From positions 1 through 46,144 of the forward strand of contig JANQSG010000029.1 in NCBI GenBank assembly GCA_028284185.1: DNA of 46,144 nt, written 5' to 3'. Of this stretch, positions 1 to 46,144 are shown in pieces; within the stretch, counting starts at the first letter, position 1; each line of letters starts with the position of its first letter. The stretch comes from Kangiella sp. GTDB lineage: Bacteria; Pseudomonadota; Gammaproteobacteria; Enterobacterales; Kangiellaceae. The translations under genes and the position numbers were made by a program. Below the pieces are notes generated by a model that worked only from the letters and a program-made list of their open reading frames with translations, made no database searches and was not told where the DNA came from.

Positions 1-2310
1 AGCGTCTTTAATCTCCGTTTTGGTGCGGTTACTCATGTAGTCATAGCTGTACTCCATACGATTACCCGCAGCATCCACAATCGCGCTTAAGCGCTGGGCC
101 GCATCGTATTCATAGTTTAAAACCACCCCATTAGCCAGGGTCACACTTTTAAGTTGCCCGGCTTTATCGTAAGTGTAAGTGGTGGTATCGCCATCAGTGG
201 TAATGGAGGTGAGCCAACCGCGTGGATGGTAGCTCAGGCTGGTGATAGTGCCATTGGGGTCAGTAACCGATAAGGGCTTACCGTGCGCATCATGACTGGT
301 AATCAGGGTTTGATGGCCCAATGCATTGGTGACTTTAATGAGGTTACCGTTACCGGAAGCATCGTATTCATACGTAGTCACGTCTGACACATCGCTGCGC
401 GGTCCATCCACGGTGAGCACTTGGCCTACGGCGTTGTAAGTATAAGCCACCGCTCGGGTTTCATGGGTCGCTTTGTCCTTGACCGAACGCGATAGCAGAT
501 TGCCATTGGCATCGTAGGAGTAAGTCGTTAAGCGTTGCGGCTCATCCACCGTTAGGGGCAAGTTATAGCTGCCATACCATGTAGTTGTGATGGTTCTGGC
601 CTGTGGTGTACCAAAGGCTTCGGTGCGCGATGTTTGCAAACCACGGGCATTGTATTGGTATTGAGTCACGGTACCGTCGGCATGGTTAATTTGACTCAAA
701 TAGCCCGCCGTATCGTAGTCATAGGTGGTTTCACCCACCGCACAACCGGTACAGGCCTGGTCTTTAATGCTCACCGGTTTGTTAGCACCGTTTAAACGCT
801 TAAACTGATAATCCGTGATGCGTTTTTGATTGCCTTCCCGGTAGTGCGTCACTCGACTGTGACGAATATCTGAACCCGCCGTGGGATTGGTGTAACTAAT
901 CGACACCCAATCCGCTTGTCCGGCATGACTCGATGAAGTAGCACGCTCAGCCGCATCATAGGTCCAGCGGGCATAATCATGACCCAGTTCATCGTGAAGC
1001 CCCACCAGCCCTTGATTACCTCGAGCCAAACGGTGGTACTGATACGTCTTAAACGGATTATCACTGCTATCACTTGGTGTCTCATCCGGAAAGATAACCT
1101 TGCTTAACATGGCATGACTGTCGTACTCATAACGATAGACATTGCCGGCCGGGTCGGTGAATGAGGACACCAACTGTTTAGTAGTCCCCGAAGGTAAGGT
1201 TACATTGGTATAAACAATGCTTAGCTGACGACCAAAATTATCGGTAATCAATAACTGATTGGCGGTAGGATACGTAAAGTCCTGGTATTGCCCATTACGG
1301 TACCGTTTTTTAATCAGCTTATCGTTGCTGTCAAAATGGTATTGAGTACCGCCTGGACTGGTGTGAATGGTGACCCCATTGCTCTCGGTTAAGCTACCAG
1401 TATGGCCATTGAATGCTAAAGAGCCATTAAAGTTACGACGAGTACCGCTTCCTGAATTAAAACTAACAAAGCCATAGAAACGTTCTAATTGTGGCACATT
1501 GGCCTGCCAAAAGGTTGTATTATCAGCAAAATGACCATCTACAATCAACTGCACATCATCGGTCACACTCGGGAAATCGGCCTGAAGGGTCCCCGTGTAA
1601 TTCTCATCCGGATTATTGATATAACTGCGGGTAAAGCTTAATGAACCTACACTCGATTGATAATCGGTTTCCAGCTGCAGCTTACGACCCGAAGCACAAC
1701 TAATTGGATTGCCCGTCTTATCAAGGTTTTTAATCGGCCCTTCTGCACAACCATCATCGGCTATTTTTATCGAACAGCGAAGTCCTTGATTGTTTGCATC
1801 GGACAGTAACAACTTGGCTGCACCACTGATACTTTGCTCCTCGCCACCATTCCAAGTCACATCACGAGACTCACAACTATTGGTTGCTGCATTATGGTTC
1901 TGCGTACAATGGCATTTAGGAGGAATGGTGCGCTTGGCATAACTATTAATCTTTGTTCGACCTATCTTAGTGTGAAAATCTGGCACTACAGAGCTATTGG
2001 TTCGGAAAGTGCCATAAACATCCCAGTAAAAGTAACTATCATTGCTCTTTTCTTCGTTCTTCTCACAATACACATTGTAATATTGGTCACCATAGTAACC
2101 TGTTTGGTCGGTACATCTTTCCCAATAACCAAGAGCAAACGTTTCTAAAGCATCTTTTGTGGGAAACCATAAATCCTTACCCATTAAATCAATATTCGCC
2201 GAACGTGAACCGATAGAATACTCCGTACCGGGTGGGTCTTCGGCTTTAACATTCACAAACAGTAATGAAACAAAAAATAGGCATAGAGAGAGAAACAAAA
2301 ACTTTTTCAT
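1..2310 (-). CDS. Secreted RHS/YD-repeat protein, N-terminal part (3' end outside window)
   Basis: An open frame of 770 codons starts with ATG at 2310 and runs off the window edge. Residues 1-23 form a Sec signal peptide (MKK start, hydrophobic Leu/Phe core, VKA before the mature EDPP). A Cys-containing region follows to about residue 195. Then comes a DUF6531-like start of an RHS shell (GNPISCASGRKLQLETDY at about 199-216). From about residue 390 there are degenerate YD repeats such as TYDYDTAGYL, TYSYDANGNL, TYEYDASGNG and TYTYDKAGQL. RHS proteins build a beta-cocoon that often encloses a variable C-terminal toxin; that end is not visible here. A Sec signal rather than a PAAR or VgrG fusion points to export through the general pathway. 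The repeat-coding part is richer in G+C (57 of the first 120 bases) than the N-terminal part (21 of 60 at 2041-2100), as often seen in RHS cores. Confidence 0.9.
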   Translation of the reverse strand, partial: MKKFLFLSLCLFFVSLLFVNVKAEDPPGTEYSIGSRSANIDLMGKDLWFPTKDALETFALGYWERCTDQTGYYGDQYYNVYCEKNEEKSNDSYFYWDVYGTFRTNSSVVPDFHTKIGRTKINSYAKRTIPPKCHCTQNHNAATNSCESRDVTWNGGEEQSISGAAKLLLSDANNQGLRCSIKIADDGCAEGPIKNLDKTGNPISCASGRKLQLETDYQSSVGSLSFTRSYINNPDENYTGTLQADFPSVTDDVQLIVDGHFADNTTFWQANVPQLERFYGFVSFNSGSGTRRNFNGSLAFNGHTGSLTESNGVTIHTSPGGTQYHFDSNDKLIKKRYRNGQYQDFTYPTANQLLITDNFGRQLSIVYTNVTLPSGTTKQLVSSFTDPAGNVYRYEYDSHAMLSKVIFPDETPSDSSDNPFKTYQYHRLARGNQGLVGLHDELGHDYARWTYDAAERATSSSHAGQADWVSISYTNPTAGSDIRHSRVTHYREGNQKRITDYQFKRLNGANKPVSIKDQACTGCAVGETTYDYDTAGYLSQINHADGTVTQYQYNARGLQTSRTEAFGTPQARTITTTWYGSYNLPLTVDEPQRLTTYSYDANGNLLSRSVKDKATHETRAVAYTYNAVGQVLTVDGPRSDVSDVTTYEYDASGNGNLIKVTNALGHQTLITSHDAHGKPLSVTDPNGTITSLSYHPRGWLTSITTDGDTTTYTYDKAGQLKSVTLANGVVLNYEYDAAQRLSAIVDAAGNRMEYSYDYMSNRTKTEIKDA

Positions 2311-2531
2311 AGGGATCCCTTTTTATTATTTGGACTTCTTTGAAGCGCTTATATTTGAAGTCCATCTCAAATTTATGGTTTAGAGTCTAGGATCTAAGTC
2401 ATCAAAAATCAACGCTCTAACCAGAAAAGATTAAGACGCCAGGAACAAAACGTTAACAATGATTAGTGGTTCACGTTTCTCATCTTCTGGTGACAGCGAT
2501 AGATAATTAGTTTTGATGTTATATCCAATAA

Positions 2532-2876
2532 CTACTTCAACTGTGCCAAAACATAAGGTGCTACCACTACAGTCCAAAACTCAGTTTCAGGCTTGCAGTT
2601 AGCTTTGACAAATTTTATTGGCATAGCCTGGATTTTTTCTTCGTTAATCAATTTGCCAATTTCTTCACCATTATCCAATGACATATCGGCAGCACAATTA
2701 ATCAAATCAACGCCCTTCTCTACTAACAGCAAATTACCTTTGGCAAAAAAACGTTCAATTTCATGCCAGGCTACGATAGCAGTTTCACCATTGAGTTTGG
2801 CAATTAACTCTTCTCTTGGCGTTAAAGGTGAGAGCTGAGTGAAGCTATCAGTTTGCTGTTCAGTTTCTTTGCTCAT
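2532..2876 (-). CDS. DUF2288 family protein
   Basis: This 114-residue acidic soluble protein matches the DUF2288 pattern: a TAIVAWHEIERFFAKGNLLLV core at about 33-53, then a predicted helix (GVDLINCAADMSLDN) and a C-terminal ETEFWTVVVAPYVLAQLK stretch. No signal peptide or membrane segment is visible. The function of the family is unknown to me. The ATG at 2876 lies inside the end of the upstream mscS gene (17-base overlap), so the two are probably translated from one message, with nagZ further upstream. It is the last gene of this small minus-strand unit; 221 bases without a clear gene separate it from the RHS start. Confidence 0.75.
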   Translation of the reverse strand: MSKETEQQTDSFTQLSPLTPREELIAKLNGETAIVAWHEIERFFAKGNLLLVEKGVDLINCAADMSLDNGEEIGKLINEEKIQAMPIKFVKANCKPETEFWTVVVAPYVLAQLK

Positions 2877-3984
2877 TATTAGCCTCTAATTGCGAGTTAT
2901 TGACATATAAAGTTGATGTTGGAAAAGCTATCTCCGCGCCCTCTTGCTCAATAATACCCATAATCTTTAGCAATACATCTTGTTTAATTTGATGGTATTC
3001 CGCCCAATCACGAGTTTTGGTAAAGGTATAAATGAAAAAGTCCAAAGATGAGGCTGCAAATTTATCAAAGTTCACCATTAAAGTGGCATTTTGGTCTATA
3101 TCCTCATGTGCCAGCAGCATGGCTTTGACTTTTTCAACGATAGTTTCTACTTTATTCCAATCATCATAACGTAAACCGATAACCTCATTGATTCTACGAT
3201 TTGTCATGCGAGAAGGATTTTCTACTGAAATATTAGTAAAGGTCGCATTAGGAACATATAAAGGTCGTTTATCAAAAGTTCTGATTCGTGTTTGGCGCCA
3301 ACCAATATTTTCTACAGTTCCTTCAATTTCTTTATCTGGCGATCGGATCCAGTCACCTACCTTGAAGGGTTTATCCAAAAAGATCATTAAACCGCCAAAA
3401 AAGTTAGCTAATATGTCTTTTGCTGCAAAACCAACCGCAATACCGCCAATGCCACCAAAAGTTAGAACGCCTGCGATAGGAATATTTAGTAATTGAAAAA
3501 CTATTAAGATACTGATGACAATAACAATTAGTCTTAATAATTTACTGACAGCTAAAACACCAGTTTCGTCTAGTTTCAGTTCATAACTGCTATCACTATC
3601 GAGTACCGTTAGCTCGACTTTATTAATTAGTCGAATAAGGCCCAAAGCAATTGCAAATACCACTAGTACTCTTTTTAAACTAGCAAGCATTTCACTTGAA
3701 AGCACCGCTTCTTCTAGATAAGTATTTTGTACAGACTCCAAACCAAACAAAAAACCAATGATAATAATGGCCATTGATATCGGTTTGTTCAAAGCATGCA
3801 GGATCGCATCATCCCAAAGGTTTTTGGTAGTATTAAAACGCTTCGCCAAACGGCTATTAATAAAACGCCAAATTAAATAAGCCAAAATGGTAATGATGGC
3901 TATGGCAATTAGTTGCCAATAACTGGGTAAAGATGCCATCCATTGCTCTAATTTCGACGTGGTTTCAGTAAGTGTGGTAGTCAT
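2860..3984 (-). CDS. MscS-family small-conductance mechanosensitive channel
   Basis: This 374-residue inner-membrane protein has hydrophobic segments near residues 22-41, 66-84, 102-120 and 148-168. The pore helix and entry to the beta domain follow (GGIGGIAVGFAAKDILANFF, about 177-196, then FLDKPFKVGDWI). The Gly/Ala-rich pore helix and FKVGD motif are hallmarks of MscS channels, which open on membrane tension to release solutes during hypo-osmotic shock. It is longer than the classic 286-residue MscS and has an extra N-terminal helix pair, so it resembles the YbdG/YnaI-like group. It starts 23 bases after nagZ and overlaps the DUF2288 gene by 17 bases, suggesting one operon. A second, distinct MscS paralogue lies at 28472-29629. 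Confidence 0.9.
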   Translation of the reverse strand: MTTTLTETTSKLEQWMASLPSYWQLIAIAIITILAYLIWRFINSRLAKRFNTTKNLWDDAILHALNKPISMAIIIIGFLFGLESVQNTYLEEAVLSSEMLASLKRVLVVFAIALGLIRLINKVELTVLDSDSSYELKLDETGVLAVSKLLRLIVIVISILIVFQLLNIPIAGVLTFGGIGGIAVGFAAKDILANFFGGLMIFLDKPFKVGDWIRSPDKEIEGTVENIGWRQTRIRTFDKRPLYVPNATFTNISVENPSRMTNRRINEVIGLRYDDWNKVETIVEKVKAMLLAHEDIDQNATLMVNFDKFAASSLDFFIYTFTKTRDWAEYHQIKQDVLLKIMGIIEQEGAEIAFPTSTLYVNNSQLEANNEQRN

Positions 3985-4007
3985 AAAAATGGTTGTATTA
4001 ATAAGGT

Positions 4008-5012
4008 TTAAGTCAGTTGGCTATGGATTTGACTCCACTTATCGGAAGCTTGAACATTGGCCAAATTATAGTTCAAATCCTGTCCAGCCATTTTCGCTAT
4101 TCGTGCAGAATTTTCTGTGTTCACAGAGAGTTTATCGGCATCTGCCAACTCCTGTGCCTCTACAGGGTGATTACAAACCAAAACCATATCGCAACCGGCA
4201 GCTAAAGCAATATCGGCACGGGCATGGTAATCCCCCGCCACAGTTGCGCCTTCCATTGATAAATCATCACTAAAAATAACACCTTCAAAACCCAGCTGTT
4301 GCTTTAAAATGTCTTTAAGCCATATTTCTGAAAAACCTGCTGGATGCTTATCTATAGCAGGATAAATCACATGTGCAGGCATCACCGCTTGATACTCATA
4401 AATAAGCTCAGAAAAAACGCGCATATCTTGTGAGATTATTTGCTCACGCGGTCTATCATCTACCGGGATTTCAATATGCGAATCGGCGCGAACCGAACCA
4501 TGGCCTGGGAAATGTTTAGCGGTAGTTGCCATACCATAATCGTTCATACCTTTGATGAAGGCTCGGCCAAGCTCAATTACTTCATCTACATGACCCGAAA
4601 AAGCTCTATCACCAATCACTTCACTAACTTCACGATTAAGATCTAAAACAGGTGCAAAACTAATATCGATCCCTACCGCCTGCACTTCCATCGCAATCAT
4701 GGCACCCCAGCCATAGGCTTTTTGCTTGGCCAGCTTAATATCTTTAGTTTGCTGCAAGATTTCACCCATTGGTGGAATGGCACTAAATCCTTCACGAAAA
4801 CGTTGTACACGGCCTCCCTCATGATCCACTGCAATAATAATATCGCCTGCCGACTCTTCACGAACCGCCATACACAGATCGGCTATTTGATTAGTGGAAG
4901 CAAAGTTTCGGGTAAAAAGAATTAAACCGCCAACCATTGGATTTTTCAGCAAATCCATTTCGCGGGCATTTAAAGTAAATCCTTCTAAATCCAGCATTAG
5001 AGGGCCATACAT
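4008..5012 (-). CDS. nagZ: Beta-N-acetylhexosaminidase NagZ (peptidoglycan recycling)
   Basis: A glycoside hydrolase family 3 enzyme that removes N-acetylglucosamine from 1,6-anhydro-muropeptides in the cytoplasm. I place the start at the ATG at 5012 (334 residues; E. coli NagZ has 341). The family begins with exactly this MYGPLMLDLEGF-type segment, and AGGAG lies 11 bases upstream. The open frame extends to 5096 but would add 28 residues unlike the family. Visible motifs are DHEGGRVQRF (63-72), KHFPGHG (166-172), the mobile catalytic loop with D177 and H179, and FSDDLSM with the nucleophile at about D249. There is no signal peptide, as expected. It is the first gene of a unit with mscS and the DUF2288 gene. 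Confidence 0.95.
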   Translation of the reverse strand: MYGPLMLDLEGFTLNAREMDLLKNPMVGGLILFTRNFASTNQIADLCMAVREESAGDIIIAVDHEGGRVQRFREGFSAIPPMGEILQQTKDIKLAKQKAYGWGAMIAMEVQAVGIDISFAPVLDLNREVSEVIGDRAFSGHVDEVIELGRAFIKGMNDYGMATTAKHFPGHGSVRADSHIEIPVDDRPREQIISQDMRVFSELIYEYQAVMPAHVIYPAIDKHPAGFSEIWLKDILKQQLGFEGVIFSDDLSMEGATVAGDYHARADIALAAGCDMVLVCNHPVEAQELADADKLSVNTENSARIAKMAGQDLNYNLANVQASDKWSQIHSQLT

Positions 5013-5194
5013 AGGAAAAATAACTCCTAAATTGCAGCTCAATATCGCTGCCATGAAAATTTGGCTTAGTGTACCCAATTCTGCAGCAAGACTCACCCGC
5101 TAAATCGGCTAATAGTGTGGAAACTGCTGCTCAATAGTAAACAAGTCCTCTATAAAATAAGCAGTGACTAACTTCTAATCCTTTATAAAACCGC

Positions 5195-5200
5195 TATAAT
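5195..5200 (+). promoter_or_regulatory. Candidate -10 element for the M2 peptidase gene
   Basis: A perfect TATAAT lies 78 bases before the peptidase ATG, in the 266-base gap between the divergent nagZ and peptidase starts. No good -35 box sits 16-18 bases upstream (CTTCTA at 5172-5177 is weak), so the call rests on the -10 box and context. Confidence 0.4.
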
Positions 5201-5278
5201 AGTTCGTTGGATATTTGTGGGTATTTATATATTTGAGCCATTTAGCTCACTGAATAATAGAAGAGAGAACAGAATTCT

Positions 5279-7153
5279 ATGAAAAACTTTAGGAAAGGCA
5301 TCAGCAGCACTTTAATTATCAGTGCTTTGTTTGGTTTAGTTGCTTGTAATAATGGTGACAAACCTCATGGAGTCAATGATCACGTTGAAAAAACTAAGGC
5401 GCCAACCGCCGAGGGTGCGGCAGCATTTGTCGCTCGCGCTGAACAAGAACTATCTGACTTATCGGATTACGGTTCAAAAGTCGCTTGGGTTAACGCTAAC
5501 TTTGTTACCGAAGACACCATTGCGCTAAATGCAGAAGTTGGTGAACGTTATACTAAATTAGGCGTAGATTTAGCTAACGAAGCTAAGAAATTCAATGGTT
5601 TAGACTTACCTTATGATGTAGCACGTAAACTGGAAATGATTAAACTTGGTCTGACTTTGCCAGCACCATCTGACGATGTTAAAACTAAAAAGCTCGCTGA
5701 AATCACTTCTAAGTTAGACAGTATCTATGCTCAAGGCCGCAGTCCTGATGGTCGTTCGCTTGGCGAATTAACACAAACGCTAGTGAAATCCCGCGATCCG
5801 GAAGAATTATTGAAGGCTTGGCAAGGTTGGCGTCAAATTTCCAAGCCAATGCGCCCTTTGTATGAAGAAATGGTTGCTATCGCTAACGAAGGTTCAAAAG
5901 AACTGGGGTATGCCGATACTGGCGCTATGTGGCGTTCGAAATACGATATGCCTGCGGATGACTTCGCTGCAGAGTTGGATCGCTTATGGGGCCAGGTAAA
6001 GCCATTGTATGATGCCCTGCACTGTCACGTTCGTGCAGAGTTGAACGATAAGTACGGCGATGAAGTGGTAGCAAAAGAAGGTCCTATTCCAGCCCACTTG
6101 TTCGGTAATATGTGGGCACAGCAATGGGCCAATATTTACGATATCGCTGGACCAAAAAATGGCGGCAAAGGTATCGACATCAATCCATTGTTGGAAAAGT
6201 ACTATGGCGTTGATCACGAAGTAGTCACTCACGCTGAAAAAGAAAAAGCCGTTAAGAAAATGGTTAGAACTGGTGAGCAATTCTTCTCATCATTAGGTTT
6301 CGCTCCATTACCTGATACTTTCTGGAAACGTTCTTTATTCGTAAAACCACGTGATCGCGATGTACAATGTCACGCTTCAGCTTGGGATCTGGATAATAAA
6401 GAAGATGTCCGCATCAAGATGTGTACTGAAATTAATGCTGATGATTTCCAAACCGTACACCACGAGTTAGGCCACAACTACTACCAACGTGCTTATATGA
6501 ACCAACCATTGCTGTATAAAGGTAGTGCTAATGATGGTTTCCACGAAGCGATTGGTGATACCGTTGCTTTATCCATTACGCCAAAATACTTAAAACAGAT
6601 TGGCTTGATTGACGAAGAACCGGATGCCTCTTCAGATATTGCACTATTGATGCGTTCTGCACTGGATAAAGTCGCTTTCTTACCATTCGGTTTATTAGTC
6701 GACCAATGGCGTTGGAAAGTTTTCAATGGTGAAATTGCTCCTGAAAACTACAATCAGGGCTGGTGGGATTTACGTGAAAAATATCAAGGCTTGAAGCCGC
6801 CAGTAGCGCGTAGTGAAAACGACTTTGATCCAGGTGCTAAATACCATATTCCTGGTAACACGCCTTATTCGCGTTACTTCCTGGCACATATTTTGCAATT
6901 CCAATTCTTCCGCGACATGTGCAAAATGTCTGGTAACGAAGGTCCACTGCATCGCTGTTCTTTCTATGGTGACAAAGAAGCTGGTGCCAAACTAAATGCT
7001 ATGTTGGAAATGGGTGCTTCCCGTCCCTGGCCTGATGCATTAGAAGCCATGACTGGTCAAAGAGAAATGGATGCTACCGCCGTACTGGAGTACTATGCCC
7101 CACTTAAAGCATGGTTAGACGAGCAAAACAAAGATCGTCAGTGTGGTTGGTAA
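5279..7153 (+). CDS. M2-family (ACE-type) zinc metallopeptidase, lipoprotein
   Basis: A 624-residue homologue of peptidyl-dipeptidase A (angiotensin-converting enzyme fold). The N-terminus is a lipoprotein signal with lipobox LVAC (Cys at residue 23), so the enzyme is probably anchored in the cell envelope. The zinc site is complete: H395-E-L-G-H399 with the third ligand E423 in GFHEAIGD. The distal region has the typical TPYSRYFLAHILQFQF stretch that shapes the substrate site. By family it should release C-terminal dipeptides from peptides; the natural substrate is unknown. Many internal cysteines could form disulfides in the periplasm. It has its own candidate promoter, a weak GA-rich ribosome site and a strong terminator after the stop, so it is probably monocistronic. 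Confidence 0.92.
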   Translation: MKNFRKGISSTLIISALFGLVACNNGDKPHGVNDHVEKTKAPTAEGAAAFVARAEQELSDLSDYGSKVAWVNANFVTEDTIALNAEVGERYTKLGVDLANEAKKFNGLDLPYDVARKLEMIKLGLTLPAPSDDVKTKKLAEITSKLDSIYAQGRSPDGRSLGELTQTLVKSRDPEELLKAWQGWRQISKPMRPLYEEMVAIANEGSKELGYADTGAMWRSKYDMPADDFAAELDRLWGQVKPLYDALHCHVRAELNDKYGDEVVAKEGPIPAHLFGNMWAQQWANIYDIAGPKNGGKGIDINPLLEKYYGVDHEVVTHAEKEKAVKKMVRTGEQFFSSLGFAPLPDTFWKRSLFVKPRDRDVQCHASAWDLDNKEDVRIKMCTEINADDFQTVHHELGHNYYQRAYMNQPLLYKGSANDGFHEAIGDTVALSITPKYLKQIGLIDEEPDASSDIALLMRSALDKVAFLPFGLLVDQWRWKVFNGEIAPENYNQGWWDLREKYQGLKPPVARSENDFDPGAKYHIPGNTPYSRYFLAHILQFQFFRDMCKMSGNEGPLHRCSFYGDKEAGAKLNAMLEMGASRPWPDALEAMTGQREMDATAVLEYYAPLKAWLDEQNKDRQCGW

Positions 7154-7163
7154 TTAACAAAAC

Positions 7164-7191
7164 AAAAAGCCGCTCATTGAGCGGTTTTTTG
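7164..7191 (+). terminator. Intrinsic terminator of the M2 peptidase gene
   Basis: CCGCTC-ATT-GAGCGG stem-loop extended by an A-run on the left and a T-run on the right, starting 10 bases after the stop codon. The A-run makes it partly bidirectional. Confidence 0.88.
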
Positions 7192-7222
7192 TTTAAATTA
7201 AGAATAATGAAGGACAATAATA

Positions 7223-7678
7223 ATGGAACTATCCAATTGGATCTCACTAGTAACAGGTCTATTTGCTGGCTTAGGAATTGGTACTGCATTAACAAGTTTA
7301 ATACAACATAAACTTAAGAAGTATGAAGCTGTACATTCCAGCCTAAGAAAAGATTTAGAAAGCCGGTATAGAGTAATTATTTTACTAATGTATGCAGCTT
7401 ATGATTTTGAGACGAATAAAAGTGCCATAAGAATTAATCGCCCAGATTTGAAATCAAAAACTGATGTTTTAGAAGAGCTAAAAGCAGAATGGTTTAATAT
7501 GCTTTTATTCTCGTCGGATACTACGCAAAAGCTTTTACATATTTTTATTAGTTCTCCAAATATCAAAAATTTAAAAGAGTGTGCTTTATCTATGAGGAAC
7601 GATCTTGGAAGAGGCTCACTATCCGACGAACTTAACAAGCTTGAATTCAAAAACGTAAATAAACTTGAAAATAGTTAA
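7223..7678 (+). CDS. Hypothetical membrane-anchored protein, 151 residues
   Basis: I do not recognise this protein. It has one N-terminal hydrophobic segment at about residues 6-27 (WISLVTGLFAGLGIGTALTS), then a basic stretch (HKLKKYEAVHSSLRKDLESR) and a helical, charged, probably cytoplasmic part. There is no lipobox or cleavage site. AAGGAC eight bases before the ATG supports the start. Base composition is AT-rich. The gene sits between the M2 peptidase terminator and a tandem inverted pair of structured repeats, and nothing nearby suggests a job. It may be strain-specific. Confidence 0.6.
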   Translation: MELSNWISLVTGLFAGLGIGTALTSLIQHKLKKYEAVHSSLRKDLESRYRVIILLMYAAYDFETNKSAIRINRPDLKSKTDVLEELKAEWFNMLLFSSDTTQKLLHIFISSPNIKNLKECALSMRNDLGRGSLSDELNKLEFKNVNKLENS

Positions 7679-7690
7679 TAGTTCTTATTC

Positions 7691-7875
7691 ATTTTCTTTG
7701 TTTGTCCAAAGAAAACGAACCAAAAGAAAGGACACCCGAAAATTAGGTGCTTCGCACTTCCCTCGTTCATAAAAGTTACTTAACGCGTCGCAAAACGAAA
7801 CTTCCTGTTTCGTCTTTGCTAAATTGGGCTATCCCTGCCCAATTTACGCTATAACTTTTCATCACTCGGCTAATT
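7691..7875 (-). repeat. Structured interspersed repeat, copy A1
   Basis: This is the most diverged of four copies, in minus orientation. Reading the minus strand it shows the shared flank (7847-7873), hairpin 1 (7820-7829 with 7837-7846, 10 pairs), hairpin 2 (7790-7819, outer GCAAA/TTTGC, inner CGAAAC/GTTTCG), the linker GCGTTAAGT, a mini-hairpin GTGC-GAA-GCAC (7747-7757), and hairpin 3 (7692-7700 with 7707-7715). The last hairpin of the other copies is absent. It faces copy A2 head to head. The 543-base gap 7679-8221 is filled almost entirely by A1, A2 and one short hairpin; I see no gene in it. Confidence 0.75.
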
Positions 7876-7922
7876 TTATGGGAAATTGGTGCAAACATGC
7901 GCTTTTAATCCCCTTTAATTCC

Positions 7923-8118
7923 CACCGAGTGAGGGTGAGAAATAGCAATTGCCATCTGGATGATGGCAATAATGAAATTCAGCATCAGGGATGTGCTGTA
8001 TTTCATGGTGCGTTAAGTTTCGAGGCTGAGCGAGGGTAGCCGCAGGCTGGGAATTTCGGGGAAACATCTTTTAGTTACTTTTCCATGTTTGGAAAAGTAA
8101 CTCGCCGAGGGGCGAAAA
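7923..8118 (+). repeat. Structured interspersed repeat, copy A2
   Basis: Plus-orientation copy. Elements in order: flank ending in AATAGCAA; hairpin 1 ATTGCCATC/GATGGCAAT (7948-7956 with 7962-7970); hairpin 2 with outer ATGAAAT/ATTTCAT (7972-7978 with 8000-8006) and inner CAGCA/TGCTG; linker GGTGCGTTAAGT (8007-8018); mini-hairpin AGCC-GCA-GGCT (8038-8048); hairpin 3, a perfect 12-pair stem (8073-8084 with 8091-8102); and terminal hairpin TCGCC-GAGG-GGCGA followed by AAAA. Confidence 0.85.
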
Positions 8119-8189
8119 ACAAAGCTCATTTATGTTTCAAGCTATATGAAAATATGGTTACAGCAAGCGTAGATACCGTCAAAATACAG

Positions 8190-8209
8190 ATTCCTGCTTT
8201 CGCAGGAAT
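8190..8209. repeat. Short TTTC-loop hairpin repeat
   Basis: ATTCCTGC-TTTC-GCAGGAAT, a perfect eight-pair stem. A relative with changed but still paired bases (CCCGC-TTTC-GCGGG) is at 19659-19672. It lies just after the pncC stop, so it might also end pncC transcription, although there is no T-run. Confidence 0.55.
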
Positions 8210-8221
8210 TTCAAATCCTGA

Positions 8222-8710
8222 TTAAAAATCTTCTATTAAATTAGAAATTAAATTAATCGCCTGCTCAGTGACTTGCTGACGCACCTGAGCTCTATCTCCA
8301 TCAAATACTATTTTATGTGCTCCCGCTCCTAATGCATGGGCATAACCAAACCAAACAGTGCCAATGGGCTTACCTTCTGAGCCTCCATCAGGACCTGCAA
8401 TTCCACTAACCGCTATGGCAATGCGTTTACCCTTACCTGCTCGGTTATAGGCTCCTTTAGCCATGCTTTTAACCACATCCATAGATACTGCACCACAAGC
8501 TTCGATAAGCTCCATAGGCACACCGAGCATTTCATGTTTAGCCTGATTGGAATAAGTAATAAAAGCTCTATCAAACCACTTAGAACTTCCAGGTAAATCA
8601 GTACAGGCAGCAGAGATCATACCGCCAGTACAAGATTCAGCAGTTACCACCATTAATCCTTTATCGACTAACTTTTGTGCAATTACTTCTAGCTGGGATT
8701 TAAAATCCAA
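8222..8710 (-). CDS. pncC: Nicotinamide-nucleotide amidohydrolase (PncC / CinA C-terminal domain)
   Basis: A stand-alone CinA C-terminal domain that deamidates nicotinamide mononucleotide to nicotinate mononucleotide in NAD recycling. Family motifs are clear: TAESCTGG near the N-terminus, FITYSNQAK, GAVS, the SGIAGPDGGSEGKPIGTVW core and DRAQVRQQ. I choose the TTG at 8710: GAGG sits seven bases upstream and the product (162 residues) matches the family length of about 165. An ATG at 8797 would add 29 hydrophobic residues not typical of the family. The gene is divergent from mutS. In many relatives recA follows cinA/pncC; here a repeat cluster follows instead. Confidence 0.9.
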   Translation of the reverse strand: MDFKSQLEVIAQKLVDKGLMVVTAESCTGGMISAACTDLPGSSKWFDRAFITYSNQAKHEMLGVPMELIEACGAVSMDVVKSMAKGAYNRAGKGKRIAIAVSGIAGPDGGSEGKPIGTVWFGYAHALGAGAHKIVFDGDRAQVRQQVTEQAINLISNLIEDF

Positions 8711-8814
8711 TTTATAACCTCGTAAATGATTTATGTTTAAAGCCAGATCCGTTAAGCTTAGGCTTATTAACAAAAGCCCATTGACTATTGGCATCATAAT
8801 ATAATAATTCTTAC

Positions 8815-11436
8815 ATGGCTAAATCCGATCTAAAAAGCGGTAAAAAAAGCGATCAAACCGCTGCAGATTTACAACATCATACTCCAATGATGCGCCAGTA
8901 CTGGCAGCTTAAGCAGCAGCATCCTGACTATCTATTGTTTTATCGCATGGGCGACTTTTATGAGCTGTTTTATGAGGATGCCAAACGTGCTGCGGAAATG
9001 TTGGATTTAACCCTGACCAAACGCGGTGCTTCTGCTGGTGAGCCGATTCCTATGGCTGGCGTACCTTTCCATGCAGTGGATGGATATCTGGCACGTTTAG
9101 TCAAACTTGGCGAATCGGTTGCGATTTGTGAACAAATTGGCGACCCGGCTACCAGCAAAGGGCCTGTTGAAAGAAAAGTCGTTCGCATTGTTACGCCAGG
9201 CACCCTTTATGATGAAAACCTGCTAGATGCCAATTCTGATCAACTGCTGGCTTCTGCTTATCAAAAATATAATCAATTTGGCCTGGCCTGCATTGATATG
9301 GCTTCTGGTCGCTTCTGGTTATCGGAATTTGATAATAAAGCAGATTTTCAGGCCGAATTATTTCGCTTAAAGCCTGCAGAAATGGTGATTAGCGAGGCTT
9401 TTCAAAAAAATGGACAACAGCAGTTAATACAAAATCTTGATACTGCGATAAAGTGGCAGCCTGACTTTGCTTTTGATTATGAACAAAACCTGGAAAAGCT
9501 GACTCGCCATTTTAAAGTAACCAGTCTCGATTCTTTTGGCTGTGAAGATCTAAAGTTAGCCATTTGTGCTGCTGGTGCGGTTTTAGAATATGCCAAAAAC
9601 ACTCAATTGAATCAATTGCCGCATATTCGCATAATGCAGCGTTTGCAAGACGCCGATCAATTGACGTTAGATCCGGCAACTCGCCGTAATTTAGAACTTA
9701 CTGAAAACTTACAAGGTGGTGTTAATAACACTTTATTTGAAGTGTTAAATAGTACCAAAACCGTTATGGGCGCACGATTATTAAAGCGCTGGTTGCACGC
9801 ACCATTGACCAATAAAAACATTATTAATAAACGTTTTGATACGGTTGAATCCTTGCAAGCAGAGCATCGTTTTGTATCGCTGCAAGAAACCCTTAGCTCC
9901 ATTGCCGATATTGAGCGCATTGTCACTCGGGTAGCATTAGGCAGTGCCAATCCACGTGATTTAAAGCGTTTACAACATGGGCTGGAGCAATCGCAACAAA
10001 TCTTAGAGCAACTGGAATCTGAAAATTTACCTTTAGATCTTCTTAAGCAGATTTATCCATTACCCGATGTTCAAGAGTTGCTGAAAAAATCCATAGTTGA
10101 ACAGCCACCAATGGTCATTCGAGATGGAGGCATGATTGCCATTGGTTTTAATACCGAACTGGATGAACTAAAAAATCTAGCCTCAAATGCCAGTGACTTT
10201 ATGCTCAAACTTGAGCAACAGGAAAAAGAACAAACTGGCTTAAGCACTTTAAAAGTTGGCTATAACAAGGTGCATGGTTTTTATATTGAAATTTCTCGTG
10301 CTCAATCGGATCAAGCGCCAGCTCATTATATTCGTCGTCAAACCTTAAAAAACAACGAGCGTTTTATCACACCCGAACTTAAAGAGTACGAAGAAAAGGT
10401 TTTATCGAGCAAATCAAAAGCCTTAGCACTGGAGAAAAAACTTTATCAAGAATTAATTATAGAGCTGCAACAATACGTAGCCGAAATTCAATCCACCGCC
10501 AGTACCATTGCTGAACTGGATTTATTAACCTGTTTTGCTGAGCGAGCCGAAAGCCTACAATTTAATCGCCCTATTTTGAATTCGAATTCCAATATTGACA
10601 TCAAAAAAGGGCGACATCCAGTAGTCGAATACCACTTAAAAGAGCCTTTTATTGCTAATGATTTAAGCCTGAATCAATCGCGCCGTTCCATTATTATTAC
10701 TGGACCAAACATGGGCGGTAAATCCACCTATATGCGCCAAACCGCTTTAATTGTATTATTGGCCCATATCGGCTGTTTTGTGCCAGCAGAATCTGCCACC
10801 ATTGGCACTGTGGACAGGATTTTTACCCGTATTGGCGCATCGGATGATTTAGCCTCTGGCCGCTCGACTTTTATGGTAGAAATGTCAGAAACCGCCAATA
10901 TCCTTAATAATGCCACCAATAACAGTTTGGTGTTATTGGATGAAATTGGTCGCGGTACCAGCACCTTTGATGGTTTGGCTTTAGCCTCTGCCACCATTCA
11001 GTATATCCATGAAAAGCTCAGCGCCTTTACCCTTTTTGCAACTCATTACTTTGAGCTAACCCAACAAGCTGAAGAGTGGGACTCAATGGTAAATTTGCAC
11101 TTTGGCGCCACCGAACATCACGACAAAGGCCAACAGCATTTGATCTTTTCCCACCAGGCCAAAGATGGTGCAGCCAATCAAAGTTATGGTATACAGGTGG
11201 CCCAATTAGCCGGCCTACCTGACCCAGTAATAAGTGCGGCAAAACAGTTATTAGCACATTTTGAGCAGGCTGGCACCCATGAAACCGAGCTGCCAAAGCT
11301 GGATTTTGCCCAGCAAACTGCACCTAATCCGATTGATAGCGAAGTCAAAGCCATTCTGGATTCAGTGGAAATTGACGAAATAACGCCTCGCCAAGCACTG
11401 GATCTATTGTATAAACTCAAAGAATCGCTAAAATAG
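8815..11436 (+). CDS. mutS: DNA mismatch repair protein MutS
   Basis: This 873-residue protein is collinear with E. coli MutS throughout. The mismatch-reading motif is F48-Y-E50 in RMGDFYELF. The clamp and lever domains follow ([20 protein letters not shown]). The C-terminal ATPase has Walker [10 protein letters not shown] at 630-638, [14 protein letters not shown], Walker [14 protein letters not shown] and ATHYFELT. It ends with the dimer/tetramer tail ([13 protein letters not shown]). MutS recognises mismatches and short loops and recruits MutL. No convincing ribosome site precedes the ATG. The next gene is fdxA, 35 bases downstream; mutS-fdxA adjacency is common in gammaproteobacteria. Confidence 0.98.
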
Positions 11437-11471
11437 CGCCTGCTTGACCATTTAGTTTTAGGAGTTCGTCA

Positions 11472-11795
11472 ATGGCATTTGTAGTCACTGATAATTGTAT
11501 CAGATGTAAACACACCGACTGTGTCGAAGTTTGTCCGGTAGATTGTTTCTACGAAGGACCAAACTTTTTGGTGATTAACCCAGACGAATGTATCGACTGC
11601 GCCTTATGCGAGCCAGAATGCCCGGTTGAAGCCATTTTCGAAGAAGACGACCTTCCTGAAGGTCAGGAAGAGTTTATCCAGTTAAACGCCGAATTATCTG
11701 AAATCTGGCCCAATATTACTGAAAAGAAAGACGCACCAGAAGATGCTGAAGAATGGGATGGCGTGAAAAATAAACTTCAATATTTGGAAAGATAA
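11472..11795 (+). CDS. fdxA: 7Fe ferredoxin FdxA ([3Fe-4S][4Fe-4S])
   Basis: A 107-residue acidic ferredoxin of the Azotobacter FdI/FdxA type. Cysteines at 9, 12, 17, 21 and 25 ([17 protein letters not shown]) and at 40, 43, 46 and 50 ([11 protein letters not shown]) match the seven-iron pattern, with the usual C-terminal acidic extension. It carries electrons in the cytoplasm; partners cannot be read from context. AGGAG eight bases before the ATG gives a strong start. Confidence 0.96.
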
Positions 11796-11812
11796 ATCCC
11801 TTTTCAGTATTC

Positions 11813-11846
11813 TTGTCATTGCGAGATTTTGAAGAAGCCGTGACAA
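11813..11846. repeat. GTCATTGCGAG-type interspersed repeat fragment
   Basis: TTGTCATTGCGAG...CCGTGACAA with complementary ends (TTGTCA 11813-11818, TGACAA 11841-11846). This resembles a short dispersed repeat beginning GTCATTGCGAG that I know from many proteobacterial genomes. It directly abuts structured repeat copy B. Confidence 0.5.
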
Positions 11847-11861
11847 TCCCACTAACTCATG

Positions 11862-12070
11862 TTTTCGCCCCTCGGCGAGTTACTTTTCTATGCTTAGAAA
11901 AGTAACCAAAAGAAGCTTCCCCGAATATTTAGGCCTACGGCTACCTTCGCAAAGCCAAAGTCATTTAACGCACCAAGAACAACAGTACTTCCCTGTACTG
12001 ATGTTCTTTATTCAAATCATCCCGATTTGAATTGCTATTACTTTTGCTTCGCTCAGCTAAATATAAGGGG
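11862..12070 (-). repeat. Structured interspersed repeat, copy B
   Basis: Minus-orientation copy. Hairpin 1 is 12010-12018 with 12024-12032 (ATTCAAATC/GATTTGAAT). Hairpin 2 has outer AAGAACA/TGTTCTT (11975-11981 with 12002-12008) and inner CAGTAC/GTACTG (11983-11988 with 11995-12000). The linker GGTGCGTTAAAT, a GCC-GTA-GGC mini-hairpin, the perfect 12-pair hairpin 3 (11879-11890 with 11895-11906) and the terminal TCGCC/GGCGA hairpin are all present. With the fragment at 11813-11846 it accounts for the 321-base gap between fdxA and the amidohydrolase; I see no gene there. Confidence 0.85.
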
Positions 12071-12116
12071 GGCTTAGTGCATACCTTAAAGAAAGCAGAA
12101 TTTTGGACTGAAAGGC

Positions 12117-14231
12117 TTATTCAATCTCTATCGACTTAGTAAATGGCTTTACACCTATGGCTTGATAAATTTCATCAGGTTTGTAAAGGTTTTGCCCTTT
12201 AATCACCACAGTAATTTTACGTAGTGCATTCATGTCCTCTAATGGATTGCCATCCACAAAGACCAGATCCGCCTGCTTGCCTTCTAAAATAGAACCATTG
12301 GTTTTATCCGCACCGACCACTCTAGCCGAACCAATTGTAGCCAGCTTTAACACATCCGCATTGGAAATACCGGCTTGAGCATAATCAATCAATTCTTGAT
12401 GCAAAGTAAAGCCTGCAATACCATCAGTGCCCGGAACTACTTGTACGCCACTATCGTGCAGTTTTTTAACCATCTTGCCGAGCGCTTCGGTAGATTTATT
12501 GTAAGCAGCTCTTTCTTCATCCTTGATATCCAAAATAGCGGTTTTAAAATTACGGGCAATGGTTACGGGCAAGTGATCATAAATATCAGCTACTTCCGGA
12601 TTAATCCGCCCTGCTTTGGCCTGCAATAAAGATTTGAAAACGGAAAGAGTTGCATCAATCACAGTGCCTTTTTCTTTTAGCAATTGAATAAAACCTTCCA
12701 CTTCTTTGCTATCCAAATCCAGCTCGCCTGCTTTTTCACCCACCATAGTGAAGCGCAAACGCTTACGAGTATCGATTTTGCCCATAAAGTTAAGGAACAA
12801 CATATTGATATGCTGAATTTCGTCAAATCCCGCTCGAACCGCCTCCTCAGCAGTCATAAAGGCAGGAATATGACCACTTAACTTCATGCCCTTACTATGA
12901 ATATGTTCAGCTAATGGCTTAACCCACTCTGGTTCCATAGAGCTGTAGGTTTTAATTTGTGGGTAACCGTGTTCAGCATACCAGTCCACTGCTGCTTTAG
13001 CTGACTGCAGCGAGTCCACCGTCTTGCCCATTTTCATAGCATAAGGGCTTTCGCGATCCATAAAACCGGAACGGTACACATCACCACCCATAATTTCATT
13101 GGCTTCGCTCATACGTTCAATATCAATAATATTGTCGTGAGTATTGCCCATATCACGCACATTGGTGACACCGGCAGGAATATTTAACAAGCCATCGGAT
13201 TTCTGCAAATGACCATGCATATCCCATAGACCAGGAATTAGCGTTTTTCCTTGTGCATTAATCACTTTGCCATTGGCTAATTTTGGTAATGTAGTGCCGA
13301 TCATACTGATCTTGCCATTATCAATAACAATGTTCTGGCCTTCGATCAAGTTGCCAGTTTCAACATCCACATAATTAGCATTTTTGATTAGAATCGGCGC
13401 TTCAATGGTATGAGTTAATTTTTGCGCTAATTCTTTTAGATAGTCATTATCGGCACGCTTTTGGATCTCGCTGAGTTGCTCTAAGTGCTCACGCCCCCAA
13501 CCTTCAGGAATAACACCAAACCAACCACCGCCATCGGTGGCAAAGAAATTGTAATCATCGTCATACCAGGCAAAATTAGGGGTAAAACCAAAGCCGGCGA
13601 TACCTAGTAAATGAACCTTTTTATCTTCTTTGCCATTGTTCAATGTCACCGTATCCAGCTTAACCAGGCTGGCAGTTCCAGCGGGAATTAGATCAATTTT
13701 ATTATCCAGATCTTTGGCTAAAGCTTTGACCAATAGACTACTGGAAACACCCGTGCCGTTGATCGGCACATAATACTCATCACCATTCGATTCAAGCTGG
13801 CCGGATTCATTCAAACTTTTCCAAACCGCCAGACCATCGGAATAACTATAGCTTTCATCAATCGGCGCACCAAAAGCCGAAATACCTTTAATTTGCTGTT
13901 TAACAATAAAACCCTGCTCATTAACTTCTAAAGTTTCTTCCGTTTCAATACGACGGTTATTCCAGCCCATTTTTAACTTGGCACTGACAAAATTACCGTC
14001 CTGCTGCACCTGCATATTGCCCGCAGAATCTTCTTTGTTAAAAATATTGTATTGAATGGAAAACTTTTCCGATTTAGTAGCTGCTTCGGCTTTTGACTCT
14101 GTAGTTGCTGCAACATTTTCCGCTGTTTTATTTTGTTGCTCTTTTTCTGCTTGATTACAAGCTGTTAACGATACGCTAAGTGCTATTGTCATAGCTATCG
14201 ATAGCCTGCTTGGTATAAATTGACTCGACAT
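12117..14231 (-). CDS. Amidohydrolase-superfamily lipoprotein with extra N-terminal domain
   Basis: A 704-residue metal-dependent hydrolase. The signal peptide ends at lipobox SLTAC (Cys at about 25), followed by a low-complexity Gln/Lys/Ala linker, so it is envelope-anchored. Residues about 55-280 form an uncharacterised beta-rich domain. The amidohydrolase domain starts around 290 (GQNIVIDNGKISMIG) and shows D337-M-H339-G-H341, K427 in QIKTYSS as candidate carboxylated lysine, SGHIPA, the QHIN His, and PGTDG with the catalytic Asp. This pattern is typical of imidazolonepropionase/prolidase-like amidohydrolases; the substrate (dipeptide, lactam or other) cannot be told. GGGGAG before the ATG supports the start. 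It is a single gene between repeat B and the desaturase. Confidence 0.85.
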   Translation of the reverse strand: MSSQFIPSRLSIAMTIALSVSLTACNQAEKEQQNKTAENVAATTESKAEAATKSEKFSIQYNIFNKEDSAGNMQVQQDGNFVSAKLKMGWNNRRIETEETLEVNEQGFIVKQQIKGISAFGAPIDESYSYSDGLAVWKSLNESGQLESNGDEYYVPINGTGVSSSLLVKALAKDLDNKIDLIPAGTASLVKLDTVTLNNGKEDKKVHLLGIAGFGFTPNFAWYDDDYNFFATDGGGWFGVIPEGWGREHLEQLSEIQKRADNDYLKELAQKLTHTIEAPILIKNANYVDVETGNLIEGQNIVIDNGKISMIGTTLPKLANGKVINAQGKTLIPGLWDMHGHLQKSDGLLNIPAGVTNVRDMGNTHDNIIDIERMSEANEIMGGDVYRSGFMDRESPYAMKMGKTVDSLQSAKAAVDWYAEHGYPQIKTYSSMEPEWVKPLAEHIHSKGMKLSGHIPAFMTAEEAVRAGFDEIQHINMLFLNFMGKIDTRKRLRFTMVGEKAGELDLDSKEVEGFIQLLKEKGTVIDATLSVFKSLLQAKAGRINPEVADIYDHLPVTIARNFKTAILDIKDEERAAYNKSTEALGKMVKKLHDSGVQVVPGTDGIAGFTLHQELIDYAQAGISNADVLKLATIGSARVVGADKTNGSILEGKQADLVFVDGNPLEDMNALRKITVVIKGQNLYKPDEIYQAIGVKPFTKSIEIE

Positions 14232-14387
14232 AATGACTCCCCATCCATTGTTTATTCCGATAAGAATAAAATGAGCATATAAACTAATTGCTGGTAACTC
14301 AAGCAGCGACTAATTAATCTTCAATTTTCGTTACAATTTTGCTAATTGGTCGAGCAAACACCATAACCATGTAAAAAGTCCATACAC

Positions 14388-14410
14388 AAAAAAGGCCCCA
14401 AACTGGAGCC
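14388..14410 (-). terminator. Intrinsic terminator of the desaturase gene
   Basis: On the minus strand GGCTCC-AGTTT-GGGGCC (one G-U pair) followed by six T, about 20 bases after the desaturase stop. Confidence 0.85.
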
Positions 14411-14429
14411 TTTTAGCTAAAGTAGTACT

Positions 14430-15566
14430 TTAAGCATACTGTTTCGCCAGTTGTAACCAGCTGGCTTTTTGCAATTCAAAGTTTTTCTTTAACTGTTCAT
14501 ATTCCTGGCGCAAGTTCAATTGCTCATAAGATTCCAGTAACTTATTTTTCTTTGCTTCCAGCCACTGCTTTTGTGCTGCATACACTTCACTTAATTTGCT
14601 TACTAGCTGTTCATATTCATCATGCAGTTTTTGCATAATCTCTTCGGCATTGGCTAAATGAGCAGTTTTTTCTTTGGCTTTTAACAATAAGGTTTCTGCT
14701 TTGGCCTTTTCAATTTTCTCAACAGAAACCGCTTTTAGATTTTTAGTAATGCCAATCCAGCTTAGAGCTTTGATCCACCATTTGGAAGGATCAAAATGCC
14801 ACCAGCGAACCCCATTACGATAATCATATTGGAACTTGTGGTGATAATTATGATAACCCTCGCCGCCAGTCAATACCGCCAATACGATATTATCGCGTGC
14901 TGAGTTTTCTTCCGTATATGGGCGGGTGCCCCAGATGTGGGCCAATGAATTGATAAAAAACGTTAAGTGATGTGACCAAACTAAACGCCACACCCCTGCT
15001 ACTAACAGCATTTCCCAGAAAAGCCCATAAGCCAAACCTAATAATAGTGGAATAGCAACGTTCACTCCGACACTCAATAACCAATAATATTTATGCTGAA
15101 ACATGACTATAGGATCACGTTGCAGATCTGGCGAATTTTTATAGTCTTGATCATAACGGCCATTATCTTCACGCTTTAACAACCAGCCAATATGCGAATG
15201 CCAGAAACCTCGGCTCGCGGAATAAGGATCCAATACATCATGATCCACATCTTTATGATGCTTTCGATGATCCGACGACCAATGCAGAGCACTATTTTGC
15301 AATGCCAGACAGCCACCAAAAGCCAAAATCACCTTCAATACCGGATGCGCCTCATAAGCTTTGTGTGACCAGAGACGATGATAGCCCATGGAAATCGAAG
15401 TACTTGAAAAAAGCCATAAGCCAATGCCCCAAGCCCAGCTTGAAAAGTGATAACCGTATTCAAAGCCATACCAGGGAACCAGAATAATGGCAGCAATAAA
15501 GCTTAAACCGAAAAAGATGATATTAATCCAAATAAACTCTGGTTTGGAGTTGGTTTGTTCTGACAT
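14430..15566 (-). CDS. Membrane fatty-acid (acyl-CoA delta-9 type) desaturase
   Basis: This 378-residue integral membrane desaturase has all three histidine boxes for the di-iron centre: H63RLWSH68, H100RKHH104 and H239NYHH243. Hydrophobic segments lie around 10-32, 40-58, 75-92 and 160-195. It should introduce a double bond into saturated acyl chains to adjust membrane fluidity. Residues about 285-375 form a Glu/Lys/Leu-rich, coiled-coil-like tail after the catalytic domain. GAGG lies five bases before the ATG. The gene is divergent from fabR, and a FabR-type operator sits 33 bases upstream, so it is probably repressed by FabR when unsaturated acyl groups are plentiful. A strong terminator follows it. 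Confidence 0.94.
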   Translation of the reverse strand: MSEQTNSKPEFIWINIIFFGLSFIAAIILVPWYGFEYGYHFSSWAWGIGLWLFSSTSISMGYHRLWSHKAYEAHPVLKVILAFGGCLALQNSALHWSSDHRKHHKDVDHDVLDPYSASRGFWHSHIGWLLKREDNGRYDQDYKNSPDLQRDPIVMFQHKYYWLLSVGVNVAIPLLLGLAYGLFWEMLLVAGVWRLVWSHHLTFFINSLAHIWGTRPYTEENSARDNIVLAVLTGGEGYHNYHHKFQYDYRNGVRWWHFDPSKWWIKALSWIGITKNLKAVSVEKIEKAKAETLLLKAKEKTAHLANAEEIMQKLHDEYEQLVSKLSEVYAAQKQWLEAKKNKLLESYEQLNLRQEYEQLKKNFELQKASWLQLAKQYA

Positions 15567-15598
15567 GGAGGCCTCAGTTGATGATTGCTATTCAAAAC

Positions 15599-15616
15599 AG
15601 CGTACAAGTGTACGCT
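15599..15616. promoter_or_regulatory. FabR-type operator 1 (desaturase side)
   Basis: AGCGTACA-AG-TGTACGCT: two perfect 8-base arms around a 2-base centre, close to the known FabR site of E. coli (AGCGTACAnnTGTTCGCT). It lies 33 bases upstream of the desaturase start. Confidence 0.85.
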
Positions 15617-15660
15617 AAAAGTGTGCCTAGTATAGCGGCCTGAAATAATATTTGCAATCC

Positions 15661-15678
15661 GGCGTACAACTGTACACT
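15661..15678. promoter_or_regulatory. FabR-type operator 2 (fabR side)
   Basis: GGCGTACA-AC-TGTACACT, a slightly weaker relative of operator 1 with the same spacing, 49 bases before fabR. It suggests FabR autoregulation. The centres of the two sites are 62 bases apart. Confidence 0.75.
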
Positions 15679-15726
15679 TAACTATTTGTTTTCTATACTA
15701 ATGGTACTCAATTAAACGGAGTCTTT

Positions 15727-16347
15727 ATGGCTGGTGCTCGAGCAATACAGAAGGAAAAAACGCGTCAGGCGATTATTGAAGCCGCTTTATCACAGCTCAC
15801 AGCAGAGCATGGTTTCAGCAATTTAAGCCTACGTGAAGTTGCCCGCGAAGCTGGAATTGCCCCTACCTCTTTCTATCGACATTTTAGCGATATGGAAGAG
15901 CTTGGGCTGACTTTAGTTGATGAATGTGGTGTCACTTTGCGCCAATTAATGCGCAAGGCACGTAAGCGAATAGAAAAAAAAGGCAGCATTATTAATACTT
16001 CTGTCGAAACCTTTATGGAATTTACCCAGCAAAACGCCAATATATTTCGCCTTTTGCTTAGGGAACGCTCAGGGACTTCCACTGCATTTCGGGACGCTAT
16101 CTTGCGCGAAATCAATCATTTTAAAGATGAGTTAACCGATTATTTACTCAATGAAAGTGACTATGATCATGATACTGCTTATGCCTTAGCCGAAGGCCTG
16201 GTCACTTTGGTTTTTAATGCCGGTGCTGATGTTCTCGATCTGCCCGCTAAGAAATCTAGGCTTTTGAAACAAAGGCTCATTAGACAACTCCAATTTATTG
16301 TCATTGGCGCTGCCGTAATTCATAAAAAGGAACAAAATGATGGATAA
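15727..16347 (+). CDS. fabR: TetR-family repressor FabR of unsaturated fatty-acid synthesis
   Basis: This 206-residue TetR regulator is recognisably FabR. Characteristic segments include [17 protein letters not shown], the helix-turn-helix [20 protein letters not shown] (about 38-57), [18 protein letters not shown] and [15 protein letters not shown]. coli FabR binds acyl thioesters and represses fabA, fabB and related genes. Here it stands divergent from a desaturase with FabR-type operators in between, so control of desaturation is the likely role. GGAG precedes the ATG. The last 11 bases overlap the nitrilase start, so both are expressed together. Confidence 0.95.
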
Positions 16348-17287
16348 AGTTTTTGTTGGGCTTGCTCAAATAGCCCCGGTTTGGCTCAACCAATCAGCCA
16401 CTATTGAAAAAGTTTGCAGCCACATCGAAAAAGCATCGAAACAAGGCTGTAACCTAGTGTGTTTTGGCGAAGCCTTATTACCAGGGTATCCCTTTTGGGT
16501 AGAAAGAACTGGCGGCGCTAAATTTAATGATGAATTTCAAAAATCTTTATTTGCCTATTATTCCTCACAAGCCATCAATATCGGTAATGGTGATTTGGAG
16601 CCGATTACCAGAGCTTGCAAAGAAAATAGCATTGCCTCCTATTTAGGGATCATTGAACGCGCCCATGATCGCTCTGGCCATAGTTTGTATTGTACTTTAG
16701 TTTATATTGATAAATCCGGAGTGCTTCAATCGAGCCATAGAAAATTAGTGCCTACTCATGAAGAACGACTGGTCTGGTCAATTGGCGATGGGCATGGTTT
16801 GCGAACTCATAGGCTCGAACAGTTTACAGTTGGTGGACTTAACTGTTGGGAAAACTGGTTACCGCTGGCACGCACCTCACTCTACGCGCAAGGTGAAGAT
16901 TTACATATAGCCGTTTGGCCTGGTGGTGATCATAACACTCACGACATTACCCGCTTTATCGCCAAAGAGTCACGTAGTTATGTGGTTTCAGTTTCGGGAT
17001 TTCTGACTAAAGAACAAATTCCCAAAGATTTACCTTTCTATAAAGACATTATTGATTTAATGCCTGAATCTTTAGCCAATGGTGCCTCTTGTGTCGCCAA
17101 ACCCAATGGTAACTGGTTATTAGAACCACAAATAGGGAAAGAAGATTTATTTATTGCAGAACTGGATCATCAGGAAGTACGCAAAGAGCGTTCATTAATT
17201 GATGTTACTGGGCATTATTCAAGACCTGATGTCACTAAATTAATAGTCAATAGAGAGCGCCAAAAAATAGCTGACTTTGAAGACTAA
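16337..17287 (+). CDS. Nitrilase / carbon-nitrogen hydrolase
   Basis: A 316-residue member of the nitrilase superfamily with the complete triad: E45 ([11 protein letters not shown]), K136 ([12 protein letters not shown]) and C170 ([11 protein letters not shown]). The CWENxxP form around the cysteine and the LPGYPFW segment place it in branch 1, the true nitrilases acting on R-CN, rather than the amidases. It should be cytoplasmic and oligomeric. It overlaps fabR by 11 bases, with AGGA ahead of two consecutive ATG codons (16337 and 16340; either could be used). The link with FabR is unexplained. It converges with the SdpI-like gene nine bases away with no visible terminator. Confidence 0.9.
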
Positions 17288-17296
17288 AAGGTGGCC

Positions 17297-17668
17297 TTAA
17301 TTCTTATCAACTTCTATGCGCTTGCCGTGCTTTTTTGCATACAGCTGACTGGCATATTGTTTCAACTGATTATGACGCCATAACAACAAACAGACCAAAG
17401 CCACGGCACCCACAAAAATCAACAGGGCTAAAATGCCTCGTGCAAAAGCCAGTGACATAAATGCCAATGCAAAAACGCCATAAGAGAATTGGCGGTAATA
17501 AACTGCCGCTGCCATGTGAATTTTGCGCCAGATTTCTTCATCGGCTAAGGTTTCAGGAGTTCTAATACCGCTTAATCCATTCGGCTTAAAATCTGGATTC
17601 GCCATTTTTCCAGACAAGTAATAAAACACCAGGCCAACCACAAACAAGCCAACAAAATAGAAAATCAC
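17297..17668 (-). CDS. SdpI-like small membrane protein
   Basis: A 123-residue inner-membrane protein with hydrophobic segments at about 2-18, 60-78 and 79-95. The motif SGIRTPETLADEEIWRKIH resembles the G-x-R-T-P...W signature of the SdpI/YhfL family. SdpI of Bacillus is an immunity and signalling protein; in proteobacteria the role of such proteins is unknown. The start is GTG at 17668, part of a GTGA overlap with the ltaE stop, with AAGGAG eight bases upstream, so it is translationally coupled to ltaE. The C-terminus is basic. Confidence 0.75.
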   Translation of the reverse strand: MIFYFVGLFVVGLVFYYLSGKMANPDFKPNGLSGIRTPETLADEEIWRKIHMAAAVYYRQFSYGVFALAFMSLAFARGILALLIFVGAVALVCLLLWRHNQLKQYASQLYAKKHGKRIEVDKN

Positions 17669-18672
17669 GCAAAAAACTCCTTAACTTTTTCCGATATAAA
17701 TTTTACATCGGAACTGGACACATCTAAGTGCATTACCCAACGCATAGTTTCCGCTGGAATAATAATGATATTGTGCTGTTTTAAGGAATTTGCAAGTTTG
17801 ATTGCAGTTTCCATATCAGTTTTAACAAACAGCATATTGGTTTGCACCAAGTCCTGATTAATGGATAACTGCGGAATAGCTTCTAATCTTTCGGCTAATA
17901 CTTTTGCGTTGGCATGATCAATCGCCAAACGCTCAATATGTTCATCTAAAGCATAAATTGCCGCTGCCGCCAACACGCCCGATTGGCGCATGCCGCCACC
18001 AAGCATTTTACGCCAGCGACGTGCCCACTTAATGATTTCTTTATCCGCACATAACACCGAACCCACTGGTGCACCCAAGCCTTTGGATAAACAAATAGAA
18101 ACTGAATCAGCATATTGTGCCAAATCCTTTAATTCACAATTTAATTCAGTAGTCGCATTAAAAGCACGCGCACCATCCAAATGCACCGACAAACCTTTTG
18201 AATGCGCAAACTCATAGGCCTTCTGCATATAGTCTAAAGGAATAACTTTGCCGTTATGAGTATTTTCTAAACACAATAATTTAGAACGGGCAAAATGGTA
18301 ATCATCTTTTTTAATCACCGATTCAACTTTCGCTAAATCAAGGGTTCCATCTTTTTCCACAGGTAAAGTCTGCGGTACCACACTGCCTAAAACTGGCGCC
18401 CCACCCGCTTCGTATAAATAAGTATGGTAACTCTGTCCAACGATATACTCCTCACCACGCTGACAATGACTCATTAGAGCCACTAGATTCGACATAGTAC
18501 CCGACGGCACAAATAAAGCATCCGCCTTACCCGACATCTCTGCCAGCTTATCTTCAAGCTTCTTAACCGTCGGATCATCCTGGAAAACATCATCACCAAC
18601 CGCCGCCGCAGCCATAACCTTACGCATTCCTTCAGTCGGCTGCGTCACTGTATCGCTTCTTAGATCAATCAT
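17665..18672 (-). CDS. ltaE: Low-specificity L-threonine aldolase
   Basis: A 335-residue PLP enzyme of the beta-eliminating lyase/threonine aldolase family that splits L-threonine and L-allo-threonine into glycine and acetaldehyde. Key features are MIDLRSDTVTQPT at the start, the PLP-binding region HLDGAR (164-169), and the Schiff-base lysine K197 in SICLSKGLGAP, the same position as in E. coli LtaE (333 residues). It is cytoplasmic and probably tetrameric. No clear ribosome site precedes the ATG. The gene is divergent from the lipoprotein gene at 18722 with only 49 bases between. Confidence 0.96.
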   Translation of the reverse strand: MIDLRSDTVTQPTEGMRKVMAAAAVGDDVFQDDPTVKKLEDKLAEMSGKADALFVPSGTMSNLVALMSHCQRGEEYIVGQSYHTYLYEAGGAPVLGSVVPQTLPVEKDGTLDLAKVESVIKKDDYHFARSKLLCLENTHNGKVIPLDYMQKAYEFAHSKGLSVHLDGARAFNATTELNCELKDLAQYADSVSICLSKGLGAPVGSVLCADKEIIKWARRWRKMLGGGMRQSGVLAAAAIYALDEHIERLAIDHANAKVLAERLEAIPQLSINQDLVQTNMLFVKTDMETAIKLANSLKQHNIIIIPAETMRWVMHLDVSSSDVKFISEKVKEFFA

Positions 18673-18721
18673 TGCTATAATTTTTCATATGTAATTATTT
18701 TAAAATATTAAAGGATATTTA

Positions 18722-19342
18722 ATGAGAACAATAGCATTTATATTGATAATTTTTTTAGCAGGGTGTAAAACTACCCAGCCCATCCAAGAGTCTCCTCTTC
18801 TGTTAAACCTAAGCTGGTCTCCTTACAATTCAAACCTACAGAAAGTAAACTATATAAATCACAAAAAGCCAATTACGTTAATATTTCCAACATTCGGTGG
18901 TTCAATTTTTGGAAATCCCTCACAGGAATTTACTACACTTGAAGTCGATAAAAACAATTTTACGTTAACTATTCCTGTCTATCTATCTAGTCGTGCCGAA
19001 AAAATGAGGCTTAGCGATGACTTAAAAATCAAACCTAATGGTACTAAATCTCTAAGAATTGCCACTTTTCACCATTACCCTGAGTATGGCAGCAATATTG
19101 GTGGAGGTTATTTTGCAAATAAGGCTAATGGAAATCCTTTACTTTTAATGTATTTTTCAAACCCTGTTTCGATTACTGGTACAGTATTGCATGATAACGA
19201 AAAATATATCCATGACATACAAACCTCTGAACAAGGCTGGTTTTGGCTAGAAGTTGTAGAAGTAGCCTCCAAACAGTTTGAAGTTAAAAAATATGCTGGA
19301 GATACTACTAATATAGAATTTGCAGCAATTCTAGCTCAATAA
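18722..19342 (+). CDS. Hypothetical lipoprotein, 206 residues
   Basis: The N-terminus MRTIAFILIIFLAGC is a classical lipoprotein signal with Cys at residue 15. The mature part is rich in Asn, aromatic and beta-branched residues, with no membrane segment, and I recognise no domain. AAAGGA six bases before the ATG gives a good start. It is AT-rich compared with its neighbours. It stands alone between divergent ltaE and structured repeat C, and may be a lineage-specific gene. Confidence 0.65.
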   Translation: MRTIAFILIIFLAGCKTTQPIQESPLLLNLSWSPYNSNLQKVNYINHKKPITLIFPTFGGSIFGNPSQEFTTLEVDKNNFTLTIPVYLSSRAEKMRLSDDLKIKPNGTKSLRIATFHHYPEYGSNIGGGYFANKANGNPLLLMYFSNPVSITGTVLHDNEKYIHDIQTSEQGWFWLEVVEVASKQFEVKKYAGDTTNIEFAAILAQ

Positions 19343-19345
19343 AAA

Positions 19346-19561
19346 CCCTTATATTTAGCTGAGCAAAGCAAAAGTAATAGCAATGGACATCATGGAAGAT
19401 GGCCATAATAAACTCCAGCGCATGGACGCGCTGTAGTTTATGGTGCGTTAAGTTACTTTAATTTGCGAAGGAAGCCGAAGGCCTAAATATTGGGGCGGAC
19501 TTCTTTGTTGGTTACTTTTTCTTGTCCGCGCAAGAAAAAGTAATTCGCTGAGGAGCGAAAA
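19346..19561 (+). repeat. Structured interspersed repeat, copy C
   Basis: Plus-orientation copy. Elements: flank TTTAGCTGAGCAAAGCAAAA...AATAGCAA; imperfect hairpin 1 GGACATC/GATGGCC (19385-19391 with 19398-19404); hairpin 2 with outer ATAAACT/AGTTTAT (19408-19414 with 19435-19441) and inner CAGCGC/GCGCTG (19416-19421 with 19428-19433); linker GGTGCGTTAAGT; mini-hairpin GCC-GAA-GGC (19474-19482); a 13-pair hairpin 3 (19512-19524 with 19531-19543); and terminal hairpin TCGCT-GAGG-AGCGA. It occupies about half of the 463-base gap 19343-19805. Confidence 0.85.
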
Positions 19562-19600
19562 GCTGACTTTTTAAGCCCTCTAGAGCTAAGAAATACTAGA

Positions 19601-19672
19601 TTCCGCATTCCTTAAAGGGATTTCCTTTGGTCACAGTGCGGAATGACACACTTGGATTCCCGCTTTCGCGGG
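19601..19672. repeat. Two short hairpin repeats beside copy C
   Basis: An inverted repeat TTCCGCA/TGCGGAA (19601-19607 with 19637-19643) is followed by CCCGC-TTTC-GCGGG (19659-19672), a relative of the hairpin at 8190-8209. Such GATTCCCGCTTTCGCGGG elements are common dispersed sequences in proteobacteria. No gene is visible in the rest of this gap. Confidence 0.5.
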
Positions 19673-19724
19673 CGACCAGAGGAAGTACCCGTGGTGAATG
19701 ACGAGCTTTAATAATTCAACTTTG

Positions 19725-19751
19725 GAAAAAAAGGCGCCAATTGGCACCTTT
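19725..19751 (-). terminator. Intrinsic terminator of icd
   Basis: On the minus strand AAAGGTGCC-AATT-GGCGCCTTT (one G-U pair) running into a T-run, about 55 bases after the icd stop. Confidence 0.85.
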
Positions 19752-19805
19752 AATTGAACGAGAGTTTTGCTCCTAGATCACTAGCATAGGAGCAAAAAGA
19801 CCGTT

Positions 19806-22070
<2,265 letters not shown>

Positions 22071-22102
22071 TTATGAAAGCCAGTGTCAAAATGTGTTTTA
22101 TT

Positions 22103-22136
22103 GATGGCGGACATTATACGGTAAAATATCGCCATC
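22103..22136. promoter_or_regulatory. Inverted repeat in the icd-rluE divergent region
   Basis: GATGGCG (22103-22109) and CGCCATC (22130-22136), perfect 7-base arms 20 bases apart, around a TATACGGT stretch that could hold a -10 box. It may be an operator or a hairpin in one leader; I cannot name a regulator. Confidence 0.35.
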
Positions 22137-22220
22137 TGCACCGCTATCCGGCGCTCATAGCCTGTAAAATTATAAAAATCCAGTTACAATGATCACAGCG
22201 ACAACTTACTTGATTAAATC

Positions 22221-22880
22221 TTGAACAAAAATAGTAAAAAATCATCAAACAAAGCTCAGCTGTTCTTGTTCAACAAGCCTTTCAATACCTTATGCCAGTT
22301 TACTGGCGAAGAAACTGATTCGACCCTTGCTAACTACATACCTATTCCCAAAATTTATGCCGCTGGGCGTTTGGATAAAGATTCGGAAGGTTTATTGCTA
22401 TTAACTGATAATGGGCAACTACAAGATAAAATTGCCAACCCTCAAAACAAAATGGAAAAGACCTATTGGGTACAGGTGGAAGGTGAGCCACTCAACAGCG
22501 ATTTAGAAGATTTACGTCATGGCATCAAAATCCAGAATTATGTCAGCAAACCCGCTCAAGTGAAGATTATCGATGCACCTAAAATTTGGCCACGAAACCC
22601 GCCTATTAGAGAACGCAAAAACATCCCAACCAGCTGGCTGGAAATCAAGATAAAAGAAGGGAAAAACCGCCAAGTACGTCGAATGACAGCAGCTATAGGC
22701 TTCCCTACCTTACGCTTGATTCGAGTAGCTATTGGCGAATGGCGACTTGAAGACTTACAGCCTGGAGAGTATCGAATGCTTGAAGTAGAAGCCCCTAAAC
22801 CCAATAACAAGAATCGAAGTTATACAAGATGGTCAAAAGCGCCAGCAAGAAAACATCAGTTTAGCCACAAATCAAAATAA
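22221..22880 (+). CDS. rluE: 23S rRNA pseudouridine synthase RluE
   Basis: This 219-residue RsuA/RluE-family synthase is close to E. coli RluE, which modifies U2457 of 23S rRNA. Catalytic motif GRLDKDSEGLLLLT has Asp at about 52; KTYWVQVEG, WPRNPPIRERKNIPTSWL and NRQVRRMTAAIGFPTLRLIR follow. No S4 domain is seen, as in RluE. The start is unsure: TTG at 22221 is the first possible codon after an in-frame stop at 22215 but lacks a ribosome site; TTG at 22266 would begin close to the E. coli N-terminus. The rluE-nudJ-mnmA-hflD order is as in E. coli, with icd divergent there too. Confidence 0.9.
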   Translation: MNKNSKKSSNKAQLFLFNKPFNTLCQFTGEETDSTLANYIPIPKIYAAGRLDKDSEGLLLLTDNGQLQDKIANPQNKMEKTYWVQVEGEPLNSDLEDLRHGIKIQNYVSKPAQVKIIDAPKIWPRNPPIRERKNIPTSWLEIKIKEGKNRQVRRMTAAIGFPTLRLIRVAIGEWRLEDLQPGEYRMLEVEAPKPNNKNRSYTRWSKAPARKHQFSHKSK

Positions 22881-22929
22881 GCTAGAATAGATCAATTGAC
22901 TAAAAAGTTTTTAGGATAAGTATCTTTTT

Positions 22930-23442
22930 ATGTTACCAGTGCATGTAACTGTTGCCGCAGTCATTGAAGGCAAAGGCAAACATCAAGGCAAGTTTTTAAT
23001 GGTAGAAGAGAAATCTTCTTCTGGAGCTATTGTTTTTAATCAACCTGCAGGCCATTTAGAAGATAATGAATCGCTGCAAGATGCCATTATGCGCGAAGTG
23101 TTGGAAGAAACAGGTATTAATTTTAAACCGACCGCTTTAGTCGGCACCTATTTACTGAACCCGGCGATCAATAAGCGCTATTACTTACGCTTTTGTTTTA
23201 CCGGTTATGTGTGTGGCGAAGGTACTTTAGAGCCTCAAGACAGCGATATTATTGCTGCTCACTGGATGAACAAAGAAGAAATCCTGAATATAATGCCGCA
23301 GCATCGTAGTGGCTTGATTGTGGACTGCTTACAAGACTATTTATCCGGTCAACGCTTTCCATTAAAGTCGCTATTGTTTAGTAACAATGAAAGCGCGCTG
23401 CAAACCAATGGTATTGAATTTTTAAAGCACTACAAACTATGA
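22930..23442 (+). CDS. nudJ: Nudix phosphohydrolase NudJ
   Basis: This 170-residue Nudix hydrolase has a complete box at residues 41-63: G-x5-E-x7-REVLEETG-I, where REVLEE supplies the magnesium ligands. E. coli NudJ (YmfB) hydrolyses nucleoside tri- and diphosphates and the thiamine precursor HMP-PP. Position between rluE and mnmA supports the assignment. AGGATAAG lies about 12 bases before the ATG. The stop overlaps mnmA as ATGA, so translation is coupled. Confidence 0.9.
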
Positions 23443-24548
23443 ATTTAAATAAACCCATACCCGAAACAAAGGTCATTGTCGGTATGTCTGGTGGGGTTGA
23501 CTCATCAGTTTCGGCTTTTCTGCTTAAAGAGCAAGGTTATCAAGTGGAAGGGTTATTTATGAAGAACTGGGAAGAGGATGATGATACGGAGTACTGTACT
23601 GCCGCCGAAGATTTAGCCGATGCTCAAGCAGTTTGTGAAAAATTAGCAATAAAGCTTCGCACCATCAATTTCGCGGCTGAATATTGGGATAATGTCTTTG
23701 AGTATTTTCTTGAGGAATATCGTGCCGGACGCACACCTAATCCTGATATTATGTGCAACAAAGAAATTAAATTTAAAGCTTTTCTCGATTATGCCCAGCT
23801 CTTAGGTGCCGACTATATCGCTACAGGCCATTATGTCAGACGTGGTGAAAAAGACGGTAAAGCCACTCTACTTCGTGGTCTGGATCCAAATAAAGACCAG
23901 TCTTATTTTTTATATGCAGTTAGTCATGACAAGATAGCCAAAACCTTGTTTCCTGTTGGCGATCTGGATAAACCTGATGTGCGCAGAATTGCCGAAGAAC
24001 AAGATTTGATTACGGCCAAGAAAAAAGATTCGACCGGTATTTGTTTTATTGGCGAACGTAAATTTACCGATTTTTTACAGCAATATTTACCAGCCCAGCC
24101 AGGCGATATTGAAACGCCTGAAGGTAAAGTTATTGGCCACCATAATGGCCTGATGTATCACACCTTAGGACAACGAAAAGGTTTAGGTATTGGCGGGATG
24201 GCAAATGCCAGTGAAGAACCCTGGTTTAGTGTGGATAAGGATTTGGAACGCAATGTTTTAATTGTTGCTCAGGGTCACACACATCCACTGTTAATGAGCG
24301 ACTCATTAATTGCCACTAAACTGGATTGGATTGCTGGTAAGGCTCCAGCAGATTCTTTTGAGTGCACTGCCAAAAATCGCTATCGACAACAAGATGTTAA
24401 TTGCCAGGTCACCTTGCAAACCGATGGACGCTGGCTGGTAGAATTTGAACAGCCAGAAAGAGCAGTAACTCCCGGACAATCAGTAGTGTTTTATCAAGAT
24501 GAGCTGTGTCTTGGTGGCGGAATCATTGATCAAATAAATAGAGTTTAA
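23439..24548 (+). CDS. mnmA: tRNA-specific 2-thiouridylase MnmA
   Basis: This 369-residue enzyme makes the 2-thio group of wobble U34 in tRNA-Glu, -Gln and -Lys, taking sulfur from the Tus relay. The ATP-binding PP-loop is GMSGGVDSS at 15-23; the catalytic cysteines are C106 ([12 protein letters not shown]) and C202 ([11 protein letters not shown]). The C-terminal beta-barrel is complete. It overlaps nudJ by 4 bases and is followed by hflD after one base. Confidence 0.98.
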
Positions 24549-24549
24549 T

Positions 24550-25176
24550 ATGTTTTCTCAACAAACTAATTTCACTGATATTACTCTGGCACTAGCGGGA
24601 ATTTGTCAAGCGATAGATGGTGTTCAATCTATCGCGCGTAATGGTCAGGCTAACAAAGATGATATGAATAGCCTGTTTAAGGCAACACTTAAATTAGATG
24701 CCAAATCTACTGAAGATGTCTTTGGCAGCTATAAGGAACTTTATACTGGCTTTAAAACATTAATTGCACAATTATCCGGCTCAAAAACAGATGCTGATTT
24801 TGGACGTTATCTGATCAACATCATTAACCTGGAAAAGCAATTCTCCGATAATTCTAAAATGAATTCATTAATGGGCAGTCGTCTAAATCAAGCAAATCGT
24901 TTGTATCAATATAATGACTCAGAAGAATTTAACATGAATCTGGTTCAGCAGCTGGCGGAAACCTATAAAGATACTATTTCAACATTGGCGACCAAGATCC
25001 AGGTTACCGGCAATAGTAAATATCTTGAGCAAATCAATAATCAACACTATATAAGGGCCCTTCTGCTCGCAGCCATTCGCAGCGCGGTATTGTGGCGGCA
25101 AGTAGGTGGTAAAAAACGTCAGTTTATCTTCAGTAAAAATAAAATTATTGAAACCGCTAAGGCTTTTATAGCTTGA
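24550..25176 (+). CDS. hflD: HflD homologue (high frequency lysogenization protein family)
   Basis: This all-helical 208-residue protein has the family segments LAGICQAIDGVQSIARNG, LYQYN and the C-terminal HYIRALLLAAIRSAVLWRQVGG. In E. coli HflD is a peripheral membrane protein that binds phage lambda CII; its native role is unclear. The mnmA-hflD pair is conserved in gammaproteobacteria, but purB, which follows in E. coli, is absent here. It converges with the DUF2461 gene with seven bases between. Confidence 0.94.
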   Translation: MFSQQTNFTDITLALAGICQAIDGVQSIARNGQANKDDMNSLFKATLKLDAKSTEDVFGSYKELYTGFKTLIAQLSGSKTDADFGRYLINIINLEKQFSDNSKMNSLMGSRLNQANRLYQYNDSEEFNMNLVQQLAETYKDTISTLATKIQVTGNSKYLEQINNQHYIRALLLAAIRSAVLWRQVGGKKRQFIFSKNKIIETAKAFIA

Positions 25177-25183
25177 TTATTAT

Positions 25184-25858
25184 CTAGAAATTTAATTGCT
25201 GAGCCTCACAAAGAAATTTCATTAACGGCAAAGCTTTTTTATATTTCTTTGCCACAATTTTAACCAGTTCTTTGTCATACAACTCTTTTTTTGAAATGGC
25301 GCTAATTGCAATAAAATCCTTGCGTTTTAAATCTTCAATATTAGGGTGCTCTTTAGCATAACCACGCGGTGGATTGGTTAGGCTGCCTCCAACCAATTCA
25401 AATTCAGCATTAAAAGCTTTATTTGATTTTATTTTTTTCCAGGCTGACGGCGCCTGATCGATTAGCTCACGAATATTTCTTAACGCTTTGGATTCCGGAT
25501 GCCAAATTCCTGCTCCTAAAAAACACTCATCAGCAGCAATATGAAAATAAAAACCTGGTGCATGGACATCCTTACCTAGTTCATGGCGAAACTGAACTCC
25601 CACATTGGTTTTATAAGGTGTTTTATCTTTGGAAAAGCGGGTATCACGATAAGGTCGCATCATAGATCCCCCCACTTTCTTTGGAATAGCCAAAAAGTGC
25701 GGTGATAGCTTTTTAAGTTCGGGCCTGAATGCTTCAATAAAATTTAATGCAGGCTCTCTAACATTCGCTTCATAAGACTCTTTGTTATCATTGAACCACT
25801 CACGATTATTATTTTCTGCAAGCTGTCTTAAAAATTTTATGGTCTTTATACTAAACAA
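25184..25858 (-). CDS. DUF2461 family protein
   Basis: This 224-residue soluble protein shows the DUF2461/TIGR02453 features: FLRQLAENNNREWFNDNKESYE at the start, RPYRDTRFSKDKTPYKTNVGVQF and a GFYFHI...FLGAGIWHPES core. Biochemical function is unknown. The start is TTG at 25858 with AAGGAG seven bases upstream. It begins 11 bases after the PDZ-protein gene and may be the last member of the sigma-factor unit, although DUF2461 genes are widespread and need not share its role. Confidence 0.85.
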   Translation of the reverse strand: MFSIKTIKFLRQLAENNNREWFNDNKESYEANVREPALNFIEAFRPELKKLSPHFLAIPKKVGGSMMRPYRDTRFSKDKTPYKTNVGVQFRHELGKDVHAPGFYFHIAADECFLGAGIWHPESKALRNIRELIDQAPSAWKKIKSNKAFNAEFELVGGSLTNPPRGYAKEHPNIEDLKRKDFIAISAISKKELYDKELVKIVAKKYKKALPLMKFLCEAQQLNF

Positions 25859-25869
25859 ATCTTTTCTCC

Positions 25870-26730
25870 TTATAGTTCACATTTTCTATCAACCACTTTC
25901 CAAATTACTGGATCCCAATACTCTTCATTTCTTTGCTTATATCTATTTTTACTATCAAATTTAGCAGCTAAATAATAAGTTTTATTTGGCTCAATTTCAA
26001 TTTCAATTGGTTTTGCCCGATTTAAGGATTTCTTACGATAACGAATTTCCCTAAAAGGAATAAGCTCATGCATATAAAGAATATGCTTACCTGGCGTTAG
26101 CTTAATGGATTCACGACTTCTCAAAAGATTTTTTTCATTAATCTTAGAAAAATAAGTATTGTATAAACGTTTAGTCTCAGGCGGTGTAAAAAATACTGAA
26201 ACACGTCCGCAGGCTGAGTCAGATAAATTTCCATTATCAGTATTTTCTTGATTATCATTAAAAACACGTAATTGCCAGGCAGGAACTACAGTATCGGTAA
26301 CTTTATTGACTAATACCAATGATTGATTATCACGGAATACTTGTAACTTTAATTCATCTCCTGACTTTAGCTTAAAATCTTTTGTTGCATCAATTTTTTG
26401 ATCATTAATATTGAACACTTGAATTATATCGCCAGCAAGCAAACCCATAGATTCTGCCTGACTATCATGGGTAATCAACAATACGCGATTATCCTTATCA
26501 AGCACCGCGCCAAGAGAAGTTTGAAGTCCAGATTCTTGTTGGATGGTTATAGATAGTTGCTCTTCTTTAACACCCGCACGCTTTTCATATTCAACAATTT
26601 TTACCATAGTTCGGTTAATAGATTGCTTTAATTTTTCCGCAAGAACCTTCGCTTCTTTACTTTTAAAATCTGAAGCAAAAACATTTGCTTGAGTGACCCA
26701 TAAGCTTAAAAATAAAAGTAAATACTTCAC
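25870..26730 (-). CDS. Exported PDZ-domain protein in an ECF sigma operon
   Basis: A 286-residue periplasmic protein. Residues 1-19 form a Sec signal peptide ending VFA. A helical segment to about 50 is followed by a PDZ-like domain at about 70-130 (SLGAVLDKDNRVLLITHDSQ, then ESMGLLAGDIIQVFNIND). The C-terminal domain (about 170-286) carries GKHILYMHELIP and IEIEIEPNKTYYLAAKF, similar to beta-sandwich domains in envelope proteins. No protease triad is seen, so it may be a sensor or adaptor. The start is GTG with AGGAG six bases ahead. It follows the candidate anti-sigma gene by nine bases. I do not recognise a named family for the whole protein. Confidence 0.7.
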   Translation of the reverse strand: MKYLLLFLSLWVTQANVFASDFKSKEAKVLAEKLKQSINRTMVKIVEYEKRAGVKEEQLSITIQQESGLQTSLGAVLDKDNRVLLITHDSQAESMGLLAGDIIQVFNINDQKIDATKDFKLKSGDELKLQVFRDNQSLVLVNKVTDTVVPAWQLRVFNDNQENTDNGNLSDSACGRVSVFFTPPETKRLYNTYFSKINEKNLLRSRESIKLTPGKHILYMHELIPFREIRYRKKSLNRAKPIEIEIEPNKTYYLAAKFDSKNRYKQRNEEYWDPVIWKVVDRKCEL

Positions 26731-26739
26731 ATTTAACTC

Positions 26740-27249
26740 CTAAATTTGGTAGAGCCTGTTACTTGCAGAATAAATTTGCTGCAATTGTTCCAGTTTCTCT
26801 AACCGTTCATTGACTAAACCAAGTTTTTGTTTTGCCCCACCTCCAGATAGATACATTTCTTGCAACTGATAATCAAGCAAATTTATTTGTTCAAGAATCT
26901 GACTTACTTCTACAAAAATTCCTGGATTAAATTCAGATTTTTGCAGCTGATGCAATTCTTGCTCCTTAGTGTTTGATAAAAAAAGAGCCATTTGTAATTC
27001 CTTTTCATAGTTATGACCAGTTTCAAAATAAAGAAAACTTATTAATAATACTGAAGCAGCTACAGAAGCTCCTATCCAATTAAAACCTCGCCATTTTTTC
27101 GAGCTGATTTCTTTAGTTTTACTCGCACTATAATTTTCAATAAAACTTAAAATTTCTTCATCCGTTTTTGCAGATGGAAGCATTGACTGCATATTCATCA
27201 AATCTGCTTTTAATTTCGCTTCTATATTTTTCTCTTTCACTTTAATCAC
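26740..27249 (-). CDS. Candidate membrane-bound anti-sigma factor
   Basis: A 169-residue single-pass protein with a 55-residue charged N-terminal part, a membrane segment at 56-76 (FNWIGASVAASVLLISFLYF) and a C-terminal, probably periplasmic coiled coil (about 82-165, rich in Gln, Leu and Glu). This topology and its place directly after an ECF sigma gene are typical of anti-sigma factors. I see no zinc-binding HxxxCxxC motif and no clear RseA similarity, so the call rests on topology and context. GTG start, AAAAGG just ahead and overlapping the sigma stop codon region; translation is probably coupled. Confidence 0.6.
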   Translation of the reverse strand: MIKVKEKNIEAKLKADLMNMQSMLPSAKTDEEILSFIENYSASKTKEISSKKWRGFNWIGASVAASVLLISFLYFETGHNYEKELQMALFLSNTKEQELHQLQKSEFNPGIFVEVSQILEQINLLDYQLQEMYLSGGGAKQKLGLVNERLEKLEQLQQIYSASNRLYQI

Positions 27250-27257
27250 TCAACCTT

Positions 27258-27821
27258 TTAGTGGTGATTTAGACTGCCACTATAAGCACCCTTAGCTGAT
27301 AAATTATTGAGCTTTAATAAAGCTCGTCTATAGATTTGTTTAGAATTTGATTCACTAATGCCTAAAGTCTGAGCTACTTCATTATGAGTATAGCCTTCAA
27401 CTAGAAACATAATAACAACCAAACGCTCTCGCTCATTCAGACTTGCTAGATATTTCATCACATCGAAACTTGATTCCTGCATGTCAGTTACTAATTTTGG
27501 AGCTACCTGATCCCACTCTGTGGTAGTATCAAGCTCCACTTCTTTTGTTCTAGCATTCACATAATCAATAGCTGTGTGGTAACTGATGGCCTTAAGCCAG
27601 CCATTAAAACTTCTGGCTTCTTTCAAACTTGAAATTTTTAGCATCACCTTTTCAATCACTTGATGCAGCACATCTTCGGCAGCAGCTTTATCCAGTAAAA
27701 TGCGGTAAGCCATACTATAAATAGGCGATTTAAATTCATGATAAATATGTGCAATTGCAAACTTATCACCTTTTTGCGCTTTCTTTATAATGGATACTGG
27801 CAATTGTTTTGAAAAAGACAC
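27258..27821 (-). CDS. ECF-type RNA polymerase sigma factor
   Basis: This 187-residue sigma-70 family protein has only regions 2 and 4. Region 2 (about 12-90) includes GDKFAIAHIYHEFKSPIYSM, AEDVLHQVIEKVM and FNGWLKAISYHTAIDYVNAR. Region 4 (about 122-172) has LNERERLVVIMFLVEGYTHN and the helix-turn-helix EVAQTLGISESNSKQIYRRA. It would redirect RNA polymerase in response to an envelope signal passed by the next gene. The start is GTG with AAAGG five bases upstream. Only 46 bases separate it from the upstream CAP gene, so it could share its transcript or have its own promoter there. Confidence 0.88.
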   Translation of the reverse strand: MSFSKQLPVSIIKKAQKGDKFAIAHIYHEFKSPIYSMAYRILLDKAAAEDVLHQVIEKVMLKISSLKEARSFNGWLKAISYHTAIDYVNARTKEVELDTTTEWDQVAPKLVTDMQESSFDVMKYLASLNERERLVVIMFLVEGYTHNEVAQTLGISESNSKQIYRRALLKLNNLSAKGAYSGSLNHH

Positions 27822-27867
27822 AAAAACCTTTTTTTACCTTTACAATTTAGACCGCAGACAAGTTTCT

Positions 27868-28533
27868 TTAGTGACACTTATTTTCTTCTGCACAAATTTC
27901 TTTTTTATCAATTGGGGCAAAATAAATTACCCAATAGTCAATATGAGGGCTGCGCCATTTGTAATAATGAGCAACACCTAACTCTGTTTGATTTAAATAA
28001 TATGGATTCTCGCCTAAAAGATGAGTTTTATGAAGAAAAGAAGCTTGTAATGTCAACCAGGTATCTTCAGCCTCGGATTCACCGCCAAGAATAGCTTCCA
28101 CTGAGTTAAAACGCTCTATCTCTTCTTTTGGTAAAGGATAACCCGCTTTAATTAACTTTTCGTTAGGGCCGCCATCAACCCCTTTATGGCTAACCTTACC
28201 AGATTCAGCCATTTCTTTAGCTTTTTCCTGCGCAATTCTAGCTAATAAAGGATTACAGCGTATCAGGAGTCTTTGCTGTTCTGAATCCTGCACAATAAGT
28301 GCCGCCAATTGGCGCGCTTTATTGCTTAAGCCACACTGAGCAAAATTTGTTGGGTGTTGTTTTTCACTGGCTTTGTGTTGAGGCTTTAAGGGGGCAAGGC
28401 TTGCTTTTGAAGCATTAGCAAAGACGGCAGGTTCAGCAATTGCTGAACCTAATATTAAACACAAAAAAAGACTATTCAGATTCGGTTTCAAGCCTTTTAA
28501 TGTATAAATCTTGTTTGCTATAAGGTATTTCAA
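27868..28533 (-). CDS. Exported CAP-domain (SCP/YkwD-like) protein
   Basis: A signal peptide with a long n-region (hydrophobic LFLCLILGSAIA, then VFANA) is followed by a linker and a CAP domain with NPLLARIAQEKAKEMAESGK, VSHKGVDGGPNEKLIKAGY, a conserved Glu (VEAILGG) and HKTHLLGENPYY. Bacterial CAP proteins are secreted and of mostly unknown function. The start is uncertain: the frame opens with GTG at 28545, but TTG at 28533 has GAGG six bases upstream and is my choice. Either way it overlaps the mscS gene by more than 60 bases, so the two are transcribed together. Cysteines in the mature part could form disulfides. Confidence 0.75.
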   Translation of the reverse strand: MKYLIANKIYTLKGLKPNLNSLFLCLILGSAIAEPAVFANASKASLAPLKPQHKASEKQHPTNFAQCGLSNKARQLAALIVQDSEQQRLLIRCNPLLARIAQEKAKEMAESGKVSHKGVDGGPNEKLIKAGYPLPKEEIERFNSVEAILGGESEAEDTWLTLQASFLHKTHLLGENPYYLNQTELGVAHYYKWRSPHIDYWVIYFAPIDKKEICAEENKCH

Positions 28534-29629
28534 TAGCTTCCTCACGAAATCGCTGGTGAATAGCTAATATCATGTCATGAGTAATACGCCCACGCAATTC
28601 TGGTTTATCGATCCAAAACTGCAATTGAAAATCTACCCCAGAAGCTGCGAATAATTTAGCTCGCACTCTGGGTTCAGGCATTTTAGCAACACTTTCATTT
28701 TGCCTGGCCACATCAACTAAAACGTCAGTCACTTGCCTAAGATCGGATTCATAGGCCACTGCTACCGGCAATCGGATTCGAGTTTTTTCCGACGGACCAC
28801 CGCTTTCATTAACAATTTTGGCATTTCCCATGACAGAGTTTGGTACGGTAACCTCCACATCATCACGCGTCATAATACGTGTTGAACGAATCCCCACATG
28901 AGAAACTTCGCCCCTTTCACCTGTATCTAAAACAATATAGTCGCCTAACTTATAAGGCGAATCAGCAACAATAAAAAAGCCGGCGAACAAATTAGCCAGA
29001 GTATCTTTGGCCGCAAAGCCTATCGCTATACCTATAACCCCGGCAGAAGCCAGCCAGGCAGTTGGATCTTTCCCCCATAGTAAAATTAATAGGTAAGAAG
29101 CAGTACCTATCATTAAAAGCTGGGTAGCAATATTTAGTAATGGAATAGTTCTTTCTTCGACAAAGGTAAAGCGCTTGCGATTATGACTTAAGGCTTCTAA
29201 GACTACTTTAGCTCCTTTCCATACGGTAATCATGATGCTAATTATCAATATGGAAATAACGATTCTCTTTAAAGCGGTATCTATAGAATGTTCGAATTGG
29301 TAGGCTTCTATGGCTAATACCAACGAACCAAAAAATATAATAGAAAAGATTAGCTTGCTTATTATGCCAATAAAACGATTATCATAATTATTTTTGGTTT
29401 TATCGGTTATACGACTGGCTGTTTTCTTGAAAATCCATTGCACTACTTTTGCAACAGAATAGCCTAAAAATAACGTCAACAACATTAATAGCATCGGTTG
29501 ATCTTGCAGCTTGTCCCAATAAGGCAAGATAAAATCAGGTAACCAGCTTTTAACATTACTAAAGGTTTGTTCCGCAACCTCACTGGAAGTATCGATAACT
29601 TCTTTACTATTATTTTTTTGTTCTGCCAT
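28472..29629 (-). CDS. MscS-family mechanosensitive channel (second paralogue)
   Basis: A 385-residue channel with a hydrophilic N-terminal 45 residues and hydrophobic segments near 46-66, 88-108, 120-138 and 166-185. The pore helix is GVIGIAIGFAAKDTLANLFAGFF, followed by DSPYKLGDYI and the beta domain with PNSVMGNAKIVN. It differs clearly from the paralogue at 2860-3984. It is the first gene of the run leading to the CAP protein and sigma factor, after a terminator that closes the secF transcript. A link between membrane tension and this sigma unit is possible but only inferred. Confidence 0.9.
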   Translation of the reverse strand: MAEQKNNSKEVIDTSSEVAEQTFSNVKSWLPDFILPYWDKLQDQPMLLMLLTLFLGYSVAKVVQWIFKKTASRITDKTKNNYDNRFIGIISKLIFSIIFFGSLVLAIEAYQFEHSIDTALKRIVISILIISIMITVWKGAKVVLEALSHNRKRFTFVEERTIPLLNIATQLLMIGTASYLLILLWGKDPTAWLASAGVIGIAIGFAAKDTLANLFAGFFIVADSPYKLGDYIVLDTGERGEVSHVGIRSTRIMTRDDVEVTVPNSVMGNAKIVNESGGPSEKTRIRLPVAVAYESDLRQVTDVLVDVARQNESVAKMPEPRVRAKLFAASGVDFQLQFWIDKPELRGRITHDMILAIHQRFREEAIEIPYSKQDLYIKRLETESE

Positions 29630-29654
29630 TAGATTTCCATCAATTCAAATTCAT

Positions 29655-29684
29655 AAAAAACGGCCTAGGGTTTATTCTAAGCCG
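29655..29684 (-). terminator. Intrinsic terminator after secF
   Basis: On the minus strand CGGCTTAG and CTAGGCCG pair with one mismatch around an 8-base loop, followed by six T. It lies 49-78 bases after the secF stop. Confidence 0.75.
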
Positions 29685-29732
29685 ATTTTACAATAATTTA
29701 TATTAACTGGTTAATTCTAACCAATATAAATT

Positions 29733-30671
29733 TTAGGGCATATCAAACTCGGCACCTTCTTTCTCCACTTCCGGTGGCATCAAATCTTCTTTCTTAACAC
29801 CTAGCGCCAAAGCAACAATACTGGCCACATAGATAGAAGAGTAAGTACCAATAAAGACACCAGCAATCAATGCGGCCGAGAAGGCGTGAATGGTTTCTCC
29901 ACCAAAAAAGAATAGGGCTAACAACACTAATAATGTTGTAAAAGAGGTCATTAAGGTACGAGTCAATGTTTGGTTCAATGAGCCGTTAATCACCTCTTCT
30001 GAAGTTCCTTTACGCATTTTCAGGAAATTCTCACGAATCCGATCAAATACCACAATGGTATCGTTTAGAGAGTAACCTATCACTGCCAATAGCGCGGCTA
30101 AAACGGTCAAATCAAACTCCATCTGAGTGATCGAAAAGAAACCCAAAGTAATGATAACGTCATGTGCCAAGGCAGCTACCGAGCCGAGTGAAAATTTCCA
30201 TTCAAATCGCAAAGCAACGTAAATCATAATGCAGATCAAGGCCACTAACATGGCCAAAGCACCCTGCTCCTTTAGCTCTTCACCGACTACTGGTCCCACA
30301 TAACCTTTATATTTTTCAATTACGCTTGAATCATGGGACTGTAATAATTTTATCACTGCAGCACCCACTTGATCGCCAGGAATAAAGTCTTGATCCGGAA
30401 TGCGAATTTTCACATCACGAGAGGTGCCAAAGTTTTGCACTACTGCACCCTTATAGTTAGCGTCTTCCAGTTGGCTACGAACCGCACTTAAATCGGCACT
30501 TTGGCTATATTGTACTTCCACGGAAGTACCGCCAGTAAAGTCCAAACCAAAATTCAGGCCTTTGCTGAACAAGGATGTAATTGAAGCAATAATCAAGATT
30601 GCTGAGAACACAATGGCAATCTTGCGAAATTTTAAAAAGTCGATACGGGTTGCTGTATTTAATATTTGCAT
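29733..30671 (-). CDS. secF: Protein translocase subunit SecF
   Basis: This 312-residue membrane protein has six helices: one N-terminal helix (about 18-36), a periplasmic domain with GLDFTGGTSVEVQY, and a five-helix C-terminal part with IGYSLNDTIVVFDRIRENF and the SLNQTLTRTLMTSFTTLLVL segment. With SecD it uses the proton-motive force to assist late stages of Sec export. GGGAG seven bases before the ATG supports the start. It follows secD by 12 bases and has a terminator behind it. Confidence 0.98.
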   Translation of the reverse strand: MQILNTATRIDFLKFRKIAIVFSAILIIASITSLFSKGLNFGLDFTGGTSVEVQYSQSADLSAVRSQLEDANYKGAVVQNFGTSRDVKIRIPDQDFIPGDQVGAAVIKLLQSHDSSVIEKYKGYVGPVVGEELKEQGALAMLVALICIMIYVALRFEWKFSLGSVAALAHDVIITLGFFSITQMEFDLTVLAALLAVIGYSLNDTIVVFDRIRENFLKMRKGTSEEVINGSLNQTLTRTLMTSFTTLLVLLALFFFGGETIHAFSAALIAGVFIGTYSSIYVASIVALALGVKKEDLMPPEVEKEGAEFDMP

Positions 30672-30683
30672 CTTGATTCTCCC

Positions 30684-32594
30684 TTAAATCGACAACTTCT
30701 TAAGTTTTCTGCCGCCATAAATCAGGTTGACAAATCCACGGCTAACAAAAATCGCAGTAAACATAGAAGTCAGAATACCCACGAACAAAGTAATGGCGAA
30801 ACCTTTGACTGGCCCGGTACCAATAGCATACAAAATAATCGCTGCAATCATGGTAGTAATATTGGCATCAGCAATGGTCGATAGAGCTTGCGCATAACCC
30901 TTATCAATGGCCTGTGCCGGGCCAGTTCCAGCCCGCAGTTCTTCGCGAATTCGCTCAAAGATTAAAACATTAGCATCTACTGCCATACCAACTGTTAATA
31001 CAATACCGGCAATCCCTGGCAAAGTAAGGGTTGCACCAAGAATTGACATAATAGCCATAATTAATACCAAGTTTAGGGTCAAAGCCACATTAGCTACTAA
31101 ACCAAAAAACTTGTAACGAATTAGCATAAAAATAAGCACTAAGGCGAAACCAATAACAACCGACTTGAAGCCCTTTTCAATATTTTCCGCACCTAGTGTT
31201 GGGCCGACGGTTCTTTCTTCAATAAAGAAGGTTGGAGCAACCAAAGCACCAGAACGTAAATTTAGTGCTAAATCTTTAGTTTCAGCTTGAGTAAATTGAC
31301 CAGTGATATAAAAATCAGTACCAAACTCGCCGTTAATATTAGGTGCACTGATCAAACGCTCTTTTTGCGTCGAGCCAACTAATTTACGCTCACCATCAAT
31401 AAGTTTAAATTCCGGCACTGACTCGACCAACACCATGGCTAAACGCTTGCCGACATTTTTAACGGTCGTTTCAAGCATCTTGCCGCCACCAACACTATCC
31501 AACTTAACGTTCACAATCGGCTGCTGAGTGTCTGGATGCAAACCAGGATAAGCATCAATCAAATGGTCACCTGTTACCTGAACCTCATCATAAACCACCA
31601 CTGGATAACCATCTTCAACAAAGGCCGTACTGCCTACTGGCACCCGATCACCAGAACTATAGCCCGCCATAGCATTCTCATTGACCAAACGAAACTCTAA
31701 AGATGCGGTAGCCCCTAGCACTTGCTTGGCTAAAGCAGAGTCCTGGACCCCTGGCAATTGCACTACGATACGATCAGTGCCTTGACGCTGAATTTGTGGC
31801 TCCGCAACGCCCAGAGAGTTGACACGTTCACTTAAAATCAAGCGATTTTGATCGACTGCCGCATCCTGAATTTCTTTAAGTTTTGTATCCGTAAAAATAG
31901 CACGAATAATATCGATACCATTACGAGTCACCCGCTCCAGTAATACCCGATCTGAATAACTTTTAAATAGTTCACTATAGGCGCGTTCAATATCCTTTGG
32001 TTTAACCTGCAGGATGACACCATTATCGATCATCTCAAGGCGGCCACGTACTCTCGGTTCTAGATCCAGCAGAGTTCGTTTAAAATCACTGCTGATTTGC
32101 TCTTTTTGTTTTTCAACTGCCTTTTCCATATCCACTTGCATCAAGAAGTAGATACCACCACGCAAATCCAAGCCCAGTTTCATCGGTTTCCCGCCCAAAT
32201 TGCGTAACCAGTCTGGAGTTGCTGGGGCCAGGTTTTGAGCGACTACATAATCAGCATTTTTAGAATCAGGATTCAAAAAATCATTCGCAACTTCCTGAGC
32301 CTTTAGCTGACTTTCACCATCATTAAAACGTGCAATGACTTTTTGTGCATCAGCCTGCTCAACAGCAATTGGCTCTAAACCTTGTGCCTGCCATTTTTGC
32401 TCAACTTGTGACAATTGTTGCTGCGTAATCTTATGATCGAGCAAGCCCGTCATTTGAACGGCAGGATTTTCGCCAAAAATATTTGGCAAAGCATATAAAG
32501 AGGCAATGGCAATCACAAAAACAATTAAAAAATACTTCCACTTGGGGTAAGTATTAATTGGCCTTTGCACCTGATTCGGTTGGTCAAAAAACAT
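30684..32594 (-). CDS. secD: Protein translocase subunit SecD
   Basis: This 636-residue partner of SecF has an N-terminal helix (about 24-42), a large periplasmic P1 domain with GLDLRGGIYFLMQVD and QRQGTDRIVVQLPGV, and a C-terminal six-helix bundle with VGMAVDANVLIFERIREEL and DANITTMIAAIILY. The Asp in the VDANV motif belongs to the proton path. The gap to yajC upstream is 186 bases and contains two hairpins, unusually long for this operon. Confidence 0.98.
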   Translation of the reverse strand: MFFDQPNQVQRPINTYPKWKYFLIVFVIAIASLYALPNIFGENPAVQMTGLLDHKITQQQLSQVEQKWQAQGLEPIAVEQADAQKVIARFNDGESQLKAQEVANDFLNPDSKNADYVVAQNLAPATPDWLRNLGGKPMKLGLDLRGGIYFLMQVDMEKAVEKQKEQISSDFKRTLLDLEPRVRGRLEMIDNGVILQVKPKDIERAYSELFKSYSDRVLLERVTRNGIDIIRAIFTDTKLKEIQDAAVDQNRLILSERVNSLGVAEPQIQRQGTDRIVVQLPGVQDSALAKQVLGATASLEFRLVNENAMAGYSSGDRVPVGSTAFVEDGYPVVVYDEVQVTGDHLIDAYPGLHPDTQQPIVNVKLDSVGGGKMLETTVKNVGKRLAMVLVESVPEFKLIDGERKLVGSTQKERLISAPNINGEFGTDFYITGQFTQAETKDLALNLRSGALVAPTFFIEERTVGPTLGAENIEKGFKSVVIGFALVLIFMLIRYKFFGLVANVALTLNLVLIMAIMSILGATLTLPGIAGIVLTVGMAVDANVLIFERIREELRAGTGPAQAIDKGYAQALSTIADANITTMIAAIILYAIGTGPVKGFAITLFVGILTSMFTAIFVSRGFVNLIYGGRKLKKLSI

Positions 32595-32780
32595 AAGTTA
32601 TCCGTTATTTAATTTATCATTTTTAGAGAAGTTTCTTTATCAACTTCTTTATAGATACTTAGATATTTTTGTTTTTGGCGAGGCAAAAGTTGGCGCAATG
32701 ACAAAGCTTTATTCAAATAAAGCGCGAATTGAGCACAACTTTTAACAAAGCCAAAAGGAAAAATAGCAAGTAGCTAAAAA
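32595..32780 (-). other. yajC-secD intergenic region with two hairpins
   Basis: Two perfect inverted repeats lie here: GCTTTATT/AATAAAGC (32706-32713 with 32716-32723) and GAAGTT/AACTTC (32628-32633 with 32642-32647). Neither has a T-run typical of a terminator. No ORF with a good start is visible. The second lies 34 bases before the secD ATG and could affect its translation, or the region may hold an internal promoter. Confidence 0.4.
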
Positions 32781-33095
32781 TTATTCTTCGATGGACTTGA
32801 TAGTCCCCTTCGGTAAGGTCTGCGCAATCGAAGCCTTTTGGAACTTCAAGTCAACGCCTTCACTGATATTTAACACTACAAAATCATCCTTAACTTTACT
32901 GATACGACCAATAATACCGCCGGTAGTCATGACTTCATCACCTTTTTCCAGACCAGCGGTCATTTCTTTGTGCTGCTTCATCTTCTTTTGCTGTGGCCTG
33001 ATCATCATGAAATACATGATCAAAAGCAAAGGAACGAACATCACCAAAAAACTCATTAAACCGCCACCCTGTGGCTGTGCAGCTGCTAAAAACAT
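32781..33095 (-). CDS. yajC: Sec translocon accessory protein YajC
   Basis: A 104-residue single-pass inner-membrane protein. The membrane helix is at about 13-33 (LMSFLVMFVPLLLIMYFMMI), followed by the family hallmark RPQQKKMKQH and a small cytoplasmic domain (GDEVMTTGGIIGRISKV). It associates with SecDF. AGAGG lies ahead of the ATG. It follows tgt by 24 bases, the usual arrangement. Confidence 0.97.
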   Translation of the reverse strand: MFLAAAQPQGGGLMSFLVMFVPLLLIMYFMMIRPQQKKMKQHKEMTAGLEKGDEVMTTGGIIGRISKVKDDFVVLNISEGVDLKFQKASIAQTLPKGTIKSIEE

Positions 33096-33119
33096 GAATA
33101 TAACCTCTTAATATTTATA

Positions 33120-34268
<1,149 letters not shown>

Positions 34269-34277
34269 TTAAACCTT

Positions 34278-35372
34278 TTAGGAGGACTGATTTTGTAAAT
34301 GAAAAGCAGGATTAGTAATAAACATAGAATCACCGTAACTAAAGAAACGATATTTTTGGTAAACCGCTTCATTATAAGCCTTTAAAATAGTGTCTTTCGA
34401 GGAAAAGGCGCTTACCAGCATCATCAGAGTTGATTCCGGCAAGTGGAAATTGGTAATCAGGGCATCCACCGATTGAAACTGATAACCCGGATAGATAAAA
34501 ATATCCGTTTCACCTTGAGTCGGTTCGATCTGACCACCTTTTGAGGCTGATTCCAGGCAACGAACTGAAGTAGTACCTACGGCAATGACCCGCCCACCTT
34601 TTTTACGTGTTTGATTAACCTTATCGCAAACCTCTTGTGATAGCTCAAACCATTCAGAATGCATTTTGTGCTTAGTAATATCATCAACACGAATTGGCGA
34701 AAAAGTACCCGCTCCTACGTGCAGGGTCACAAAAGTGGTATCAACGCCTTTAGCCCTGATTTTTACCAGCAAATCATCGTCAAAGTGCAGACCCGCCGTT
34801 GGAGCTGCCACAGCACCATCAATTTTGCTATAAACCGTCTGGTAGCGCTCTTTATCTTCAAGTTCATCTTCTCGGTCAATATAAGGCGGTAGTGGCATAT
34901 GCCCTACTTCTGCCATAACTGACTGCCAGTCAGTATTTTGCAACTCTAGTTCAAAAAGTGACTCTTTTCGTGCTTTTATCAATAACTTAACACCATTATC
35001 TAAGGTGATTTCAGTATTCAATTTAGGGGTACGATTTGAGCGAACATGAGCTAAAGCTTGAGTTTCTGAGTCAATTCGTTCGATTAAAACCTCAATTTTA
35101 CCGCCCGTCACCTTTTGCCCAAAAATTCGTGCCGGGATCACGCGAGTATTATTAAACACCAATAAATCGTTAGGGTTTAGCTGTTCGACCAACTGATAGA
35201 AATGACGGTGCTCAATTGCACGACTAGTACCATCAAGACATAGTAAACGGCTATCAGTACGATTTTCCGTAGGATAACGGGCAATCAACTCATCGGGTAA
35301 CTCAAAATGAAAATCAGCCAAACAAAGCTGAAAATTGCCAGATTCAGGATTATTTAGAGACATTAAGCGCAC
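34278..35372 (-). CDS. queA: S-adenosylmethionine:tRNA ribosyltransferase-isomerase QueA
   Basis: This enzyme converts preQ1 in tRNA to epoxyqueuosine using the ribosyl part of SAM. Recognisable segments are [39 protein letters not shown] and [13 protein letters not shown]. The GTG at 35372 has AAGG five bases ahead; an ATG at 35363 is also possible and gives 361 residues. Both carry about 15-18 residues before the usual E. coli N-terminus. The start region lies within a long inverted repeat (35364-35408), which could control initiation. It heads the queA-tgt-yajC-secD-secF cluster. Confidence 0.96.
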
Positions 35373-35408
35373 TCTGACCTTACGGGGTCATAAGTAAAAG
35401 TGCGCTTA
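35364..35408 (-). promoter_or_regulatory. Nested hairpin over the queA start
   Basis: Perfect 10-base arms TAAGCGCACT (35364-35373) and AGTGCGCTTA (35399-35408) enclose a second hairpin TGACC/GGTCA. On the mRNA the right arm contains the GTG start codon and the inner hairpin contains the AAGG ribosome site, so folding would hide both. It could be a translational switch or, as DNA, an operator. Confidence 0.55.
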
Positions 35409-35456
35409 GTTTAGCGATTAAAGATAAAAAGGCAAGAATTTAAGCACTACCTAATC

Positions 35457-37799
35457 TTATAAACTTACCTCAAAAGCTATTTCTGTAAAATTAGCATTTT
35501 GATCAATCACGGTAAGTTCATAGGTGCCTTTACCTAAATCATTAATGATAATTTTCTGATCGTATTGATCCTTATCTTTAAGCAGCTTTCCATTTAAAAA
35601 CCAATAATTCTTACCTTTCGTACCTTCTACTTGCAATTGCACTTCATCAATTTTTAAATTTCTGGGTTCAGGAAAAAGTATCATTCCGTCTTCCAAACCT
35701 ACTAGCTCTAGTTTGCTTTTACCTTGAGTTTGCAAACAGGCAGGCAAAATACTGGTGGCTCGCTGTGGTTCTGCTAACCAGGGTTCCAAAGATTTAGGCC
35801 AAAGTGCATAACCTTTTATAAGGTCTTCGTTATCACATTGTGTATTGAAAGTATTTCCAAGAAAGCTGGTTAAGCCACTTTTCCAATCTTTATCTAGCCG
35901 ATCTTTAAGCGTTGGTGGAGCAGTACCGTCAAGCAAATAAGCTCGTCGCTTTTGATGACAATGTGCTTTTTCCTGTAACGAAGCATGAGTCCCTAATGGC
36001 CAACAAATAGTAGCTAAATCCACATTAACAGGTTGAGGAATTGGAGTAAGTAGACTCTTATCTAACTGTGTAATAACTCTTTCCAATAAAGGCACTGCAG
36101 TCGCTCTACCGCTATTGCCAATTGAAAAAGATCCATCTGGTGATCCAACCCATACACCGATAGTCACTTGTTTGGAAGTTGCTAGCGCCCATGTATCTCT
36201 AGCACCATAGCTGGTTCCTGTTTTATAAGCTATCTTAAGATCTGGCATCAAATAACGCGAAGTAACCGAATTTCTTAAAGGAGCTTGAGACAAAATGTTC
36301 TGAATAATCCAACTAGCACCAGGCGTTAATAAAGGTTTTTCTACTAATTGATCGTTATAAGTCAATTTTGGTTGAACTGCCTTTCCTGAGGAAGATAGAG
36401 ATCGATAGAGCCCAACCAATTGCTCCAAAGAAGCACCACCGCCACCTAGCGCTAAACTTAAATTAGGTTTGGCATTATTAGGCAGCTTAATCGATAAACC
36501 TGCATTGGAAAGCTCAGATACAAATAATTCTGGTGAGATTTCATTTAACACTTGTACCGCAGGCATATTTAAAGAACGGCTTAAAGCTTGTGAAACACTA
36601 ACAGGACCATTGAAATGCTCATCAAAATTTTGTGGTTGATAGCCATTAAAAGATTGTGGAATATCGAACAATAAAGATTCCGAATGAATAATTCCTTGAT
36701 CAATGGCCAAGCCATAAATAAAAGGTTTTAAGGTTGATCCTGGTGAACGAATGGCTTGTATCATATCCACATAACCTGCCCGCTCTTTATTGGCAAAATC
36801 AGCACTGGCAACATAACTTTTTACCTGAGCTGTTTCATTATCCATAACCAAAACTGCTGCAGATAAATTATTTGGCTTGGACAAAATATAGTCCTTAACC
36901 AACATCTCAAGCGGCACTTGAATAGATGTATCAATATAAGTCTGAATCAATTGTTGAGCTTGCTTTTGCTTTAAGCGTTGTGCTAATAATGGCGCCAACA
37001 TAGGGCGAGAATGATATTCAGCCCAAACGTTTTCTATTTTGAGTTCTTCGATTAAATCTTGCTCCCACACATCAAAAATAGCCAAACGATCCAACAGCTT
37101 GTTTCTGGCCTTTTTCGCTCGAAGTGGATACTTATCCGGTCGAAAACGTGATGGTGACTGAGGTAAAACGGCCAATAGTGCTGCTTCAGAATGAGTTAAT
37201 TCTTTAGCTGACTTTCCCAAATAAGTAAAACTGGCTGCTTCAATACCTTCAATCGGTCCACCAAAAGGCGCATAATTCAAATAGAAAGTTAAAATTTCTT
37301 TTTTATCATAATGCCACTCTAATTGTAGCGCCCGGAACATTTGCCATAATTTTCCAGCAAATGTTTTTTGATGTGGCTCCATAATTCTGGCCACCTGCAT
37401 AGTCAAGGTAGAAGCGCCCGATATAATCCGACCATGACGAATAGCTTGCCCACTAGCACGGATTAAAGATAAAGGATTTATGCCGAAATGCTGATAAAAA
37501 TAACGGTCCTCATAATTAATAAGCGCCTCAAGATACAAAGGTGAAACCTCATCAATGCTCACAGGGTAACGCCAAATACCACTTTGATCTGGAAAAGCCC
37601 TTAAAGGTTCACCATTACTAGCCACCACCAACTGTGCAAAAGTTCTCTCCTCAAATTTTTCAATCGGCAAAGGTTTAAGCCAATCAAGCACTTTAAAAGA
37701 AACAATAGCTACTATTAATAAAAGCAATAAATTTCTTATAAACTTCAACCAAAATAATTTAGTTCCAAGTCGCTTTATAGTTGCTTTAAAAAACTTCAT
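35457..37799 (-). CDS. pbpC: Penicillin-binding protein 1C (bifunctional peptidoglycan synthase)
   Basis: This 780-residue class A PBP has an N-terminal anchor at about 22-40 and a GT51 transglycosylase domain with E97 (INYEDRYFYQHFGI) and GASTLTMQVARIM. The transpeptidase domain has S355-TLK358, S409-L-N411 and K526-TGTS, all intact. The C-terminal extension (about 690-780) is the BiPBP-type beta domain found in PbpC. It starts nine bases after the alpha-2-macroglobulin gene, the same pairing as yfhM-pbpC in E. coli, which suggests a joint role in envelope defence and repair. Confidence 0.96.
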   Translation of the reverse strand: MKFFKATIKRLGTKLFWLKFIRNLLLLLIVAIVSFKVLDWLKPLPIEKFEERTFAQLVVASNGEPLRAFPDQSGIWRYPVSIDEVSPLYLEALINYEDRYFYQHFGINPLSLIRASGQAIRHGRIISGASTLTMQVARIMEPHQKTFAGKLWQMFRALQLEWHYDKKEILTFYLNYAPFGGPIEGIEAASFTYLGKSAKELTHSEAALLAVLPQSPSRFRPDKYPLRAKKARNKLLDRLAIFDVWEQDLIEELKIENVWAEYHSRPMLAPLLAQRLKQKQAQQLIQTYIDTSIQVPLEMLVKDYILSKPNNLSAAVLVMDNETAQVKSYVASADFANKERAGYVDMIQAIRSPGSTLKPFIYGLAIDQGIIHSESLLFDIPQSFNGYQPQNFDEHFNGPVSVSQALSRSLNMPAVQVLNEISPELFVSELSNAGLSIKLPNNAKPNLSLALGGGGASLEQLVGLYRSLSSSGKAVQPKLTYNDQLVEKPLLTPGASWIIQNILSQAPLRNSVTSRYLMPDLKIAYKTGTSYGARDTWALATSKQVTIGVWVGSPDGSFSIGNSGRATAVPLLERVITQLDKSLLTPIPQPVNVDLATICWPLGTHASLQEKAHCHQKRRAYLLDGTAPPTLKDRLDKDWKSGLTSFLGNTFNTQCDNEDLIKGYALWPKSLEPWLAEPQRATSILPACLQTQGKSKLELVGLEDGMILFPEPRNLKIDEVQLQVEGTKGKNYWFLNGKLLKDKDQYDQKIIINDLGKGTYELTVIDQNANFTEIAFEVSL

Positions 37800-37808
37800 A
37801 TTAGTTAT

Positions 37809-40800
37809 TTACTTCTTAAATCCGATTTCCTTAACTGTAATGTCCTTGATTGTGCCACTGTATTGGCGTATTTCCGGACGATACATATCTTCGACTAAAG
37901 CAGGAGGAACTTTATACTTACCAGGAGTAACTACTCGAACCATATAGAATAAATTTGAAGCTCTATAGCGATCCAGATTGATGGCAGCCACATAGCGGTC
38001 ATCTCTAAATTCTTGATGTTCAACTTGATTATGCTTACTCCACTCCTGAATGGTTTGGCCTCCTATTTTTATATCGCCGATCTGATAATTATGTTTTAAA
38101 TTTGGATTTTCAATTTCAAAAGCAGCAGGCAACAAATCAATCAGCATGGCATCAGGTAAACGTCGATATTTATCTTTAATTTCTACCGCAATATGTACAA
38201 TAAGTTTATCGCCCGTTTTTAAATTAGATAAGTCCACTGGTTCACCCTGCAAGTTAAAATAATTTTTCTTCAAAAATAACTGTTTTGAGCCATCTTTAGG
38301 CAAGCTTACCGGATAACCTTGAACTTTATAGTCCATATACAAAGTAGCATCACCACTATTATTGATAGTAATAGGCATAGTTGTTTCATCAGATGATAAG
38401 CCGTTAAAATAATCGTATTTTTGGGTTAAAGACTTCGGGGTTCCTGCAATAGTTAAGTCTGCTTGCCATTGTTTGTTAGCCTGATTTAAAGCATTTAAAC
38501 TTTTTGCTAACCTAAACAAAGCCCCTCTTTCCTGGGTAGATAACCAGCGTCGTTCTTCAAGGGAACGCCGCAATAATTCAAGTTTAGATAAGTTATCCAA
38601 CGATAAACTTTTTACCAATCGGCTTTCTAATGATAACTGAATGGTCTGCGCCAGGTTTCTAGGCAAGGTTCCATAATCGCCATAATAGTAACTTTCGGCA
38701 ATATTATTAAAACTTAAGGCCTTGCTCCAAGCTTCTTTAGCACGCTTTTCATCTCCCATAAGCTCCAAGGCCAAAGCCAAATGGGCAAACGGCAAACTTG
38801 ATTTAGCTTTATCCTGTGACTGATCATAGAGACGGCGAATATCTTGTAGATTAACTTGCTTTATGCCAGCCAAAACGTAAGCTGCATAAGCCTGATAAGC
38901 TAATTGATAATGAGCCTGATTATAAACATAAGAATTTTGAATAAGTCGACTATTGTTACGGCTATAGCCCTTTAATTTTTTTATCGCTTTGTCTAAGGAC
39001 TTTTCGGAAAAGCTATAGCCATATTGCTTGGCTTTAATTAAAAAGTCAGTGGCAAAGACCGTTAGCCAGGGATTTTCCGGATGGTTGTTAGACCATAAAC
39101 CAAAACTACCATCAAAACGTTGCATACTTAAAATACGGCTGATAGCAGCATTAATCAGTTTATCTTTCTGTGCATAAAGATTATTTTTATCCTTTAAACC
39201 TATATTACCAATATCGGATTTTTCCATTAACAATAAAGGCCAAGCTCGGCTAGTGGTCTGCTCAAGGCAGCCGTAAGGATAGGCTAAAAGCTGTTGCAGA
39301 TGTTCTGATAGATTTAATGGCGGTTTATCAGAAAGATTCAGCACCGATTTCAAACCACTGGTATCAAAGTGTTTAAATAAATCCGGCTCAATAACAAAGC
39401 TTTTCCCTGGTTGAACTGCTTTAGTGATAGCGGTTATATGCGCGGGCAGTATAGGCCTAAAACCAAGACTCCACTGACGATTAATAGCAAAATTACGGCT
39501 TTGGCTAGATACTTGTGCCCATAAATTTATATTTGCCTTGCCGGTATGCCTCTTAGCATTTAAAGGCAGCTCGATCAGGGATTTCTCATTAGCAGCAAGC
39601 TTAATTTTTTTGACTATTGTTGCAGCACCTAACTCGTTATCAGCAGTTAATTGTAACTCGATGTTCTGAGCAAAATCCTCCATATTTTTAATATCTATTA
39701 CGGCAATACTATGATCACCTTTAGCCAAAAAACGCGGTAGCGATGCCTGGATCACTAGTGGCGCAGCCACTTTTACTTTTGATTCAGCATGACCAAATTG
39801 ATTTTGATTAAAAGCCAGAGCCATTAACCGGAGTTCGCCATTAAAATAAGGTAATTTTATTTTAGCTTTGGCTTTACCCTGTGCATCAAAAGTCAGTTTA
39901 TCGGCCAGGATTGAAACAATTTGTACCTCTGACATGGATGCATCACCACCGCGAGTCAGGTCAGCATCACCACCAAATTTTTGACGAGCATTTTTGCCAT
40001 CTATCAGCTCAATTAATGAACCATAATTATCCTTTAATGAAGCTTCATAGGATCTTTGGGCAAAAAACCATTGGTGCGGATTCGGAGTATCGAAATCACT
40101 AATATTCAACACTCCAGTATCGACTAAAGCTAAGGTTGCAAAGCTATTACTAGCTAGGCTTGAGGTCGCCTCCAGCTCAACTTCAAATTCCTGCTCCGGT
40201 AATAGTTTCTCTGGATGCTTTAAACTAAAATGGAACTCTCGTTCAGTTCGCTCAAGTGGTAAATGCAATAAACCATAAGAACGCTTTGGCAAATATTTAC
40301 GCTTTACATCACTGGCTTTAATCACCATTACCGATGCATACAGATTATGACTTTGCCAATCAGGAGCTGTAGGAATATTAATCGATTGCTCTTCTGTATC
40401 TAGCTCAATGCTTTTTTTCCATAACAGCTTATCCGATTCAATCGTGATTAACGCAGTGCCGACAAATGGCGATTTAATGCTAAGCTCAAACTCTTTTCCT
40501 GGAGTGATATATTCAGAATTTAAACTTAGTTTGACTTGATCCGGTCTTTCTCCTTTTGCTTCACGATCCATCCAATACCAGCCGGCAAAAAATCGATAGC
40601 TGCTAATTAAAATCCCTTCAGAATTTTTCACCTCCAGTCGGTAATTGCCATACTCTAAAGGTAAAGCCAGTGTTTCTTTTTGCTGCTGAGAAAAACGTAA
40701 GGCTTTAGTATAAACCAATTGATTTTTCGCCGATTGGCGATAATTCCAACCATTCGAACCCCACTGCCAATAATATTGAGCATTCTCACGAATTAAATTG

Positions 40801-42755
40801 ACTTCCATCGCTTTGCTAGCAACCGACTGTCCGCTTTGATCGATAGCTACTAATTCCACTAGATTGTTACTGTTCGGCCTGGCAAAATCGCGGCCATTCT
40901 GGCTTTTCCAAAGCGGCCGGACACCTACTGCAACAGGGTATGGCCAAACTGTTTGTTTGATTTTTCGACTGATAGGACGACCACCGGACTCATAAACATT
41001 AATATTGGTTTTGAGCTCTAATGGAAATTGAGTCTGTTGCCATTGATTCTTTAAATCAAGCTCAGCAAAACCTTTTTCATCTAATTGCCCAGCTTCTAAA
41101 TTGATCAGCTGCTCAAAGTTTCGATAATGATTAGAGCCAAAAATATAATCTACGTATTCTTCAGATAAATTAGTAGCAGCTTTAATACGTAAATTGCCAT
41201 CAAAGCGATTGTTTGCTGCGGGCGCACCATAAAGATAGTCACTCTGAATTTGTATCTTGGGACTTTGACTAGCGCTTAAAACTTTAGCATTTTTACTCCT
41301 TAACTCTAATTTTAGTCGCTCTGGTAAAAAGTCTTCGACATGAAAAACGTAATCAAATTGGGTTTTATTACCTAGTCTTGCAACAAATCGCCATTGTCCT
41401 CTTATCGCATCTGCTGGTAATTGAAATTGCGTTTGATAAAAAGAAGAAGCATCTCCCTGCCAATTAAAACTGCGGAAAACCTTATTATCAGGTTTTTTGA
41501 TTTCCACAAAAATAGGTGTAGCTGGAACTAAATTAGCATCAAAATCACGTAACAAACCATTAATGGATACAGTTTCTCCTGGACGATATAAGTCGCGTGG
41601 TGCATATAAAAATAACTCCTGAGATTGTTGCTTGCGGCTGGAAAGTTTAAAGTCTGATAAGTCCAGGCGAGGTCCGTTTAACCTTAAAATATTGGTATTT
41701 TTGCCATAAGTTGCGATTAAAAAACGAGCTTTTTTTAACTCCGTGGAATTAAACTCCGCAAAACCTGATTGATCAGTTTTAGTATCGGCAATTTCGTTAG
41801 CTTCACTATCAATCAGTGTGATATCGACATTAGCATAGGGCTTAGCTGAATCCAGTTGATGACTAAACACTATAAACTGATCTTTATATTGGCGGCTGTG
41901 CAAACCTATATCACTAATCACAAACCAATTAAAAGCATAGTTATAAGGGTAGTCGTTGGCTGATTGCATGGTTACCGCATAGAGACCATTATCAGCAAGA
42001 GCCTTGATCTCAGAAACCTTGATTTGATGCTTTGCGGTTACATTAGGTTTGCTGTCTAATTCATAACGTCCGGTGTGCACCAGATCAGCGATACGTTTTA
42101 GTGACTGCAGTTGATAACTATTGGACAAACTGGAGCGTGCAAAAAAGCTCTGGTACTGGCTAGGTTTTAATTTCCAAAACTTTACATCCACTTGTGATAC
42201 GTTAACTGCCTCAATGGGTAAAACTCCGCTTTGCCTTAATACCGTAGAGCCCTGACTTATAAATCTAAGTTTTGGCTCGAAATAACCAATTCGAATATTC
42301 TGACGGTAATCCTGTCCTAAAATACGACCATTGGTAGTCGCTAAATTAGCAGATAAATAAACCTGGTATTCTTGCTCAGGTTCAAGGTAAGGAAAATAAA
42401 GTTGTCGTCCATCATCACTTAAAATCCAGCTGCCTTTAACTGTCTCAAGAGCCTCACCAGATCCCGAGTCAAGTTTATAAACCACTGCCTGCTGCTTAAG
42501 TTGAGTGCTAGCTTTAACTGGCAAACTGAAATTCAGACGTAGAGCTAGCTCATCTCGATATTGATCTTGATACAAACTTAACACCTTAAACGCAGTTAAG
42601 TCGTCTATAGCGCTAGAGGATTCTTGAGATTGTTCTTTTTCTGGTGTCTCAATTGTAACAGACTCCGCTTTCTCCTTGTTTTCAGTCGAGTTATCAGTAC
42701 AAGCCAATAACCAAAAACAGATACAGATAGCGAGAAATTTACTGTAAGCGTGCAT
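37809..42755 (-). CDS. yfhM: Bacterial alpha-2-macroglobulin, YfhM type (lipoprotein)
   Basis: This 1648-residue periplasmic protease trap starts with a lipoprotein signal (lipobox LLAC, Cys at about 19). A series of MG beta domains follows, including LFLYAPRDLYRPGETVSING, typical of the MG2 region. The thioester is intact: C1163-L-E-Q1166 in YPYGCLEQTTSRAW, in an alpha/alpha-toroid domain. A receptor-binding-like domain closes the protein. Such proteins cross-link to attacking proteases via the thioester and are thought to work with PbpC. AAAGGA precedes the ATG. About 120 bases upstream lie before the rmf terminator. Confidence 0.96.
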   Translation of the reverse strand: MHAYSKFLAICICFWLLACTDNSTENKEKAESVTIETPEKEQSQESSSAIDDLTAFKVLSLYQDQYRDELALRLNFSLPVKASTQLKQQAVVYKLDSGSGEALETVKGSWILSDDGRQLYFPYLEPEQEYQVYLSANLATTNGRILGQDYRQNIRIGYFEPKLRFISQGSTVLRQSGVLPIEAVNVSQVDVKFWKLKPSQYQSFFARSSLSNSYQLQSLKRIADLVHTGRYELDSKPNVTAKHQIKVSEIKALADNGLYAVTMQSANDYPYNYAFNWFVISDIGLHSRQYKDQFIVFSHQLDSAKPYANVDITLIDSEANEIADTKTDQSGFAEFNSTELKKARFLIATYGKNTNILRLNGPRLDLSDFKLSSRKQQSQELFLYAPRDLYRPGETVSINGLLRDFDANLVPATPIFVEIKKPDNKVFRSFNWQGDASSFYQTQFQLPADAIRGQWRFVARLGNKTQFDYVFHVEDFLPERLKLELRSKNAKVLSASQSPKIQIQSDYLYGAPAANNRFDGNLRIKAATNLSEEYVDYIFGSNHYRNFEQLINLEAGQLDEKGFAELDLKNQWQQTQFPLELKTNINVYESGGRPISRKIKQTVWPYPVAVGVRPLWKSQNGRDFARPNSNNLVELVAIDQSGQSVASKAMEVNLIRENAQYYWQWGSNGWNYRQSAKNQLVYTKALRFSQQQKETLALPLEYGNYRLEVKNSEGILISSYRFFAGWYWMDREAKGERPDQVKLSLNSEYITPGKEFELSIKSPFVGTALITIESDKLLWKKSIELDTEEQSINIPTAPDWQSHNLYASVMVIKASDVKRKYLPKRSYGLLHLPLERTEREFHFSLKHPEKLLPEQEFEVELEATSSLASNSFATLALVDTGVLNISDFDTPNPHQWFFAQRSYEASLKDNYGSLIELIDGKNARQKFGGDADLTRGGDASMSEVQIVSILADKLTFDAQGKAKAKIKLPYFNGELRLMALAFNQNQFGHAESKVKVAAPLVIQASLPRFLAKGDHSIAVIDIKNMEDFAQNIELQLTADNELGAATIVKKIKLAANEKSLIELPLNAKRHTGKANINLWAQVSSQSRNFAINRQWSLGFRPILPAHITAITKAVQPGKSFVIEPDLFKHFDTSGLKSVLNLSDKPPLNLSEHLQQLLAYPYGCLEQTTSRAWPLLLMEKSDIGNIGLKDKNNLYAQKDKLINAAISRILSMQRFDGSFGLWSNNHPENPWLTVFATDFLIKAKQYGYSFSEKSLDKAIKKLKGYSRNNSRLIQNSYVYNQAHYQLAYQAYAAYVLAGIKQVNLQDIRRLYDQSQDKAKSSLPFAHLALALELMGDEKRAKEAWSKALSFNNIAESYYYGDYGTLPRNLAQTIQLSLESRLVKSLSLDNLSKLELLRRSLEERRWLSTQERGALFRLAKSLNALNQANKQWQADLTIAGTPKSLTQKYDYFNGLSSDETTMPITINNSGDATLYMDYKVQGYPVSLPKDGSKQLFLKKNYFNLQGEPVDLSNLKTGDKLIVHIAVEIKDKYRRLPDAMLIDLLPAAFEIENPNLKHNYQIGDIKIGGQTIQEWSKHNQVEHQEFRDDRYVAAINLDRYRASNLFYMVRVVTPGKYKVPPALVEDMYRPEIRQYSGTIKDITVKEIGFKK

Positions 42756-42876
42756 TGCTTTTCCTTTAACAATTAGTGGAATTATTATCTTAAAAAAATA
42801 TTATTACCAAAATCTTATGCAATTCTGACCAATTATGGCAACTGATCCTTGTTGGAATAGTTGTGCTTAAGCAAAT

Positions 42877-42908
42877 AAAAAACCCAGTTGGCACATAACC
42901 TAACTGGG
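42877..42908 (-). terminator. Intrinsic terminator of rmf
   Basis: On the minus strand CCCAGTT and AACTGGG (42902-42908 with 42883-42889) pair around a 12-base loop, followed by six T. It lies about 22 bases after the rmf stop. Confidence 0.85.
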
Positions 42909-42930
42909 CTCTAAATTGCTGAAATAAGCT

Positions 42931-43113
42931 TTAAATATAACTTTTCATTCCAGTATTATGAAACTGCTCTCTACCTTCGCGCCAACCCCCTAACCATTCC
43001 TCTTTGGCGTTTACTTCTTCATAAGGGCAAATTTCTTTAGATTGTCCATGTAGAGCAGCATGAAAACCCTTTGCATGAGCTCTTTGTAGCTTATCTCGCT
43101 TTTGTCTTTTCAT
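42931..43113 (-). CDS. rmf: Ribosome modulation factor
   Basis: This 60-residue basic protein closely matches E. coli RMF: MKRQKRDKLQRAHAKGFHAA, then SKEICPYEEVNAKEEWLGGW and REGREQ. RMF dimerises 70S ribosomes into inactive 100S particles in stationary phase. AGAGG is well placed before the ATG. In E. coli it is induced by ppGpp. Here a terminator hairpin and a short ORF precede it on the same strand (43177-43321), which may add control by premature termination. Confidence 0.95.
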   Translation of the reverse strand: MKRQKRDKLQRAHAKGFHAALHGQSKEICPYEEVNAKEEWLGGWREGREQFHNTGMKSYI

Positions 43114-43176
43114 AGATACTACCTCTTGTTGTGGTTTTAATGTTGTTATTGATGGTCATGAGCAGTTTATCCAAAG

Positions 43177-43214
43177 CAAAAAAAACCGACTGTCTGAACC
43201 TCAGACAATCGGTT
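43177..43214 (-). terminator. Terminator-like hairpin upstream of rmf
   Basis: AACCGACTGTCTG (43184-43196) pairs with CAGACAATCGGTT (43202-43214) with one central mismatch; on the minus strand a run of eight T follows. It ends 64 bases before the rmf ATG on the same strand. The plus-strand side has only a short T-rich tail, so the minus direction is favoured. Confidence 0.75.
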
Positions 43215-43234
43215 GTTTTATTCAGTATTTGTTA

Positions 43235-43321
43235 TTACTTGAGCGCTAACCATCTAAAAAACTCTTTCCTATTTACAATAACAATACCTTCTCCAGAAAC
43301 AAGGTCAAGCACAAAAAGCAT
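43235..43321 (-). CDS. Possible 28-residue leader or small protein upstream of rmf
   Basis: An ATG at 43321 opens a 28-codon frame (MLFVLDLVSGEGIVIVNRKE, then FFRWLALK) that stops 20 bases before the terminator-like hairpin. It would be hydrophobic with a basic end. No good ribosome site is visible, and chance ORFs of this length are common; context is the only support. The rest of the 393-base gap 43114-43506 holds the terminator, the rmf leader and the liuR promoter. Confidence 0.25.
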   Translation of the reverse strand: MLFVLDLVSGEGIVIVNRKEFFRWLALK

Positions 43322-43443
43322 AATTTTGCATATTTTTTGAACAATCAATAGCTTACTTTCATTTATTAAAAAATAATCAAAAAAATCTACTTAACCCATG
43401 AAAAAACAGACCAGGCTTATGGATAAATTCAGAAACAACAAGG

Positions 43444-43472
43444 TTTACGTTTGCGTAAAGGTAAGGTATATT
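43444..43472 (+). promoter_or_regulatory. liuR promoter with LiuR-type palindrome
   Basis: TTTACG-TTTG-CGTAAA (43444-43459) is a perfect palindrome with 6-base arms. It overlaps a possible -35 (TTTACG) 17 bases from a -10 (TATATT, 43467-43472), the position expected for a MerR-family activator or repressor. It resembles LiuR sites described for leucine-degradation loci, as far as I recall them. Confidence 0.65.
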
Positions 43473-43506
43473 GATACACCTTGATGTTACAGCTAGTTTT
43501 TCAGCC

Positions 43507-43872
43507 ATGACGGTAGCAAAAAAAGAATACACAATCAGTGACTTAGCTAAGGAATTCAACATAACTTCTCGCTCAATCCGCCATTATGAGGATGAAAGGC
43601 TGATTACCCCTGAACGCCGAGGTACTCACCGTATTTATTCTTCGCGCGATCGAGTCAGGTTACAACTGATTTTGCGTGGTAAACGTCTTGGTTTTTCGCT
43701 GGCTCAAATCCGGGAAATTATTGATTTATATGACCTCCCTGAAGGCAAACAAAAGCAAACACAGCTGCTGCTGGGTTTAATTCAGGAGCGCCGGGACGCT
43801 CTTTTGCAACAACGAAAAGACATTAACTTTATGTTGAAAGAGCTCGAAATGTTGGAAACCAAATTGGACTAA
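43507..43872 (+). CDS. liuR: MerR-family regulator LiuR of branched-chain amino acid degradation
   Basis: A 121-residue MerR protein with an N-terminal winged helix-turn-helix (YTISDLAKEFNITSRSIRHY, about 8-27), ERRGTHRIYSSRDRVRLQLI and a C-terminal dimerisation coiled coil (about 80-120). No metal-binding cysteines are present. I take the ATG at 43507; a TTG at 43471 would fall in the promoter. LiuR controls leucine/isovalerate use, and the isovaleryl-CoA dehydrogenase gene next to it (73 bases away) fits this. Confidence 0.88.
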   Translation: MTVAKKEYTISDLAKEFNITSRSIRHYEDERLITPERRGTHRIYSSRDRVRLQLILRGKRLGFSLAQIREIIDLYDLPEGKQKQTQLLLGLIQERRDALLQQRKDINFMLKELEMLETKLD

Positions 43873-43945
43873 CAGCTTCAATTAGCTCAATTAAGATTAA
43901 ATTAACTTTGTAACTTATTGATTTATAAGATTTTGAGGAATACCC

Positions 43946-45106
43946 ATGTATCCATCTTTAAACTTTGATTTAGGTGAAACCGCTGACATGATTCGCGATA
44001 TGGTGCGCGGCTTTGCGGAAAAAGAAATTGCGCCAATCGCTGAAAAAACCGATGAAGAAAATTTATTTCCACATCATTTGTGGCAAAAATTAGGTGAATT
44101 AGGTTTATTGGGTATTACCGTTGAAGAGGAATACGGCGGCTCCGGTATGGGCTATTTGGAACATGTGGTAGCAATGGAAGAAATCAGCCGTGCCAGCGCT
44201 TCGATTGGTTTAAGCTATGGTGCCCATTCTAACCTTTGCGTGAATCAAATTCGCCGTAATGCCTCAGAAGAGCAAAAGAAGAAATATCTGCCAAAATTGT
44301 GCTCTGGTGAGCACGTAGGCGCTTTAGCCATGTCAGAGCCTGGCGCTGGTTCAGATGTAGTTGGAATGAAGCTAAAAGCTGAGCTTAAAGACGATAAATA
44401 CATCCTTAACGGTAATAAAATGTGGATCACCAATGGTCCCGAAGCGGATGTATTGGTGGTTTACGCTAAAACCGATATGGAAGCTCACTCTCGTGGTATT
44501 ACCGCCTTTATTATTGAAAAAGGTATGAAAGGCTTCTCTACTGCACAAAAGCTCGATAAATTAGGCATGCGTGGTTCAAACACTTGTGAACTAGTATTTG
44601 AAGACTGCGAAGTACCTGTTGAGAATGTTATGGGTACAGTTAATGAAGGCGTCAAAATCTTAATGAGTGGTTTGGATTATGAGCGTGCGGTACTTTCAGC
44701 TGGTCCATTAGGCATTATGCGCGCTTGTATGGATGTGGTAGTTCCTTATGTTCATGAACGTAAGCAGTTTGGTAAACCCATCGGTACTTTCCAATTGATG
44801 CAGGGCAAGCTTGCTGACATGTATACTATTATGAATGCTAGTCGTGCATACGTATATGCAGTGGCTAAAGCCTGTGACCGTAAAGAGACCACTCGTAAAG
44901 ATGCTGCTGCTGCTATCCTATTTTCATCAGAAAATGCAACTAAATTAGCATTGGATGCGATCCAGGTATTAGGTGGTAATGGTTACATTAACGAATATCC
45001 TACTGGCCGCTTATTACGTGATGCTAAATTGTATGAAATTGGTGCGGGCACTTCTGAAATCAGAAGAATGCTAATAGGCAGAGAGCTATTTAGTGAGACT
45101 GCCTAG
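43946..45106 (+). CDS. liuA: Isovaleryl-CoA dehydrogenase
   Basis: This 386-residue acyl-CoA dehydrogenase oxidises isovaleryl-CoA to 3-methylcrotonyl-CoA in leucine breakdown, passing electrons to ETF. The catalytic Glu is E246 in [15 protein letters not shown], the position particular to isovaleryl-CoA dehydrogenases; the C-terminal [16 protein letters not shown] is also typical. FAD-binding segments include [10 protein letters not shown] and MWITNGP. GAGGA lies seven bases before the ATG. liuR immediately upstream confirms the pathway. Confidence 0.95.
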
Positions 45107-45118
45107 GACCTTAAAATA

Positions 45119-45517
45119 ATGACACTTGAAATCCTGCTAACTATTGGTGGTATTTTCCACCTGGCCTTTTTAGTTTTCCATCTGCTGTTTTGGAAACTAT
45201 TTAAATGGGACAGCCAACTGAAGAAGTTACATCCTGTTAATAAGGGCGCAATGCAAGCTATGAATATTATTCTGATTGCAATCTTTGCTCTTTTCGCCAT
45301 GCTTTCATTAGGGTTTCAACAAGAATTATTGAATACAAAATTAGGGTATGTCCTGATCATTTGTATAGCAGCTCTTTGGCTTTTAAGAACTTTAATTCAA
45401 ATCCCTTTGTTCACTTTAAAAGCCACTACTTCTAAAATATTTTTTATTACAACATTAGTTGGAACCAGCATCTATACTTATCTTGCGCTGGCTCTAAACT
45501 CAAAGGAATTATTATGA
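45119..45517 (+). CDS. Uncharacterised four-helix membrane protein in the liu locus
   Basis: A 132-residue protein with four hydrophobic segments, about 4-27, 48-66, 74-92 and 104-124, and short charged loops (KLFKWDSQLKKLHPVNKG). I recognise no family. It starts 12 bases after liuA and overlaps the thiolase start as ATGA, so it is embedded in the operon. No good ribosome site is seen, which fits coupled translation after liuA. A small transporter accessory or membrane anchor is conceivable but unsupported. Confidence 0.75.
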   Translation: MTLEILLTIGGIFHLAFLVFHLLFWKLFKWDSQLKKLHPVNKGAMQAMNIILIAIFALFAMLSLGFQQELLNTKLGYVLIICIAALWLLRTLIQIPLFTLKATTSKIFFITTLVGTSIYTYLALALNSKELL

Positions 45518-46144
45518 GTAATCAAGATCCAATCGTAATCGTTGCCGCCGCTCGTACCCCAATGGGCGGTTTCGGTGGTTCACTATCCACCGTAAAATCT
45601 ACTGAGTTAGGCGCTATCGCCATCAAAGCAGCCATTGAGCGCGCAGCTATCCAAGCAGAAGATGTGCAAGAAGCCATTATGGGCTGTGTATTACCGGCTG
45701 GCGTCGGCCAAGCCCCTGCGCGTCAAGCAGCTTTAGGTGCTGGCATGACAGTCAACTCGACTGCAATGACTATCAATAAAGTTTGTGGTTCAGGTATGAA
45801 AGCCATTATGTTGGCGCACGATTTATTAAAAGCGGGCACCAATGACGTCATGGTTGCAGGTGGCATGGAAAGTATGAGCCTAGCTCCCTACCTATTACCA
45901 ACAGGTCGTTATGGTCAACGTTTCGGTCACGGCAAAACTTTAGATCATATGGCATTTGATGGACTTGAAGATGCCTATGAAGGCCAGGCGATGGGCGTTT
46001 ACGCTGAACAAACCGTTGAGAAATATGGTTTTACCCGTGAAGATCAGGATGCATTTGCTATCGAGTCATTAACTCGTGCTAATGCAGCGATTGAAGCCGG
46101 TCACTTTAATAATGAAATCGTTCCAGTAACGGTTAAGTCGCGTC
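45514..46144 (+). CDS. Acetyl-CoA acetyltransferase (thiolase), 3' end outside window
   Basis: The first 210 codons of a thiolase. MSNQDPIVIVAAARTPMGGF is followed by the nucleophile C91 in NKVCGSGMKAIMLA and the GGMESMS motif. The second active-site Cys and His lie beyond the window. AAGGA eight bases before the ATG gives a strong start. In liu loci a biosynthetic-type thiolase handles acetoacetyl-CoA from leucine breakdown, which fits this operon. Confidence 0.95.
   Translation, partial: MSNQDPIVIVAAARTPMGGFGGSLSTVKSTELGAIAIKAAIERAAIQAEDVQEAIMGCVLPAGVGQAPARQAALGAGMTVNSTAMTINKVCGSGMKAIMLAHDLLKAGTNDVMVAGGMESMSLAPYLLPTGRYGQRFGHGKTLDHMAFDGLEDAYEGQAMGVYAEQTVEKYGFTREDQDAFAIESLTRANAAIEAGHFNNEIVPVTVKSR

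Follow-up and report, generated by a model that had tools for sequence, protein, structure and literature searches.

REP/BIME and MITE repeats are short, extragenic, hairpin-forming sequences present in many copies near the 3' ends of genes, and repeats of this kind are usually regarded as inert. The sponge RNA CsrB is a single gene. According to the consulted part of one source, it binds about 18 subunits of CsrA, whose SELEX consensus, RUACARGGAUGU, is mostly presented in a hexaloop, on ligands with mostly four or fewer contiguous pairs, with bridging of two sites at 10-63 nt (PMC7652899). The TwoAYGGAY RNA was reported by Weinberg et al. 2010 (PMC2864571), and its binding by CsrA was already proposed in a 2014 paper (PMC4333381); in the consulted parts of both it is treated as a motif or candidate sRNA and not as a repeat (PMC2864571, PMC4333381). 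Our literature search found no account of the repeat analysed here, nor any description of dispersal, head-to-head pairs, a pseudoknot, or turnover by conversion and inversion.

Judged from its sequence, the repeat analysed here is a member of the Rfam family TwoAYGGAY (RF01731), the only family at or above its cut-off in the window, i.e. the whole stretch of 46,144 nucleotides of Kangiella sp. DNA that was analysed. Re-reading of the sequence confirmed the four-copy repeat as real, and the stems quoted in the preliminary description are all present, as are the GCGTTAA linker, the mini-hairpin and the terminal TCGC/GCGA hairpin (hairpin 4 below). Some copy limits given there were a few bases off, and the terminal hairpin, taken there as a common end, is found in copies 2, 3 and 4 and is absent from copy 1. 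The parts are given below, those without a score having been read from the sequence.

7688..7720, minus strand: hairpin 3 of copy 1 (GTTCGTTTTCTTT/AAAGAAAATGAA); also pseudoknot test
7735..7883, minus strand: core of copy 1, B type; R1 model 109.1 bits, E 1.1e-23; fold z -5.73
7884..7910, no strand: spacer of 27 nt separating copies 1 and 2, which diverge
7911..8060, plus strand: core of copy 2, A type; R1 model 139.2 bits, E 3.2e-31; fold z -5.39
8073..8102, plus strand: hairpin 3 of copy 2; also pseudoknot test
8102..8115, plus strand: hairpin 4 of copy 2, TCGCCGAGGGGCGA
11865..11878, minus strand: hairpin 4 of copy 3, TCGCCGAGGGGCGA
11879..11906, minus strand: hairpin 3 of copy 3, GTTACTTTTCTA/TAGAAAAGTAAC; also pseudoknot test, in which only 3 pairs scored
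11920..12070, minus strand: core of copy 3, A type; R1 model 161.8 bits, E 6.5e-37; fold z -6.81
19345..19495, plus strand: core of copy 4, A type; R1 model 155 bits, E 3.3e-35; fold z -4.88
19394..19396, plus strand: GGA of the hairpin 1 loop of copy 4
19424..19426, plus strand: GGA of the hairpin 2 loop of copy 4 (C-ATGGAC-G)
19496..19545, plus strand: pseudoknot strand and hairpin 3 of copy 4
19544..19559, plus strand: hairpin 4 of copy 4, TTCGCTGAGGAGCGAA

The minus strand carries copies 1 and 3, the plus strand copies 2 and 4, and copies 1 and 2 form a head-to-head pair across a gap of 27 nt. The complete element spans about 220 nt, of which a core of about 150 nt is closed by a CCCC/GGGG stem and holds two GGA-loop hairpins and the mini-hairpin, all recognizable in copy 1; a pseudoknotted third hairpin follows downstream, and hairpin 4 is present in about six of ten copies. 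The hairpin 3 loop of copy 1 (GGACA) lies opposite TGTCC at 7730-7734, that of copy 2 (TGTT) can pair with AACA at 8063-8066, and in copy 4 the strand CGGAC at 19496-19500 matches the tip GTCCG, where the script, counting loop bases alone, scored 3 pairs. Against RF01731, copy 4 scores 49.1 bits (cut-off 43) and copy 2 only 34.1, while copies 1 and 3 are not reported even at E <= 5. The junction with two GGA-loop hairpins is shared with TwoAYGGAY; the element differs in its ANGGAN loops, which are not strictly AYGGAY, in having a defined closing stem, mini-hairpin, pseudoknotted hairpin 3 and hairpin 4, and in being multicopy within a genome, with some copies in head-to-head pairs.

A pseudoknot of at least four pairs can be drawn in 82 of 122 copies, compared to a mean of 24.1 and a maximum of 34 when the sequences are re-dealt. 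This, together with an architecture that exceeds the needs of a sponge, would suit a pseudoknotted RNA that does something unrelated, e.g. as a ribozyme or guide scaffold, and whose GGA loops might be tertiary contacts or sites for a protein other than CsrA. We consider such an RNA quite improbable, given that TwoAYGGAY is the only family to reach its cut-off in the window and that the loops closely fit a CsrA site. For CsrA, however elaborate the fold, a closing stem, a mini-hairpin, a pseudoknot and a hairpin 4 are superfluous, which counts against a CsrA-binding role. Two further candidates were discarded. None of the six ORFs adjoining the four copies reaches into a core, which disfavours a protein-coding role (in the wider set of copies, 15 of 122 cores share bases with an ORF of 240 bases or longer); and although GTTAAGT of the linker resembles the integron attC core site, an attC identity was dropped because the linker varies between copies (e.g. 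GCGTAAAG, GCGTGATG).

The R1 covariance model, built from nine copies including the four of the window, recovers 17 genomic copies with E values of 1.4e-13 or lower, the nine training copies matching by construction. Since each window copy also folds 4.9-6.8 standard deviations below its dinucleotide shuffles, the four-copy repeat is far beyond chance. RF01731 itself gives six matches in the genome, five of them above 43 bits, copy 4 included, so that only five of the 17 copies pass the Rfam cut-off. In the genus, the search for further copies that the preliminary description had proposed gave at least 354 matches in 20 genomes, 17 of which are positive with up to at least 48 copies each. The copies are dispersed and extragenic and vary from species to species; three of the 20 genomes lack them. 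A wider scan of the class, insensitive because only eight candidates were scored per genome, found 7 of 369 genomes positive, the present one among them. Six stretches with the TwoAYGGAY pattern were found in named genomes; only that of Psychromonas passes Rfam (55.2 bits, compared to 64.5 for a copy in genome G046), and the other five look on reading like chance.

Selection on structure, as suggested in the preliminary description, is borne out by several lines of covariation. Two-sided changes are seen in 48 of 53 pairs over 122 copies, against a mean of 37.3 in shuffles, and of the 30 column pairs that co-vary most, 27 belong to the predicted pairing. The statistical test suggested at the outset, run in an R-scape-like form with a tree-preserving null, found 18 of 11,026 column pairs significant: 16 are predicted pairs, two are helix extensions, and none lies elsewhere. 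The structure also shows strand asymmetry, with 205 G-U against 45 A-C oppositions on the sense strand after leaving out one near-invariant G-U. Compensatory change is also seen where species share a copy at the same locus: among 20 orthologous copy pairs, single changes keep pairing in 36 of 59 cases (expected fraction 0.233, P 7e-10), and of 18 double changes, 17 do so.

The near-invariant part of the element is the GGA loops. In hairpin 1, the three GGA positions are kept in 117 of 120, 118 of 118 and 113 of 116 copies with letters there; in hairpin 2, GGA and the first loop A are kept in all 119 such copies, and the loop-closing C in 113 of 119. The hairpin 2 loop is ANGGAN in 106 and AGGAN in 13 of the 122 copies, literal AYGGAY occurring in only 25 (ATGGAT 18, ATGGAC 5, ACGGAT 2); two copies, partners in L051 and L093, lack a GGA loop here. 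The spacing is fixed, being 25-28 nt in all 113 of the 122 copies with both GGAs in register. An (A)NGGA hairpin loop, C-G closure and two sites within 10-63 nt, features of CsrA sites taken from the consulted part of PMC7652899, are all found in the sequence, and the hairpin 2 loop, mostly ANGGAN closed by C-G, is close to the SELEX site. Beside the closing pair of hairpin 2, 64 copies carry A-U, matching SELEX, but 52 carry C-G. Hairpin 1 is less canonical (6 of its 54 six-base loops begin with A), and the stems are longer than those of SELEX ligands. These features, like the two copies lacking a GGA loop in hairpin 2, count against CsrA. A second, smaller repeat also has a hairpin fitting the CsrA consensus.

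The genome encodes CsrA, matching solved CsrA chains, the best being 1y00, which we take to be E. coli CsrA. However, csrA is found in 20 of 20 genus genomes, including the three without the element, and we discarded its co-occurrence with the element as uninformative for that reason. TwoAYGGAY and CsrB belong to one Rfam clan, CL00106. Like CsrB/CsrC and RsmX/Y/Z, the element carries GGA in hairpin loops, and the CsrB-like RNA of genome G006 holds GCACAGGAUGUGC, close to the hairpin 2 of elements such as L011 (GCACAGGGATGTGC); unlike CsrB, it has two candidate sites per copy, many copies, and no promoter or terminator of its own that we could see. The CsrB family gives sub-threshold matches in 8 of the 20 genus genomes; five lie no farther than about 2.5 kb from rnpB, and the four that we read are GGA-rich; hence a dedicated sponge seems to exist in these genomes, which counts against a CsrA-binding repeat. 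No such match was found in genome G000. The RsmZ search gave only matches below the cut-off, in 5 of 20 genomes; that in G015 holds five GGA, while that in G011 has none and looks like chance.

Like REP/BIME and MITE repeats, the element is short, extragenic, hairpin-forming, multicopy and near gene 3' ends, and a MITE-like DNA element, with hairpins recognized by a transposase or recombinase in DNA or one DNA strand and an RNA without a job, has to be weighed. Beyond the dispersal and variability between species, the close pairs are head-to-head in 20 of 20 cases, several representing the same locus in different species; at one locus the whole pair is inverted between species; and some genomes lack the element at a given locus (empty loci were seen, without base-by-base alignment). 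The outer hairpins are inverted in head-to-head pairs and not in solo copies. In contrast to REP/BIME and MITE, the stems change with compensation while the GGA loops are kept, which is unlike sequence-specific end recognition; compensatory change at fixed loci and the G-U excess on one strand likewise speak against such a DNA element, although G-T in single-stranded DNA could mimic the latter. Reading of the sequence revealed neither a GTAG-type head nor a target duplication. An origin from plasmids or phages was rejected, as copy 4 found no match in the former and copy 3 none in the latter. We regard a MITE-like element as rather unlikely. The non-autonomous mobile element of the preliminary description is a possible label: the copies are dispersed, species-variable and sometimes absent, but no target-site duplication was seen. 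The chromosome-structuring element also raised there is not favoured insofar as it would be tied to replication direction, with 6 of 13 listed copies of genome G013 reading along the leading strand (counted by hand, the terminus assumed at half the chromosome) and no bias apparent.

Of 118 copies, 55 sit between convergent ORFs and only 9 between divergent ones. Gene ends are thus favoured, as they would be by a bidirectional terminator or RNase barrier that stabilizes RNA, with the GGA loops serving another protein. Terminator-like sites between 7600 and 19800 also exceed shuffles (32 vs 11.8) and include the antisense of hairpin 4 in copies 2, 3 and 4. Yet the T-tracts are poor, and a terminator requires neither two GGA loops at fixed spacing nor a pseudoknot, making such a 3'-end element an unlikely explanation. 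Promoter-like sites in the same interval show no excess (25 vs 29.6 in shuffles), and inspection of the 60 upstream bases in 100 copies revealed no conserved promoter. Both flanking ORFs oppose the sense strand at 33 of 118 copies, where read-through would yield antisense RNA. The missing excess of promoter-like sites and these opposed copies count against an RNA that binds CsrA.

The best explanation, to which we give about even chances, is a dispersed extragenic TwoAYGGAY repeat whose RNA binds CsrA. The transcribed sense strand would form a compact fold of about 220 nt, with a closing stem, a junction bearing two GGA hairpins about 27 nt apart, the mini-hairpin and the pseudoknotted third hairpin, and the two GGA hairpins would clamp one CsrA dimer. 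Copies riding on the transcripts of neighbouring genes (a promoter of their own was not seen) would provide scattered CsrA sites. These might titrate CsrA in a CsrB-like manner or, alternatively, fix CsrA to transcript 3' ends, where it could shield transcripts from RNases. The family would be maintained through copying of the element, conversion of one copy by another and inversion of whole pairs.

The element may be described as a candidate spreading sponge for CsrA. A bolder version, which we consider rather unlikely, is a self-spreading repeat with its own CsrA dimer site, a mobile dispersed sponge or hijacker whose copy number (0 to at least 48) would set free CsrA and whose new pseudoknotted fold would be converting and inverting within the genome. 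If the repeat offers tens of sites to a global RNA-binding regulator, genome dynamics would be linked to physiology. The genus provides a natural experiment, since every genome has csrA while the number of detected copies ranges from 0 to at least 48, and the larger architecture gives a poorly understood Rfam family a full structural model to test.

The four repeat copies that a preliminary description had reported in the window were present as described when the sequence was re-read. They belong to the Rfam family TwoAYGGAY (RF01731), and their cores, closed by CCCC/GGGG, are placed as follows:

Cores of the four copies in the window (sense is that of the Rfam family)
7735-7883, minus strand, core of copy 1
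7911-8060, plus strand, core of copy 2
11920-12070, minus strand, core of copy 3
19345-19495, plus strand, core of copy 4

Copies 1 and 2 are flanked by an ORF without a Pfam match (7223-7678) and a cinA gene, copy 3 by genes for a ferredoxin-like protein and an amidohydrolase, and copy 4 by an ORF without a Pfam match and a monomeric isocitrate dehydrogenase gene; at all three sites the flanking genes are convergent. Rfam's own model finds six matches in the genome, five above the cut-off, while R1, a covariance model trained on nine copies (five Rfam matches and the window's four), gives 17. In a survey of 61 genomes (own plus relatives), R1 matched 18, namely 17 of the 20 genus genomes and one of 41 others; as up to 50 candidates were scored per genome, the copy counts are lower bounds. 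The genus genomes hold at least 354 matches (summed from the table), the highest count being that of G011 (at least 48), with none among the candidates scored in G010, G012 and G017. The sole positive outside the genus, G046, has at least five. A class-wide scan at insensitive settings recovered element-like sequences in six further genera, all with the GGA hairpins; within the 110 bases inspected downstream, a third hairpin was seen in four (G179, G159, G369 and G186) and not in G072 and G184.

We aligned 122 R1 matches, a set biased toward high-scoring copies, after adding 60 more stretches to the sample (99 of 113 sources were searched, the remainder being duplicates of the same copies). 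All 20 close pairs among them, several of which represent one locus in different species, are head-to-head, with gaps of 20-45 nt in 12, 69-71 in four and 115-182 in four. By simple ORF calls, 118 copies could be placed (4/122 could not): 55 lie between convergent ORFs, 33 have both ORFs against their sense and 21 both along it, and nine lie between divergent ORFs.

The predicted core comprises the closing stem CCCC...GGGG with an adjoining mini-hairpin, another long stem, a short one that holds a near-invariant G-U, and a junction bearing two GGA-loop hairpins. Against dinucleotide shuffles, the folds of the four window copies score 4.9-6.8 sd lower. Across the alignment, itself fitted to R1, 92.6% of cells pair, falling to 33-44% when the partner is shifted by one to three columns, and two-sided changes occur at 48 of the 53 predicted pairs against a shuffled mean of 37.3. 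The best 30 co-varying column pairs include 27 predicted ones and three helix extensions. The compensatory change across stems noted earlier was borne out by our own script modeled on the R-scape idea, whose null retains the tree and the rate of each column. Against 20 null alignments, E falls below 0.05 for 18 of 11,026 column pairs; 16 of these are predicted, two are extensions and none lies elsewhere, while 37 of the 53 predicted pairs stay below significance. With the near-invariant G-U left out, 205 G-U pairs stand against 45 A-C mismatches, which points to selection on the sense strand as a single strand.

Downstream of the core lies hairpin 3, of the form GTTACTTTTC...GAAAAGTAAC or GTTCGTTTTCTTT...AAAGAAAATGAAC, followed in 72 of 122 copies (by a rough pattern) by hairpin 4 (TCGC...GCGA). 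A strand of about five bases directly after the core is complementary to the hairpin-3 tip, giving a predicted pseudoknot, e.g. TGGTC/GACCA, CGTGC/GCACG or TGAGC/GCTCA. In 82 of 122 copies at least four such pairs can form; when the loops were re-dealt 200 times, this number averaged 24.1 and never exceeded 34. The test began with 127 copies, five of them from other genera in addition to the 122 model matches, and five that had no usable hairpin were left out; in a few cases the wrong hairpin was called, for example a nested insert in copies L016, L023 and L071.

This insert, also present in L112, is an antisense mini-element of about 71 nt between the core and hairpin 3, with two GGA hairpins of its own, one of which, AUACAAGGAUGUAU, fits the CsrA SELEX core. 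At up to two mismatches its hairpin occurs 27 times in seven of the 20 genus genomes and never in the reversed control; stems are compensated in some occurrences and not in others, and one lacks the GGA. A second module, a hairpin of about 27 nt (GTGACC..GGAA..CCTTTAGG) with a variable stem, was found at 19609-19634 of the window and in L023, L103, L038, L083, L127, L011, L021 and L040, within hairpin loops of the element and of an unrelated REP-like hairpin adjoining copy 4; a rigid pattern for it has no match in the window. Its positions suggest insertion into such loops.

Comparison of single loci points to both constraint and turnover. The 122 copies yield 49 between-genome pairs whose two flanks both match, the upstream flank possibly including the partner copy where the pair is head-to-head. 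In 20 non-overlapping orthologous pairs with element identity above 0.8, paired sites differ at 128/2161 and unpaired sites at 117/922; single changes keep pairing in 36/59 cases, where the unpaired-site substitution pattern predicts a fraction of 0.233, and double changes in 17/18. Relaxing the identity cut to above 0.7 gave 21 non-overlapping pairs, in which single changes kept the pairing 41 times and broke it 29 times, and double changes kept it 20 times and broke it once. Despite matching flanks, element identity is at or below 0.7 in 19 of the 49 pairs, some of them setting an A-type against a B-type core. Beside rnpB, one half of a head-to-head pair is replaced in G004 relative to G008 and G001, with the flanks and the other half unchanged; the neighboring gene reads as trmH-like. 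A further locus carries the entire head-to-head pair in either orientation with respect to the flanking sequence:

Stretches with the pair in opposite orientations
L081, L095 (G004/G001), one orientation
L099, L088, L048 (G008/G006/G014), the other

The model detects the element at seven of 19 rnpB loci and not at the other 12, downstream sequence being inspected for 15 of the 19. Both halves are present in G001, G004 and G008 and one half in G018, G006 and G014; in G009 the match falls outside the inspected stretch, and a hairpin relic follows rnpB. By reading, partial tandem copies of the rnpB 3' end follow rnpB in several genus members (L127, L131, L136, L137 and L139); G000 (the own genome) and G007 likewise have a longer RNase P match.

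The conserved letters resemble sites of the global regulator CsrA. All 119 copies with letters there keep the hairpin-2 GGA and the A that opens its loop; the three GGA positions of hairpin 1 are kept in 117/120, 118/118 and 113/116. The hairpin-2 loop is ANGGAN in 106 of 122 and AGGAN in 13, the other three comprising one with an insert and two without a GGA loop. GGA-to-GGA spacing is 27 nt in 96 copies and 25-28 in all 113 with both in register. The CsrA encoded in the genome has matches among solved CsrA chains and the RsmE structure entries (2jpp and others), and Rfam places CsrB and TwoAYGGAY in one clan. According to PMC7652899, the SELEX site is RUACARGGAUGU, AC/GU mostly closing a loop of six bases, and CsrA bridges sites 10-63 nt apart; PMC4347634 supports the same site. 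In the element, 64 copies close hairpin 2 with AC/GU and 52 with CC/GG. Binding of TwoAYGGAY by CsrA was proposed earlier (PMC4333381), and hence the idea is not new; the available portions of the literature naming the family hold no description that we found of its dispersal, pseudoknot or turnover.

However, no conserved promoter of the element's own was seen within 60 bases upstream in 100 copies, promoter-like sites at 7600-19800 of the window are no commoner than in shuffles (25 against 29.6), and read-through would give antisense RNA at 33 of 118 copies. Further, csrA is present in all 20 genus genomes, and CsrB-family matches occur in eight of these (none was found in G000), all below the Rfam cut-off, with five lying no more than about 2.5 kb from rnpB. 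Candidate CsrB-like sRNAs (L153-L156, in G006, G001, G018 and G009) lie about 1.6-2.5 kb from rnpB, their matched stretches holding 10, 10, 15 and 12 GGA, respectively. Two csrA genes lie close together at G009:C1:1322444 and 1322945 and at G018:C26:77955 and 79180. Overall, the evidence is structural, and from it we infer CsrA as the partner of the element RNA, with about an even chance of this being right.
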